This document shows, in pieces, positions 1 to 64,000 of a stretch of 64,000 nt of DNA (its first letter is position 1; each line of letters opens with the position of its first letter). The position numbers and the translations under genes were made by a program. The stretch lies in contig OW568867.1 in NCBI GenBank assembly GCA_938743325.2, positions 558,001-622,000 of the forward strand, read 5' to 3'. This DNA comes from Pycnococcus provasolii (Eukaryota; Chlorophyta; Pseudoscourfieldiophyceae; Pseudoscourfieldiales; Pycnococcaceae). The notes beneath the pieces were generated by a model that was not told where the DNA came from, did no database searches, and worked only from the letters and a program-made list of their open reading frames with translations.

Positions 1-31
1 AGTTCAAGATGAGAGAGTTGTTGACGTCATG

Positions 32-426
32 TCAACCCCTTGGTGGTCCGCCTCTACCTTGCTGTCTTTCCGCCTCCATCGCCGCCTTCTCCACCTCACG
101 TTTCAACTGCGAAGCCATGGTTTGTGCCTGCTCGCCGTACAGGTTCTTTGCCTCGCCGGCTGTGATAGGATGATGGGGGCAGTGGGAGGGAATCGTGTTT
201 GTGAGTGCAATGAGAAAAGGCGCCAGTACGAGCACAGCACATATCGTATCAGGCGAGAGTGCGTGATCGTCGCAAGTGTACAAAAGGGGTACGTACCTTG
301 TTTCGATGCGTCTTTCAGAAACTCGTTTGTGCGTACTGCGAACCGCTGGAATGTGCGTGAGTTCGCGAGGCCCTCGACGAGAAGTTCGTTCGCGATGTAG
401 TTGAACACGCGCTGGAAGAACGCCAT
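32..426 (-). CDS. Small conserved 85-residue protein, two exons
   Basis: I read this as complement(join(32..159,297..426)). The first exon starts at the ATG at 426 and ends at 297 before a GTACGT donor. The second exon begins at 159 after CACAG and ends at the stop at 32. Joining them gives exactly 86 codons including stop. The N-terminus (MAFFQRVFNYIANELLVEGL) followed by a stretch on filling of the NSRTFQRFAVRT type resembles small uncharacterised plant and algal proteins, from memory rather than a search. The C-terminal third is charged and helical (roughly residues 47-75) and ends in Gly/Pro/Arg. No catalytic motif or clear membrane span is visible. The splice signals and the sudden loss of protein-like sequence inside the intron support the model. 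Function is unknown; an organelle-associated role is only a guess. Confidence 0.6.
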
Positions 427-1553
427 GTAGGATGGATGTATCGAGAGACGAAAACTGGGAAAACTACCGGGTAAGGTAGTCTACCTACCTGCGGTGGAGA
501 GCGAGCGAGCGACGAGCACTGGTCAGAGGCAGGCGCCGACGTACTGTACCCACCCGACGGGACCGAGAGGAAATGACGTCGGCGGAGGAGGAGGAGGAGG
601 AGGCCGGAGGGGAGGGGAGGGGCGAGGTTAGATTCGCAGCCCTTAGAGGGGTGTTAGGGTTAGGGTTAGGGTTACCAAGAAGGGGTATCTTAGGGTTCGA
701 AGGTATCTTTAGGGTTTATGTAGGGTTTTAAGGTACAGTAGTCTACTGATTAACCTTTGCTAGGGTTATCCGAGGTGGGTTCCACTCTGCTATGGATAGC
801 CATTAGGTCCTAGCCATACGGCCATACCCTGAGCAGAGGGCCGAGCGAGGGAGAGGCCGAGTCACCAGAATGGTTGTGGCTTGTGAGGAGGGTTTTGTTT
901 ATGTGTTGGATTTTTTTGGAATGGAGCAAGAATGGAGGAGGAACGGAGGGCGGCCGCCACCCCAAGCACAGCAAAAACAGGTGCAGACCGACGTCGAGTC
1001 GGCGAAGGGAACGAGCAGCAGCAGCGCCTCGCCTCCCCCCTTCGTCCCTCGCCAAGACTCGCGTTCCTCGTCCTCGCCGACGAGCAAGCAACAGGGAGGG
1101 GGTTCCCTGGGCGTGGGGCGGCTCGCGGCGGCAACCGATCCGCACAGGACCTAGAAAAGACCGAGAAAAAGGGGGAAGACCGACAGACGGCGCCCATTTA
1201 AAGGTATTATTTTCTCACGGGACCCGCCGACCCTTCTGGATAGTTTTTTCCCCTGGGCCTGGGGTGAGAACAGGCAGACGCGTCTCCAGACGTCGTCCTT
1301 CCTTTTTCTTCGTCTAAGAAGAAAAAAAGGAACGGAGAGTTCCAGCACACAAGAAAACTATCCCCCCAGGCTCACCCTTCTACGGGATCCTCAGGGCGTG
1401 CTTTTTCCCCTTCCCCTGTTCTGCGCACGCCACGTCTGCTTCGTCCTCATTGGAATAAGGCTTGTCATTCTCTCATTCTGCTCATTCTCGGCAGTCTCTG
1501 CTCTGCGTCCGTCTTTCATATTATATTTGGTGGATAATATACGTCAGGTAATA
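427..1553. other. Non-coding spacer upstream of fumarate reductase
   Basis: The stretch holds GGA-rich low-complexity sequence at about 575-620, a telomere-type tract near 654-676, and degenerate TTAGGG-like words to about 770. Overlapping short frames at 810-1320 occur on both strands and show no recognisable protein. A small hairpin (CCTTTTTCTTC against GAAGAAAAAAAGG) lies near 1300-1331. An open frame runs in phase into the fumarate reductase from an ATG at 1398, so part of this DNA could encode an N-terminal extension. Confidence 0.5.
654..676 (+). repeat. Interstitial telomere-type tract (TTAGGG)n
   Basis: About four head-to-tail TTAGGG units are followed by degenerate variants to about 770. 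It lies between two divergent genes and is one of several such tracts in the window. Confidence 0.85.
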
Positions 1554-3880
1554 ATGTCTAAGCAAGTCATCGTCATCGGCGGCGGTCTCGCGGGTCTCAG
1601 TGCAGCGCACACCGTGCTAGAAAAAGGGGGTCGTGTCATACTGGTGGATAAAGAAGCGTTCCTGGGAGGGAACTCGACCAAGGTATGTATGCTTTTGATT
1701 GATTTTCGTTCATTTTTGTTGATGTTGGTGGTTCCATGAACTGCCTCAAGTGTTGCTCCTTGGTGGTTTTTTGCTTTTTTTGCTTTTGTGCTTTTGTGTG
1801 TGTGTGCGCGCGCGCGCGCGTTTCGTGTTTTTTTTCTTTTTTTTTTTTTCTTTTTTTTTCTTTGCCATGAATCACGAAATGAGCAAAACTTTTGAAAGGT
1901 TTACTTCGTGTTTGTGGTGATGTTCCCTTATATGTATATGCTTTCGTGAGTGAGTGAGTAATGACAACGAACGAACGAACGAACGAACAAAAAGACGAAA
2001 GCGAGTTTCATTTGGGTTTGGGTTTGTGAAAAGAAAGAAAAGCCAGGCAACTTTTCCTCTTCTTCTGTGCACATCACACAACAACACTTAAGTGGAGTCA
2101 AGGAGGAGGGAGACACACACACACACAAGCACGCAGCAGCAGCAGCAGCAACAACAACAACAAAATTCCAAAAAAAAAAAAACCAACACTAACCACCTCC
2201 CTCCCACCACTCATTTTTTGTTTTTAGGCAACTTCCGGAATCAATGGCGCTCTTACCAAGACGCAGATTGCCAAGGGCATCCCTGACAGCGCGGTCATCT
2301 TCGAGCAGGACACCATGAAGAGTGCCACCGGAATCAAGCACACGTCCGCGCCGGAGTGGACGCCGCCGCTCGCTCACGTGCTCACGCACGACTCGGGACC
2401 CGCCGTGGACTGGCTCATGGAGCGTTTCGGACTGGACCTCAGCCTCGTCAGCCAGCTGGGTGGACACAGCCAGCCGCGCACGCACCGCGGCAAGGAGCGC
2501 TTCCCTGGGTTCACCATCACGTACGCGCTTCTCGAAAAGCTCGAGCAGGTGGAGAAGGAGTCGAACGGAAAGCTCGCGCAGATCATTACCAAGGCTCGTG
2601 CGCACAAGCTGCTCACCGACGCCTCCGGTGCCGTGTGCGGCGTCGAGTACGAAAAGAAGGGCACGAACACGCGCGTGTACGGGCCCGTCATTATCGCCAC
2701 CGGCGGCTTTGCCGCCGACTTCGATTCGGACTCCATCCTCATGCGTGTTCGCCCTGACCTCGCGTCGTTCCCCACGACGAACGGAAAGCACTGCACGGGA
2801 GACGGCATCAAGATGAGCGAGTTCGTCGGTGCGGGAACCGTGGACATGGAGAGCGTTCAGGTGCACCCTACCGGGCTCGTGCACCCTGACGAGCCAGATG
2901 CCAAGGTGAAGTTCCTTGCCGCCGAGGCTCTGCGCGGCGTCGGAGGCATCCTGCTTGACGCCAACGGCAAGCGCTTCGCGGACGAGCTCGGACGCCGCGA
3001 CTACGTCTCAGGAGAGATGTACAAGAACAAGGGTCCTTTCCGCCTCATCCTGAACGAGAAGGCGTCCAACGAAATTGCCTGGCACTGCAAGCACTACGTG
3101 TCCCGTGGCGTGATGATGAAGCACACGAACGGCTTCGAGCTAGCGAAGTTCATGAACGTGCAGCCTTCCACGCTCGCGCAGACATTCTCCGAGTACAACG
3201 CGTGCGCGCAGCGCGGCTCGTGCCCGTACGGCAAGAAGTTCTTCCACAACACGCCGTTTGACATGAACACCACCTTTCACAGCGCGTGGGTGATGCCAAT
3301 CGTCCACTACTGCATGGGAGGCCTGCACATCGACGCGGACGCGAACGTGCTCGACAAGTCTGGAAGCGTTATCGACGGCCTGACCGCGGCTGGCGAGGTG
3401 GCTGGCGGCATCCACGGCCGCAACCGCCTCGGCGGAAACTCGCTTCTCGACTGCGTCGTGTACGGCCGCGTCTCGGGAGCCACCGCCGCGAAGCAGCTGC
3501 TCGAGAGGTCACTGGACCACGTGCAGGAGGGCGTGCCGTCCATTGTCGACAAGCCTGCGCCCAGCACGGGTGCGTACGTCGCTGCCGCGCCCACCGGCGC
3601 CATGGCGGCGCCGATGGCGTCGCCGGCGGCGGGCGGATACACGATGGAGGAGGTTGCCAAGCACAACAAGGAGAGCGACTGCTGGGTGGTGCTCGCCGGC
3701 ATGGTGTACGACGTGACGGAGTTCCTTCCCGACCACCCGGGTGGCAAGCGCGCCATCACGCTGTACGCCGGTAAGGATGCCACGGAGGAGTTTGACATGC
3801 TGCACGACCGAAACGTGCTGACGAAGTACCTCCCGAAGGAGGCGTGCCTCGGCCCCGTGGTTGGCAAGGCGAAGATGTGA
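1554..3880 (+). CDS. Soluble fumarate reductase/FAD flavoprotein fused to cytochrome b5
   Basis: The model is join(1554..1682,2228..3880), 593 residues. Exon 1 ends at AAG before GTATGT; exon 2 resumes in phase after TTTTTAG with an ATSGINGA stretch that continues the flavoprotein fold. Residues 4-30 form the FAD-binding Rossmann motif (GGGLAGLSAAH). The region to about 460 is the Osm1/FRDS-type flavoprotein, with the HPTG segment and the FAD-contacting HGRNRLGGNSLLDC signature near the end. A short Ala/Pro linker leads to a C-terminal cytochrome b5 domain (about 515-590) with the haem-binding HPGG motif. The family reduces fumarate to succinate, which can reoxidise reduced flavins when oxygen is low. 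The b5 domain suggests electrons arrive from an NAD(P)H-b5 type donor; fusions of this kind are known in kinetoplastids. An in-frame ATG at 1398 would add a hydrophobic extension, but ATG 1554 fits the family start. Confidence 0.92.
1683..2227 (+). other. Microsatellite-rich intron of the fumarate reductase
   Basis: This 545-bp GT-AG intron is several times longer than the other introns I can place here (76-137 bp). It contains a GT/GC tract near 1795-1820, a long T-rich run, a GAAC repeat near 1968-1988, CA and CAG runs near 2110-2160, and a polypyrimidine run before the acceptor. Confidence 0.8.
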
Positions 3881-4951
3881 GCTTGCGCATTTGTGATAGG
3901 TACTCGCATTCAATGAAAACCGCCTGGAGGAAACATATGTTGGGGGAGGGAAGAGGACACGTGGAGATAGATGAGAAACTAATCTTTGTAATCACTCAAT
4001 AGCAGCAAACACCGTTCTTAGACTTAACTATGGATAACCTTAAAGTTACGGTAAGATTGTCACATCCTCGTCTCATGTCACTCCAGCAGTCATTTCGCGA
4101 TCTGAACCCCGAATCGTTGGGTCTTGAGTCTAGGCTATCTGCCAGCCTGCAATGATGCCGCAAGAAGTTGTAGGTCGTTGAAGTTGCCTTTTGCGGTAGG
4201 AACGTGCTGCTGTGATCTCACACTTCATTCCTTCCCTCATCGCGCCATCCATCGCCTGTCGACAAGGTCTGTCGTCATCACCTCCTGAGGGTGGTTCTGC
4301 CGCCTCCCGCGGCTTGCCAGCCGCGAGTGTTTCTTGCAAGGCCCATGCAACAGGGGAGATCCGCCGAGGTGTTTGTTTACCTCCGAGGGAGGAGCTCAGA
4401 GCTGGAGGGCACCGTGGGAGAGGAGAAGCTCCCAGGGGGCTCCGGAGGGAGGGAGGCTCCTCCGGGCAACCTCTCCGCGGGGGCACCCCGGGCGGGCGGG
4501 CGGCCATCGCGGGAGATTTCTGCTCCGGAAGGGGCAGTCTATAAGGTCCTTAAGGTCACCGCACGCATTGAAATTTAATTCCAAAACACCATTTAAGGCC
4601 GTGTGTGTGTGTGTGTGTGTGTGTATTTTTTGTTTGTTTGCTAGTTTTAAGCTTCACTTAAGCTCACTTCACACTCCGCGCGCGCGTGTTTGTGTGTGTG
4701 TGTTTGTGTGTGTGTGTTTGTGTGTGTGTGCTTGTTTGTGTGCTTACACATATTGTGGCGGTACTATCAGGCTAGACTATCAGGCTAGACTATCAGGCTC
4801 GAGAGCTCTGTACTGTAGGGTAAGGCCGTGGCGGTAACCAGTAAGTACGAACTTACGTTTGGATACAAGCCACAGCGGCAGGCTGCGTACGCAAGGGTAA
4901 GGGCTACTACGGTGAGGCCGTGGTAAGGGGCGCAGCGCAGAGTTACCTTTT
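3881..4951. other. Intergenic spacer with simple repeats
   Basis: No gene is recognised. The segment 4370-4510 is G-rich and partly self-complementary. A (GT)n run lies at about 4602-4624 and imperfect GT repeats at 4690-4745. Three copies of an 11-12-bp word (ATCAGGCTAGACT) lie at about 4766-4800 just upstream of the cyclase gene. Confidence 0.6.
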
Positions 4952-7900
4952 GTGGCTGCCGGCGGTTGCCTGAGGTTGTGTTCTTTGGGGATGACGCATG
5001 AAAGAAGATTGGCGCCGGTGTCGCGCTACGCGCGCTCCGAGACACGTTCGGGCTGCTGCACCACTTCACCACCGCACACCACCACCACCTCAAGAGACGA
5101 CGTCACAATCGCAACAACCACCACTTCACCAGAAGAAAGAAGAAGGCGAACGCGAACGCGAAGGCTATCTCTACGCACGCATGTCTGTGGACTGTCGGCG
5201 TTTCAGTGTTTGCTGCTCGCAGCCTTGTGTTGTTGGTCGTCGGTGCCCACGAGCACAATAACAGTCGTCGCGCAGAATACTACCCACGTACACGGAAACC
5301 ACACCAGCGTCGAAGCTACGACCACCACCACTTCAGCACCAACCACAGTACCGTCGTCCGACTCGTCCACGTGTAGCCAGCTGGCTGCACACCCTGCAAC
5401 AAAGCAGCCGTGGCCAACTACCACGGGCGACGCATCGAAAGAGTTCCATGACGTGTTCAAGCTCGGTATGATCACGACGGGATACGCAAACTACAAGTCA
5501 CAGGGAAGTTCGCACTGCGAGGCAGTGCTGCTGTGGCTAGAGCTCGTGGAAAAGAATGGAGGAATTCACGACAGTAAAGACAACCTCGTCGCTGTGCACT
5601 TGTTCGTCGAGGATGGCATTGTGCTGAATCCGAGCAATGGCCGAAATGACATGACCGCGATGAAGGAACGCGCGACCGAACTTGCCGAAAAGCTTGCCGA
5701 CCCTGCACAGGGCATTGGCGTGCACGCTCTTCTGGCACCGTACACGTCAACGCTCACGCCGTTCGCTGCAGCTGTTGCCGAAAAGTATGGAATTCCCGCT
5801 TTTGCCGCTGGCGCCGCCGCGGACAGTGTGTACGCGTGTCCGACCGATAGGTCCAAGACGCTGCCATTCGGATGCAACGCGCACGGCGTGAGGAGATTTT
5901 CGACCCTGTACGGAACCCTGCCCTCCGCCACCGCGTACCTGAAGGACTCGGTCACGCTCGCAAACCTGAAGGGCTCGAAGACCATCGCGCTCATCAGAGA
6001 AACGGCGTCTTTCACCGAAAGTGTCACTGACGGTATCAGGAGTCAGGCTGAGATGCTCGGCCTTGATGTAGTGGCGGAATTTCGCGTGGGCGTTGATGCA
6101 GAGGCGGAGGCAACTGGGTTAGGCGCTGATGGCACTTCACGCGGCAAGACTTGGGACGAGGCGCTCCATCCTGTCGCCGAAACGTTGGCGAGGCTGAAAC
6201 CTGACATGGTTACGTTTGGTTCGTACCAGGCGTCATGCGAAGCATTCATGCGCCATGTGAAGCGGATGAACTACATGCCCCCGGCGGTTGCCTTCACCGT
6301 GTGCGTTGGTTCTCATGATACGCTCGAAAAGCTCACCAAGGACGTGCGCTTCATGGTGGGATCATCCGTATGGTCTGACACAGTCTCTGGCACGGAATAC
6401 ATCGAAAATAACCTGTTCAAGCCAAGCCACTTTTTTTCAGAGAATAGAACAATCGGAGCGCCAGAGCTCTTCTCTAAGATGTACTCAAAGTCGTTCGGCA
6501 TCAGCCCAACGTACCATGCAGCATCGATGATGGGATGTCTTATCTTGATGGAAGCTTCCATTGGCCTCTTGGATCTGACGACATCCGTCCATCTCGTGCA
6601 TGACTCGTTTCCCCTCGCGACAACCTTGCGTGACGTCTACATGCCAAGCATGCTCGGCATATTGACTGTGAATGCATTTGGGAGAATGGATCGCATCAAT
6701 CCTGTGACGTTGCAGTACTCGAGCACGGGCGCCATAGAGATCGTAGCTCCTCTAAGTGCAGCATCGTCGGATGTTGTGTACCCGGCGCCAGCCTGGACCC
6801 ACCCAGAACGCAACTTCCCCTGTGAGCCCGGTACACGCGTGGATGGTTTGAATGACTGGGTCATAGACAGTTCGATGGAAAACGGCTGGAAGTGGGCGAA
6901 CACAACGTGTGAACCATGTCCCATGGGATATCACTCGAGTGTGAAGGGCATGCTTTCCTGTCTTAAATGCCCTGTCAATACATTTGCAGCCAACTACAGC
7001 ACGTCGCAGTGCATGGCGTGCCCCACAGGTTCGACCACGAGAGGTGAGATGGGAAAGGCGACATGCTCCCCTTGCGAGGCTGGAGATTTCCACGACATAA
7101 TGAGAGGAACGTGCTCTCCGTGCGCTGCTGGCACGTTCTCGGACGATCGTCGAACCTTGCAGTGCACATCTTGCAAGGATCTTGCGGGAAATCAATACCA
7201 AGACGAAGCTGGCAAAACGTCGTGCAAGAGTTGCCCCGCGAACGCGGAGAAGCCATCGTATGGTATTCTGAAGACGGAATGCAACTGCAAGCCGGGTTTC
7301 GTGCGAAAGTATAATAAAAAGGGCGATTTTGAGTCTTGCATCTTTTCTCCGAGGAGCGCAGTGAACATCGCTATTATCGCCACGGTGTGCTTGTGCATCG
7401 CCATGACATTTCTCGTCGCCGGCTTCAACTACGTTCGACGACAGCGCATGATGCACAAAAGATTCAAGGATTTGCAAGAGAGCGCGGAATATCTGCGAGA
7501 GGTGAGTCAAGTGCTACTGGGCAAGGCCAACTATCACGGCCCGATCGTCGAACCAGACACGCTGGATACCGCGGAGGCGATTACCTTCGTCGTGACGGAT
7601 TTGCAGGACTCGACGATGCTGTCGGCACTGCTTCCCAAGGACATCTACGAGAGCATGCTGCAGAGTCATGATCAGGTGATGCGCACATGCGTTCGTAAGT
7701 ATGGCGGGTACGAGATCACGACGCAGGGAGATAGCTTTGAAATCGCATTCACCACGAGCCTCACTGCGATTGAGTTCTGCCTCGAAGTGCAAGAGCAACT
7801 CGTCAATGTCCCATGGCATCCCAAATTGCTTGGGGTTACTGGCTGCACCGACGTGTTGATGGATGCGATTTCGACCATGCCAATCTTTCGTGGACCGCGG

Positions 7901-10789
7901 GTGAGAATGGGGATCCATAAGGGCGTTGCCGGAACATTCACAAGAACGATTCGAGACCTCACGCGAACGGTCGTGTACGATGGACCCGCCGTCGAGATTT
8001 GCAAGACTCTATCCGACTCTTCACACGGTGGCCAAGTGCTCTTGACGCGGGAAGCTGCCTTCGACCCGTCTGTTGTTGGCATGGCTCATAAGTGCGTGCT
8101 TGAGGTGAAAGGGACATTTTCCTTCAAGACGGGGGATAATGACAAAATGACGATCGACGTTTGCGAGGCACATCCTGGTCTTGAGAGTGTCATGCCGTGG
8201 CGCATATACGATGATGAGCTGCGAAATGCAACCATGGAGAAAGTTGGCGCTGGCTTCAATTTGAGGAGAGGCATGTGGCTTTCACAGGAATCGCCGCCAG
8301 AGCAAGCGACCATTGCGGTGGTGCGCTTGGAGACTTCGAAAAAGAATACCTTGTTTGATATTGACCACATACGAAGTAGGCTTGCCGTAGCAATACAGAT
8401 GTGCAAAGGCGAGGTGTTGAGTGTCGTCGAAGGCTCTTCCGGCGAGGATATGTATGAATCGGTTGACAGGACTACCTCACTAAGTTCGTCCTACGCACAA
8501 ACTCTGGAAAAGGCTCCTACAGATGCACGACGCACAACAGACAACAGAACACATGCGGATTTGGACTTTGGCATACTACCCATGCTTTTCAATAAAGAAA
8601 AGAAGGAAAAAAAGAAACGACGAACGCCCATGTTCGTGATTGGATTTGACACTGCCATTGACGCGTGCAAATTCGCCTGTCTATCTCACGCAGTTTTGCT
8701 TCAGGGTTGGTACGACGACGATGTGCTGAAAGTGGCGCCTCCATCCTATGCCAAGGATGGAGAATTGATCTATCGGGGTCCCTTGGTATCTGTTAGCGTT
8801 TCACTGATTGACCGATTCGCATGTATCGTTCACGGGAAAATGATGGAGCATGGCGCTGAATTGGAAACCCAGTCATCCGGTCTTGCCTTGACCAACGCAG
8901 GGGCTTCCGCCAGCGTCATGATGCGAACGAACTCGGCGAGCACCCGAAAGTCGGGACCTTCTACTGTCAGAGATCTTGCAACGTCCGCGATGTCTTTCCT
9001 GGCGATGAACTCGCCGCGCGCTATGAAACAGCTTGCCAAAAAGAAAACGATGAACAAGGCATCGCGGCATAAGAAGCCACGTCTCATCGAGGCATTCTCC
9101 GTCCCACGCGTAATCCACCTTGACTCTGTGGCACACGCAGTCTCGCTCATGAAGGGCGCTCACTCCGGACAGACGGTGGTGTCCGAGAAAGTGTGGGATG
9201 CAGTGGGTAAGCGTCTGAGCAGCTATGGTATAGATAGTATCGAGCTTGGCGCTCATGTACTTTCCGATGAAAGCACTCAGGATATTGGCACTGGAAGTGA
9301 ACAGGAGAATTTAATGGAGATTGCACTTACGCAGCTTTCTGCGCGCGTGTTCCCTGCATTTGGATCCATGATGCAGATTTCAGCAGGTTACCGGGAGGCA
9401 CCAGACCCGAGCATGGGTGTCGCGATCATGTTCGCCAAGTGGACATCCACCGACGCTCCCACAGAACCTTGGGTTGCTCTGTTCAGACGGTTGCTGAACA
9501 CGCACAACGGATATGAGTGCAAGGCAGTGGACGGCTCGGATGACCCCAAACTTACCATAGCATTCAAAACGTTGACAGCCGCGCTGGAGTTCGCAACACG
9601 GTTGCAGCTCGAAACAGCGCAGGATGATGGCAAAAAGCCTGGAGGTATCAGCATAGGATGTGCATTTGGCACGAGCGCTTTCAAAAAGCCTGTGCTCGGT
9701 CGCGCAGACTACTTTGGCATATTGCCGAATCTCGCCGCGCGAGTGTTCGGCCAAGCAAGGCCGGGGCAAACGCTTGTGCATGCCGATTGGGAAACTATGC
9801 GGTGCGACTTACATCTCAATGCCAACATGGTGCCGACTGGCCACGTAGTATTTCGCTCGCAAGAATTTCCAGTGGGATCACGCGTCGAGACAGAGGTAGC
9901 CGATATAATGCTGCGCCCCGTTGGCGTCTGCAAACTGAAGGGAATCGGCCGAAAGGAGCTCATGCAGGCACATCTGTCAAAGCAAACTTACGTACCTTTT
10001 GAAGCGCCAAAAGGTCTTTGTTTTGATGACGCCACGCCGGATAGGAAGCTAACTCACAGAAAAGGAAGTCGAACATCTAAATCTGATCGGTCATTTAGAT
10101 CACCAATAACACCATCGGCGGGGGAGAAAAGCTTTTCTGCGAGTCTAGCGCACAAGCTTCAGGGCATTACGAAGAGACTGACTCTTTTGCAAGGAGCAAC
10201 AAAGAGATTCAGGAACATGAGTTCCGAAAGAAAGGAAATGCAGGGACAGCTAGCAGTGTCAGACCTGCGTTTCAGCTTGAAAGAGGATCCATCTCTCGTC
10301 AACTCGAAAGCGGCTGGCAATAGTTGTGGATGCTTCTCGAAAAATTCATCCAACACGCCTCCGGAGAACAAGAAAGCATCGGCTTCGGAGATTCTGCTTT
10401 CCGACGGAAAGTCGACCATTTCTTACGTGTCACTGGCAGACACAACGAGTTTCTTGTCAGGAGCTGGAGGTGCAGCTGCAAGTAGGGAAACGCTTGTGCA
10501 GAGCTGGCTTAGGTCCGAAACGTTATCGTCGGATGAAACGCTTGACACGCCGAGCGCAAGGAATAATCAGCTGAATAGCGGCAGCTTTGCTCCAAGCAAT
10601 CGTGAGGAGATTGTGGACATCCCTGAAGAAACCGAAGAGGAAGTCGAGGAGGAGGATGAAGTTCATCCTCCTGCTGACGCTGGTGGAAGCCATTTTACCA
10701 AACAAAATACATCAAAACAGAGGCTGTACAAGTCACAGAGCACGGAAATTTCCGAAATTGTTGTTGCATCGTCGGATGCGAAACCTTAA
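4952..10789 (+). CDS. Giant receptor-type class III nucleotide cyclase with three cyclase-like domains
   Basis: One uninterrupted 1,945-codon frame. After a Thr-rich N-terminus and a hydrophobic segment near residues 80-100 (probable signal anchor) comes a periplasmic-binding-protein-like ectodomain of about residues 150-620. Next are GCC2/GCC3-type cysteine-rich repeats (about 640-780) and one transmembrane helix at about 803-825. The first cyclase domain (about 878-1060) retains both metal-binding aspartates, in VTDLQDS and TTQGDSFEI. A second, degenerate unit spans about 1119-1420 and is split by a basic insert. A third at about 1487-1650 keeps a GRADYFGILPNLAARV segment, but where the first metal Asp is expected it reads IMFAKW. 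The layout recalls trypanosomatid receptor cyclases with bacterial-type binding ectodomains. I infer a plasma- or flagellar-membrane sensor that makes cAMP or cGMP. Domain 1 is probably catalytic and domains 2-3 regulatory or partner halves. The C-tail is disordered and acidic. Confidence 0.85.
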   Translation: MAAGGCLRLCSLGMTHERRLAPVSRYARSETRSGCCTTSPPHTTTTSRDDVTIATTTTSPEERRRRTRTRRLSLRTHVCGLSAFQCLLLAALCCWSSVPTSTITVVAQNTTHVHGNHTSVEATTTTTSAPTTVPSSDSSTCSQLAAHPATKQPWPTTTGDASKEFHDVFKLGMITTGYANYKSQGSSHCEAVLLWLELVEKNGGIHDSKDNLVAVHLFVEDGIVLNPSNGRNDMTAMKERATELAEKLADPAQGIGVHALLAPYTSTLTPFAAAVAEKYGIPAFAAGAAADSVYACPTDRSKTLPFGCNAHGVRRFSTLYGTLPSATAYLKDSVTLANLKGSKTIALIRETASFTESVTDGIRSQAEMLGLDVVAEFRVGVDAEAEATGLGADGTSRGKTWDEALHPVAETLARLKPDMVTFGSYQASCEAFMRHVKRMNYMPPAVAFTVCVGSHDTLEKLTKDVRFMVGSSVWSDTVSGTEYIENNLFKPSHFFSENRTIGAPELFSKMYSKSFGISPTYHAASMMGCLILMEASIGLLDLTTSVHLVHDSFPLATTLRDVYMPSMLGILTVNAFGRMDRINPVTLQYSSTGAIEIVAPLSAASSDVVYPAPAWTHPERNFPCEPGTRVDGLNDWVIDSSMENGWKWANTTCEPCPMGYHSSVKGMLSCLKCPVNTFAANYSTSQCMACPTGSTTRGEMGKATCSPCEAGDFHDIMRGTCSPCAAGTFSDDRRTLQCTSCKDLAGNQYQDEAGKTSCKSCPANAEKPSYGILKTECNCKPGFVRKYNKKGDFESCIFSPRSAVNIAIIATVCLCIAMTFLVAGFNYVRRQRMMHKRFKDLQESAEYLREVSQVLLGKANYHGPIVEPDTLDTAEAITFVVTDLQDSTMLSALLPKDIYESMLQSHDQVMRTCVRKYGGYEITTQGDSFEIAFTTSLTAIEFCLEVQEQLVNVPWHPKLLGVTGCTDVLMDAISTMPIFRGPRVRMGIHKGVAGTFTRTIRDLTRTVVYDGPAVEICKTLSDSSHGGQVLLTREAAFDPSVVGMAHKCVLEVKGTFSFKTGDNDKMTIDVCEAHPGLESVMPWRIYDDELRNATMEKVGAGFNLRRGMWLSQESPPEQATIAVVRLETSKKNTLFDIDHIRSRLAVAIQMCKGEVLSVVEGSSGEDMYESVDRTTSLSSSYAQTLEKAPTDARRTTDNRTHADLDFGILPMLFNKEKKEKKKRRTPMFVIGFDTAIDACKFACLSHAVLLQGWYDDDVLKVAPPSYAKDGELIYRGPLVSVSVSLIDRFACIVHGKMMEHGAELETQSSGLALTNAGASASVMMRTNSASTRKSGPSTVRDLATSAMSFLAMNSPRAMKQLAKKKTMNKASRHKKPRLIEAFSVPRVIHLDSVAHAVSLMKGAHSGQTVVSEKVWDAVGKRLSSYGIDSIELGAHVLSDESTQDIGTGSEQENLMEIALTQLSARVFPAFGSMMQISAGYREAPDPSMGVAIMFAKWTSTDAPTEPWVALFRRLLNTHNGYECKAVDGSDDPKLTIAFKTLTAALEFATRLQLETAQDDGKKPGGISIGCAFGTSAFKKPVLGRADYFGILPNLAARVFGQARPGQTLVHADWETMRCDLHLNANMVPTGHVVFRSQEFPVGSRVETEVADIMLRPVGVCKLKGIGRKELMQAHLSKQTYVPFEAPKGLCFDDATPDRKLTHRKGSRTSKSDRSFRSPITPSAGEKSFSASLAHKLQGITKRLTLLQGATKRFRNMSSERKEMQGQLAVSDLRFSLKEDPSLVNSKAAGNSCGCFSKNSSNTPPENKKASASEILLSDGKSTISYVSLADTTSFLSGAGGAAASRETLVQSWLRSETLSSDETLDTPSARNNQLNSGSFAPSNREEIVDIPEETEEEVEEEDEVHPPADAGGSHFTKQNTSKQRLYKSQSTEISEIVVASSDAKP

Positions 10790-10957
10790 GAAGAAGACTC
10801 AGGCAGAAGGAAACTTCTTCTACCTGATTATAATATTTGCATATGTAATACACGATACAAGTTTTGCCACTTCACAATGGTCAACATTTACATGATACCG
10901 AATTCACAAATCCAATACAAACCCGAACAAACTAGCGCAAAAATTACAAATAAATGA

Positions 10958-13704
10958 TCACCTCGTGGGCCTCGTGCGCGTCCTACTGGTGGCGCTTGCA
11001 CCCCATGGTGCTGACCCTTTCATCGCCGTGGTCCTGGCATTCGCGGCACTTCGGCCCGTAGTCGACGGCGCAAGTCGTGCACCAGCCGTGGCGCCCTTCT
11101 TAGCAGCTGATGGAGAAGAAGCGCCTGTGCCGAAAACCTTTTTCTTTGCCGCCGCCTTTGCCGCCGCATATGCGCTTGCACCAGAGTCTAGAGTGGGTGC
11201 GGGAGGTGCACCTTTCGCGTTCGCGGGTGATGCCGCCTCGCCATTCGTCGCGTTGCCGTCGTTCTCCCCTCTGTCGTCGTAGAATCCCACTCTCTCCACG
11301 ACGCCATACGCTGCTGTGTACCACGCATCGAATTCCGACACGAGATCCTCCGTAGCCTTCTCAGCGAGACGCTGTGTGTAATCGATCTCGCTGCGCACTT
11401 CTCGCAGCGACTCGTATGCTGTGCGATACTGCCGCTTCAAGTCTTTCACGACAAGAAGGCGTTGGTACTCGTCCTCGCTTAGCTCGACCGTCTCGCCTTC
11501 GACACTGGAAATCTGCGGTGCACTCGCTGAGGCGTCGTCGATCGATTTCTTCAGCTGATTGATCTCCAATCCAAGGTCCCGTGCGCGAGTTTTCAGGCGG
11601 TGCAGCGCAGCCTTATTATCTCGCGACGCATCCGCAAGCTCCTTGCCCGGACCAAGTTTATACTAGGTAAAAGTTGTTTGGGTTGTAGATTGTACATGTT
11701 AGTTCCAAGTGGGAGAATGTATGATGGTGTATGGAGTGGGTTAAGGAGGGAGTGGCCCACCGATCGTACGTACTTCTTCGAAGGCAACGCCTCGCTTCGG
11801 CGCTGGCAGCGGTGCCGGCGGCGACGAAGCTGGCATAGAGGATGTGACGTCGCCATCAGCGGACGACCTAGATACTCTGGGCCGTAGCTCGTCCATGCCA
11901 CCCTGGGGTCGCGCATCGTCCGGCGCGCCGCCGAGAGCGGCGGCGTATGCGTCAGGAACATCCGAATCTCCCACAGCATTCGCCGAGTCCGCGGCTTTCT
12001 CGCCATCCATCGACGCCGCCCCAGCTGCCTTTGTTGGACTTGAGGCGATACTTGCAATTCCTGCGCTTGTTCCTGCTGCGCTGAGCGCTGCTCGTGCCTC
12101 CTCAAGTTCGCGCCCCTGGGCGCGGTATAGCGCGCGGCACTGCACGAGGCACTCGCGCACGTGGCGAAGGCTGAGCATTTCTATGGGATCGAGGTCGTCG
12201 TCAGCGTCATCGTCAACGTCGCCCGTCGCCTCGAGTGCCGCTGCGCCGCGGCCTCGTGGTGGGCGATCGAGGAAGGCTTGAACCTGCGACCTCAGAGTGA
12301 GCCGCTGTTCTCTTGCATAGCGCACGTAGGTTTGCGTCGTGCGCCCCACTAGTTGGTCGTGCATCGCAAGCTCGCGCTGCAGCTCGCGCACCTCACGCTC
12401 CAGCCTGCGAATCTCCGTTTCCGGGTCCATGCGTATGTTACGCACAGCCTGGTTGTGCACACGCCCCATGCGCTTGGCGAAACGAAACCTGGTGGTATTG
12501 TGAAGGTGAAGGTGTAGGCGTGGGTGTGGATGTCAGATGTTAGCTGCCGTTGTGTCGTAGCGGAACTCGAAAACGATTCGCGAGAGGGAAAGGCTTACGT
12601 GGAAAGCGTCTCGTCGATGTGCTGCGCCTCCCCCCACACGTTTGCGATTACCGTTGTGAGGCAGTTTCCTCCTAGCGAGTCTTCGAGCATGTGCGTCAGA
12701 CGAGAGCTTCTGTACGGCACGTGGCTGCGATTCTTCTCCCCAAGGGCAACGACCACCTGCTCCAGCAGGCTGAGGCTGCGATTGATGTACTGCGCCTCAC
12801 GCTGCGTGCGCCCCTCACTTTGAGTCTTAGAGAGACGCTCACTTCCCGCGAGGTCGACGAGGTGCAGCTTCGACACGGTGCGCCTGTCGTCGTTATTTTT
12901 CGAGGACGCGAGGAGCCGGCACTCGACGTGCACTGTGAAGATGGCGTGGCTGCGGCTGCTGCTCTTGTTGAGCTGGTGCTCTGCAATAGACCTGTTTGTG
13001 ATTCCCTCGAAGAGCAGCGCGAGTGCGTCCTCCTCCCCGGCGACGACAGGTTTGCTGAGACCGCGCACGTAAACGCCCTTGATGGCTCGCTGGTTATTTT
13101 CCGGCGAGGCTGCTGTAGCGGGCGACAACGTGACGGTCTCGTCGCAGACGGTGAGGTCCGCGGGGTCTGTTTCAGGTGCAAGCAGGTCGTATATGAGCTC
13201 GTTGTAGATTTCGCAGAAGCTCACGCGCACGGTGACGTCCGCGCCCACCTGCGCGCTGAGGCAGCTGAACAGGTGGTGTATTGCGCGTGGCACGAGCCCT
13301 CGTGATGCGTAGTCGCGTCCTCCCATGACTGTGTACGTTTTCCCGGCGCCCGTTTGTCCGTACGCGAGCACGGTAGCGTTGAATCCGTCGACGACATTTT
13401 CGACGGCGTCGCGGCAAGACGCGTCGAAGACTTCGTCTTGGGATGCGTTGTGGAGCACGGAGTGGAATCGGAATTCGTGTGCAAGTCCAGAAGTACCAGA
13501 AGTACCCCCCTTAGATGACGACGGGAGGAGAGCGATTGTCCTCGAGTCACTATGGAGTTGAATGAGTTCATGGGAAAATGACGCCGAAGGACGTGTGCGG
13601 CACACCACCCGAACATTGGAGTGAGCCGATGATGATCCAGAATTACCATGGCTGCCATGAGCATGAGCGTGCGTCGACGCCATACTTGTTGAAAGAAAGT
13701 GCAA
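10958..13704 (-). CDS. Kinesin-9 family motor (KIF9/KLP1-like)
   Basis: The model is complement(join(10958..11662,11774..12488,12599..13704)), exactly 842 codons with stop. Both introns (111 and 110 bp) have GT donors and AG acceptors. Splicing restores the family sequence at both joints (ETLST-FRFAKRM and VAFEE-YKLGPGKEL). The motor domain (about 30-375) has the P-loop GQTGAGKT, switch I NKSSSRSHA and switch II DLAGSE. After it comes the kinesin-9 neck with AMHDQLVGRT. The C-terminal conserved block (YQRLLVVKDLKRQYRTAYES, then DYTQRL) is typical of KIF9. The tail after about residue 740 is Ala/Arg-rich and disordered. Chlamydomonas KLP1, a kinesin-9, acts on the axonemal central pair, so a ciliary role is likely. 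An internal ATG at 13683 is an alternative start. The gene converges on the cyclase gene with a 168-bp gap. Confidence 0.93.
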
Positions 13705-14105
13705 GGCAACAATTCTTCACGAGCACAAAACTAAACCTTACAATCCACCGCGGCCTCCCCCCCCCCCCCCGTTGGTGCGTGCCAGTTGCCCCAGCGAGTA
13801 TGAAGTCCCGTCCAGAGGGGGATCCCCACATTTCCCTTCCTCTGAACTGAACTGAACTGAACTGGGGCAGGGGTGGGGTGGGGTCTGGCGGGCCGGGCCG
13901 TCTGGGGTGGGGGGGGCTTTTCTTGCCAGAATGGAGAAATCGATCAGGGAGCGGAGGAACCTTCCTGTTAGGGTTAGGGTTAGGGTTAGGGTTAGGGTTA
14001 GGGTTAGGGTTAGGGTTAGGGTTAGGGGTATGAGTAGTTCCGTGGCCCGTGACGTGAAGTTTCAGTTCCAGAATCCTGAAGAAACATTCCGTCGGCTTCA
14101 TCTTC
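13705..14105. other. Short spacer between divergent kinesin-9 and aldo/keto reductase genes
   Basis: It contains poly-C (about 13757-13770), ACTGA repeats near 13845-13865, G-rich sequence, and the telomere-type tract described separately. Any open frame through it is a by-product of the repeats. Confidence 0.6.
13969..14027 (+). repeat. Interstitial telomere-type array (TTAGGG)n, about nine units
   Basis: A near-perfect head-to-tail TTAGGG array lies about 80 bp upstream of the aldo/keto reductase reading frame. The unit is the six-base type, not the TTTAGGG of land plants. Confidence 0.95.
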
Positions 14106-15260
14106 ATGGCCTTTAATCTTGCGTCATCCTCATCCTCATATAGTTATAGTTCTTCATCACATAGGCTTGTTTCTTCTTCTGGTAGTCATCGTCATCGTGT
14201 GTGTTTATCTGGTCATCGGCATCATCATCGGGGTCGATCTTGTTGTCGTCTTTGGCGTGTGTTTTCGGTACACCACATGGACCCTTCTAATGGCGACGTC
14301 ACCAGGGAATTCCGCATGCGCAACGCAAGCAACCACCCCGCGGTGGGATTCGGAACGTACAAGTGCGGATACCTACCCCCGTCGTCCGCGCAGGCGCAAA
14401 CCGAGGGTGACGCGAATCCCGCGGGGGCGGGTCCCTCCGCATCGACGATCGTCGCGTCGGCGCTTGACGTGGGATACCGCTTCCTCGACTGCGCGCAGTT
14501 CTACAACAACGAAGCCGACGTGGGAATCGGCATCCAGAACAGTGGTGTGCCGCGCTCTGAACTATTCCTAGCCTCAAAATGCTGGACAACCGCGATTGCA
14601 GAAGGACCGTCTGCGGTGCGCTCAGCCTTGTGCGATACGCTCGACGCGCTCAAGACGGACTACGTCGACCTCTACTGCATACACTGGCCCGTTCCACACG
14701 GAAGGCACGTCGTCGCGTACAAGGAACTCCTCAAAATGCGAGACGAAGGACTCATACGAAGCGTGGGTGTCTCCAACTACACACTCGAAGACTACGACGA
14801 ACTCGTTACGAACGACGTCGCCGAAGACGATTTGCCATTGGTGAACCAGATTGAGGTGAATCCACTGCTTTACCGTAAGAAGACCATCGAAGAGTTCCAG
14901 CGTCGAGGCGTGTTGATTCAGTCGTACCGTTCGCTGCGCGACGGCAAGGCGTTTGAGATCCCGACGATCGTCGACGTTGCAAATAAGCACGGGCGCACGG
15001 CGGCTCAGGTGATGGGACGTTGGCTCGTCCAGAAGAATATCGTGTACATTCCCAAAAGTGTGCGTCGCGACAGGATGGAGGAGAACATAGACGTCTTTGA
15101 CGACTTTGAACTGGATGACGAAGACGTGACGAAGCTCGATCATCTCACAACTGACGACGCTCTTGAAACGTTCGCCCAACTGTATCGGAAGTGCGTGGTC
15201 AGAGATACGCAGTGGGATGGAACGACCGACGGCGTGCGCACGACGTTCACGATACATTAA
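14106..15260 (+). CDS. Aldo/keto reductase
   Basis: 384 codons if the first ATG is used; the conserved domain begins near the ATG at 14277 (MDPSNGDVTREF). The catalytic tetrad of the superfamily is visible: Asp and Tyr in the YRFLDCAQFYNNEADVG segment, Lys in FLASKCW, and His in YCIHWP. The VGVSNY strand and the C-terminal NADP(H)-binding IPKSVRRDRMEENIDVFDDF segment complete an (alpha/beta)8 barrel. The enzymes reduce aldehydes or ketones with NADPH; the substrate cannot be read from sequence. The Ser/His/Arg-rich first 57 residues could be an organelle transit peptide or untranslated leader. Confidence 0.9.
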   Translation: MAFNLASSSSSYSYSSSSHRLVSSSGSHRHRVCLSGHRHHHRGRSCCRLWRVFSVHHMDPSNGDVTREFRMRNASNHPAVGFGTYKCGYLPPSSAQAQTEGDANPAGAGPSASTIVASALDVGYRFLDCAQFYNNEADVGIGIQNSGVPRSELFLASKCWTTAIAEGPSAVRSALCDTLDALKTDYVDLYCIHWPVPHGRHVVAYKELLKMRDEGLIRSVGVSNYTLEDYDELVTNDVAEDDLPLVNQIEVNPLLYRKKTIEEFQRRGVLIQSYRSLRDGKAFEIPTIVDVANKHGRTAAQVMGRWLVQKNIVYIPKSVRRDRMEENIDVFDDFELDDEDVTKLDHLTTDDALETFAQLYRKCVVRDTQWDGTTDGVRTTFTIH

Positions 15261-15303
15261 AGAAAACTTACAAAAAAACAAAAAAAAGTTGTAACATGAC
15301 ACT

Positions 15304-16215
15304 TTATGCCGCGTCCCATCCTGCGAAGCCAGGCGCTGGGAAGCGCGCCGTGTACTTTTTAGCCGAACGAGGTTCCGCCATCATGTCAGCGACGGTGTCA
15401 CGCCACGTCGCGTAGTGAGCCGTCTCCTTGTGCTTAGCTGGTGCTTCGCTGGTTTTGTAGACTTCAATAAGCAGGAACTTCGTCGCGTCCTCTTCGCTTT
15501 GCAGAACATCAAATCGGCTGATGCCAGCTTCGTTCACGGAGTTGCGTGCATTCTCGAGCGTCGCCTGCACGAACGCCGACTCCGTTCCTGGCTTGACGGA
15601 TACGTAGACGTGAACACACAGCAGGTCTTCGTCAGACTTGTGGCTCTTGTCTATCGACTTGGCGGCGTTCCACGCCGACTCATCTTCGGGGAACACTGTG
15701 AGATACTTCTTCGCCTGCCTCGGCCTGAACATCATGTCAGCCACCGTATCCCGCCATGCTTCGTAGTGCTTCGTTTCCTTGTGGCTTGCCGGTCCGTTTT
15801 GCACGTCGCAGTACACTTCGACGAGTACAAAGTTGTCCTCGTCGTCGACATTTTGTACGACATCGAACCGGCTGATTCCGTTTTCTTGTATGGAGTTGAT
15901 TGCGTTTTGCATGCTCGCCATTTCGAAGGAGGATTGCGAGCCTGTGGAGGAGTTGACTTGCACGTCGACGAGTACAGCGAGAAAAGGAGGTGAAAAAGCA
16001 GCAGGACCGTGCTCGGAAGCACAGCAACGAACGTCGTGTTGTTGATGAGCACGCCGAACAGCACGGTGACCGCCACCACTATCCATACCACCACCACCGG
16101 TACGACGCATCTTTCCTTCGAAAGCCGTGCTGTAAGCACGCGTGCTGTAACGCGTGCTGCGCGTGCTGCGCATGGTCGTCACCAAGCTGCTCGTGCTGCT
16201 CATCACCACCACCAT
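15304..16215 (-). CDS. Tandem antibiotic-biosynthesis-monooxygenase (ABM) domain protein
   Basis: 303 codons. Two ABM-type ferredoxin-like domains are visible at about residues 80-180 and 198-300. They share the repeat logic of a hydrophobic first strand (AVLVDVQV and LCVHVYVSV), a GISRFDV strand, an EVY strand, and an [18 protein letters not shown] block. The family includes small cofactor-independent monooxygenases and LsrG/YgiN-like enzymes, so an oxidative or detoxifying role is inferred. The N-terminus is uncertain. Where the annotated frame is Gly/His/Arg-rich (about residues 36-75), the next frame encodes more than 40 hydrophobic residues in succession ([18 protein letters not shown] and onward). 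This suggests a membrane anchor joined by an intron or an indel that I cannot resolve. Confidence 0.75.
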
Positions 16216-16585
16216 GAAAAAAACTCAAAAAGGGCCCTTGATATGTGACTCACAAAACCCGAATGTCGAATGTGGACATGGAAAAAAATCAAAACCCCTA
16301 AATGAAAAAAAACAACCCCTAAAAAGGTAACTCAGAAAACGAAACTGAAACGAAACCCCTAAAATCCAGGAAAATAAAGCATCCCATGGATTCACGCACA
16401 CACCGTGAAAGCCCCTACCAAGGTGGGGATCCACTCGTAGAATGAATTGCAAAGAAAAAGTTATCCACATTTCTCCCACCGTTCTGGGTCCCAGGAACCA
16501 CAAAAAACACACCCGACACCACCCAAAGTAAATTCTCGGCGGCGTATATATTCTTTCCCTAAAAACATAATAATAAAATATAAGT
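16216..16585. promoter_or_regulatory. AT-rich divergent promoter region
   Basis: This spacer separates the divergent ABM-domain and PSRP-3 genes. It is clearly more A-rich than its surroundings and repeats an AACCCCTAAAA-like word at about 16292, 16311 and 16354. It is the only place both genes could start, so it should hold both promoters. No defined factor site is recognised. Confidence 0.45.
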
Positions 16586-17197
16586 ATGATGTCCACGAAC
16601 GGTCTCGGAGGCTGTCTTCAGCAGAAGCAGCGGCATTGTGCTAAGGCGTCGTCTTTGAGGTGTGCTCGTCGTCACCCTCTTCAAGCTGGGGTCGTCCGCC
16701 CTTTCCTACTCCAGGCAGCTGTCGAGGAAGTCGACGCCGCACTCGAAGGAAAATCTGCTGGTGTAGGAAAATCATTCTCGCAGATGGAAGGGTACATGAC
16801 CAACATGGAATGGGCCAAGACACAGGGACTCAACGAAGTGGGTGAAAGCGGACAACCAGCAAGCTACGGGCTCAAGTTCATGTGGCTGCCCAACGAACTC
16901 GCCGTCTGCGTCGACCAGGTGCTGCCCAACGAACGACGACTTCCTGTTACCGAGTTCTTCTACTGGCCGCGCACCGACGCATGGCTCGAGCTCAAGGCGC
17001 AGCTCGACGGCATGCCGTGGATCTCTGAGAGGGATACGGTCATCATGCTCAACACGCTCACCGAGGTGATCAACCACTGGTCGGATGCCACCACCGGTGC
17101 CTCGGAGACGAGTGTTGAGGATGCCCGCGAGGCGGCGGCAACCGAGTGCTCCAAGGCATCCTCCAAGTTCGAGTCGTGCGACTTCATTCACGTGTAG
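16586..17197 (+). CDS. Plastid ribosomal protein PSRP-3 (Ycf65 family)
   Basis: 203 codons. The first 50-60 residues are Arg/Ser/Ala/Gln-rich and suit a plastid transit peptide. The conserved domain covers about residues 93-165: LKFMWLPNELAVCVDQVLP, then a FYWPRTDAWLELKAQL segment, then PWISERDTVIMLNTLTEVIN. This pattern is diagnostic of PSRP-3/Ycf65, a small-subunit protein of plastid ribosomes that is plastid-encoded in some algae and nuclear in the green lineage. The acidic, Ala/Ser-rich C-terminal tail is not conserved. The transit peptide supports nuclear coding and plastid import. Confidence 0.9.
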   Translation: MMSTNGLGGCLQQKQRHCAKASSLRCARRHPLQAGVVRPFLLQAAVEEVDAALEGKSAGVGKSFSQMEGYMTNMEWAKTQGLNEVGESGQPASYGLKFMWLPNELAVCVDQVLPNERRLPVTEFFYWPRTDAWLELKAQLDGMPWISERDTVIMLNTLTEVINHWSDATTGASETSVEDAREAAATECSKASSKFESCDFIHV

Positions 17198-17487
17198 AAG
17201 ATCTGTGCGCTACGACACTACCCCGTCGGAGGGCTGATTATGCGTTGGGACGGAACTTGGTGGTTGTGTAACGAGCAGGCTGTCCTGCGGCGGTGAAACC
17301 GAAACACAAAATACACACACGCACCACACACACCGAAAACAAATTTGGGAAAACACGGCCGTTTGTCTCTTACACACACACACACACACATAAACCATAC
17401 CCACCCATCAGGTATGTGTACGCGTTTAGGATGATACCCAGGTGTTTTTTTCTTTTCTGCTTTTGCGTCTCTCATCAATCTCTGCGT
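17198..17487. repeat. Convergent spacer with CA microsatellite
   Basis: The spacer between the PSRP-3 and NDC80 stop codons carries a (CA)n run at about 17372-17392 and a degenerate CA-rich stretch at 17310-17335. No gene is seen. Confidence 0.7.
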
Positions 17488-19569
17488 TCAAACCTCCAAC
17501 TGCAATTCAGAAGCCGCATCAAGCGCGGCGGTGGCCAGGCGATCAATGCTCTCCTGCACACCTTGCTTGTGATTCATCAGCAACTCCATGGCGCCAAGCA
17601 GGGCATTGTTCAGCGCCATCTTCTCTTCACGCACGCCCCTTGCCATCTCCTCGTACGTGCGCTGAAGGCTCTCCGACTTCTGCTCAGCCTCCGTGAGACT
17701 CGTCCGACTCTCGTTGCGAAGGCGCTCCGCCTGTGCCACGATAGATTCCGTGTCCGCGTGCAACTCTGCCACGTCGCGCTCGAGGCGCTCCTTCTCCGCC
17801 TTGTGCTCCTTCTCCAGGCTTGCGAGTTGAGCTGACAGTGTCGCATTCTCTTCAGTCCTCTGCTGAAGCCCCTCGTCGCTCGCATCCTGCTTCTCCTGCA
17901 GCAGCAGCAGCGCGTCAGCCTTCTCCCGCATCTTCACCGCGTACTGGTCACGAACGCTGCACAGATACGGCTTGACTGACCCCTTCAAGTCCAAGCCAGA
18001 CACCAGAGCAAGCTGCTGCGCGTGCGTGGGAGGTCCGTCGGATCCATCCGCGGCGGATGACCAGTTGCCCACGCCCCAGTCCACGCGAAGTGCGTAGTCG
18101 ACGCCCTCCGCGCGCTTGGCCGTCGCGGGTACGAGCTTCACGCGCTCCGCGCACTCGTTGTACGCACGCGTCTGCGCCTCCACCTCATCCACGCGCTTTT
18201 CCAGGTTTGTCTCGCACTCCCAGATCTGCTTCTGCTGAGACTCGCGGTGCGCTGTTGCCGTCGCCAGCTCTCGCTGCAGGCGGTTGCGCTCGTTGCGCAT
18301 CTGCGAGACATCCGCGGATGACAGCGGCTGCGACGCGATCTTCTCGCTCAGCTGCTCGCACTCCTCGCACGTCGACGCGGATGCAGCCTCCGTGGAGGCG
18401 AGTGTCGCCTCGCACTGCGCGCGGCTCTCCTCCAGTGCCTTGCCCTCCTCCTCGAGTCCCTGAATCGCGCCATCGAGCTGCGCCACCTGCTCCTCGAGCT
18501 GTGCGTGCTGCGCTCGTGCCGCCTCGAGCGGCGTGAGTTCGTTCTGCAGCGTCTCGAGCTCCTGCTCGAGCTCGGCGGTGGACGCCTCCAGCTCCTCGAC
18601 GTCGCGCTCGAGGTCAGCACCTCGTTCGTTGAACGTCTGGCGCAGCTGCTCGTCGAGCTCCGCGCACTTCTCGTCGTTGCCGTGGAGGAAGTTCTCGTAG
18701 CTGCTGGCAACGTATTCGAAGAACATGCGATTTGTCTGCGACTCGTGTATGGTATTTTCGGAGCTTCCGGACATCGTCGCGGCCGGCCCGAGTTCCTCCG
18801 CCTTCGCCTCGTAGTTGAGCAGCTCGACGACCCAGACGAGCGCGGCGAGCAGGGGCGGCCATGTGTGCGGCGATCCGACGGCGCACAGCGCGCTCTTGGA
18901 GATGGCGAACGGGTAGCACAGCCTCTTGAAGAGTATGGGAACGTCCTCCTCGACCTTTGCGGAGAACTTGATGTTCTTGTCGATGAAGGGCATCATGAAC
19001 TGCACTATGTGCAGGAACTCCTTGCTGGTTGGCGTGGCAAGGCTTTTCGGCGAGACTGCGTGGTCGTACCCGTTCGCGGTCAAAAAGGCGATGAGCGTCC
19101 TTATATTCTGCGCGATGAACGCCTTGTCCGTGAGCGGCCTGGGGTCGTTTCGTGTGAGCGACGCGCTGGACGGCCTACCAAGGATGGACATGCGTCGTTG
19201 TTGTTGCTGCTGCTGTAGTTGCTGTGCGACCATGGACCCTCCCACCGATTTGCGCGTTTTCGCAGGTTGTTGGTGGTGGTCGAATCCTCCTGAGGAAGCA
19301 GACGAGTGAGCATGCGGATCCATGGAAACACGTCGACGCACACCCTGAGCACCCTGCCCCTGGGCACCATATCCCACATTTTCCTTATCAGGAACACGGA
19401 CAGCACCGAGAGATGGACGACCCGAGACTGCCCCTCCCAGAGACTTACGAGCAGCAGCCCCATTCACAGCAGACGTACGGTTAGAGCCGTTATTACCCGG
19501 AGACAGATTCATCACCGGCATGAGCGACCCGAGGGACTTACGCGCATTGCTGTTGTTGTTCGACGGCAT
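17488..19569 (-). CDS. NDC80: Kinetochore protein Ndc80/HEC1
   Basis: 693 codons from the ATG at 19569; the longer open frame upstream is proline-rich leader. Residues 1-150 are basic, Ser/Asn/Gln-rich and disordered, as expected for the Aurora-B-regulated Ndc80 tail. The calponin-homology domain follows at about 155-290, with NDPRPLTDKAFIAQNIRTLI at its start, a KEFLHIVQFMMPFID helix, and the HTWPPLLAALVWVVELLNY end. A continuous coiled coil occupies about 330-690. The break near 540-600 (DYALRVDWGVGNW, then KGSVKPYLCSVRDQ) matches the position of the Ndc80 loop. The protein binds spindle microtubules as part of the Ndc80 complex at outer kinetochores. Confidence 0.92.
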   Translation of the reverse strand: MPSNNNSNARKSLGSLMPVMNLSPGNNGSNRTSAVNGAAARKSLGGAVSGRPSLGAVRVPDKENVGYGAQGQGAQGVRRRVSMDPHAHSSASSGGFDHHQQPAKTRKSVGGSMVAQQLQQQQQQRRMSILGRPSSASLTRNDPRPLTDKAFIAQNIRTLIAFLTANGYDHAVSPKSLATPTSKEFLHIVQFMMPFIDKNIKFSAKVEEDVPILFKRLCYPFAISKSALCAVGSPHTWPPLLAALVWVVELLNYEAKAEELGPAATMSGSSENTIHESQTNRMFFEYVASSYENFLHGNDEKCAELDEQLRQTFNERGADLERDVEELEASTAELEQELETLQNELTPLEAARAQHAQLEEQVAQLDGAIQGLEEEGKALEESRAQCEATLASTEAASASTCEECEQLSEKIASQPLSSADVSQMRNERNRLQRELATATAHRESQQKQIWECETNLEKRVDEVEAQTRAYNECAERVKLVPATAKRAEGVDYALRVDWGVGNWSSAADGSDGPPTHAQQLALVSGLDLKGSVKPYLCSVRDQYAVKMREKADALLLLQEKQDASDEGLQQRTEENATLSAQLASLEKEHKAEKERLERDVAELHADTESIVAQAERLRNESRTSLTEAEQKSESLQRTYEEMARGVREEKMALNNALLGAMELLMNHKQGVQESIDRLATAALDAASELQLEV

Positions 19570-20785
19570 GGTTTCGCCACAAACAATACAATGCGAGTGT
19601 TTGAACGCGCACCCCACCCAGGGAAGGGAAGGGAAGGGAGGTTTAGAGGGGCTGACAGGAGGGTTAGGAATTGTTAGTTTTGCATTTGAAAATCCCATCC
19701 CCGGGGGGGGAGACTCTGGGGGGGGGGGGGGCACTGCCTCCAGTGCGACCTGCGGGGGATCCCCTAAACAAACAACAAAGGGGTTTAGGTGAAGCTAGGG
19801 TGCTCTGCGGTGGATCCCCCGAACAACAATTTTGGGTTGTAGGGTTAGGGCGGTTAGGTCTCCCCTTGGTTGGCGGGTGTTCCCCTTCTTGGTGGCGCGA
19901 TGATGCGCGCGCGCATGAGCACAGCGCCGCTGAGCTACGCACTGCACGTAGGGAGGCTGCAGGGACGTCGCAGACTGCACTGGCGTGCGCCGCGACGCGC
20001 ATCGACGCTGACATCGCGCGAGGGGCGCATCGCATGGAGCCTGCGACACAGCACTGAGCCTGGCTTGGGTTAGGGTTTTGCTCAGGTCTAGGGTTAGTTG
20101 TTTGCCGACCTGTTCCTGCGACCTCTTTTGAGATGTGACGGCAACCTCGACTTGCAGCCCCGACCGTTAGTGACAGCAACCTCGCCATGTTTTTTCGACC
20201 TTTTAAAGGAGTGACAATGTAACCTTGCCCAAAGGAAACACAGTCGTGGCATTGACATACAGTATGTACATACACATACATCTGCGAGAGTAAGTTTACC
20301 GGCCGGCCACGCAGGCTTGAACAGGCCGCTTGTTCCGGTAAAAAGCAGGTGGTTAACCGGGTGGGTGCACAACGTTTGCTGGCATCACGGTGATCACGCC
20401 TGATGCCTGATTAAATTCTCAGACTAAATTGTCAGAGAGCAAACGGCCGGCCCCTTGATCACTTGCAAGTGCGTCCACGGTCCAAGAAACAGCGACAAAT
20501 TGACAAAAGCAGACCGGCCGAAGAGTGCTAATTACTGCTAAAGGTGTAAAGAAAACCCTTTTGGCAGGCAACGAAGCTGGGCAACTCCTCTTAACTTGCC
20601 AACTTGCCAACTTGCCATCACTCCGCTGAGGCTCAGCAGCTCGTGGCACTCGTGGCCATCATATTCCTCTCGCAGTGTCTGTTGTGCTCGCAGGCAGGGC
20701 AACAAGGGTTGTATTTGTGTGTCCACTGAGAGCTCAGTGAGTGGCACACCACTTCACTTCACTTACTTAGTACTAAGTCTCCACT
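19570..20785. other. 1.2-kb spacer between divergent NDC80 and EF-hand genes
   Basis: No protein is recognised on either strand. There are G runs near 19696-19731, TTAGGG fragments near 19840-19850 and 20067-20097, a CTTGCCAA direct repeat near 20596-20620, and a CACTT repeat just before the EF-hand start at about 20750-20765. Both flanking genes must start from within this region. Confidence 0.6.
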
Positions 20786-22723
20786 ATGCCGGACGGCTAC
20801 GAGGTCTTGCACACCAAGTCCCAGGATGCGCGCGCGCGTGCAGCCGGGACGCGAGCCAAGGTGTGCCTCGCGCAGTACAGCACGCTCGACAAGAAGGCTG
20901 CGAAAAAAGCAGCCAAGCAAGCCGCCAAGGAACTCAAGGCGTTCGTCGAGGAACAGGAGGCGCTCGAGGCGGAGGCGCGCGAACAGTTCAGAATCTACGA
21001 CAGCGACCAGAGCGGGAACATCGACATTGCCGAGCTCGCGAACGTCACCAAGGGCATGGGCATCTTCGACGACATTGACGACCCGGAGGACCCGGAGAAT
21101 GACAACAACAAAAACGCCATCATCGAGAACGGAATGAGGGACTTCGACGACGACCGCGACGGTAAGCTCGACTTCAAGGAGTTCTGCATGCTGTACAACA
21201 AGTTCGTCACCGAGCGAGACCTGCTCGAATTCGAGGCGCCCTCCAAGTACAAGCCGCCGCCGTACCTCGAGGGCAGGGACCCGAACCAAGTCAAGGCTCT
21301 GCAGGAGCTGCTCAAGACGAGCATCTTCGCCGTTCGACGAAAGGGGGAGAGCAAGGACTTCTTCGACAACGCCAAAATCAGGACCAAGGCTTTCAAGCTC
21401 GACTGGAAGCGCATGACCAAGTCGCCGTCGTGGACAAACCTGCTCGAGGTGTTCGACCTAGGCGAGTTTGACAAGAACGACAAAAAGTTCAAGCCGAAGA
21501 AGAAGGAGGTGAAGCAAATCAAGAAGATGATGCTGCGTGAGTGGACGCTGCTCAACGACATCTTCACCTTCTACACGTGCAAGGCTCTCGAGGGCGCCGT
21601 CGCGTCGATGGACTTGGACGAGTGGATGAAGTTCACACACGCCGCGGGATTTCGCCAGGGCAAGTTCAACCGCAAGAAGCCGGAGTGGGGAATCATGGAC
21701 CTCAAGGCTTGCTTCGACGAGGTGAACGTCGAGGCGGAGGCGACGAAGAAGAAGGCGAAGAAGGAGAACGAGGTGAACCCGGACGACCAGATGATGCGCT
21801 TCGAGTTCATGGAGGGCGTGCTCCGAATGATGCTGCGCTTCGAGGTGGAGGACGCCAACCCGAAGATCGCCGTGCGCATTGACGGCTTCCTCAGGTTCCT
21901 TCGGAAAAATCTCGAGCGCGAGTGCCCTGCGAGCATGCTCGACAGAAACGTGTACCGCATCGACCGTCTCTACCATCAGAGCGCACTGGAGGTGCTGTTC
22001 GCATTCCAGCGCGAGTTGAGGGCTATGTACGCGCTCATGGTGGGGCCCGACTTCATGCCCGCCACTCTGCAGGAGTGGATGTGGTTGTGCACTCGGCTCG
22101 ACATCATCGACGATAGAAAGGGGCGACGAATCACAGACCGAGAGCTTCACATGATGTTCATGTGGAGCCAAATGCTGAACAAGGATGAGATCAAGGGCCG
22201 CGACAAGGCGTACACGCTGTCGTTCGACGAATTCCTCGAGGTCGTATGCCGCATGGGCGACACGAAGGACCTTCCCACGGCGGAAGATCTGAAGAAGCAC
22301 GGCTTTGGCAACACGGTCGAGGCTATTGAGGATGCGATTGCGCGTCAGGAGGCAGAGCCTCGGCCGCTTGATCCGCTCATCCCTCGGCGGCCGAGCTCGG
22401 ACTTCTGGGCTTTGCATACAACTCACACGCAGACGTCCGGGGAACGCCTCAAGTCGATGCTCGATTACATGTTTGCCATGATTTCGCCAGGATGCGGCTC
22501 CGTGCTGCTAGGCACATTCAAATCGGAGGTTTTCCAGAAGGACATGTCGGATGAATTCTCGGAAATCTTTCGGGGTGCCAAATTCCCGCTTGAGCAAGTC
22601 AATAAGACGACGGAAGATGAGCTCAAGGAGTTGGCGGCAAAGGAGGCTGAGGAATTGAAGAAGGCTGGAGCTAAGGCGGAACCCATCGGACCGAGCGGTC
22701 ACGTGAACGTTCATCATAAGTGA
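20786..22723 (+). CDS. Large EF-hand protein, probably axonemal or cytoskeletal
   Basis: 645 codons, intact. After an Ala/Lys-rich helix come two canonical EF-hand loops: DSDQSGNIDIAE at about residue 71 and DDDRDGKLDFKE at about residue 119. The rest is helical, with further EF-hand-like helices but degenerate loops (WMKFTHAAGF near 280; FEFMEGVLRMMLRFEVED near 335; an LSFDEFLEVVCRMGD segment near 478). The C-terminal 60 residues are a charged helix. Large single-exon EF-hand proteins of this build occur among ciliary proteins, and the neighbourhood has kinesin-9 and dynein genes. A calcium-responsive ciliary role is therefore plausible but not shown. I do not recognise an exact orthologue. 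Confidence 0.8.
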   Translation: MPDGYEVLHTKSQDARARAAGTRAKVCLAQYSTLDKKAAKKAAKQAAKELKAFVEEQEALEAEAREQFRIYDSDQSGNIDIAELANVTKGMGIFDDIDDPEDPENDNNKNAIIENGMRDFDDDRDGKLDFKEFCMLYNKFVTERDLLEFEAPSKYKPPPYLEGRDPNQVKALQELLKTSIFAVRRKGESKDFFDNAKIRTKAFKLDWKRMTKSPSWTNLLEVFDLGEFDKNDKKFKPKKKEVKQIKKMMLREWTLLNDIFTFYTCKALEGAVASMDLDEWMKFTHAAGFRQGKFNRKKPEWGIMDLKACFDEVNVEAEATKKKAKKENEVNPDDQMMRFEFMEGVLRMMLRFEVEDANPKIAVRIDGFLRFLRKNLERECPASMLDRNVYRIDRLYHQSALEVLFAFQRELRAMYALMVGPDFMPATLQEWMWLCTRLDIIDDRKGRRITDRELHMMFMWSQMLNKDEIKGRDKAYTLSFDEFLEVVCRMGDTKDLPTAEDLKKHGFGNTVEAIEDAIARQEAEPRPLDPLIPRRPSSDFWALHTTHTQTSGERLKSMLDYMFAMISPGCGSVLLGTFKSEVFQKDMSDEFSEIFRGAKFPLEQVNKTTEDELKELAAKEAEELKKAGAKAEPIGPSGHVNVHHK

Positions 22724-23640
22724 TGAGTGCCAAGCAAGCCTTGAGGTAACGAATTCTTCCTTTTGAAGCAGACACTTCTTCCACACCAACCCCTAGCTTA
22801 TGATACTCAACCCTAACCCTAACCCTTGGCCGTTCTTTTTGACTTTTCCCAGTCGGTTGGTTGAGTGGTTGGGCACATTCCCGTATTAAAGTTTTATTGT
22901 TTCAACGGGTCCTTGCCAACTCTCCAAGGCCAACTCTCCAAGGCTGTGGAGAGACGTGAAGGCGACGGCGAAGGGACCCAAAGGAGTCCCACCCAACGGG
23001 TGCGAGAACGAACATTAGACGTGACGGCCGGCGAGGAACTGCATAATACTACCTTTACAATATTGCGTTGGTCCGAGAATTGTACTCCAGTGTCGTTGAC
23101 ATGTTCGCGGACACTTGCTTGTCGCTTGAATGCATTCAAGCGCGCACTGTACTCGGCGAGTCTTTCGTAACCGCGTCCGTGCTGCAAAACAGTCACCATC
23201 TTACTCGGCGCACGGCCAACGTTGTCCTCGTAAGGAACCACCGTCACAGACCTTGCGCACCTTGCGCACCTTGCGAGTGCGTCAACGCCGGTGTCCTGAG
23301 GCGTACTCCACGAGCTTGCTATTCGCGGACGCGCTCCTCTTCACGCTCCACGCGTTCGCGTTCACGCCTTGCGTCTGCAAGACGCGCGCTTCGTCGTGTA
23401 GCGACTTGCCACTCGGCGCAAAAGGCCCGGGCCAAAAGGCCCGGGCCCCCTTTCCCGGAATCCCACTCAACGTGGTATCCCGGCAATACCCTCCCAGGGA
23501 ATCTCCCGCGGAGGAAGGGGGGGGGGAGCCGCGTGCGCGCGCGAGTGAATTCCTCCGAGCACCCTATTTTCCAGCACACACCACACCAAATACTGTACCG
23601 TTCGTCTCAAACTTGAACGAAATTCATCTTGTTTGTAACC
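22724..23640. other. Spacer upstream of TXNDC9, with a possible small minus-strand gene
   Basis: Telomere-type CCCTAA units lie at 22808-22827. A CCAACTCTCCAAGG duplication occurs near 22915-22942, a CTTGCGCAC repeat near 23252-23270, and GGCCCGGG near 23426-23448. The only protein-like stretch is the minus-strand frame listed next. Confidence 0.5.
22894..23247 (-). CDS. Possible small hypothetical protein
   Basis: A minus-strand frame from the ATG at 23247 reads like real protein for its first 60 or so residues, including YERLAEYSARLNAFKRQ and VREHVNDTGVQFSDQRN. It then becomes Ser/Arg-rich and unconvincing. A GTAGTA possible donor near 23055 and a CACAG acceptor near 22945 hint at an intron, which I could not confirm. 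No family is recognised. Confidence 0.3.
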   Translation of the reverse strand: MTVVPYEDNVGRAPSKMVTVLQHGRGYERLAEYSARLNAFKRQASVREHVNDTGVQFSDQRNIVKVVLCSSSPAVTSNVRSRTRWVGLLWVPSPSPSRLSTALESWPWRVGKDPLKQ

Positions 23641-24324
23641 ATGGAGGCGCAGATGCAGGCTTTGGTCGAGCAGCAGCTCATGTCCGTCGCGGCGAAAGTC
23701 GAGGAGCAGGTGGACGACGAGCTGCACCGCCTCAACAACCTCGACGGCGAGGATATCGAAAAGCTGCGAGGTGATCGAATCAAACAGATGAAAAAAGCGG
23801 CGGAGAAGAGAGCGGAGTGGATCGCCAAGGGACACGGCGAGTACCGCGAAATATACACCGAAAAGGAGTTCTTCGCAGAGATGAAAAACGAGCGGCGCAT
23901 GGTCTGCCACTTCTTCAGGGACAACTGGCCGTGCAAGGTGATGGACAAGCACCTTCAGGCACTCACGCAAAAGCACATTGAGACCAAGTTTGTCAAGATC
24001 AACGCGGAGAAGGCGCCCTTCCTCGTCGACAGGCTGAAGATCTGGATGCTGCCCACGCTTGCCGTCGTTAAAAACGAAAAGACGACAGACTACATCGTGG
24101 GGTTCGACGAACTCGGTGGCGTGGACGAGTTTCCCACCGAGGTTCTCGCGATGCGACTCGGCGCGGCGGGTGCTATCGAATATAAGGAGGGGGAGGAGTA
24201 CGGTACGGCAGGTTACAGCAACAAGGCGATGCTCGGCGGGAATGTGCGCGAGCAGCGCATGTCCGCCATTCGAAAGGGTGGGGCTGCACGCGACGAGGAT
24301 GACGAGGACAGCGACTTTGACTGA
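23641..24324 (+). CDS. Thioredoxin-domain protein 9 / phosducin-like protein 3 (TXNDC9/PLP3)
   Basis: 227 codons from the ACCATGG context at 23641. An N-terminal helix (about 1-80) is followed by a thioredoxin fold (about 85-190) with VCHFFRDNWPCKVMDKHL. The usual CxxC is not present, as is normal for this family. Then come FVKINAEKAPFLVDRLKIWM and LPTLAVVKN. The protein ends in an acidic tail (DEDDEDSDFD). PLP3/TXNDC9 proteins assist the cytosolic CCT/TRiC chaperonin in folding tubulin and actin. The gene converges on eIF3e across a 159-bp spacer. Confidence 0.9.
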   Translation: MEAQMQALVEQQLMSVAAKVEEQVDDELHRLNNLDGEDIEKLRGDRIKQMKKAAEKRAEWIAKGHGEYREIYTEKEFFAEMKNERRMVCHFFRDNWPCKVMDKHLQALTQKHIETKFVKINAEKAPFLVDRLKIWMLPTLAVVKNEKTTDYIVGFDELGGVDEFPTEVLAMRLGAAGAIEYKEGEEYGTAGYSNKAMLGGNVREQRMSAIRKGGAARDEDDEDSDFD

Positions 24325-24406
24325 ATACAGTATCTTTTCACCCTCTTACTAATGAATGGTTTGTTGTGTTTGTGTAAGTCGAATCCAAAACAAGTGTGTG
24401 TTTGTT

Positions 24407-24407
<1 letters not shown>

Positions 24408-24446
<39 letters not shown>

Positions 24447-24448
24447 TG
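24408..24448 (+). repeat. (GT)n microsatellite in a convergent spacer
   Basis: About 17 GT units lie between the stops of the TXNDC9 and eIF3e genes. Confidence 0.9.
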
Positions 24449-24483
24449 TGTTGATATGCTGTGGTGTGATGTTACCACCAATC

Positions 24484-25830
24484 TTACGCCACCGCGTAAC
24501 CACGGCTATGAACCGCCGCCGCGATCGCCTCCGTGCGCTGGTGCAATCCCTTGACACGCTCGACGATGCGGTCCATAGGCGTAGGATAAGGCGATGCCAT
24601 GACAACAACACCTCGCTCCGCGTCAAGGCGCGCCGAGATGCGATCGGAACGAATCATCTCCAAGATCCACCTCTCAGCCTCGTCCACACCCATGCCAAGC
24701 GTTCCCGCAAACTCAGACAGGTCGATCGTCTTGTGCACTCGGCAGTAGCTCTCGAAGATGTACATGCGCGAATTTTCCGCAAACTCCTGTCGCAGCCCGA
24801 CGAGGAAAAAGTCTGAAGCGAGCACGGCGTCACATGCCGCGAGCGTCGCCTGCGCCTCCTCGAGGTCGTGCCTGACGTAAAGCGCCTCCAAGAATGCGCA
24901 GATGGGATCCTGTTTTGTCGACTCCTCCTCGCCCGACGCGGCAAGCGCGTCCGCCGTCTCCTGAGCCACAGCGTTGACGACCGCGGGGATGAGGGCGCGC
25001 CTTCGGCGGTTGCACAGCGCGGCGGCTGCGAGATATCTGAGCAGGTGCCTCGCGTTCGTCTGGATCGTGTTGAGGTACCTTTCGTTCAAGAAGAGGTCCA
25101 AAATCGCGTTTCTTCCGTTTTCGTGGTTGAAGAAGACGAACAGCGACCAGTGCGCGAGCCACGTGCGCTGTTGGAGCTGCTCGACGGCGGACGGGAAGTG
25201 CGTCGCGTCGATGACATCCTTGAGTCGCATGAGGTCTTCCATGGCCTCACCCCAGTTTTGCATGAGAATTTCCGCGGCGAACTTTCCCCAGAGCGCCTTG
25301 AAGCTCTTTTCTGCGTCACGCGCGATGGTGCGGTAGAAGTACAGGAATTCCGCCGCGACGCTGTAGTTTCCGCACTCGTACTGAAACTTGGCGTACTTGT
25401 ACAGAGCCTCGACATCCTCCGACCCGATTCCGTGCTCGGTTTGTAGGAACGCGAGCGTCGCATCGCGGTCTGTTCCCGATGACCTGAGCGCCTTGACACG
25501 TTCCGGGTCAGAGAGAAACTCCACAACCCGTGACGCCGCCTGCTTAAGCGTTTTCAGCTCGGTGACAACAACGAGACGCCGTTCTTTCATTTGCGCAGGA
25601 ACCACGTCAGAACCTCCTCCCTTGGAGTGAAGGTGTTTGTAGATATCCATAGCAAAATCAACCATATTCGTTTGACTGAGCAGTGAGATTTTCGCTTCGA
25701 GGAGATCACTATCGGGATAGATGGCGAGTGCTTGGATAAACTCCAGCAGCGGGAACACGAGGTGACGATCCAAGTACGGGGCGAGCGAATGAGTCAAGTC
25801 CCACGGAGCTGGGACGGAAGCTGACGCCAT
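24484..25830 (-). CDS. Translation initiation factor eIF3 subunit e (INT6)
   Basis: 448 codons from the ATG at 25830, close to the usual 440-450. The upstream extension of the open frame is proline-rich and unlikely to be translated. The start (WDLTHSLAPYLDRHLVFPLLEFI) is the conserved eIF3e N-terminal helix pair. The helical middle includes YECGNYSVAAEFLYFYR and NWGEAMEDLMRLKDVID. The C-terminal PCI/winged-helix part includes YIFESYCRVHKTIDLSEFA and WILEMIRSDRISARLDAERG. eIF3e is a core subunit of the eIF3 complex on the 40S ribosome. Confidence 0.94.
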   Translation of the reverse strand: MASASVPAPWDLTHSLAPYLDRHLVFPLLEFIQALAIYPDSDLLEAKISLLSQTNMVDFAMDIYKHLHSKGGGSDVVPAQMKERRLVVVTELKTLKQAASRVVEFLSDPERVKALRSSGTDRDATLAFLQTEHGIGSEDVEALYKYAKFQYECGNYSVAAEFLYFYRTIARDAEKSFKALWGKFAAEILMQNWGEAMEDLMRLKDVIDATHFPSAVEQLQQRTWLAHWSLFVFFNHENGRNAILDLFLNERYLNTIQTNARHLLRYLAAAALCNRRRRALIPAVVNAVAQETADALAASGEEESTKQDPICAFLEALYVRHDLEEAQATLAACDAVLASDFFLVGLRQEFAENSRMYIFESYCRVHKTIDLSEFAGTLGMGVDEAERWILEMIRSDRISARLDAERGVVVMASPYPTPMDRIVERVKGLHQRTEAIAAAVHSRGYAVA

Positions 25831-26134
25831 GGCTGCCGATGCGATGAAGATGAACGCCCCAGGGACCCGGTGGCGGCGGAGGGGAGGGTTTGGGTGGTAT
25901 GGAAAAGATGGTGAAAGGGGGGGGGGGGGGGGGGGCACACTACAACACTCCTACCAAATAGGGGGAACTGGGGATCCCCCTGTGCCTGGATACCGGGCCT
26001 TGTTGGATTTGAGTTCGGTTTAGTTAGGGTTAGGGTTAGGGTTAGGGTTAGGGCTAGGGTTAGGGTTACGGGTTCCCGTTCGGCCCTTTCCTTTTCCTTT
26101 TCTTTCCCTCTGCCTCTGCCAATAATCTTTTGCC
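25831..26134. other. Spacer between divergent eIF3e and AlaX genes
   Basis: It contains a G-run at about 25918-25936 and the telomere-type array at 26021-26070. Both gene starts are fed from this 303-bp region. Confidence 0.6.
26021..26070 (+). repeat. Interstitial telomere-type array (TTAGGG)n, about seven units
   Basis: TTAGGG units with one CTAGGG variant end about 65 bp upstream of the AlaX start. Confidence 0.93.
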
Positions 26135-27085
26135 ATGATGGCGTGGCGCTGGTTCGACGCGCGATCTGTCTCTATGGCGAGTTCTCACGCACCTGCAAAA
26201 GATGGCGCATCCCGTGGCGTTGCGGCGCACTCGTCGCGTCAGCACCAGTCGTCAAGTGCCAACACCCCGTCAGTCTCGTCCCCCTCAAGGTCCACCTCAG
26301 GGTTGGAGTGCAGGGTCGGCACTTCCCTGCTTTACTTGGATGATACACACATGCTTACATGGAACGCAACTGTCACGGACGTCGTCGTCGTCGCAGAAGA
26401 AGGCATGGGTTCTCGTTTCAAACTCGCACTCGACGCGACCATCTTCTATCCGGCGGGAGGGGGGCAGCCGTGTGACACGGGTACCATCGCGACGAAAGAG
26501 GGCGGCAGACTTCAAGTCAGAGATGTGAAAAAGGTGGGCGAGGTCGTGTGGCACGAAGTTGAGGGTGACGGCGCGGCAGGAGTTCCGCGTGCGAACGACG
26601 AAGTTCAACTTCAAGTCGACGAAACGACTCGAATGCTACACGCGAGACTGCACTCAGCCGGTCACTTGCTCGACGTCGCGATGATCAGAGCGGGGTTCCC
26701 TCACGACGTGCTCGTTCCGACGAAGGGCCTTCACACGCCGTCGCAGGCGTACGTCGAGTACAAGGGAAAGATAACTCCTGATGAAGCGTCGTCGCTTCCT
26801 GCAACTCTCACGTCCATTCTCGCGGAGTTGGTGCGTTCAGGCGGCGTTGTTCGCGCGGAGGAGATGAGTTACGACGCCGCGAACGTCGCGTGTGCGAGCA
26901 TGGGCGGTCTTCCCGGCTACATAGAGAAGGGTGCGACACCTCGCATTGTGACTATGGTGGATGACGCGTGTCCCTGCGGTGGCACGCACGTCGTGGACGT
27001 ACGCGACATCAGAGGCGTGAGCGTCACCGGCGTGCGCGTCAAGAAAGGCGTCACCCGAGTCAGCTACGAGCTGATCGACGAGTAA
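26135..27085 (+). CDS. AlaX-type alanyl-tRNA editing protein
   Basis: 316 codons; ATGs at 26138 and 26174 are alternatives. The editing domain begins near residue 60. It shows FYPAGGGQPCDTG, the zinc-ligand motif HxxxH in RLHSAGHLLD (about residue 170), and the second metal motif CPCGGTHVVDV (about residue 283). These are the hallmarks of free-standing AlaX/AlaRS editing domains, which hydrolyse mischarged Ser- or Gly-tRNA(Ala). The first 50 residues are Ser/Ala/Arg-rich and could be an organelle-targeting sequence. There is no aminoacylation domain, so it acts in trans. Confidence 0.9.
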   Translation: MMAWRWFDARSVSMASSHAPAKDGASRGVAAHSSRQHQSSSANTPSVSSPSRSTSGLECRVGTSLLYLDDTHMLTWNATVTDVVVVAEEGMGSRFKLALDATIFYPAGGGQPCDTGTIATKEGGRLQVRDVKKVGEVVWHEVEGDGAAGVPRANDEVQLQVDETTRMLHARLHSAGHLLDVAMIRAGFPHDVLVPTKGLHTPSQAYVEYKGKITPDEASSLPATLTSILAELVRSGGVVRAEEMSYDAANVACASMGGLPGYIEKGATPRIVTMVDDACPCGGTHVVDVRDIRGVSVTGVRVKKGVTRVSYELIDE

Positions 27086-28110
27086 ATTAAAAAGTAAGTT
27101 ACATTCTTTTTTCACAAAAGCGCAACTGACATTGGATTGTTTGGAGCTTCGAAAAATATTCTGGGATGTGTGTGGAGACTCCTGTTCATCTACTAACGTT
27201 AAGCCACCTTCTCAAAGAACGCTTCGTGTGATCGTGTCCTCCTGGTCGAGCTCCTCAACCCTAAGAAGTTGGAGTTGAGCTCGTGCAACCTCCTCTCGAC
27301 CTTACGCTTTACTCTTTCTTTTTCAGACATAGCAACACAACTTAAGACATAGTTTTTCACTATCGTAGTACTACAAACTCAAGCCTAAAAAAAAGTCACA
27401 CACTTGTTGTCTTAGGCTCTGGTATAGTGGTAAGGTTAGACTGCTTTTCCTAAACCCGTAGAAGATCGGAGGCGTAACTAACCCTTCGTAACCCCTTCTT
27501 TTGCCATGTAAACTTTATGTTCCGTGATCCGTCGATTCACCAACCTCCAGGTCGAACAAGGTGGTCGAACAAGGTGGTCGAACAAGCACCTGATTCACAC
27601 TGCATTTCCGTCCAACAACGTCGTTCGAACAAGCACAAGACCTAAGCACAAGCACAAGCACAAGCACAAGGCGGATGTGGACCAAAATCTTACACACGCC
27701 ACACCTTACCACCTTACACACGCCACACCTTACCACCTTACCAACCCTAGTACTAACTACTAAGAACTACTTTACAGGACAGGACAGGGGGACAGGGGGA
27801 TGACTGGGATGCCGCTCGTCCCTCAGGCCTCCGCATGGACCGTTCAAACCCAAAGAGATTTGGCAGGGATGAGTCGGACGAGCCTGAGGTGGATCTTTTT
27901 CAAAGCCGCTGTTTCCAACCCCCCTGTGAGGGAATTGAATTAGTTTACGGCCCCCCGTCACGTGGTCCCTACTAAACTTTACCTTACCCCAGACTGCCAG
28001 ACGCTTGTGAGCCTTGTGATCGATCGCCCCATCACGTCCCATCACTCGCACCCTGGGTGGACCCATCATATCTTTTTGTTATCTTCATTCTCGTTTTTTC
28101 CTTGAACACC
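27086..28110. other. 1-kb spacer with tandem duplications
   Basis: No gene is recognised. Three copies of a GGTCGAACAAGGT word lie at about 27550-27585, a CACAAG run at about 27630-27668, and two copies of a 27-bp ACACGCCACACCTTACCACCT-type unit at about 27688-27742. A tRNA-like A-box at 27420-27435 has no matching fold. Confidence 0.6.
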
Positions 28111-29153
28111 ATGCTTGCTCTCCGCTCTGTTAGTAGTGTTCGTGGCGTCCCTGCCCTTCCCATGTCTGCTCGTGCTCGTGCTCCGGGGGGTTCGTCCTCG
28201 AGGCGTGCATCGGGGCGTCATTCGGTTCGCATTTGCGCGAACGTCTCTGGCCTTCCCGATGTCGCGGAAGGACAGTGGCCCATTGGACGTACCCTGCGTG
28301 AACGTTCGCCGAGCCAGATCCTCAACAACTTCGTCTCAGGCGTGCGACCCGGAGCGTTCAGGCGCGAAAACGAACTCTTCTCGGGACGAATTGCCATGCT
28401 CGGTTTCCTCGCCGCAGTCGTCAACGAGGCGCAGACGGGAAAGGGAATCCTCGAGCAGCTTAACGCGGAGACGGGCGCGAGCGTGATTCTGGAGGAAGAC
28501 CTTCTGCTCTTCCAAATTGGAATCATCCTCGTGCTCGCATTCACGGGAATAACCACGGGAGGACAAGTAAGTCTACCTCTAATAAACCAAGTCATGTTGT
28601 GCATAGAAACAACAAAACTAACCAAACACACACGAAATAAACCAGCCGTGGCAGGACCTCGTGAACAAGGATGGAAAGGATGCGCAGGTGTACACCATCA
28701 AGGAGGATGGACTCCTCAAGTACTTCATCCAAGTGCTCGGACTCAACACGGACGGACCCGTTTTCGGTGCTAACGCGAACAATGAGCTCTTCCTTGGACG
28801 CCTTGCGATGATCGGATTCGCAGTGTCGACGTTCCTTGACGCGCTCGGACCGGACCGTGGACTGGGTCCGCTAGCTCAGCTTGGTAAGTCTTCAATTGAA
28901 TCCATTTCCGTTGCGGATCCACGACAATCACTAACAACAACCAAAAACAAAATATACAGGTCTGGAGACGGGACCGGAGGCGCTCGGCATCGAGGAGTTC
29001 CTCACCGCGAATGCAGTCTTCTTCTTCCTCGCCGCGCTCTACCCTGTCGTGAACATGCCCAAGGATGGAAGCACCGCGCGCAAGGCGGCGCCAAAGAAGG
29101 CGCCAAAGAAGAAGATTGCGGCGCCCGCCAAGAAGAAGCTCTTCGGCCGCTAA
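28111..29153 (+). CDS. PSBS: Photosystem II 22 kDa protein PsbS
   Basis: The model is join(28111..28566,28646..28883,28960..29153), 295 residues, with two short introns (79 and 76 bp, GTAAGT donors) and an exact codon total. Residues 1-50 are a Ser/Arg/Ala-rich plastid transit peptide. Two repeated halves follow, each with the LHC-superfamily signature: NELFSGRIAMLGF then TGKGILEQLNAETG, and NELFLGRLAMIGF then GLGPLAQLG. That gives four predicted membrane helices and the GPVFG motif before the second half. The TGKG-LxQLNxETG pattern separates PsbS from ordinary light-harvesting proteins. PsbS senses lumen acidification and triggers energy-dependent quenching of photosystem II antennae. The C-terminal tail is unusually Lys/Ala/Pro-rich. 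Confidence 0.92.
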
Positions 29154-30336
29154 ATGTTGCAAAGGAAAAAGAAAAAGAAATCCGAAAGGGAGTTGTGCAA
29201 AAAAGAACTGTAAGGAGTTGACGATTGGCAGAGAAATCGGTGAGGAGGAGAGTTTTCCTCAGTTTTTTGGAATAAACCCGATGAGTAAATACAGGAAAAA
29301 GTGCTTGTTTACAAATAATTCACGTTACCACCAGTTATGAATTCTCCCCCGCTCGTCGTCTCACTGTTGGTGCTGGTGGTGGTGGTAACGGTGGTGATGG
29401 TACCGGTGGTGGTGGCAGTGGCGGTAGAGGTGGCACCGGAGGCTGAGGCGGCGCGTCATATTCGTGCACAACAGTCGGTGAACCGGTCACATTCTGCTTC
29501 ACAATTTCCGTTCACGAGCATTTTGGTGAATGGTGAGTTGGTGACGGACTGACGGCTGGGGTGCTGTGAAGTTGCATCCGTATAGGCACGTTTCCACTCC
29601 GTCGCATTGAGCTGAACGCTGAAAACGTGAGAGCAGTTACGCAGAGCGCAAGCCACAACTAAGCGCATGCAGCAAGAAACACGCGGCGTCCCAAGGAGGA
29701 CGACGACGGCCATCTATGTATCTCTCCGTCTGCGCGTGCGTTATACCAACTATGTTTACGCTTGGTGTGGGACTGGGGGGAGGGGAAGTCATTACCGAAT
29801 ATGCGTTCCGAGAATCCTTCCCCGGCCGCAGTTTGTTTGTTTGGACCGGCAGGCTTGACCACCCTAAAGGTATGATGTAACCTTACGATAGAAGGACAGG
29901 TACTTCCTAAAGGTAGGAGGAGGTGGTCAGGTGCCTCGAGGCTCGTACCTAACCTTAAGTTATAAAGTAAAGTAAAATTTTAAGGTGGTGTCACTGGTCA
30001 AGTGGTCAGGTGGGTGAGGTGGTCAGGTCAGGCATCAGGAGGGGCCGTCCTCCTCCCTGAGGACTTTCTTTCAGGCTGTCCCCGGGGTCCGCCCTGTCCT
30101 GATTTCTCCGGATAGAACCACCTGATTGATGGGTGGCGAACCTTGCCATATTTTTGCCTGTATTTTACAGCGCCATTATTATCCTCTACTTGGGGCATCC
30201 GTGTCTTGGTGGTACCGTAAACTTTAGTGTGTTGTTCTTGACGGCGGCGGCGGCGGCGGCGTGCTGTACTGTACTGTGGTACCTTAAACTGGTACCGTAC
30301 TCTTAGCTTGGTTTCTTAAGCTTGGTTTTTTAACCT
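29154..30336. other. 1.2-kb spacer without a recognisable gene
   Basis: Short frames occur but none looks like protein beyond repeats. There is a GGTGGTGG-rich run at about 29370-29450, GGTCAGGT repeats at about 29990-30030, and a (CGG)n run at about 30242-30260 near the start of the next gene. Confidence 0.55.
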
Positions 30337-31203
30337 ATGCCGCTCTCGTACGAGTCCAAGACGAGGCTGCGCACCGTCACCGCGCGCACGTCGCCCGAAA
30401 CGGGAGGAGGGCCGCTCGCGGCGCCCGCACACCTCAGGTTCGATGACAACTACTCCACCGGATTCCGAAACGGCCAACTCGGAACCTCGCCACCACGGGC
30501 AGGGGGAGGTGGGTCGTCAGCAGGCACATTCGGGGCGGCGAGCTCGCCGTTCCGAAGCGTCATGCTTGGAAGGCACGACTATGCGCTGAACACCCCAAGT
30601 CCCAAGTCGCACAAGGTGAACAGCCCCAGCTCGCTGTCGACGTCGATGTCGCCGCCGTCGTCGCGAAAAAAAGGAAAGGGGGAACCGACACTGCCCACGT
30701 ACACGTCGCTACGCAAAAAGCTCGAGACCATCAATATGGAGCGGGAGGCGCAGGAGGCGCAGCTAGCGCAAAAACTCGAACAGGCGAAGCAGGTGGAGGC
30801 GAACGCGAAAAACGAAGTGTCGAAGACCAAGGCTAAGCTGGAGTCGTTCACGTTTGACGTCAAGAAGCTCGAGACGATTCACATAGATGTTGCGCACGCC
30901 TGGCTGCGCGGCGGGTGTCGGTGCGAGGGGAAGGGCGGCTCGGGAACTTGGGAAAAAGGTGAACTCACCCTCGTTGACGACCACCTCGTGTGGAGCGTGT
31001 CAGGTGGACTCGCCGCGTGCGTTGGCTTGATGTCGCGGAGATGCAGGCTTGAGGTGAGGAACCTAAAGGTGACGACCAAGAACAAGGTGTGTACGCTGCA
31101 GAGCGGAAACACGACGCTGTCGTGCCGCATGAAGAATGATAGCGACACGGCGGCGCTGACAGACTGCTGTTTCCGGATAGCGTTGAACGCACAAGGCAAA
31201 TAA
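30337..31203 (+). CDS. Unrecognised 288-residue coiled-coil protein
   Basis: Intact frame. Residues 1-115 are Ser/Pro/Gly-rich and disordered. Residues 125-185 form a charged coiled coil (EREAQEAQLAQKLEQAKQVE). The C-terminal 100 residues form a compact beta-rich unit (GTWEKGELTLVDDHLVWSV; RCRLEVRNLKVTTKNKV) that could be a PH/GRAM-like lipid- or protein-binding fold, though I cannot assign it. The last codons (AQGK then stop) lie inside the first copy of the downstream tandem duplication. Confidence 0.6.
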   Translation: MPLSYESKTRLRTVTARTSPETGGGPLAAPAHLRFDDNYSTGFRNGQLGTSPPRAGGGGSSAGTFGAASSPFRSVMLGRHDYALNTPSPKSHKVNSPSSLSTSMSPPSSRKKGKGEPTLPTYTSLRKKLETINMEREAQEAQLAQKLEQAKQVEANAKNEVSKTKAKLESFTFDVKKLETIHIDVAHAWLRGGCRCEGKGGSGTWEKGELTLVDDHLVWSVSGGLAACVGLMSRRCRLEVRNLKVTTKNKVCTLQSGNTTLSCRMKNDSDTAALTDCCFRIALNAQGK

Positions 31204-32037
31204 CCATAGAGCATCATCAATCATAGAATTGTGTGCGAATTTGTACAAGAATCCTCTTTTTATTTTTAACGTCGCCTCGTTCGTCTTACTTACTTACTTA
31301 CTTACTCATTCTTTTTCCAACTTGTTGACGCGTTTTTTGAGCTGGAATGATCCCGGCGGGTTGCGCTGAAATGGCGCACTGTTCGACGACGACGCTGCTG
31401 CTGCCACCGCACCGAGCTTGTTGACGCGCTTTTTCAGCTGGAATGTGCCTGGAGGGTTGCGCTGGAATCCACCACCCACAAGGCAAATAACCATAGAGCA
31501 TCATCAATCATAGAATTGTGTGCGAATTTGTACATTTTTTTTTTAACGTCGCCTCGTTCGTCTTACTTACTTACTTACTTACTCATTCTTTTTCCAACTT
31601 GTTGACGCGTTTTTTGAGCTGGAATGATCCCGGCGGGTTGCGCTGAAATGGCGCACTGTTCGACGACGACGCTGCTGCTGCTGCCACCGCACCGAGCTTG
31701 TTGACGCGCTTTTTCAGCTGGAATGTGCCTGGAGGGTTGCGCTGGAATCCACCACCCACAAGGCAAATAACCATAGAGCATCATCAATCATAGAGTTGTG
31801 TGCGAATTTGTACATTTTTTTTTTAACGTCGCCTCGTTCGTCTTACTTACTTACTTACTTACTCATTCTTTTTCCAACTTGTTGACGCGTTTTTTGAGCT
31901 GGAATGATCCCGGCGGGTTGCGCTGAAATGGCGCACTGTTCGACGACGACGCTGCTGCTGCTGCCACCGCACCGAGCTTGTTGACGCGCTTTTTCAGCTG
32001 GAATGTGCCTGGAGGGTTGCGCTGGAATCCACCACCC
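31191..32037. repeat. Three-copy tandem duplication of convergent gene ends (about 280-287 bp units)
   Basis: The word ACAAGGCAAATAACC recurs at 31191, 31478 and 31758, giving periods of 287 and 280 bp. Each unit holds the last codons and 3' sequence of the plus-strand 288-residue gene, an ACTT microsatellite, and the last codons of the minus-strand plastid repeat-motif gene. The third copy is the functional 3' end of the minus gene; the two left copies are stranded gene-end duplicates of about 62-63 codons. Near-identity of the units shows a recent event. Confidence 0.92.
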
Positions 32038-33539
32038 ACGGCGGCCATCTTGTTGACGCGCTTTTTCAGCTGGAATGTGCCTGGAGGGTTGCGCTGGAAT
32101 TCACCACCCACGGCGGCCATCTTGTTGACGCGCTTTTTCAGCTGGAATGTGCCAGGAGGGTTGCGCACAAACGGCACCACATCTGAATCATCACCGTCGT
32201 CCACGTACGCGAGTTCCTCCTCAAGCTGTCGCGTGTAGCGCACGAGATTTTCGCGCTCCCCCACGACTTCGCGCGTCATCGACTCGAGCGTCGCACGGAG
32301 GCTAGACATTTCCTGTTCGAGCTTCGAGCTTTCGCTGCGGCTAGCCTTTAATTCGCTTTCAAGCTTCGAGTTGGCCTCCCGAGCTTTCGCAAGGTCAATT
32401 TCTGTAGAGGATGGTTGACTGTTGAATCCTGACCGCTTCTTTTCGAAGCGCTCGAAGAGCTCCTCCGTGAACAGGAGGGAAGTAGAGTCTGCGGAAGTAG
32501 AGTCTGAGTCTTCGGAGTCTTCGTCGTCGTCAACGTACGCAAGCTGCTCCTCAAGGCTGCGCGCGTACTCTGTGAGTTTCGTCTTCTCGGTGACAAAGTC
32601 AAGCGTAGCGGCTGCGAGCGCCTCCCTGAGTTGCTCCTCGGCAGCGGCGGCGGCGGCGGCGGCGGCGGAGGCGGAGGCGGCGGAGGCGGCGGCAGCATTC
32701 GCCTTAGCCTGCTCTGCGGCGAGCAGCGCGGCGGATTCTTTCATTTGCGTCGCGAGCTTCTCACTGCTTGAGGCTTCGATCTGCGCGATTTTCGATTCCA
32801 ACGCCGTGAGTTGCGTTTGGAGCAGGCTGTTGGATTCGAGAAGTCTTTCGTTGTCTTCGGACAAGATTATGAGCGCGGCGTCGTCGAGCGGCGACGACGT
32901 GTTGTCCGGATCAGAGTACGCGATTTCTTCTTCCAAGGAACGTGTGTGCTGCAGAGTTTTTGACTGCTGTGTTTGGAAGTCGACGGCAAGAGCTTGGAGG
33001 TTTTCTGCATGTTTGATTTCTTGCTGTTTCAGCTGAGACTTGAGAGACTCCAAAGTTTCCTGGTGCTGCGCGAGCTTGACTAAGGAGAGAGAATTGTAGG
33101 CATCTTCTTGATTTTTCATTGATGTTTTCAGCGTGGTGATCAAGTTGCGAGAGTTGGCAAGCTCAGATTGCGAAGATGCGAGTGCCGTTTTCGCGAGAGC
33201 GAGCTCAGACTTGAGCGAGGATAACGACGAGGTATCAAGACCCTGAGGGGAAGAAGTGAGCAAGTCTACTTTTTTTGTGAGTAGGTCGAGCTGCGCGGCG
33301 ATGGACGGATCGGATGCTGGTGCTGGCGATGATGATTGAGGAGCGGCAGGAGGGTAGTAGACGAAGTATCCTCCTCCTGCTCCTCCTGCTCCTCCGGGGG
33401 GGGGAGGGGGAGGTGGCGGTGGTGGAGCGGAGCAGGCACGTACTACTACTGAAGGAGCAGGACGACGACGACATATATAGCTGTGAGAGCCACTTGGCTT
33501 CTTCAACAAAGAAGAAGCCGACATCCCAGGCGCCAACAT
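31863..33539 (-). CDS. Predicted plastid coiled-coil protein with C-terminal basic repeat motif
   Basis: 558 codons. Residues 1-37 are Ser/Arg-rich and end in VVVRACSA, a good plastid transit peptide with a VRAC cleavage site. A poly-Pro and Gly stretch follows, then coiled coil from about 78 to 440. The motif LEEELAYVDD or a close variant recurs three times, each followed by an acidic Asp/Ser patch. The C-terminus has four copies of RNPPGTFQLKKRVNK (one with Ser for Thr) starting at about residues 459, 483, 507 and 540, with spacers of 9, 9 and 18 residues. I do not recognise the family. Regularly spaced basic motifs on a long disordered or coiled plastid protein resemble the logic of multivalent linker proteins, for example pyrenoid linkers, but this is analogy only. 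Confidence 0.7.
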   Translation of the reverse strand: MLAPGMSASSLLKKPSGSHSYICRRRPAPSVVVRACSAPPPPPPPPPPGGAGGAGGGYFVYYPPAAPQSSSPAPASDPSIAAQLDLLTKKVDLLTSSPQGLDTSSLSSLKSELALAKTALASSQSELANSRNLITTLKTSMKNQEDAYNSLSLVKLAQHQETLESLKSQLKQQEIKHAENLQALAVDFQTQQSKTLQHTRSLEEEIAYSDPDNTSSPLDDAALIILSEDNERLLESNSLLQTQLTALESKIAQIEASSSEKLATQMKESAALLAAEQAKANAAAASAASASAAAAAAAAAEEQLREALAAATLDFVTEKTKLTEYARSLEEQLAYVDDDEDSEDSDSTSADSTSLLFTEELFERFEKKRSGFNSQPSSTEIDLAKAREANSKLESELKASRSESSKLEQEMSSLRATLESMTREVVGERENLVRYTRQLEEELAYVDDGDDSDVVPFVRNPPGTFQLKKRVNKMAAVGGEFQRNPPGTFQLKKRVNKMAAVGGGFQRNPPGTFQLKKRVNKLGAVAAAAASSSNSAPFQRNPPGSFQLKKRVNKLEKE

Positions 33540-34539
33540 CGCGGAAAAATGGATGGCGTCGTTGGTGGTGTTTTATCCGATCAAACGTTGCCGGTCCCGG
33601 AGGGCGAACGTTGCCATATCTGTTGCACATGCTTGTTTCTGTATGGTGGCACGCATGATTAGGGCTTTCAGCATAGAGCAGCACAACTTCGTGCAGGTGT
33701 ACGTCATCTTCTCCGATATCTCCATGCGTAAAACCTGAAGAAACATCGGCCTCACGACCTTCACTTTCCACACAGACGGGGATCGAAGCCCTGCATCGTA
33801 AGAATTTCTTTCCGAATTGCTCCTCTCGTTCAATTCGTCCGAAATAATTCTGACAATTCTCATTTTCTTGAACAGTCCACAACCTATTTGGGGATGTGTA
33901 CGAATTTTCTTCGCCAAGACAACTTTCAATCGTCTTCGAAACACATTCTGATTGATCAATTTACGCCACAGAGCTCACTTGGTAGAGCGTAAGTCATAAT
34001 TTTCGCCCTCAGCTCGATGTAATTGCATCAAAAACCTTCGCTCATTTTTCATTCCTATACCAGGGTATGGTAAGTTGAAAAAAAACCATCCTCATTCTCG
34101 AATACTCGAACAATATTCCCTAACCATTCCTTTCTCCCCGCAGTTAGCAATTCGGTATTTATAACCTTGCCAACACAAAACTCGCTTTGATGCGAGACTT
34201 TTTTTTTTGCTTGGAAGCGTGACCATTCCTTGTCCATGCGCCCATGCAAGGCCAATCTCACGGATAGTTTCAAGATAGTTTCAGGACCCTCCTCATCATT
34301 CGTGATGCGGACTGTGACGGAAGTGCTTTGTGAGACCTTGACGAGTCTACGCCGCGCAGGAAGGAGAAGGAACCATCGTCGTCGGTTTGTGGGGACATGG
34401 CGACGCAGCAGGTGGAAATGAACGCCGTCGAGGAGGTGCACACTTCGTCTCATGGTCGGTTCTTTTGAAGACGACGACAGCGACGACGAGGGTATGTCGG
34501 AGTGGCCGGATGCAGAATTAGTAGGCATGGCCAGCTGAC
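33540..34539. other. 1-kb spacer at the edge of the fragment mosaic
   Basis: No family is recognised on either strand. A tRNA-like GAGCTCACTTGGTAGAGC word occurs near 33971 but does not sit in a foldable tRNA. A minus-strand frame of 245 codons (34055-34792) overlaps the ABC and rhomboid fragments on the other strand and has no family features. Confidence 0.45.
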
Positions 34540-34649
34540 AGCAGCGTGCGCTTCCGACGCTATTGGATGCGATGGACCGCAGACTGGCGGTGGTCGGACG
34601 AACTGGATCTCGCAAGAGCTCTCTTACCGCCGCGCTCATTCGGATTGCT
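34540..34649 (+). pseudogene. ABC-transporter nucleotide-binding-domain fragment
   Basis: The plus strand encodes about 36 residues of an ABCC-type second nucleotide-binding domain around the Walker A loop: LPTLLDAMDRRLAVVGRTGS, then RKSSLTAALIRIA. The P-loop reads GRTGSRKSS where GRTGSGKSS is expected, and a stop follows at once. The flanks have no further ABC sequence in this direction. It is opposite in orientation to the larger ABCC piece at 35.0-35.9 kb. Confidence 0.6.
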
Positions 34650-34658
34650 TGATGGACT

Positions 34659-34865
34659 ATGGAGTGTGCGTCGGAGGCGTTGGCAGCTCGTCGGCACGGC
34701 GCTGGACACGAGCACGCGGAACACGCTATTGCCATAGCTCGCGTGACGGGTTTTGCTCTTGCGCTCGGTTTGGTGATTCCTGGTTTAGACAATGCGGGTC
34801 ATGTCGGCGGCATGACGAGCGGCGCTCTGTGCGGTTGGGTGGGTGCAAAGAACAGCGCCACGTAA
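34659..34865 (+). pseudogene. C-terminal fragment of a rhomboid-family protease
   Basis: The frame ends with HAEHAIAIARVTGFALALGL and VIPGLDNAGHVGGMTSGALCG. This matches the rhomboid last catalytic helix, where the His of the AHxGG motif pairs with the active-site Ser. The Ser-bearing GxSG helix and all earlier helices are absent, so this is a fragment. It directly abuts the ABC fragment. Confidence 0.5.
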
Positions 34866-35019
34866 ACTTTTTGTGATTGGTCTAGTCTATCCATACCACT
34901 GTAAATTTAAGTACTACCTTGGAATCATGACAGGTTCATTTTCAAAAGTAGGGCATATACGAGCGACGACCGTTGTGATGAAGTAAAACTCTATTACCGT
35001 TACTCAAATAAGCGAGCAA

Positions 35020-35930
35020 TCACAGTTGAAAACTAACCAGCAGAATGAGCTTGCACAAGCCGCCGTCGCGTGCCGTTAATTCGCTCGCGGGTCCCACCTC
35101 AGCCACACGACCCGCGTCGAGAACAGCCACCTGGCGATCGTGCGCATCGTGCGCATTCGAATGCACTCGACGGCGTTCATTTCCACCTCTAGTTGCGTCG
35201 CCAACTGAACGTCGCCGGCGAGAAGGCCTGTCACCACGATTGCAATCGTGACGACGACACCAGCGGCACCCGCGGTCAGCGATCCCGAGATGGCGAAACC
35301 CACGCTCGCGAAAGCTGCAAAGGCAACGATCGCGGAGCTCAGCGCCTCCATAGACAAGCCTAGCCAGCAGTTGGCGCTCATCAGGTGGTAAAGCACCGCG
35401 TGGCGGCGCGCCATCGCCTTGACGCACTTGCGGATGAGACGTGCGCTGCGAAGAGGCGCAACGCCGGCGAGTGCCTCGCTCAGCAATGCGTACGCCGGCG
35501 CGCGCTGCACAGCCTCAACGCGCTGCACCGCACGGCTAGTTCTGCGGTAGTAGCTCAGCAGTACGCCGCGAACATTCCAAGGCTTGTGGCGATCGTGTAG
35601 AGATATTTTTCCAATCGCATATGAAAATGTCGCGAGTGCAAACACCGCTGAACCGTCCAGCGCGAGATGCGTCGTGAAAACGCGAGGGGTGCGCGCAGCA
35701 GGCGGTGCCACAGCCTATCCCACACCGCCTTGGCAGCAGGCGAGTGGCTGCGTGCACGGCCACCGCCGTACCTTTCGCATGCGCATGTGTTGTGATGTGA
35801 ATGGGTTGGGAGGGAGGGGCTTCTTGCCGACTGGGTCCGGGTTGCTGGGGATACGTCGTTGGTGCTATCTTTTGGACCCGCCAGGTGGACCCCGCGCGGG
35901 ATCCCGGTTGGCATGTTGGATACTTGGATC
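35020..35930 (-). pseudogene. ABCC/MRP transporter fragment: second membrane domain joined to the extreme C-terminus
   Basis: In pieces of three minus-strand frames I see ABCC signatures. First comes a LLRAPLAF segment, then LEKYLYTIATSLGMFAA, then YYRRTSRAVQRVEAVQRAP and YALLSEALAGVAPLRS, then a hydrophobic helix pair ending in LEVEMNAVECI. The sequence then jumps to HDRQVAVLDAGRVAEVGPAS, ELTARDGGLCKLI, which is the very end of an ABCC second nucleotide-binding domain. About 150-200 residues of that domain are missing. The piece has several frame changes and is not functional as it stands. ABCC proteins export conjugated metabolites, often at the vacuole. Confidence 0.7.
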
Positions 35931-36008
35931 CCGGTCGGGAAACATTTTTAGTTGTGTGTACGCAGCAGCAGCATTCTCTAGACCAAGCACGCACGCTCAT
36001 CACACCTC

Positions 36009-36480
36009 ATGCCACTGGTGGATGCATGGCCCGTGGAGCGACACTCGGCCGCACCTTGGGACGACGTCGCACTCGTCATGCGACCACCGCCGCTCTGCAC
36101 AAAGGAGCCGTTCCAGATATCCGGGAACTTCCTTAACGAGTACAACGACAAAATGAACAAACAAGAGAGCTTTCGAGAACACTCAAACCACGCGGACACG
36201 ATCAGCAAAGCGTCCTTCATGTACCTCATGCTCGATGTCGGGGTTCAGGGTGTTACCGGGGTTTGGAAGTGGAGAGGTGATCGTACCGTACGTACGGAGG
36301 AACATGGCGTATTACGCTCCCAAGAGCTTCCGCTCTGGGTTCGCGTCCGCGGTGACCGCGATGAACGTCTCGCCAGATCGACGTAACTACATCGCGGGCT
36401 GGGCTGCCAACTCGCATGCGGTCGGCACTCACTACGTCGACAACAGTGTCGTCGTTGACGACGCCGCCCGTTTCCTTTTT
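36009..36480 (+). pseudogene. Possible tyrosine-recombinase C-terminal fragment
   Basis: Overlapping plus-strand frames contain KSFRSGFASAVTAMNVSPDR, then RNYIAGWAANSHAVGTHYVD. The spacing of Arg, a helix, a Trp and a Tyr recalls the C-terminal active-site region of tyrosine recombinases such as those of Crypton-like DNA transposons. The N-terminal arm and first catalytic Arg are not seen. It runs into the GAC/proline dispersed repeat. The call is tentative. Confidence 0.3.
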
Positions 36481-36559
36481 GGCCACCTCATCGGCTTGCC
36501 GCCGCCTCCTGTGGAGGTGCCTGTCGCGCCTGTCGCGCCTTGGAGCTCGCCGCTGGCCA

Positions 36560-36745
36560 CTTCCGATGTAGAAGGAGGAGGCGGCGGCATAGCAAGAGGG
36601 GGTGGCACTGCAAGGGGAGGAGGCGGCGGAGGCGGCGCGTCGTCATCCTCGTCGTCGCTGTCAGTCATGTCGTCGTCGTCGTCGTCGCTCAGGCCGTCGT
36701 CGTCGTATCCGTCGTCGTCGCGTCGGCGGTAGTGCCCCATCCCTC
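36560..36745 (-). repeat. Dispersed GAC/proline repeat, copy 1
   Basis: Read on the minus strand this encodes GGGMGHYRRRDDDGYDDDG, an Asp/Ser tract, then a PPPPPPPLAVPPPLA run. The same block occurs on the plus strand inside the long frame at 40224-41837. The two copies are inverted relative to each other and are about 4.3 kb apart. Confidence 0.8.
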
Positions 36746-36760
36746 CGCCAGGGTTAAATT

Positions 36761-37260
36761 TCATGCGAGTCGCGTGAACGTTGTCCGCATCCAGCGCTTC
36801 GCCAGCATTGACAAAAGTTGCGCACAGGTGTCTCCTCGCGCCTACTACCACCCACGACGAACGCATGCACGCTGCGGCAAAGCATTTGCACAATTGACAG
36901 CCTGCAGGGTTAAGGTTGTTAAGGTTAGGGTTAGGGTTAGGGTTAGGGTTCACTTTCATGCGAGTCGCGTGAACGTTGTGCGCATCAAGCGCTTCGCCAG
37001 CATTGACAAAAGTTGCGCACAGGTGTCTCCTCGCGCCTACTACCACCCACGACGAACGCATGCACGCTGCGGCAAAGCTTTTGCACAATTGCCAGCCTGC
37101 AGGGTTAAGGTTGTTAAGGTTAGGGTTAGGGTTAGGGTTAGGGCTCACTTTCATGCGAGTCGCGTGAACGTTGTGCGCATCAAGCGCTTCGCCAGCATTG
37201 ACAAAAGTTGCGCACAGGTGTCTCCTCGCGCCTACTACCACCCACGACGAACCAATGCAC
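36761..37260 (+). repeat. Satellite-like tandem repeat, about 195-bp unit, each ending in telomere-type repeats
   Basis: TCATGCGAGTCGCGTGAACG starts units at 36761, 36957 and 37151 (periods 196 and 194 bp). Units 1 and 2 end in GGGTTAAGGTTGTTAAGG followed by four to five TTAGGG units; unit 3 breaks off near 37258. A CCCTAAACCCTAACCC word follows at about 37285. The structure looks like subtelomeric satellite inserted or left within the chromosome. Confidence 0.9.
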
Positions 37261-37454
37261 GTACCCGGACCCCCCTTCGCATAAACCCTAAACCCTAACC
37301 CATTTCCAGGGAGTCCCAGGGACCTAGGAAGTATCCCAGGGAGGGCAAAACAGGGCACAGGATAGAGTTAAAAGTCCTCCCTTACTATGGTTAAAAAGCC
37401 ACCCCAGGCCAACCCGTCCATCAAACCAACATGCGCCGCCGAGTGCTCTGATTT

Positions 37455-38404
37455 ATGGCGCCTCTCCTTAAGGCTCCCTCCTTCCTATGCAAAACACCTT
37501 TCCGTGTCCGTTCTCCTTCTCCACGGTCTCCTCGTGTGTCCATTCCCGGTAGACCTCGTTTCAGGCGCTTAAGCTTGAGCTTTCCTCCTCGTCATCCTCA
37601 TCATCATAATAACAATCAAGCTACTCATAATAGTCTCTGTGGTGCCATGGTGGTGATGTCTCTCTCCTCTGCTGGCTCCTCTGATCCTCATCATCATCGT
37701 CAACGCCTGTCATCATGGCTCTCATCATCCCTACACATCACGGATACCCATAACTACTACATCCAACTCGCCCTCCACAGACTCCGCTCATCCCCCCTCG
37801 CATCTCAAAGGGCACTCTCCGCACACATCAAAAATCATCACGCTCCCTCATTAACCTCCTCCTCCTCCACCCTCACCACAGCTCTCTCCCAGTACGCCGC
37901 CTCCCCACAGGGAAGGAAAATTCAAAACACTTCTGACACGTTGCGTCGCCTGCAACTTCAGCTCGCATCCACGCAAAATTTTGTCACGCAAGAAGAACAA
38001 ACTCCGCGCACAGCGCGCGCCGCCTCGCGCCTTCCACTCTGGGGAGCTGCGGCGTATGGCGAGCCGAGCTCTCAGCATTGGCTCGGGCGCGGGACGCGAT
38101 GCCGGCCACGTCGCGCTGAGCGAGGATATGATGAAGAAGAGGACATGCCAGCTCGTCGCGACGCTGCGTGCCCTCGAGGCGACCAGGGCTGTGGGCGAGC
38201 TGCTGCAGGGAATGTGTGCGAGCGGCGGCGAGGGCCTCGACGCGTTTCCGCTTCCGCTGTCAGAGTGCGTCCAGGCGTTCGGTGCTACGCTTGCTGACGC
38301 GTTGGAGGTGATGCACAATCTGTTCGATTGGAGTCGGGCGGAGTCGGACGGTCACGTCACGCTCCATCCCGACATCCTGCAGGAAGGCGGCGAAGCGGCC
38401 GCGG
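37455..38404 (+). pseudogene. Unrecognised helical protein fragment in two frames
   Basis: The frame from 37455 is Ser/His-rich, then helical (HNYYIQLALHRLRSSPLASQ). At about 37980 the protein-like sequence moves to the next frame: SEDMMKKRTCQLVATLRALE, then LEVMHNLFDWSRAESDGHVT. That frame runs into topoisomerase II sequence at about 38405. No family is recognised. The frame change could be an intron or an indel. Confidence 0.35.
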
Positions 38405-39135
38405 CTGCAAAGGGTGTCGACGCGCGGGGGAACGCTCGTCGACTACGTCATGTCGCAAGATCACCTCCAAGGTCACGGCGATGGTGAAGAAAAAGAACAA
38501 GAACGGAACGGAGCTGAAGCCGCACCAGGTGAAGAACCTAGCTAGGTGTTCGTCAACAGCTTGATTGACAATCCGTTCTTTGACAGCCAGACGAAGGAGA
38601 CGATGACGCTGCGCAAGGATCATTTCAGTTCGACGTGCGAGCTGAGCGAGAAGTTTCTCGCGGATGTCATCAGCAAGAGCGGCATCATCGACGCCATTCT
38701 TTCGTTTGCGAGCCTGAAGCAGAAGACGACGCGTCTCACGGGAATCCCCAAGCTCGACGACGCGAACGACGCAGGTGGACGCAACAGCCAGAAGTGCACG
38801 CTCATTCTCAAGGAGGGGTGACAGCGCCAAGTCGCTTGCAGTCAGCAGCCTCGGCGTCGTCGGGCGTGACCACTACGGCGTGTTCCCCCTGCGCGGTAAG
38901 CTGCTAAACGTGCGTGAGGCGACGCACACGCAGGTGATGGCGAATGCCGAGCTGAAATACCTCAAGCAGATCTTGGGACTGAAGCACGGCCACAAGTACG
39001 AGGACACGAAGAGCCTGCGCTACGGCAAGGTGCTCATCATGACGGACCAGGATCACGACCACGACAATTCGCACATCAAGGGTGTTCTGATCAACATGTT
39101 CGACTCGCACTTCCCATCGCTGCTTCAACGCAACA
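38405..39135 (+). pseudogene. DNA topoisomerase II fragment
   Basis: Successive frames give GGTLVDYV, KVTAMVKKKNKNGTELKPHQ, FVNSLIDNPFFDSQTKETMT, IPKLDDANDAGGRNSQKC then TLILKEG, DSAKSLAVSSLGVVGRDHYG, FPLRGKLLNVREATHTQVM and RYGKVLIMTDQDHDHDNSH. These are the end of the ATPase/transducer region and the start of the TOPRIM domain. At least three indels break the frame. One is a clear extra G at about 38818, within the EGDSAK TOPRIM motif. The TOPRIM DxD segment also carries extra residues. Sequence stops abruptly after FDSHFPSLLQ, before the DNA-cleavage Tyr domain. Confidence 0.85.
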
Positions 39136-39204
39136 ACCGATCGTCAAGGCGACGAAGGGATCGCAGTAATAGGTGTAACGTTAAAATTTACATAGAGTAT
39201 CAAA

Positions 39205-39289
39205 GGCCATCCACTGTGGATATCTTGCATGGACAGGTGGCATGGTATGAATGCCACCTGTCCATGCAACATATCCACAGTGGATGGTC
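39205..39289. repeat. Near-perfect 39-bp inverted repeat (hairpin)
   Basis: Arms 39205-39243 and 39251-39289 are reverse complements with two mismatches and a 7-base loop. The arms include the sub-palindrome CCACTGTGG. Confidence 0.93.
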
Positions 39290-39324
39290 AACTTTTTCGA
39301 ACACGCGTGTTCTCACGCGTGTAC

Positions 39325-39374
39325 GAATCCGAGCTGGCCGCAAGTTGGCCGCAAGTTGTGGCCAGCTCGGATTC
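39325..39374. repeat. Second hairpin, perfect 15-bp arms
   Basis: GAATCCGAGCTGGCC at 39325-39339 pairs with its reverse complement at 39360-39374. The loop holds an imperfect GCAAGTTGGCC direct repeat. It lies 36 bp after the longer hairpin, with an ACGCGTGT...CACGCGTG palindrome between them. Confidence 0.9.
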
Positions 39375-39418
39375 AAGGTTGCAAGGGTGATCTTCATCTT
39401 CATCAAGTCTCTGTGTAA

Positions 39419-39478
39419 GTGCGTGCTTGTGTGCTTGTGTGCTTGTGTGCTTGTGTGCTTGTGTGCTTGTGTGCCTGT
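39419..39478 (+). repeat. GTGTGCTT minisatellite
   Basis: About six copies of a GTGCTTGT-type 8-bp unit are followed by a T-run. Confidence 0.85.
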
Positions 39479-39608
39479 TTTTTTTTTTTAAATTGTTCCA
39501 AGCTTACATACATAACCACACACAACAACAACAACAACATCGATCGCCAGGTACGTTTGTGTGGTGGGTAGGTGGTTTTGTTTTTCTTTTTTTTCTTTTT
39601 TAGGGAAG

Positions 39609-39790
39609 TTACATGTCTAGCACGCTCGGAACGAGCGCGTGGCGCGCTTGCCCATCGACATTCTCCAGGCGAGCGACACGCGTCGCAACGAGCGATCCAG
39701 AGCATGCCGTATCAACGCCTGTACAAGTGCCCCCGAAATTGAAGACGTACGAGAGTCGTCCGCAGAGAAAGGCACCTCCACATCCTGCAA
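39609..39790 (-). pseudogene. Type I polyketide synthase ketosynthase fragment
   Basis: The minus strand encodes GRLSYVFNFGGTCTGVDTAC then SGSLVATRVARLENVDG. The DTACS segment is the ketosynthase active-site Cys loop. Only about 60 residues are convincing. Upstream frames to 40169 have no clear ketosynthase sequence. Type I polyketide synthases are normal, very large genes in green algae; this is a remnant or misplaced piece. Confidence 0.6.
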
Positions 39791-40223
39791 GTGGCAGGGA
39801 TCGATGCACGCCGCCTCCGTGGATGTGAGCGTGAAGCGACCTGCATCTGTGACAAATGGTGGTACGGCGAGCACGTGTGCAAAGTATCCCGTCCTTTCGC
39901 CGAATCGGTCGTATGGTGCGCGCCGAGCCGCATCTCGGCCAACGATAGATTCTGCCGTCGTCTCGCCAACCGCACTTGGGAAGAGCGAAGATGGCGCCAG
40001 TTGCGCCGATTCGACCCGCCAGGAACCGCCAGGAATGGGAATGGGATATTGGGATTGGGATTGGGCAGAGACGGGTTGGAGCCCTTGGTTGGAGGAGGTG
40101 TGGTGTGCCCTGACGACGACAACCAACCCTAGCTAACCTTATAACCCTACCACTCCCCCCCCACCCCACCCCACCCCTAAACCACCTTCTTAAGACGACC
40201 TTAAGACGACCTTAAGCAGCAGG

Positions 40224-41837
40224 ATGGTGTGGAGGCCGGGGCGCTCGCTCGACGGCAGGTACCTGACGTGGATTTGGGTGCATGCCGTCCCGATGCGCAT
40301 TCCTCCTCCCACCTTGCCACCGCCCCCACCGACCGCCGCGCTCGACGACGACGACGACGACGACGACGATGGCCGAGCGATGGCCGCTGACGGCCGAGCG
40401 ATGGTGCCGCCAACGGAGGCATCGCAAGCCACACTCACGATCATTGAGGCGCGCTTGCGGGAGCGCGACGTACACGCCGTCGACGCACGTCGGCTCGTCG
40501 TCGACGGCCGCATCGACTTGCGCGAGGCCATCGCGGCAGCGCTGGAGTGCATCGCGGCCGTCGACGACGATTCACTCGCGGGCGTCAACTACGCCGCCGT
40601 TTGGGAAGCGGTGGTGCCAGCGACGCCAAACGCCGTGCCGGCGCCGCCGACGAGCAAGGGCGCGCGACGCGCCAAGGTCGCCGCCGTGCGCATGCGCGAC
40701 GCATTCGCTGCCGGCGTGCCACGACGTGCCACGTGGTACGTGGGCATCGTCGGCCGGGCAGCGCACGTCGACCACGGCGTGGGTGTCCGGAGGCGCGAGC
40801 ACGAGCTCTCTGCGCGCAAGTGGGCGTCCGTGCACGGCGCGGGCTTCCGCCGCTACGGGAGCGGGTCACGCATGGCTTTAATGCCACGCGGGCGCTGGGC
40901 GCTGCGCGAACGCGGCTTGCTCGCAGAATTTGTAATGGTGCTGCTGCCGGGCGTCCTTGACGGACGCCCGGTGCGCATGCCATGCGCTCCCTTCCTCCTC
41001 AACGCCGAGCCTGGCGGCGGGATGGGGCACTACCGCCGACGCGACGACGACGGATACGACGACGACGGGCACAGCGACGACGACAACGACAACCTTGGCA
41101 ACCTTGACGACGGCCTGAGCGACGACGACGACGACGACATGACTGACACTGACAGCGACGACGACGACGGCCTGAGCGACGACGACGACGACGACATGAC
41201 TGACAGCGACGACGACGGCCTGAGCGACGACGACGACGGCCTGAGCGACGACGACGACGACGACATGACTGACAGCGACGACGACGGCCTGAGCGACGAC
41301 GACGACGGCCTGAGCGACGACGACGACGACGACATAACTGACGGCGACGACGAGGAGGATGACGACGCGTCGCCTCCGCCGCCTCCTCCTCCCCTTGCAG
41401 TGCCACCTCCTCTTGCTGTGCCTCCTCCTCCTCCTGCTGGTGGTGGTGAGCCTGAGTACGTTGACAACGGCTCCCCGCCGCTTCCGGCGGGAGTTCCGCG
41501 ACGCATCGCTGTTGTGAAGCGCCGACACGATTTGACCGTGTCGGCAATTCTCTATGTGGCTGAACAGGTCTTCGAGGTGGATGGCCGCATCATGACCGCA
41601 CGTGACTTCCGTCTTACGTACTTCAACAGCCACGTTGGAGCGGAATCTATGCCTTGGTGGAGTGCGGATTGCGGACTCTTCGTCGTCGGTGGTGACGGGG
41701 GTGAGAGGCCGATCCATGAGTGGTTCAAAGAACGCGACGTCGTGCCAACCAATCGCTCGGCACACAAGCTCGACACTTGGAAGAAGCGCGGGCTGCCAGG
41801 GTGCATCGAGTACCCGCTCGCGCGCCGTCTACAGTAG
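40224..41837 (+). CDS. 537-residue hypothetical protein with a long acidic repeat tract
   Basis: Open frame of unknown function. Residues 1-260 are Ala/Arg-rich with an Asp run. Residues 265-375 are an acidic tract built on the repeat GLSDDDDDDMTDSDDD, encoded by a GAC-rich DNA repeat. A proline run follows (about 380-410). The last 120 residues (RRIAVVKRRHDLTVSAILYV; MPWWSADCGLFVVGGDGG; HEWFKERDVVPTNRSAHKLD) look like a folded domain but match nothing I recognise. The acidic/proline block is shared with 36560-36745, so this frame may belong to a repetitive element rather than a single-copy gene. Confidence 0.4.
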   Translation: MVWRPGRSLDGRYLTWIWVHAVPMRIPPPTLPPPPPTAALDDDDDDDDDGRAMAADGRAMVPPTEASQATLTIIEARLRERDVHAVDARRLVVDGRIDLREAIAAALECIAAVDDDSLAGVNYAAVWEAVVPATPNAVPAPPTSKGARRAKVAAVRMRDAFAAGVPRRATWYVGIVGRAAHVDHGVGVRRREHELSARKWASVHGAGFRRYGSGSRMALMPRGRWALRERGLLAEFVMVLLPGVLDGRPVRMPCAPFLLNAEPGGGMGHYRRRDDDGYDDDGHSDDDNDNLGNLDDGLSDDDDDDMTDTDSDDDDGLSDDDDDDMTDSDDDGLSDDDDGLSDDDDDDMTDSDDDGLSDDDDGLSDDDDDDITDGDDEEDDDASPPPPPPPLAVPPPLAVPPPPPAGGGEPEYVDNGSPPLPAGVPRRIAVVKRRHDLTVSAILYVAEQVFEVDGRIMTARDFRLTYFNSHVGAESMPWWSADCGLFVVGGDGGERPIHEWFKERDVVPTNRSAHKLDTWKKRGLPGCIEYPLARRLQ

Positions 41838-42139
41838 GATGGGCAAAGCAAAGGTGAATGACGAAAAGGGAAAAGGGAAAGTACTGTAAGTAAAAAAAAG
41901 TAACACCGCCACGATCGGAGGGGTCGTCGTACAGAACTTGCACCTTGCGCGAAGCTAAGCGTGAGCGTCCAAGGAATGCCAAGCTCGTGGAGTGGCACCG
42001 TCGAGCTGTTTCTGCGACACGTGCGGCGTTGCCGGCGCCAGGTACTGCACCGTGTGCTCGAATCCAGGAATTTTTGGCGTCAGCATAGGTTCGTGGAACG
42101 GAAGCGCTCCCAGCGGGAACGGTGGTGGTGGTGGTCCCT
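41838..42139. other. Spacer without a recognised gene
   Basis: No protein family is seen. The sequence leads directly into the methionine synthase fragment on the minus strand. Confidence 0.4.
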
Positions 42140-42355
42140 CAGGCGCGGGAGATCTGCTGCATCCAAGTGATGTCCTTCGCGCCGAGCGACACAGTTCAGG
42201 CCAATCGCAATCGGCTTGGCGTGCTTGATCGAGTTCCAGAACGCCTCGTTCGTCTGGCCGGACAGCGTGCGTCCGCTGTTGTCGGCAATCGTGCCGGAGA
42301 TGAACACGGGAATGCGCTTGCCCACCTTCTCGAAGAACAGGTCGAGCGCGTACAT
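42140..42355 (-). pseudogene. Cobalamin-dependent methionine synthase (MetH) fragment
   Basis: About 60 residues of the MetH homocysteine-binding barrel are visible: [54 protein letters not shown]. The last Cys is one of the zinc-binding residues of the family. Further conserved sequence is absent on either side, and the piece abuts polyketide synthase sequence at about 42360. Confidence 0.75.
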
Positions 42356-42362
42356 GCGCTTG

Positions 42363-42960
42363 CGTCGACGTCGACGCCGCCGCACTGCACCTGCGGCAGC
42401 TCCGCCGCGGCTGTGCGTAATACACCCCACGCTGACGCGAACGCGACGCCGGGCCACGTGCGCGCGGTGCCGGCTGCTGCACTGACTGCGGCAGGCGCGT
42501 GCGCGCCACGCGTGACGAGCTCGAAGCGGCGTACGCGGAGCATGCTCGCGCACTGCGCAAGCTCAAGCATGCGAACCGACGCGCTCAGCACGCGACAGTC
42601 CGCCGAGGTGAGGCGGTGCGAGATACCAACCACGCCCGTCGCGATCGGCGTACCTGACGCCTTCCTCGGCTTAGCCAAAGCGGGCGCGGAGCCTGTCGTA
42701 AGCACGCTTCCGCCGCGGCTTGCCAAGAGCGCGTCTGACTCGTGCAGGCCCGCCGTCGCCGCGATGGTCCATCGCATCTCGTACAGGCACGTGGCGCCTA
42801 TGACAGGCTGCGTAACCTGCGATCCGCCTGCGGCGGTCGATCGCGCGCCAATCACACGAGCATCGAGCTGATGGAGGTTCGCGAATGCGCCGCCTTCGCG
42901 ATCGACGATCCAGTGGTTGCTGATCGCGGACGCATCGCTCGAAGACACGGCGCGAGCCAT
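42363..42960 (-). pseudogene. Type I polyketide synthase fragment leading into the ketoreductase region
   Basis: One frame reads like the inter-domain and ketoreductase N-subdomain of a type I polyketide synthase: GATCLYEMRWTIAA (LYExxW type), then [16 protein letters not shown], then [20 protein letters not shown] (the WGLxRxxxxExP pattern). The catalytic Tyr/Lys half of the reductase is missing because the sequence switches to MetH. On the other side it abuts dynein at about 42980. Confidence 0.6.
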
Positions 42961-42979
42961 GACCCATGCGTGCGTGTCC

Positions 42980-46150
<3,171 letters not shown>

Positions 46151-46365
46151 TGAATCGAGCTCGAGCCTCCTGGTGGACGGGAGTCGCATAACATAACTAT
46201 GGCAGATGGCAGGGTGATATCCTCATATCCTCAGTTTCCGACCAAATGCTACGACCAAATTGGGGGGGATTTCGCCCCCGCGCCGTAGTAAGTTAAGGTT
46301 GTGCGAAAAATCTGAACTGCTCGTCGCGTGACGGACCATCCACCACGTTCACGTGAGACACCTAC

Positions 46366-47164
46366 CTTGTCATGCAGCCCGGCGACGTCGCTCGCAAGGT
46401 GGCGCTGCTTCTCGAGGATGAGGAACGTCGCGACGCCAACGCCCTTCGTGCGCAGGTAGTCAACAGCCTTCTGAGCGTCCGCCGTGGTTTCCACGACGTA
46501 GTAGTTGAGCTGCGGGCATGCGGTGGACACCGCGACGTCGTACTTAGCGTCGATGGAGCCGAGGTCGCCGAGCTTTCCGCAGAACCCCGTGAGAATTTTG
46601 GAGCGCGAGCCCTCGAGCAGCGCGGCATGAATCGCCGTCTGGCTCTGCGACTCCTTACCAGCCTCCTTCGCCTGTTCCACCTTGCCTTGCACCGTCGCGA
46701 GAGCCTGCGACAGCAGCGCTCTCCTTCTGCGTCGTCGCCGCGAGCTCCTTCTGCATGTCGCCGAGTTCTTTGGTGGCAGCCTTGAGCTCCTTCTCAGCCT
46801 TGGCGAGCGACTGCTCGTTCGCCTTGACGGACTCCGACGCGGATGCGTACTCGTCCTTCGCCTCCTTGAGATTTTTCTGGTGCTCGTCCTTCTTCGCCAG
46901 CAGCAGTTTGCGTTCCGCCCCCGCGTCCGCGCTCTTGTTCTTCTCCTCGCTCATGCGCTCGTGGAACGGCACAAGCTCTTCGCGCACTTTCTCCTGCTCG
47001 GTGCGAAACTCGGCAGCCTCCTCCTTCGCTTCCTTCTCCTTCTGCTTGAGTTCCACTGCAAGCACCTCGCGCCTTTCAGCCGCCTGCGCGAGCTCCTGCT
47101 CCAGCCGCGGGATCTCCGTTCCTGACGCTCGCGTCGCCGCCTCGCGCGCCATCTCCCCCTCCTC
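46366..47164 (-). pseudogene. SMC4 (condensin) exon-sized fragment: coiled coil and hinge
   Basis: The minus strand encodes a long charged coiled coil and then the SMC4 hinge: GFCGKLGDLGSIDAKYDVAV, STACPQLNYYVVETT, GVGVATFLILEKQR. One frame change lies near 46715. The piece begins right after a TGTCAG acceptor and ends at a GTAGGT donor, so it looks like one spliced exon of an SMC4 gene whose other exons are not in the window. SMC4 is the core ATPase of condensin. Confidence 0.82.
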
Positions 47165-47691
47165 CTGACATGACGAAGATGGAAGGTGAGGGGAGGACAA
47201 GGTGGCCCCTGAGGCTAGAGGGGGGGGCGCGTGGCCACTCGCGGAAACCTTACACAGTCTAAGAACTAGTCTACGATGGGTTAGAGTGGTAGACTGCCGG
47301 TATGGAATCTGTCTGACTGTCTTTTTTGTTTTCCTTTCATCCAGCGTGGCACCTAAAATTACATGTACTGTATGTCCCGTGCTGGCCGGCGCTGGGCCGC
47401 ATCAGGAGTGTAGGACATGAGCGCAGGTTCCGTCTTGCAGGCTTTCCTAAGATATGTACCTTATTACAGTACAGTAGAGTGTTCGTGCAAAAGCCGATTC
47501 TGCTCCCTCCTATAGGTACTGATACCTATAGCAGAATCCGCTTTTGCATGAACACACTATTGCCAGATTTGACCAAGTCCAGGAGTGGGGTGATGTGGCG
47601 TGCGCCTTTTTTGCCGAAACCAAGCACTCCACCTTCACCTCCACCTCCACTTCCACTTCCACTTCCACTTCCACATCCACATCCACTTCAC
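47165..47691. other. Spacer with hairpin and CCACTT microsatellite
   Basis: It holds the hairpin at 47478-47558 and a (CCACTT)n run at about 47638-47690. The run ends at the chosen start of the HIRAN gene, whose open frame reaches back into this region. Confidence 0.6.
47478..47558. repeat. Imperfect 81-bp palindrome (hairpin)
   Basis: Outer arms AGTGTTCGTGCAAAAGC and GCTTTTGCATGAACACACT pair imperfectly. The middle pairs GATTCTGCT with AGCAGAATC, and the centre is CTATAGGTA-CTGA-TACCTATAG. Overall it is one long self-complementary unit. Confidence 0.85.
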
Positions 47692-48546
47692 ATGTCTTCA
47701 CATCTTCACATCGAACACTCCATTTCCTCGCGTTCTACGTGCGGAGGATGCGGATCCGGGATACTCGTGCAAGCTGTGCGCGTCTGGGAGACCTCGCTCC
47801 TCCCCATGTACGGAGGCATGGGGTGGAAGCACTACTGCTGCTCCGAGCTAAGGAACGCGAACGCTGACAATATCAGTCGCACGCCGGGATTCGCGATGCT
47901 CTCTCCAGAAGTGCAGCAAGCCATCGTCAGCAAAAGTGTCTCCGCCGAAACTCAAACGTTCGGATGCGGCGAAGCGGAAGTCCAGGCTGCCGGCATTGCG
48001 ACGGGTGCTGCCGTTCAGGTCGTCGCGGGCTCCTTCGTTTGGGCCAGCACTCTAGAGGCGTCGCAGCCTTCGCAATCGTCACAGCCTTCGCAATCACAGC
48101 AGCAGCCTACTCACGACGACAATTTTCAAAGACTCTTCTCTTGCAATATAGTTGGCTGCCAATACTACAGCGGCGACGCACACCTTGGCGAGAACGTCAC
48201 GCTCATAAGGGAGCCGCGCAACTCGCACGACCGCAACGCTGTTAAAGTGCTGAACATGAACGGCACGCAGGTGGGGTACATTCCGCGCACCGTAGCCACC
48301 GGCTTGGCCATAGTGATGGACGTCGCGAGCTTGACGCCCATTCGCGTGGAGGGCACCATTCCCCGCGACGCGTCCAACGTCTTCACGATTCCCGTCGTGA
48401 TTCGCATCTACGGCAGCGCGGCTGATCGCGCTTGGGTGGTAACTACGATGATGAATGAGGCGGGCATCGTGCTGCGCGAGGCCGGTGGTGGATATGGCAC
48501 GCCGCAGCGTACACAACTCGCTGCGCCAAGGACGCCGAGCGTCTAA
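47692..48546 (+). CDS. PARP-type finger plus HIRAN domain protein
   Basis: 284 codons from the ATG at 47692; an open frame extends upstream through the microsatellite. Residues 14-75 resemble a PARP-type zinc finger: CGGCGSGI, then GWKHYCC, then GFAMLSPEVQQAIV. After a Ser/Gln linker the HIRAN domain (about 142-235) shows FSCNIVGCQYYSGDAHLGEN, LIREPRNSHDRNAVKVLNMN and GTQVGYIP. HIRAN domains bind 3' ends of single-stranded DNA in HLTF/Rad5-type proteins that remodel stalled forks. No helicase follows. I infer a DNA-damage or DNA-end sensor, or the 5' part of a truncated Rad5-like gene. The frame is uninterrupted, unlike its neighbours. Confidence 0.65.
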   Translation: MSSHLHIEHSISSRSTCGGCGSGILVQAVRVWETSLLPMYGGMGWKHYCCSELRNANADNISRTPGFAMLSPEVQQAIVSKSVSAETQTFGCGEAEVQAAGIATGAAVQVVAGSFVWASTLEASQPSQSSQPSQSQQQPTHDDNFQRLFSCNIVGCQYYSGDAHLGENVTLIREPRNSHDRNAVKVLNMNGTQVGYIPRTVATGLAIVMDVASLTPIRVEGTIPRDASNVFTIPVVIRIYGSAADRAWVVTTMMNEAGIVLREAGGGYGTPQRTQLAAPRTPSV

Positions 48547-48700
48547 GGCTCGGCGTCCAAGGTTACTGACGACGACGACGAGGAGGACAGCAAGTGACGA
48601 CGACGATGGCAGGTGGAGGTTTTTTGGAAAAGGTGTGTCCTTGTTGCTACAGATGAAAAAATGTTATACTCTGTAATTACACACTAAGTTTATTTTTACG

Positions 48701-51700
48701 TCAGGTCTGGACATCGTCGCGGAGATGAGGTGGTTGAGGTCTCCGAACGTCGGCAGCAACCACCTTGTCGATCGAGTCGCTCAAAAACACGCTCGCCTCG
48801 CGCTGCGTCTTGTCGGAGATCTCCGACGGCGCCTTGGTCGCGGTGCCTAGCGCGTGCAGCACGCGCCCGAGCCCGTTCTTGTCAATTGTCGCAACAATAT
48901 CCGGCATGTCCGCGATGCTGATGACCAACGTGGACAAGAACTCGCGCTGAGCCTTGCGCGTCGTCAGCGCGTCGACGTCCGTCGGCAGGACAGGCACGTT
49001 GTTCATCGCCGCGCCGATCGCCTCCGCGAGCTCGAGCGCGGCGCTGGCGTCATTGCCTTCCGCAATAATGCCCTCGAGCTCCGTGAGCTTCTGGTTGAGC
49101 ATCTCCGCCACGCCTCCGATGCCGCTCTGCGACAGCGTGATGACGGTGACCGGCGCCTGGCGTATCGTCGACGCGCCGTACGTGTCGAACGCCATCGCGA
49201 TCACCGCCACAGCGCTCGACGGCAGGTCCAGCTCGGCGTACTGCGTCGCCAGCCACAGCCACGTGCTCGGGCGTCACCTCGTCGAACACCGTCACCGTGA
49301 AGCCGTACGTTCCGGGAGACAGCGTGCCTGGCGCGATGAACAGGTCAGGTCGGGCGACGTGTGCGAAGCAATCCCCGGGATCACGCTGGGGTTGTTCGCC
49401 GCCTCGCTCCACGTGTACACCAGCTTCGCCGACACGCCGGGGCACGAAGACACGCGAGCGTCGGTGGTGATCGTCACCGGCATCGTCGTGGTGATGTCCT
49501 GCTTTGCGAGCCCGTTGATGACCAAGTACGGCACAGGGTCCAGGGTCCAGAGACTTGGTGACATCCGCGCGAGCAACAATGCTCGTCTTGCCCATGTAGT
49601 TCGTCGCCTGCAGCGTGAACGTGTACATCGCATCCTGCACGAGATAAGCGCTCGGAATCTGGATCGTCTTCGTGTCCATCGCCGCAACCGCCTTGAGCAG
49701 CTCCGGCGTGACAGATCCACCCTCGACGCCCCACACGTACTTCATCGAGCGTCCGGCGAAGCCCTGGCTGAGGCGAGCGGAGATCTCCGCCAAGTCGCAC
49801 TTGCCCACCTTCTCGGGTGCGGTGATGATGGCCGTTGGCACAATCGCGTTGTACGGGATACGTGCCTGAACAGTCATCGAGTTCTCCACCGGGCCGTTCG
49901 CGCATCCGTCCAAAATCTCCGCGCTGTTGCACGTGAGCTGCACGGAGTTGGTCAACGTGACGAGGTCGTCCGACGGCAGCACCGTCGCACGTGGCCCGAA
50001 CTGGACGTGCAGCACCTTGTTCGTCGTGAACTCGCACGTTGGCGCGTATCCAAGCTTGCCCACCGTCTCGGCGACGAAGAGAGCCGAGCAGTCCTTCGTA
50101 GGGTTCTCCGCAACGAACGACGACGGGTACCTCCAGTACAGATCCATACCCAATCCGTTGGGTGAGAACATTGCCAGTCGAATGGGCAAAATGTTCACGG
50201 TGATTCCCAACTCCGTCGTGCTCGAGCGCACGGGCGAACCGCTGTAGGTCGCCGTCACCGCGACGACGGTGTCCTGCTTGAGTGGGTTGAACAGCAGGAC
50301 GCTCGTCAGCTTCGCGTTGATGTCAAGCATCGACCCGGTGATCGTGAGCTTGGGTCCGTGATCGACACGCTCGCGGTGGTTCCACCCGACACGGCCACAG
50401 CCACCTTGCTCCTCTCACCGCCGGCGTAGATCCTGTTCGACTCGACGTCCTTCGCCACGACGTCGAGCGTCGCGGTGACGCCAGCCTCAGCCATCATCGT
50501 CAATTCCGATCCCTCGACGGTCGACTCGACGTCCTTATGGCACCTGGCGCCACCGTCACGGCGGCGTCGTAGACGGAGGCACCCTTCAGGTAGAACTTCA
50601 GCATGCCGGCGCCAGCCACATTCGGCGTGTACTGCACGAGGTGGATGTTGCCGTAATTGTGGCACGTGATGCTCACGCTCGCCGGCACGACGGTGTTCGA
50701 CTCCACGAACAGCGCCGGGGGCGGCCGTCGTCGTGGGCAAGCCGGGCACGGCGCACGCGTCCGCCGACGTCAGGTCTGGCTTGGCGGGGTAGTACACGCC
50801 GCCGCTGTAGCAGCGATCGTGTCCATTCGCGGGCGTCACCGCAACCACGCCGAGCGTGGCGGGGCATGCCACCTTGGTAATGGACGCGGTGGCGCTCTTC
50901 GTCGCGGCGTCCGCACACGTCAGGGCGAAGTCCCTGTCGTACCTTGTGGCGTACTCCACGAGCGCCAAGTCGTTGTCCGACTCGACGAGCTCGCACAGGT
51001 TCATCGCCAGCGGGCACAGCACGTTTCACCACCTCCATCACTCCGGCGTACGCAGCCGGGTTCGCGTCCAGCTCAGCCTTGACGGCCGAGCATCCCTTGC
51101 CAAGAATCTCCAGAGATTCGGCGTCGTAGTTCACGCACGTCACGTAGTTGTTGTCCTCGAAGGGGTCGACGTTCGTGTCGCTCGCGAACATGCTAATGTC
51201 CGCAACGCTAGTCACCACCGGCCCCGCGTACGTCAGCGACGTCGGAAGGGGGTACACGTCCGCGTGCAGGCCGCGGGGAAACAAGCCAGCCATCATCGCA
51301 CAGGAATAAAATGTGTGCGCATCCATCAGCAGGGAGCCGTGCAGTGCTTCGTCGTAAACGCTCGGCGCGTAGACGCGACGAGGCTTGTCGTTGTCGTCGT
51401 CGTCGTCCTCGTGTGCAACGATTCCGAGCTGATGTGCGATAGCCACGAACACGGGCAAGGCGCGGACTTCACCAGCCGTGTCGCGAGCGGCACGACGCAT
51501 CATCGCGACGAGTCCACGGCCCATCTCAAGGGGGTCGAAGGTTGCGCCATCGTCGCCTAGTGCAAACATGCCCGGCTTCGAGCAAGCCCTCGTGAGCCAC
51601 GGCAGCGCTAAGCTGCCGCAGCCCCCCCTCCATTGCAAAGGTGCGCAGGTCCGACGCGCGCAGCTGCAGAAGATTCATCGGAGCAGTATGGTCCTTCGTA

Positions 51701-51962
51701 TGGTGGGCAGAGGTCCGTCGTCGCGGGGCGACAGGCACATCGCCTTTCCGTCGAGTCCTTGCGTCGCGTCAATCTTCCCGCGGCACACCTCGACAACGTA
51801 CTCGTATTTGATGGCAGGTGCGGCGCAATTTTGTACGTTTGTTGCTTGAGCGTCGAGGAGGTTGAATGCGACCGTTCCTGACTCGCCGTTGACGATGCCT
51901 GCAACGCTATTACTTAAGGCCAAGGAACAACACAGTGGAAGGAGCTGCTTACGGCCATACAC
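48701..51962 (-). pseudogene. REJ/polycystin-type extracellular protein, frameshifted
   Basis: The N-terminus at 51962 has a signal-peptide-like segment (LPLCCSLALSNSVAG). Following frames give a Cys-containing ectodomain (YVTCVNYDAESLEILGKGCS) and a filamin-like strand set (HLVQYTPNVAGAGMLKFYLK). Then comes a REJ-module region (AEISARLSQGFAGRSMKYVW; YTFTLQATNYMGKTSIVARA; PGTLSPGTYGFTVTVFDEVTPEH), ending with a helical stretch to 48701. At least six frame changes occur in 3.3 kb with no convincing introns. The missing C-terminal part would carry the channel or GPS region in polycystin-1-like proteins. It is either a decayed gene or unpolished sequence. Confidence 0.65.
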
Positions 51963-52099
51963 AAGGCGAACAAGGGCCTTAAGGAGAGAGTGGAGCTTAA
52001 GGGCGGCGACAACGGGTTGGGCCCAACCCGTTGTGTAAGTACTACTGTACGTGCGACAAGAACGAGGGTTAGGGTTTCCAAATCTGCACCGAAGAAATG

Positions 52100-52694
52100 C
52101 ACCGAAGCGATAACGGTTTCACGGGGGGAAGCCGGCCCATGCAAGATAGGTTCCCCGAATCCCCAATGACCCGAAGCGATAACGGTTTCACGGGGGGAAA
52201 GCCGGCCCATGCAAGAAAGATTCCCCGAATCCCCAATGCACCGAAGCGATAACGGTTTCACGGGGGGAAAGCCGGCCCATGCAAGATAGGTTCCCCGAAT
52301 CCCCAATGCACCGAAGCGATAACGGTTTCACGGGGGGAAAGCCGGCCCATGCAAGAAAGGTTCCCCGAATCACCAATGCACCGAAGCGATAACGGTTTCA
52401 CGGGGGGAAAGCTGGCCCATGCAAGAAAGGTTCCCCGAATCCCCAATGCACCGAAGCGATAACGGTTTCACGGGGGGAAAGCCGGCCCATGCAAGAAAGG
52501 TTCCCCGAATCCCCAATGACCCGAAGCGATAACGGTTTCACGGGGGGAAGCCGGCCCATGCAAGATAAGTTCCCCGAATCCCCAATGCACCGAAGCGATA
52601 ACGGTTTCACGGGGGGAAGCCGGCCCATGCAAGATAGGTTCCCCGAATCCCCAATGCACCGAAGCGATAACGGTTTCACGGGGGGAAGCCGGCC
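52100..52694 (+). repeat. 69/70-bp minisatellite, about nine copies
   Basis: The unit starts CCGAAGCGATAACGGTTTCA and includes GCCGGCCCATGCAAGA and GTTCCCCGAATC. Starts are spaced 69 or 70 bp apart. The 69-bp units keep one frame open, giving MHRSDNGFTGGSRPMQDRFP-like peptides, while the 70-bp units break it, so this is not a coding repeat throughout. Confidence 0.92.
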
Positions 52695-53029
52695 CCTTGG
52701 CTCTCTGCGACGCTCGCTTGTACTCACACCCTCCACGGCAGCGGCGGCGGCCTCTAGGCCGTCGTCTGTAGGTGTTGGTGGTGTTGCAAATGGTGTGGTG
52801 CTGGCCTTAATATGGGTGGTGGGTTCAAAGGGTTAGGCGCGACGACGCCTACGTCCGCAAATAAACAGCTGCCACCGCTTATGCCGGTGACGCCAGGGAC
52901 GATGAGACTCGCCACACTCCCGTCGGTGGAAGGGCGCGGCCGAGGCGGATTCACACCCGCACGGAAAAACCAGACAAAGGGGTGCCTGAAACGCCCGCGG
53001 CAGCACCGGCACCGTACCACGAAAGCAGC
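52695..53029. other. Spacer between the minisatellite and the right inverted-repeat arm
   Basis: A plus-strand frame from 52812 (MGGGFKGLGATTPTSANKQL) looks weakly protein-like and runs to the arm boundary. No family is recognised. Confidence 0.35.
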
Positions 53030-54277
53030 AGTGTCGCAGCCACGCCGGCGGCACACACAACTTCCGTGAGATTACAAGAGGTGCAAAAACAACACCAGCC
53101 GGTCGCTTGTCGTCGAGCAAGGCGGCAAGCGTGGCTGACAATGTCGAGGTCGTACGGGTTGTACTGTTGTACTGCTCTGCGTGCGTTCGCGGCTGCTAAG
53201 GATGGAGTGAGGTAGATGAACTCGAGGCTGTCGAGGTGCTGGCGCAGCAGGTTGATGAACGAGTACCACGCGCGTGGCTCCGCGTCGTTCATGGCTGAGG
53301 TGAACCCGCGTGATTTCTACACCATGAGCAGCGCTGGTGTGACTCACTTCGTCGACGGCAGCGCGGACTTCACGCCGCTCGACCAGTTTGAGCGCGAGTA
53401 CCACCTTGTTCAACCAAGTGTCCACGCTCGGCGTATTCAGGCACTACCGCAAGTGGAAGGGATTTAGCACGTGGAAGAGGCATGTGCGGCACAAGAAGAC
53501 GCGGCTGTGTCGTGCTGCGCTGCAGAAGAAGCTTTTCCTTCTCACCGATACGTTCCAGAGCGCCCTGCTGCACGTACGCGGCCTGTGCTACGAGCTCGAG
53601 GCGATGCGCTTGCACGACGTTCAGTCGGGACAGCTGTACACGCTCGAGATGTTCAACGCGGCGAAAGAGGCGCAGAAGATCAAGGCGACGGAGCATCTCG
53701 TCAGCTTCTCCGCCGAAACGGCAGATACCGTCAAGGTGGCGTGCGAGACGGCGCTCGCGTTGCTCGAGGAGCACCTTGTGGGACAACGTGGCGGAACATC
53801 CGTCGAACACGAGGAAGAGGCGCTGAACGCCGATCGAAAGGGCGGTAATCGCATGGCGGCGATGATGAAGACCTCGCGCGCCAGCAGGCGACAGGACTTG
53901 CCGATGAAGACGAGGGAGCCAAGTTCTCGTACGCAATCACCGCGGCAAGGCGCTCGGAGCAACGGCGCCTGCTCAACTTCATCCGCCTTGCAGACTACAT
54001 GGTGTCCGACGCGCTGCACATTCTCGTGGTGGAGAGTGTCGGCGACATGCTTGCCATCACCCAGCGCGACATGAATATCCTACCACCGAGCCACATGGTC
54101 GTGCCTGCCGACAGCGAGGACGCGGACCAGGTCAAGCATCATGGTGACGACAAACCTCCGGTATTCGAGGTGGACATCACCTTAACCGAAGATATGTTGA
54201 CGCTCGAATTCGCGCCGGACGTCGTCGGATTCGACGCCGGCGTGGAGAGTGCCGTGGATGGATATATCTGCAGACGA
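53030..54277 (+). pseudogene. Dynein N-terminal tail, copy B (right arm of the inverted repeat)
   Basis: Plus-strand copy of the dynein tail in 44903-46150. It shares with copy A the frame changes near 53412 and 53900 and the TATAT that disrupts the frame near 54263. It lacks the in-frame TGA of copy A (GGA at about 53460). At 54277 the sequence changes from dynein to acetyl-CoA carboxylase just after CTGCAGACGA, where copy A continues as dynein. Confidence 0.88.
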
Positions 54278-56288
54278 CGTCGCTTTGCCTTCTCTGCGAA
54301 TGCGCAGGCTGGCGATGTGAAGGCGATGCCTGATCTGATGGTTCGCGCGTGTGAGCCAGTGATGGGTGTCAGGCTCGGGCTCGACCGCGTAGCTGCGAAG
54401 CTGCTTGAAGAAAAAGGCTTGAAAGAGAAGGATGTGCGCGTGATGCCGAGCCGCGCACATGAGGCTTGTTTTGTGGAGTACAAAGACAAGGGTCTAAAGA
54501 CGGTTGTTGTTCGTGGCATCGTGCGTGCTCATGTGGATATGCAGGTTCGTGAGATTGTCGAAGATATTGTGAAGCCGCTGCTGGAGGAGATTGATGACGG
54601 GAGTGTGGATACGAGCCATGTTTGTCTGAAAGTGCTTGGAGGCAGCGAAGGGCTGAACGCCAAGGCGCTGGCTCATGATGTTGAAGTGGCGGTTGCTCAG
54701 AGCCTCGTGCCATCGCTGCTGCTCCATCGCGTTGGATGCGTCGGCGTGACTTTGGAGATTGGTGACACCGTTTGCGTGGACGTCGCGACGCCGTCTGGGT
54801 TTGGCGTGGCTCAGGTGAGCGTTGTGGATGAATTGCCGTCTCCATTTCCGTCTCTCGAGACCGCTCACGTGCGACGTCGAGCGGCAGCTCGCAAGGCTGG
54901 CGGATTCTTGATTTCAGACGCCGTAGAACTTCTGCAACTCGCGAGTGATGGATGTGATGTGACAGATGTTGAGGAGTTTGTGCTGAGCGAGGAGGGATCG
55001 CTTGTTCCGGTGTCATCGCCACAAGCTCACAAGGAGGCTGTGGGCATGCGCGTTTACTCGCTGAAATTGAACGGCTGTTCTGTGCTGATTGTTGGTAACG
55101 ATCTTACGCACCGCGTCGCGTCGATGGGCGTGAAGGAGTGCAAGACGTTTGTGGCTGCGTGCGAGCGTGCGGAGAAGATGCAGACGCCTCTGCTCTTCTT
55201 GAACGCGTCGAGTGGTGCAAGGCTTGGTGTCGACGAGGCGATGAAGAAGATGCTGACTTTTGCGGAGGATGGCAAGCTTGTCGCGGGTGGCATGGAGGTA
55301 AGCTCGGTCTCGAATCCCAATGCTGACTACGGTGTGCCCAGTTTGTCTGGATGTGGGGCGACCGCTCGTGCGTACTCGAGGCTCTATGATAAAGGATTCT
55401 GTGTGACAATCTGCATTGGCAGGGCGGTCGGCATCGGGGCCTATCTGGCACGCCTTGGCCGCCGAACGATCCAGGTGGCTCAAACGCCGATCATTTTGAC
55501 GGGCCAGGCAGCTTTGAATAAGGTTCTTGGGAAAGATGTGTATGAGTCCAATGCCCAGCTCGGTGGTCCTCAGATCATGCATCAGAATGGAGTCACGCAT
55601 CTGACTGCGAGCAATTGTTTGGAGGCGATGAGACAGGCGTGCTGTCGGTGTGATCGCTACCCAGACGGCTACGACGGAGCTTGTGGTACCCGCCGATCCA
55701 GGTGACTTCTCTACTAGCGAACGCCGTATTCAGCACCCTGGATGTTTGTGGCTGCCCGACTCGGCGGCCAAGACGGCGGAGGCGCTCGAGGATATGGGGC
55801 GTGAACATCTGCCGATAATCATTCTTTCCAACTGGCGCGGATTTTCTGGAGGTCTTCGTGATTTGTTCGAAGGTGTGCTACAAGCCGGATCAGGCATCGT
55901 TGAGGGCCTCCGCAAGTACCCGGCACCCGTGTTCGTGTACATTCCGCGTGGCGCTGAATTGCGCGGTGGCGCTTGGGTTGTCTTGGACAAGCAAATCAAC
56001 GAGCACGGGAATGTGCAGATGTTCATGGATCCTAGCGCCCGTGGAGGCATTCTTGAACCGGAAGGCACCGCGGAGATTCGATTCAAGAAAGCGGCGATTC
56101 GTGAGTGGATGGAGCGCGATGGTGCTGACGAGAAGGATTATCCAAAGTATCGTGCTGGAGCCTTGCAATTCTGTGATTCTCATGATCGGGCGGAAGCCTT
56201 GCTTGCGCAGCAGGTGATCGATGGCGTCGTGGATCTCGCTGATGCGAGGGACTTCTTCACGAAGAAGCTGGAGGAGCTGCTCGGATAA
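54278..56288 (+). pseudogene. Homomeric acetyl-CoA carboxylase, 3' part with internal deletion
   Basis: Two frames carry the multidomain eukaryotic carboxylase: central-domain sequence (about 54278-54870), then the carboxyltransferase with FLNASSGARLGVDEAMKKML, VGIGAYLARLGRRTIQVAQT, LGKDVYESNAQLGGPQIMHQ and NGVTHLT. At about 55640 the frame shifts and roughly 80-90 residues typical of the family are absent. It then resumes with TTELVVPADPGDFSTSERRI, LWLPDSAAKTAEALED, LPIIILSNWRGFSGGLRDLF, PAPVFVYIPRGAELRGGAWV and GILEPEGTAEIRFKK, ending at a natural-looking stop. The enzyme makes malonyl-CoA for fatty-acid elongation. The biotin carboxylase and carrier domains are missing and replaced by dynein sequence. 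Confidence 0.85.
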
Positions 56289-56530
56289 ATGTTGCCCTGA
56301 CAAAAAATGTTGCGATAATGATGCGCGCGCGAAACGAATCAAGACGTGTTGCACGGAGAAACTGCGCCCCATAATGAGTTTGTTCAAAATGTTGTAAATG
56401 TGTTTCGAAAGTTACATCAAAGTTTTTCAAAACTCGAGCTGCTTCTCGAACGCCTCTACAACAGTACAGTGCGTTCCGTCGACGTCCTGCCTCGAAGCTG
56501 CTGGTTTGCGGGAGGCTGTGTGCGATGTGC

Positions 56531-58864
56531 TCAGCACTCTGCATATCCGAGGAAGTCGGGGTACGATGTCCAGCCCGATGTCTTGTACGTCTTCTGAGGA
56601 GCGCTCGGAATGTCGTGAGGCCTCGCTCCGGATGATTTGCTCCACGCTTCCCACCCCTTCTTGCTCTTCAGACCGAGCGTACGCACGTACGCGCGCGCTG
56701 CCTCGAACGTGCGAAACGAGCCAGCCACCTTGCCGTCCGCGTAACCGAGGAAGTCGGGGTACGATGTCCAGCCCGTTGACGCGTATGTCTGATCAGGACT
56801 GCTCGGAATGTCGTGCGGTCGCGCGCCTGACTTGCTCCACGCCTTCCAATCTTTCTGGCTCTTCAGACCGAGCGTGCGCACGTACGCGCGCGCTGCCTCG
56901 AACGTGCGAAACGAGCCAGTCACCTTGCCGATCTGGTATCCGAGGAAGTCGCCGTACGACAGCCAGCCTGATGATGCGTACGTCCTATTGGGACAGCTTG
57001 GAATGTCGGGAGGTCGCGAGCCGGACTTGCTCCACGCCTGCCACTCCTCCTGGCTCTTCAGGCCGAGCGTGCGCGCGTACGCGCGCACATCCTCGAACGT
57101 GCGAAACGAGCGAGCCGCGTTTCTTTCGCGCCGTGCGGCATTCAGTTTGGCGGCACGCACGAGGATGGCGCAGAAACGTTCCGGCGATGTCATTGGTGCG
57201 GGCTCCGCAGTTCTCAGATGATCAGAATCTGCATTCGCGGCTCTTCTTTCCTCAGCTCTGCGCTCAGCTGCGGCAGCTTCAGCCTTTCTTTCTTCACGCT
57301 CCAATTCCTCTCTGGACTTTTCAACACCCACTTTGATGAGGATGCTCCTTGCAGATGCTGCCACCTGACCATCCACGCCTTTTCCAGTCATGAGCGCCTT
57401 GAGAAGATCCTCGAGGCTTCCCTCGAGATTTTTCACCACCCTCAGCTTGCTCGCCTCCAGAGGCAGCGAATTCAGCGCCATGAGCGTTTTGCGTGCGACG
57501 GCGACGACATTGGGATCGTGCTGACGCGACCAGACGCACATCACCCGTTGTCTGAGGATTAGAAAGATCTGCTGAAGGATTCCGGCAGCCATGAGCTCCT
57601 GCCGGTGATCGTGGCGAGGGATGTTGATGATTGCGTCGAGCAGTATGTTCAGGTCCTTCACGGAGAACGGCAGCCGCTGCGTTTCTGTGTAGGCATCAGA
57701 GTCTATGCGCACGGCGGTTGTGAAGAGCGGTACAAACGTGCGCAGGCTTGCTCGCGCGACGTATCCTTTTTCCATCATTCCAGGCTCGGCGAGTCTGCGC
57801 TCAATCTCCGACTTGCGGTTCTCGACAAGTCGGGGTGCAAGTTTCGCTCGCTTCGCTGCTCGCTGCTTTGGCGTTTCCCGCCCCCTTCGTTCGCGCCTTG
57901 CCGCGCCGTCGTCGTAGTCCGAGTCGTCTGAAGAATCTCCCGCGCGAGTCGGTCGCCTCGGAGCGGCAGCACCGCTGCTTCGCTTCTCAGGCATCTTGAG
58001 AAGGCGACGCATTCCGAGGTGCTCGTCCTCCTCCTCAAAGTCAGCAGCAGTGAACTCCACCTCCGGATCAGCGTGCACTTCGCTGGTTGGCACGTCAGCC
58101 AGCTCGAAGTTCTTCGCCGCGTCTGCGCCTCCGCCGACGAAGCCTTTGCACTTGGACTCGCCACAGTGGCAGCGCATCGGGCGCTCGTCGTAGCGTTCGA
58201 AGTTGTAGTCCATGGTGATTTCCTCGCCAGGCTGGATGTCACGCGTGGCGAATATGCCGATGCACACCTCCTCGCGCACAGTCCACTTCTGCATCTCGCA
58301 GTTGGGTGCGCAACTGTGGTTGGTGAATCGCCCGAGGTTCCCCATGCGCGACGCGTCGATCACCTCGCCCGCGCTCAGGCTCATGAAGTAGGTGTGCCTC
58401 GAACGCTCGCGCGTCAGCCACGCGCTCTTGCGTTCGACGTACGTCGCTTCGTCGAGCACCTCGCCCGTGTACTCGATGACGAATCCGCCCTTTGGAATGC
58501 TCTGCTTGGCGAAGAGCCCGCGTCCCTTCGCAGGAATGCCCGTGTGCTTGCACTCCAGGTTGGCGTACTGCCTTCTGCTGAACATCTGGTTCGTGCACGT
58601 CGGTCCGCAGGGGCAGTATCCGGGTATGCACTCCATGAACACTCGTCGGTTGAGGCACGACGTTGCGGAGCACCCCGATGACGCCGTGCAGTCGCAAGGC
58701 AAGACGTCGGCTTCTCGGATCGACGCGTGGTGGCGTCCGGGTATACTTCCGAAGTAGTTGCGTCGCAGCAGGTAGACGTTGAGCACTGTGGGGTTTTGGT
58801 TTTTGCCAGCAGCAGCAGCGGCAGCGGCAGCGGCAGAGGCGGCTGCTCCATGGCACTGCGGCAT
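56531..58864 (-). CDS. SET2-type histone H3K36 methyltransferase with C-terminal integrase-type repeats
   Basis: 777 codons from the ATG at 58864. A short poly-Ala N-terminus leads to an AWS domain (about 45-95, CDCTASSGCSATSC and CIPGYCPCGPTCTNQMF). The SET domain follows (about 95-215) with NHSCAPNC and the catalytic ITMDYNFERY, then the post-SET CHCGESKCKGF. This order is that of SET2/NSD enzymes. A helical region at about 350-500 resembles a TFIIS-N/LW-type domain. The C-terminus has three tandem repeats of about 65 residues, each SFRTFExARAYxRTLGLKS, then WxAWSKSGxRPxDIP, then TYxxxGWxSYxDFLGY. They resemble the INT_rpt (phage-integrase repeat) family as I recall it. The frame is intact. 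It converges on the carboxylase fragment. Confidence 0.85.
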   Translation of the reverse strand: MPQCHGAAASAAAAAAAAAGKNQNPTVLNVYLLRRNYFGSIPGRHHASIREADVLPCDCTASSGCSATSCLNRRVFMECIPGYCPCGPTCTNQMFSRRQYANLECKHTGIPAKGRGLFAKQSIPKGGFVIEYTGEVLDEATYVERKSAWLTRERSRHTYFMSLSAGEVIDASRMGNLGRFTNHSCAPNCEMQKWTVREEVCIGIFATRDIQPGEEITMDYNFERYDERPMRCHCGESKCKGFVGGGADAAKNFELADVPTSEVHADPEVEFTAADFEEEDEHLGMRRLLKMPEKRSSGAAAPRRPTRAGDSSDDSDYDDGAARRERRGRETPKQRAAKRAKLAPRLVENRKSEIERRLAEPGMMEKGYVARASLRTFVPLFTTAVRIDSDAYTETQRLPFSVKDLNILLDAIINIPRHDHRQELMAAGILQQIFLILRQRVMCVWSRQHDPNVVAVARKTLMALNSLPLEASKLRVVKNLEGSLEDLLKALMTGKGVDGQVAASARSILIKVGVEKSREELEREERKAEAAAAERRAEERRAANADSDHLRTAEPAPMTSPERFCAILVRAAKLNAARRERNAARSFRTFEDVRAYARTLGLKSQEEWQAWSKSGSRPPDIPSCPNRTYASSGWLSYGDFLGYQIGKVTGSFRTFEAARAYVRTLGLKSQKDWKAWSKSGARPHDIPSSPDQTYASTGWTSYPDFLGYADGKVAGSFRTFEAARAYVRTLGLKSKKGWEAWSKSSGARPHDIPSAPQKTYKTSGWTSYPDFLGYAEC

Positions 58865-59217
58865 GAGAAGAGGGCGGAGGAGAGAGAGGAGGAGTCCCGG
58901 GGAGGGAGGGAGGGAGGGGGAAAGGGGGTGGGGGAAAGATCTCGTTGAAAGGGGGCGGACGCGGAAGGAAACGGACGGAGGGAGGGCGAGAGAAGTCCTT
59001 CCCCCTCCTAAACAGGAGGGGGCAGGGCCAGGCAGTCTTGGCAAACCCCCAAACCATTCGGGGCCCTTCCTAGAGTGGTTTTGTCAAGTCCGGGAGCCGA
59101 AAAAACTATTCCAAGGCACCTCGGGCTAACCCTAACCCTAACCCTAATTCGTGTTGGTTTTTCCCCTTCTTGACTGGTTTGTTTTGAGTTTTGACATTCA
59201 AGTAATTAAACTAGAGG
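58865..59217. other. Spacer between divergent SET2 and HhH-protein genes
   Basis: It contains purine-rich GGGAGGGA sequence at about 58890-58990 and three CCCTAA units at about 59128-59146. Both start codons are fed from this region. Confidence 0.6.
59128..59146 (-). repeat. Short telomere-type tract (CCCTAA)3
   Basis: Three CCCTAA units lie about 70 bp upstream of the HhH-protein start. The orientation is opposite to the arrays at 13969 and 26021. Confidence 0.85.
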
Positions 59218-60568
59218 ATGGCGAAACGACAACGTGAGACGGATGAGGAGGAGATGGAGAAGAAGAAGAAGCTCAATGTCGCAGTGCGCCAAATGCGCCT
59301 TAAATTAAGGCGCCGCCTAGCACAAGATCCGGGCTGCACGGCGGACGTTCCAGAACACCAACGTTCTGGACCTCATGGGAAAACGAAAGAAGAGCTCCAG
59401 CTGGAGCTGGACACCCTCAAGGAAAAGTGTTCCACTCTGCGGTCAATGGAGCTGCCGCCGCCGTTGATCCCGACGCCTGAGGCCTCCTCCACTCACCTCT
59501 CGCAGCAGCAGCAGCAGGACCAGCAGGTGCAACAGCAGCAGCAGGAGGAGGAGGAGCAGCTGCCGCCGACGACGCAGTCGCCGACGCTGCCGACGACGCA
59601 GTCGACGACGCAGCCGACGACGCAGCCGACGCTCACGCTCACTGAGCAGCAGCAGCAGGAGCAGCAGGTACAACAGCAGCAGCAGGAGGAGGAGCAGCTG
59701 CCGCTGACGACGCAGTCGCCGACGCTGCCGACAACGCAGTCGACGACGCAGCCGACGCTCACGCTCACTGAGCAGCAGCACGACTTCGGTGACAACACCG
59801 ATGACGACGACGACACCGCCGCCGGCAACCCGCCCGCACCACCCAAACATCAGCAGCAGCAAACAATAGTTTCGTTTTTTGGCCCGCGGTCCAAGCAGAC
59901 GACGGCGCAGCCGCCCGCCGCCGCCGCCGAGACCACTGGTGCTCCCGGTGCTCCCTCTGCCGCCGCCGCCGCCGCCACCGCCGCCGACGACGACCCCAAA
60001 GCAGCCGACGCCGACGCGCTCAACCTCGCCGTGTACGAGTCCATCGTCGTGTCTGATCCCGCCAGTGGTGATGACCGACGATGGAAGTCCCAGGTTGCGC
60101 ACAAGGCGCTGAGGGAGGCGGGGGAGACAGCCGAGAAAAAACAAATCAAAATCACGGTGGTCGACGGCGATTATTTCACGCGAGTTGCAGTTGGCGGCGT
60201 GACGACGATATCGTTTAAACTTAAAGTTTTCCGCAGCAGCGACAGCAGCAACGACGGGTTGCCGCCGCCGATGAAAGCGTTGCAGAACGCACTCGGCCCC
60301 TCGTACCTCGCGTCGTACGCGTCGCCGGGAGACTACGTCGCACTCGAGGTGGACACCATGCCGTACCCGCAGACAACCGACACCTTCTGCAAACACATTG
60401 CAAACACATTCGCATACGATTGGCGTTCGTTCGTAAGAGGCCGAACATCAGCCTGGTGGACGCGAACGGCGATGTCGCACTGACGGATTTTTCCATCAGT
60501 GCGACTCTCAAAGCCGCAGCAAACGCAGCAGCACGAGAACGAGCAGCATCAGCATCACCACCGTCGCC

Positions 60569-60599
<31 letters not shown>

Positions 60600-61283
60600 C
60601 CACCACCACCACCACCACCACCACCAGCAGCAGCAGCAGCCGAAGCAGCGGCGGTACGGGTATGCAGCAAGGAGTTCAGCGATAGTGTAAAGATAGGCCT
60701 ATCGTGGCTTGCACGAAAGCGAAAGCTTGGGTACGTGGCGGACGCTGGGGCGTTCACCAAGTTCCTCGACGAGGAGTGCGAAGCGCACAACCGCGGTGCT
60801 GCGAGGGATGCAAAGTTCTTCGCGGCGTGTATTGGCGGCCAAGCAGCACCACCCCCAGACGACGCTGCTTGGAATCTAAGGGATCGTGTAATGGCGTGCG
60901 CATTCACGCGCACGACGACTGACGCGGTTGCTCTCGAGGCTTTTCGCCAGTGGAAGGCTACTGGGGAGTTAGGAGGAGGAGGCCTGCAAGATGCGCACGT
61001 CAAACTGCTGGAATGGCTGGATGGGCGCTCGAGGGCTGAGCTCAGCGATGCGATGTACCACGCGAAGAGCGGCTCTGTGGAATTTCTGCAATGGCTGGTT
61101 GGGGCACCTGGGATTGGCCTGAAGTTGGCCATGCTCGTCGTGCTCTACATGCCAGCGTCGTTCGGATTTCCGGGCGCGTTTCCGATCGACGTCAGAGTGA
61201 AGAACGTGCTGGATGCAAAGGTTTCAAATAACGGGGAAGAGAAATGGGGGCGATTTTTGAAGGTGTTTTCAGTCGGTAAGTAA
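59218..61283 (+). CDS. Putative PCNA-binding HhH-GPD DNA glycosylase-like protein (two frames)
   Basis: Frame 1 (59218-60483) starts MAKRQRETDEEE and has a basic helix, long Gln/Glu and Thr/Pro repeats, and at about residue 211 QQTIVSFFG, a perfect PIP-box pattern (QxxIxxFF). A compact acidic region follows. Near 60430 the protein-like sequence passes to frame 2, running to 61283. After poly-Pro it shows a helical domain with LQWLVGAPGIGLKLAMLVVL and FPGAFPIDVRVKNVL. This matches the helix-hairpin-helix of endonuclease III-like glycosylases, with Lys after the hairpin and the downstream Asp of the PxDxxV strand. The iron-sulphur tail is absent. The frame join may be an intron or an indel. I infer a replication-coupled base-excision enzyme or a nuclease relative; activity is unproven. 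The sequence stops at a GTAAGT donor-like site. Confidence 0.55.
60575..60632 (+). repeat. (CCA)n microsatellite encoding poly-Pro
   Basis: A CCA/CAC run within the second frame of the preceding gene encodes about 17 prolines; the other plus-strand frame reads poly-His. Confidence 0.9.
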
Positions 61284-61315
61284 TCATGTCTTTAGTGTGT
61301 TAGGTTGTTACTCAC

Positions 61316-64000
61316 GCGTCACAATTGGAGAAAGACAGCGTGCTCTGCAGACTAAACGATTCACTGACGGGAATTTTTCTTTCCTTTGCCTCCTCGACCC
61401 AGTGGTCGACGATTTCGTTTCTGTACGTTCCCGTGAATGCGCCGTAGTAGGATACGCAAGCGGCGCCGAGGAAAACGTCACCAATGAGAAGCACCATGTC
61501 CTCTCCAATCTTCTTGGACGTTTCATCCCAGCGCACAGCCTCGTCACCGAGTGCCGACGTCAGCTTTCCCGCTCGTACGAGACGCTTCTCACTCAGCTCC
61601 ATGTCATCCTTGAGCTGCTGCTGCTCGTCCATGGCATCCTGCAGCTGCTTCTCCAGCGCCGCGACGTTGTCCACAACAGCCTTGAGCTGCGCCTGCTTCT
61701 CCGCGAGAGCCGCCTGCATCCCCTGGAGCGACTCCTCAGCCTCGCGAAGCGCCTTTCGCTTCGGCTCAACAACCTTGGCAACTTTCGCGTACAAGTCCAT
61801 CGCACGCGACCACATGCAAAGCGACTTGGCCGCCACACTCTGCTTCGCAACCTGATCTGGCGTGTACACAGGATCGTCGACGTACTTCTTCAGCTGCTTG
61901 AGCACCTTGGGCTCAATCGCGTCCTTGTCGTAGTCGAACAGACGCTTGAGGAAGTTGCCGTCTGTGAGTACCTTCTTCGCAGAGTCCCAGTCCGTCTTCT
62001 CGCCAAGCAGCGTGCACACCGCTTCCATCGTCAGCTGCACGAGCGAAGGAGGTTTCACGAAGCCCTTGATCTCGACGATGTCGTTCTTGTTCAGCGCGTT
62101 AAGAGCCTTCTGCGCCGCCTCGAGCGCCGGCAGAGCCTCGGCAAGGTCAGCCTCGGCATCATCCTTAATTGCCTGCGTTTCAGCCGTACTCTTTTTCACC
62201 TCAGCCTCTTCGACAGCGACCACAGCCTTTACCTTTTCCGCCTCCTCCTTGTCCTTGTTCACCTGCACGAGAAGCACCGCCGTCGCTTCCGCCTTCTCTG
62301 CGAGAATCGGCTGCATGCGCGTGATCTCGTCGCGAAGAGTGTCAACCACCTCATTCGTTTCGTTCAGCTTCATCAATCCATTCAGCAGTCGATCGCGAGC
62401 CTCCGTGTACTCCTCTCTTTTCTCAGCGAGAAGTTGAACGTAAAGGTTGATCAGATCTAGGTACGACTTGGGCGTGATGTAGTACCTTCGTCGAAGCTCG
62501 GTGAACATTCTTTCGGACATGGCGGCAATCGACGTGTGGATCGTCACGCACATCTCCACCACAGATGCGTGAACCTCGTCATTCTCGAGCTTCACCTTCT
62601 CGAGGAATCGTTCAGCCACGGAGTGGAGGGCAGCCTCCGGCCAATCGGTGTACCAGTCGATGGTCGTGCATCCGATCAGGCTTGGATTCTGGCGGCAGCG
62701 CGATCGGAACGCCTCTCCTACGGGAGACATGCACAGCACGATGTGCAGGTTGTTGCGCACGCGATTGACAAACGCTTGGTAGAGAGCCTCGCGTGTCTCG
62801 GGAATGCCGCGCTCCTGCGCGTACGGGCGAATGTCCGCGATGATCTTCTCCTTGTCATCGTTGCCGTACATGCCCGGCACCTCGCCGCTGTTCAGCATGT
62901 TGTTGATGTCCTCGAGCTGCGTTTCGCTCATGATCTGCGAGTCGGTGAACAGGAAGCAGCAGTTGTCGCCGTCGATGCCAGCCATCTTGTATGGATTCTT
63001 CAGGTCCTCGCGGAACTCGGTCATGCCGTACGAACGAGTGAGCTCAATAGAGAAGCACTTGTACTCCGCCATGAAGCATGCAAACCGAGTCATGCTCTGC
63101 TTGCCGCTGCCGCCGACACCAACGAGCATGGCATTTCCACGTGGCTGGCGCAAGATGCGGCAGAGGCGAACGAGGTGTTCCATGGCATCAGCAAAGAAAA
63201 CCAGATTCATTTGGTTCGTCGCACTTGCGTTGTAGTCCTCGAGGTACGCGAGCAGAATGTTGTGCATCTTATCGGTGTCAAGAACCTGCTCATACACGCG
63301 GTCATCCCCGGTGGCTCCCATACGCATGTAACCGCCGAAGAAGTTCTTTCGCTCCACAAACAGATCGTCGTGGCTATCGCTCACGTCCCAGCGCATGCGC
63401 AGCATCTCATTAAACAAGCTGCGTGAAGTACCCCTTGTCGGTGTCGTCGATAAGGCGGTCGTGGAACACACGCATCACCTCGTGTATCCAAAGGTCCCGA
63501 AACACTGGTTTGCTCTGGCACTGCGCGGGACTGATCATGAGGCAACCTTGAAACACTTTGGAAACGTCGCGCAGGTTGAAAGTGTAGTGGCTCTTTGATG
63601 GCGTGGGTAGAAGCTCCTCGCTCACGCGCTCGTACACCTCGATCGTGCTGTCCACGGAAGAATTCGTGAGTCCCTTGAACTCCGACGGGAAAGCCTCAAG
63701 GAAACCACCTAGGATAGAGCTGAAGATGGTGCGCATCACCTCATCGCCTGGCTGTGGGAAGTTGAGGATGTTGAAGTGCCTTACGAAGCGTGGCGTGAGC
63801 TCCTGGGCGTCCACCGCCCGTGGGTGCGCACGCGCAGCACAGGGTTGTATCCTCGATGTCCTTCCAGAACAGCTTTTTGCGATCGTAGAATCCCTTCATG
63901 TCCTGGAACTGTCTCAGAAGCTCCACCGGCGGCTGCGCGCTGTACGTTTCCTTCGCGGGCATGTTCACGTCATCCACGAACACCACGATGAAGACACCGA
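61316..64000 (-). pseudogene. Inner-arm dynein heavy chain, AAA3 to AAA5 part (continues past the window)
   Basis: From the right edge: AAA3 Walker B ([20 protein letters not shown]), the rest of AAA3 (ELTPRFVRHFNILNFPQPGD), AAA4 with P-loop GVGGSGKQS and SIELTRSYGMTEFREDLK, SPVGEAFRSRCRQNPSLIGC, and the antiparallel stalk and microtubule-binding domain (about 62400-61570). The start of AAA5 follows, with GDVFLGAACVSYYGAFTG. The style of AAA4 suits single-headed inner-arm dyneins. Frame changes lie near 63800 and at about 63418, where an extra T disrupts QLFNEMLRM. The coding sequence ends at a GTGAGT donor at 61315, and the remaining AAA5-AAA6 exons are not found to the left. The last 120 or so bases repeat 42980-43100. 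I mark it as broken, with the caveat of sequence errors. Confidence 0.85.

Follow-up and report, generated by a model that had tools for sequence, protein, structure and literature searches.

The Pycnococcus provasolii CCAP190/2 assembly ucPycProv1.2 comprises 44 chromosomes with a GC content of 55.5-58.0%, a mitochondrion of 24.3 kb and a plastid of 80.2 kb (PMC11130579). The genome analyzed here totals 32,333,900 bases in 46 contigs, the plastid contig being N in part, and the window, i.e. the whole 64,000-nucleotide stretch under analysis, corresponds to positions 558001-622000 of chromosome 7. Near its center, a 558-codon reading frame on the reverse strand (31863-33539) encodes a predicted scaffold protein (Table 1), and an earlier note on this DNA had given the coordinates, strand and length of this frame exactly. 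Codon usage scored 0.107 bits per codon in this frame and -0.141 to -0.502 in the remaining five. Among 2000 random windows drawn from that sequence, some of which include real genes, the 95th percentile was 0.024 and the 99th was 0.226, so that this score falls between the two. The codon-usage training set consisted of eight ORFs from the window, seven of which scored 0.19-0.43, all higher than the scaffold gene, while the eighth, which had entered the training in frame, was scored out of frame (-0.484). Codons 1-78 of the scaffold ORF, taken alone, had a low score (-0.350).

The first 76 residues of the predicted protein are free of D and E, and the pI of residues 1-35 is 11.57. Based on composition alone, this N-terminus resembles local transit peptides, because the leader exons of RBCS genes in the same genome also start with an acid-free, basic stretch (e.g. 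MMSLRAPSRAVTVKSTPRAVRANA). Plastid import of the predicted scaffold protein is thus plausible.

Table 1. Features at the scaffold locus (positions in the window; residues of the 558-residue protein)
Feature	Position	Strand	Basis
ORF P0001, 558 codons + stop	31863..33539	-	uninterrupted translation; top codon-usage frame of six
Putative transit peptide, residues 1-35 (no D/E, six K/R, VVVRA end before C36)	33435..33539	-	composition
Pro/Gly/Ala/Tyr-rich low-complexity segment, residues 36-76	33312..33434	-	sequence; pLDDT <50 over most
Helical rod 1, residues 79-207	32919..33305	-	AlphaFold model; resembles rods 2 and 3
LEE motif 1, R200-D212, RSLEEEIAYSDPD, C-terminal end of rod 1	32904..32942	-	sequence and model
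Helical rod 2, residues 218-338	32526..32888	-	AlphaFold model; rod alignments
LEE motif 2, R327-D339, RSLEEQLAYVDDD, C-terminal end of rod 2, then acidic tract	32523..32561	-	sequence and model
Helical rod 3, residues 379-447	32199..32405	-	AlphaFold model; rod alignments
LEE motif 3, R437-D448, RQLEEELAYVDD, C-terminal end of rod 3, then acidic tract	32196..32231	-	sequence and model
15-mer copy 1, RNPPGTFQLKKRVNK, residues 459-473	32121..32165	-	sequence
15-mer copy 2, RNPPGTFQLKKRVNK, residues 483-497	32049..32093	-	sequence
15-mer copy 3, RNPPGTFQLKKRVNK, residues 507-521	31977..32021	-	sequence
15-mer copy 4, RNPPGSFQLKKRVNK, residues 540-554, diverged	31878..31922	-	sequence
72-bp tandem array, 2.6 copies, 98% matches; contains 15-mer copies 1-3	31977..32166	-	
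280-bp tandem array, 3.0 copies, 97% matches	31190..32039	.	
Extra 15-mer pair 1, beyond stop, outside ORF (31697-31741, 31598-31642)	31598..31741	-	
Extra 15-mer pair 2, beyond stop, outside ORF (31417-31461, 31321-31365)	31321..31461	-	

Acidic, predicted helical body and basic tail

A single-sequence AlphaFold model of the whole protein, of low confidence (mean pLDDT 62.6, pTM 0.22), placed helices at residues 79-96, 103-207, 218-338, 359-370, 379-447, and 549-557, with the tail otherwise disordered, and residues 440-558 modelled alone had no secondary structure (mean pLDDT 51.5). As modelled, the three rods are mutually similar, each corresponding to an acidic helical repeat with a terminal LEE motif. 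Local alignments of the three rod pairs scored 101, 76, and 112, compared to shuffle maxima of 74, 65, and 55 (0 of 300 shuffles reached each score), although these shuffles destroy helical periodicity and hence flatter the similarity between rods. For this reason, the better evidence of rod repeats is that their LEE ends line up in register.

The LEE motifs start at R200 (RSLEEEIAYSDPD), R327 (RSLEEQLAYVDDD), and R437 (RQLEEELAYVDDG), and represent three variants of R[SQ]LEE[EQ][LI]AY. They had previously been described as three LEEELAYVDD-acidic motifs, a wording which applies literally to the third only, and the first is not associated with a dense acidic tract. Across the three pairs of LEE cores, the ratios of changes in synonymous vs other codons were 7:6, 5:7, and 3:5, i.e. 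silent change does not appear to be in striking excess. A long coiled coil had also been proposed, and while the model agrees with a helical body, the heptad finds less support: the hydrophobic periodicity peaks at 3.55-3.60, closer to a plain helix than to a strict 3.5 heptad, and was reached by 1 of 500 shuffles for rod 1, 20 for rod 2, and none for rod 3. Given this offset from 3.5 and the weak signal in rod 2, the rods are at most putative coiled coils.

Charge is segregated along the chain, with a pI of 4.55 for the rods, 12.0 for the tail, and 5.05 for the mature protein. Blocks of 20 residues carry net charges of -7, -5, and -6 around the LEE motifs; in the tail, which includes 21 K/R vs 3 D/E, the values are +3 to +5. 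Such strong segregation within one chain would be consistent with self-assembly, whereby the acidic junctions that follow rods 2 and 3 would bind the basic 15-mers of other chains to form a stromal filament or coacervate. Charge alone is unspecific, however, and the uncharged, conserved NPPG[TS]F half of the 15-mer would be left unexplained, and we consider self-assembly of this kind unlikely. The basic tail might instead anchor the protein to plastid DNA, ribosomes, or an acidic membrane, with the rods acting as spacers. This seems improbable, as no nucleic-acid- or membrane-binding family was matched in Pfam or NCBIfam and this type of binding would not require the specificity of an exactly repeated 15-mer.

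Basic 15-mers and tandem duplication

The tail includes four copies of a basic 15-mer, RNPPG[TS]FQLKKRVNK, starting at residues 459, 483, 507, and 540. All four had been recognized in the earlier note; copies 1-3 are identical peptides and copy 4 carries a T to S change. The regular spacing ascribed to them holds for the first three (24 and 24 residues, start to start) but not for the last interval, which is 33 residues long. That note had however missed the two duplication arrays at this locus, with units of 72 and 280 bp. Besides 15-mers 3 and 4 and the stop codon, the 280-bp array repeats the 3' flank together with the terminal codons of a convergent neighbour ORF. Its units from 31477 and 31757 differ by one base where both are aligned, and the unit from 31190 displays small indels.

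At most one synonymous change separates 15-mer copies 1-3 from each other, and judging from their DNA these are recent 72-bp duplicates. Copy 4, on the other hand, differs from each of the first three by five synonymous changes and one nonsynonymous change (the T to S). When six substitutions were placed randomly, at most one amino-acid change was obtained with a P of 0.0035, 0.00555, and 0.0093 for transition weights of 1, 2, and 4, respectively, a test which represents one 45-base comparison and ignores homogenisation. Since five of the six changes in copy 4 are silent, this suggests that the 15-mer peptide is under selection.

These data also bear on the possibility, raised in similar form in the earlier note, that the repeats mostly reflect tandem DNA duplication, without a function for their copy number. 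Duplication accounts for copies 1-3 being three in number and for the copies beyond the stop codon, and the 280-bp array multiplies non-coding flank as well. Copy 4 fits less well, its DNA having diverged while its peptide was mostly retained, and the frame remains open across all four copies; we regard this explanation as unlikely. The copies within and past the ORF also illustrate how tandem duplication can raise the number of stickers.

Searches for relatives and a proposed plastid tether

Searches against Pfam and NCBIfam yielded sub-cut-off matches alone (best CENP-F_leu_zip, E 0.015; SMC, E 0.087). For the PDB, five weak unrelated matches were obtained with the whole protein at E up to 1, the best being a Cas3 helicase (E 0.0068), and two leucine-rich-repeat proteins alone were obtained with the tail (E 0.16 and 1.9). 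None of these three databases provided a convincing relative, in line with the earlier view that the motif belongs to no recognised family. Within the same genome, the pattern PPG[TS]FxL (with L or F last) had 22 matches, including eight at the locus (four in the ORF and four in the duplicates) and 14 elsewhere, none of which was followed by KK, while LEE[EQ]xAY had four, namely the three described here and an FEEELAY in an unrelated frame, both patterns being blind to split exons and to serine AGY codons. The whole protein, searched against the genome at E up to 10, had 12 matches, of which nine had an E of at least 0.003 and the remaining three were the gene itself and its two 3' duplicates. 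As judged by motif pattern, the gene is unique in its own genome.

Beyond this genome, a peptide pattern was detected in 33 stretches of viral contigs, none of which was confirmed, and a DNA pattern in none. In prokaryote genomes, PPG[TS]FxLKK was found in eight stretches, compared to about 7.5 estimated by chance (36 specified bits across 257 billion bases, two strands, and uniform composition), and none of the eight included a second motif copy in frame (frames of 11 to 194 residues). A literature search for PPGTFQLKK, PPGSFQLKK, and FQLKKRVNK found no paper with these peptides in the library searched. AT-hook and NLS readings were dropped on inspection of the sequence.

The product of this orphan gene is real and unusual. 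Our preferred reading, to which we assign a probability of roughly 0.45, is that of a lineage-restricted nuclear gene encoding a rod-shaped multivalent tether, probably imported into the plastid. After import, the three acidic helical repeats would form an elongated and probably self-associating rod, with each repeat predicted, from sequence and model, to end in a LEE[EQ][LI]AY junction and the last two to be followed by acidic tracts. The predicted disordered, basic C-terminal tail would then display four NPPG[TS]FQLKKRVNK stickers on flexible spacers, so that one acidic plastid partner would face numerous weak, identical basic contacts on associated chains and be gathered or anchored by them. 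As a class, the partner is likely to be a multimeric enzyme of the stroma or a membrane surface, with Rubisco of the pyrenoid as the leading single candidate, albeit at well below even odds.

This tether reading is favored by an open frame with exact repeats, the best codon usage of six frames, an acid-free basic N-terminus similar to RBCS leaders, the in-register rod repeats, the charge segregation, the preserved peptide of copy 4, and the uniqueness by pattern in its own genome. Weighing against it are the low confidence of the single-sequence model (pTM 0.22), the lack of structure of the tail modelled alone, the hydrophobic periodicity offset from 3.5 and its weakness in rod 2, the recent duplication of copies 1-3, the LEE cores with no striking silent excess, and a codon score lower than for the training ORFs. 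The multivalent scaffold suggested in the earlier note is supported as an architecture, i.e. predicted rods, LEE ends, a 15-mer tail, and no family match.

A special case of the tether reading would be a Rubisco linker of the Pycnococcus pyrenoid. Here, the 15-mer would dock on the Rubisco large subunit in a manner similar to the Chlorella linker helix, its Phe entering a hydrophobic pocket and its two basic residues contacting acidic residues, and the four copies per chain would cross-link holoenzymes. CsLinker, from Chlorella sorokiniana, is described as binding RbcL via Phe173, Leu174, Arg176, and Lys177, and FLIPPer as selecting for repeating structured elements 20-120 residues apart (PMC11570498). 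Like the scaffold protein, CsLinker has a predicted transit peptide and short stickers in several copies, in which a Phe is followed by basic residues at +3 and +4, and its homologues are reported from close relatives only (PMC11570498). In the scaffold protein, this Phe and the basic residues are found as F-Q-L-K-K in every 15-mer, and the 24-33 residues between 15-mers fall within the FLIPPer range. A pyrenoid with intruding mitochondrial membranes is given as a trait of Pycnococcaceae (PMC6492006), and the genome includes four RBCS and three LCIB-family genes.

Several observations argue against such a linker. F..[KR][KR] also occurs in 8.05% of 15-mer shuffles and a fifth time in the protein outside the repeats (FEKKR), Glu169 and Leu174 of CsLinker have no counterpart in the 15-mer, and neither E...F[LM].RK nor the relaxed [DE]...F[LMIV].[KR][KR] has a match in the scaffold protein. 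The stickers of CsLinker are reported to be helices in a largely disordered protein, 66 residues apart (F173 to F239) (PMC11570498). In contrast, those of the scaffold protein are 24-33 residues apart, predicted to be disordered and non-helical in both the full-length and tail models, and located behind a long acidic helical body. Although the 15-mer intervals of 24, 24, and 33 residues fit the FLIPPer spacing, the 15-mers are not predicted to be structured elements, and a protein with model helices across residues ~79-338 and 379-447 of 558 is not largely disordered. An acidic mature protein (pI 5.05) with a mostly helical body is also unlike EPYC1-type linkers, and a small-subunit-like ORF on C14 (see below) is by its domain the more obvious Rubisco-associated candidate, which weighs slightly against the linker. 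Overall, of the "linker or tether" put forward in the earlier note, the tether architecture is retained, whereas a Rubisco or pyrenoid linker appears doubtful, given that 8% of shuffles share F..[KR][KR] and that the helical body is acidic.

Other known linkers provide further points of comparison. In Phaeodactylum, PYCO1 is a linker of red-type Rubisco based on KWSP sticker repeats, and the scaffold protein shares its sticker-repeat logic; a PYCO1-type sticker was rejected, as KWSP is absent from the scaffold protein. The motif of EPYC1 and of Chlamydomonas Rubisco-binding-motif proteins is W[KR]xx[hydrophobic][DE], also written W[+]xx[hydrophobic][-]. A Chlamydomonas Rubisco-binding-motif protein was ruled out, since the scaffold protein has no Trp. 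EPYC1 is similar to the scaffold protein in having a repeated motif within a plastid protein (PMC11570498, PMC10473226), but differs in that the scaffold protein is not largely disordered. SAGA1 and SAGA2, also from Chlamydomonas, combine a predicted coiled-coil body with copies of a short binding motif and follow a tether logic (PMC13167743), and are closer in architecture to the scaffold protein. Unlike these two, the scaffold protein displays no CBM20 among its Pfam matches to E 1, and their Rubisco-binding motif was not found in it.

In a further reading, the protein would be a prasinophyte pyrenoid organiser, in which the rods tether and the tail links, its NPPG[TS]FQLKK stickers having converged on the RbcL site used by CsLinker; a helical backbone would then take the place of a disordered chain in keeping the Rubisco matrix together. 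We see this as a long shot. If the motif does bind Rubisco, it would represent a further solution within the green lineage, one that relies on a helical rod; if the partner is other than Rubisco, the motif would still be a short, synthesizable sticker from a predicted plastid protein of a marine picoalga.

Rubisco-related genes and other features of the genome

Beyond four RBCS genes, the genome includes a longer ORF with a fifth match of the small-subunit type, three LCIB-family matches, and 27 CBM20 matches. This gene set fits an alga with a pyrenoid-type carbon-concentrating system, and says nothing direct about the scaffold protein. Two of the RBCS genes (L053:2476-2946, - strand, and L053:4041-4517, + strand) have a Pro/Gly/Tyr-rich C-terminal extension ending in TYNYSW, and the two remaining ones end at VRP or just after. 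One LCIB-family, carbonic-anhydrase-like match (C7:551865-552491) is located ~5.5 kb left of the window and ~37 kb from the scaffold gene. A small chromosome, C42, harbors 12 of the 27 CBM20 matches (including L062-L067, L071, and L072), some in frames of 2498 and 4250 residues.

On C14 (match 239973-240221; L008:280-1800, + strand), a 506-aa ORF, from a listing with GTG starts, includes, at residues 408-489, a domain similar to the Rubisco small subunit (Pfam E 8e-13), preceded by ~400 mostly low-complexity residues that start in a transit-like manner. In the PDB it best matches Rubisco small subunits (top 6lrr_T, E 6.1e-10), to which it aligns without a long loop insertion, and none of the 55 PDB matches listed for it is an entry named CcmM. 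From its sequence, this ORF could encode a Rubisco-associated protein or a CcmM-like linker; no green-algal protein of this type appeared among the entries listed in a literature search. A 644-residue open frame in the nuclear genome matches the RuBisCO_large catalytic domain (L009, C8:308973-309701, - strand; 79.8 bits) and perhaps encodes a Rubisco-like protein.

Elsewhere in the window, a histone methyltransferase-like protein with SET and AWS domains (56531-59044, - strand) ends in 195-bp tandem repeats, with a weak match to INT_rpt in one stretch (integrase repeat unit; 21.1 bits, below the 26.5 cut-off). Four short telomere-like GTTAGG arrays are found inside the chromosome, at 13967-14027, 26023-26074, 36918-36950, and 37113-37143, the last two being located within an ORF, where they are translated as NPNPNPN-type repeats.
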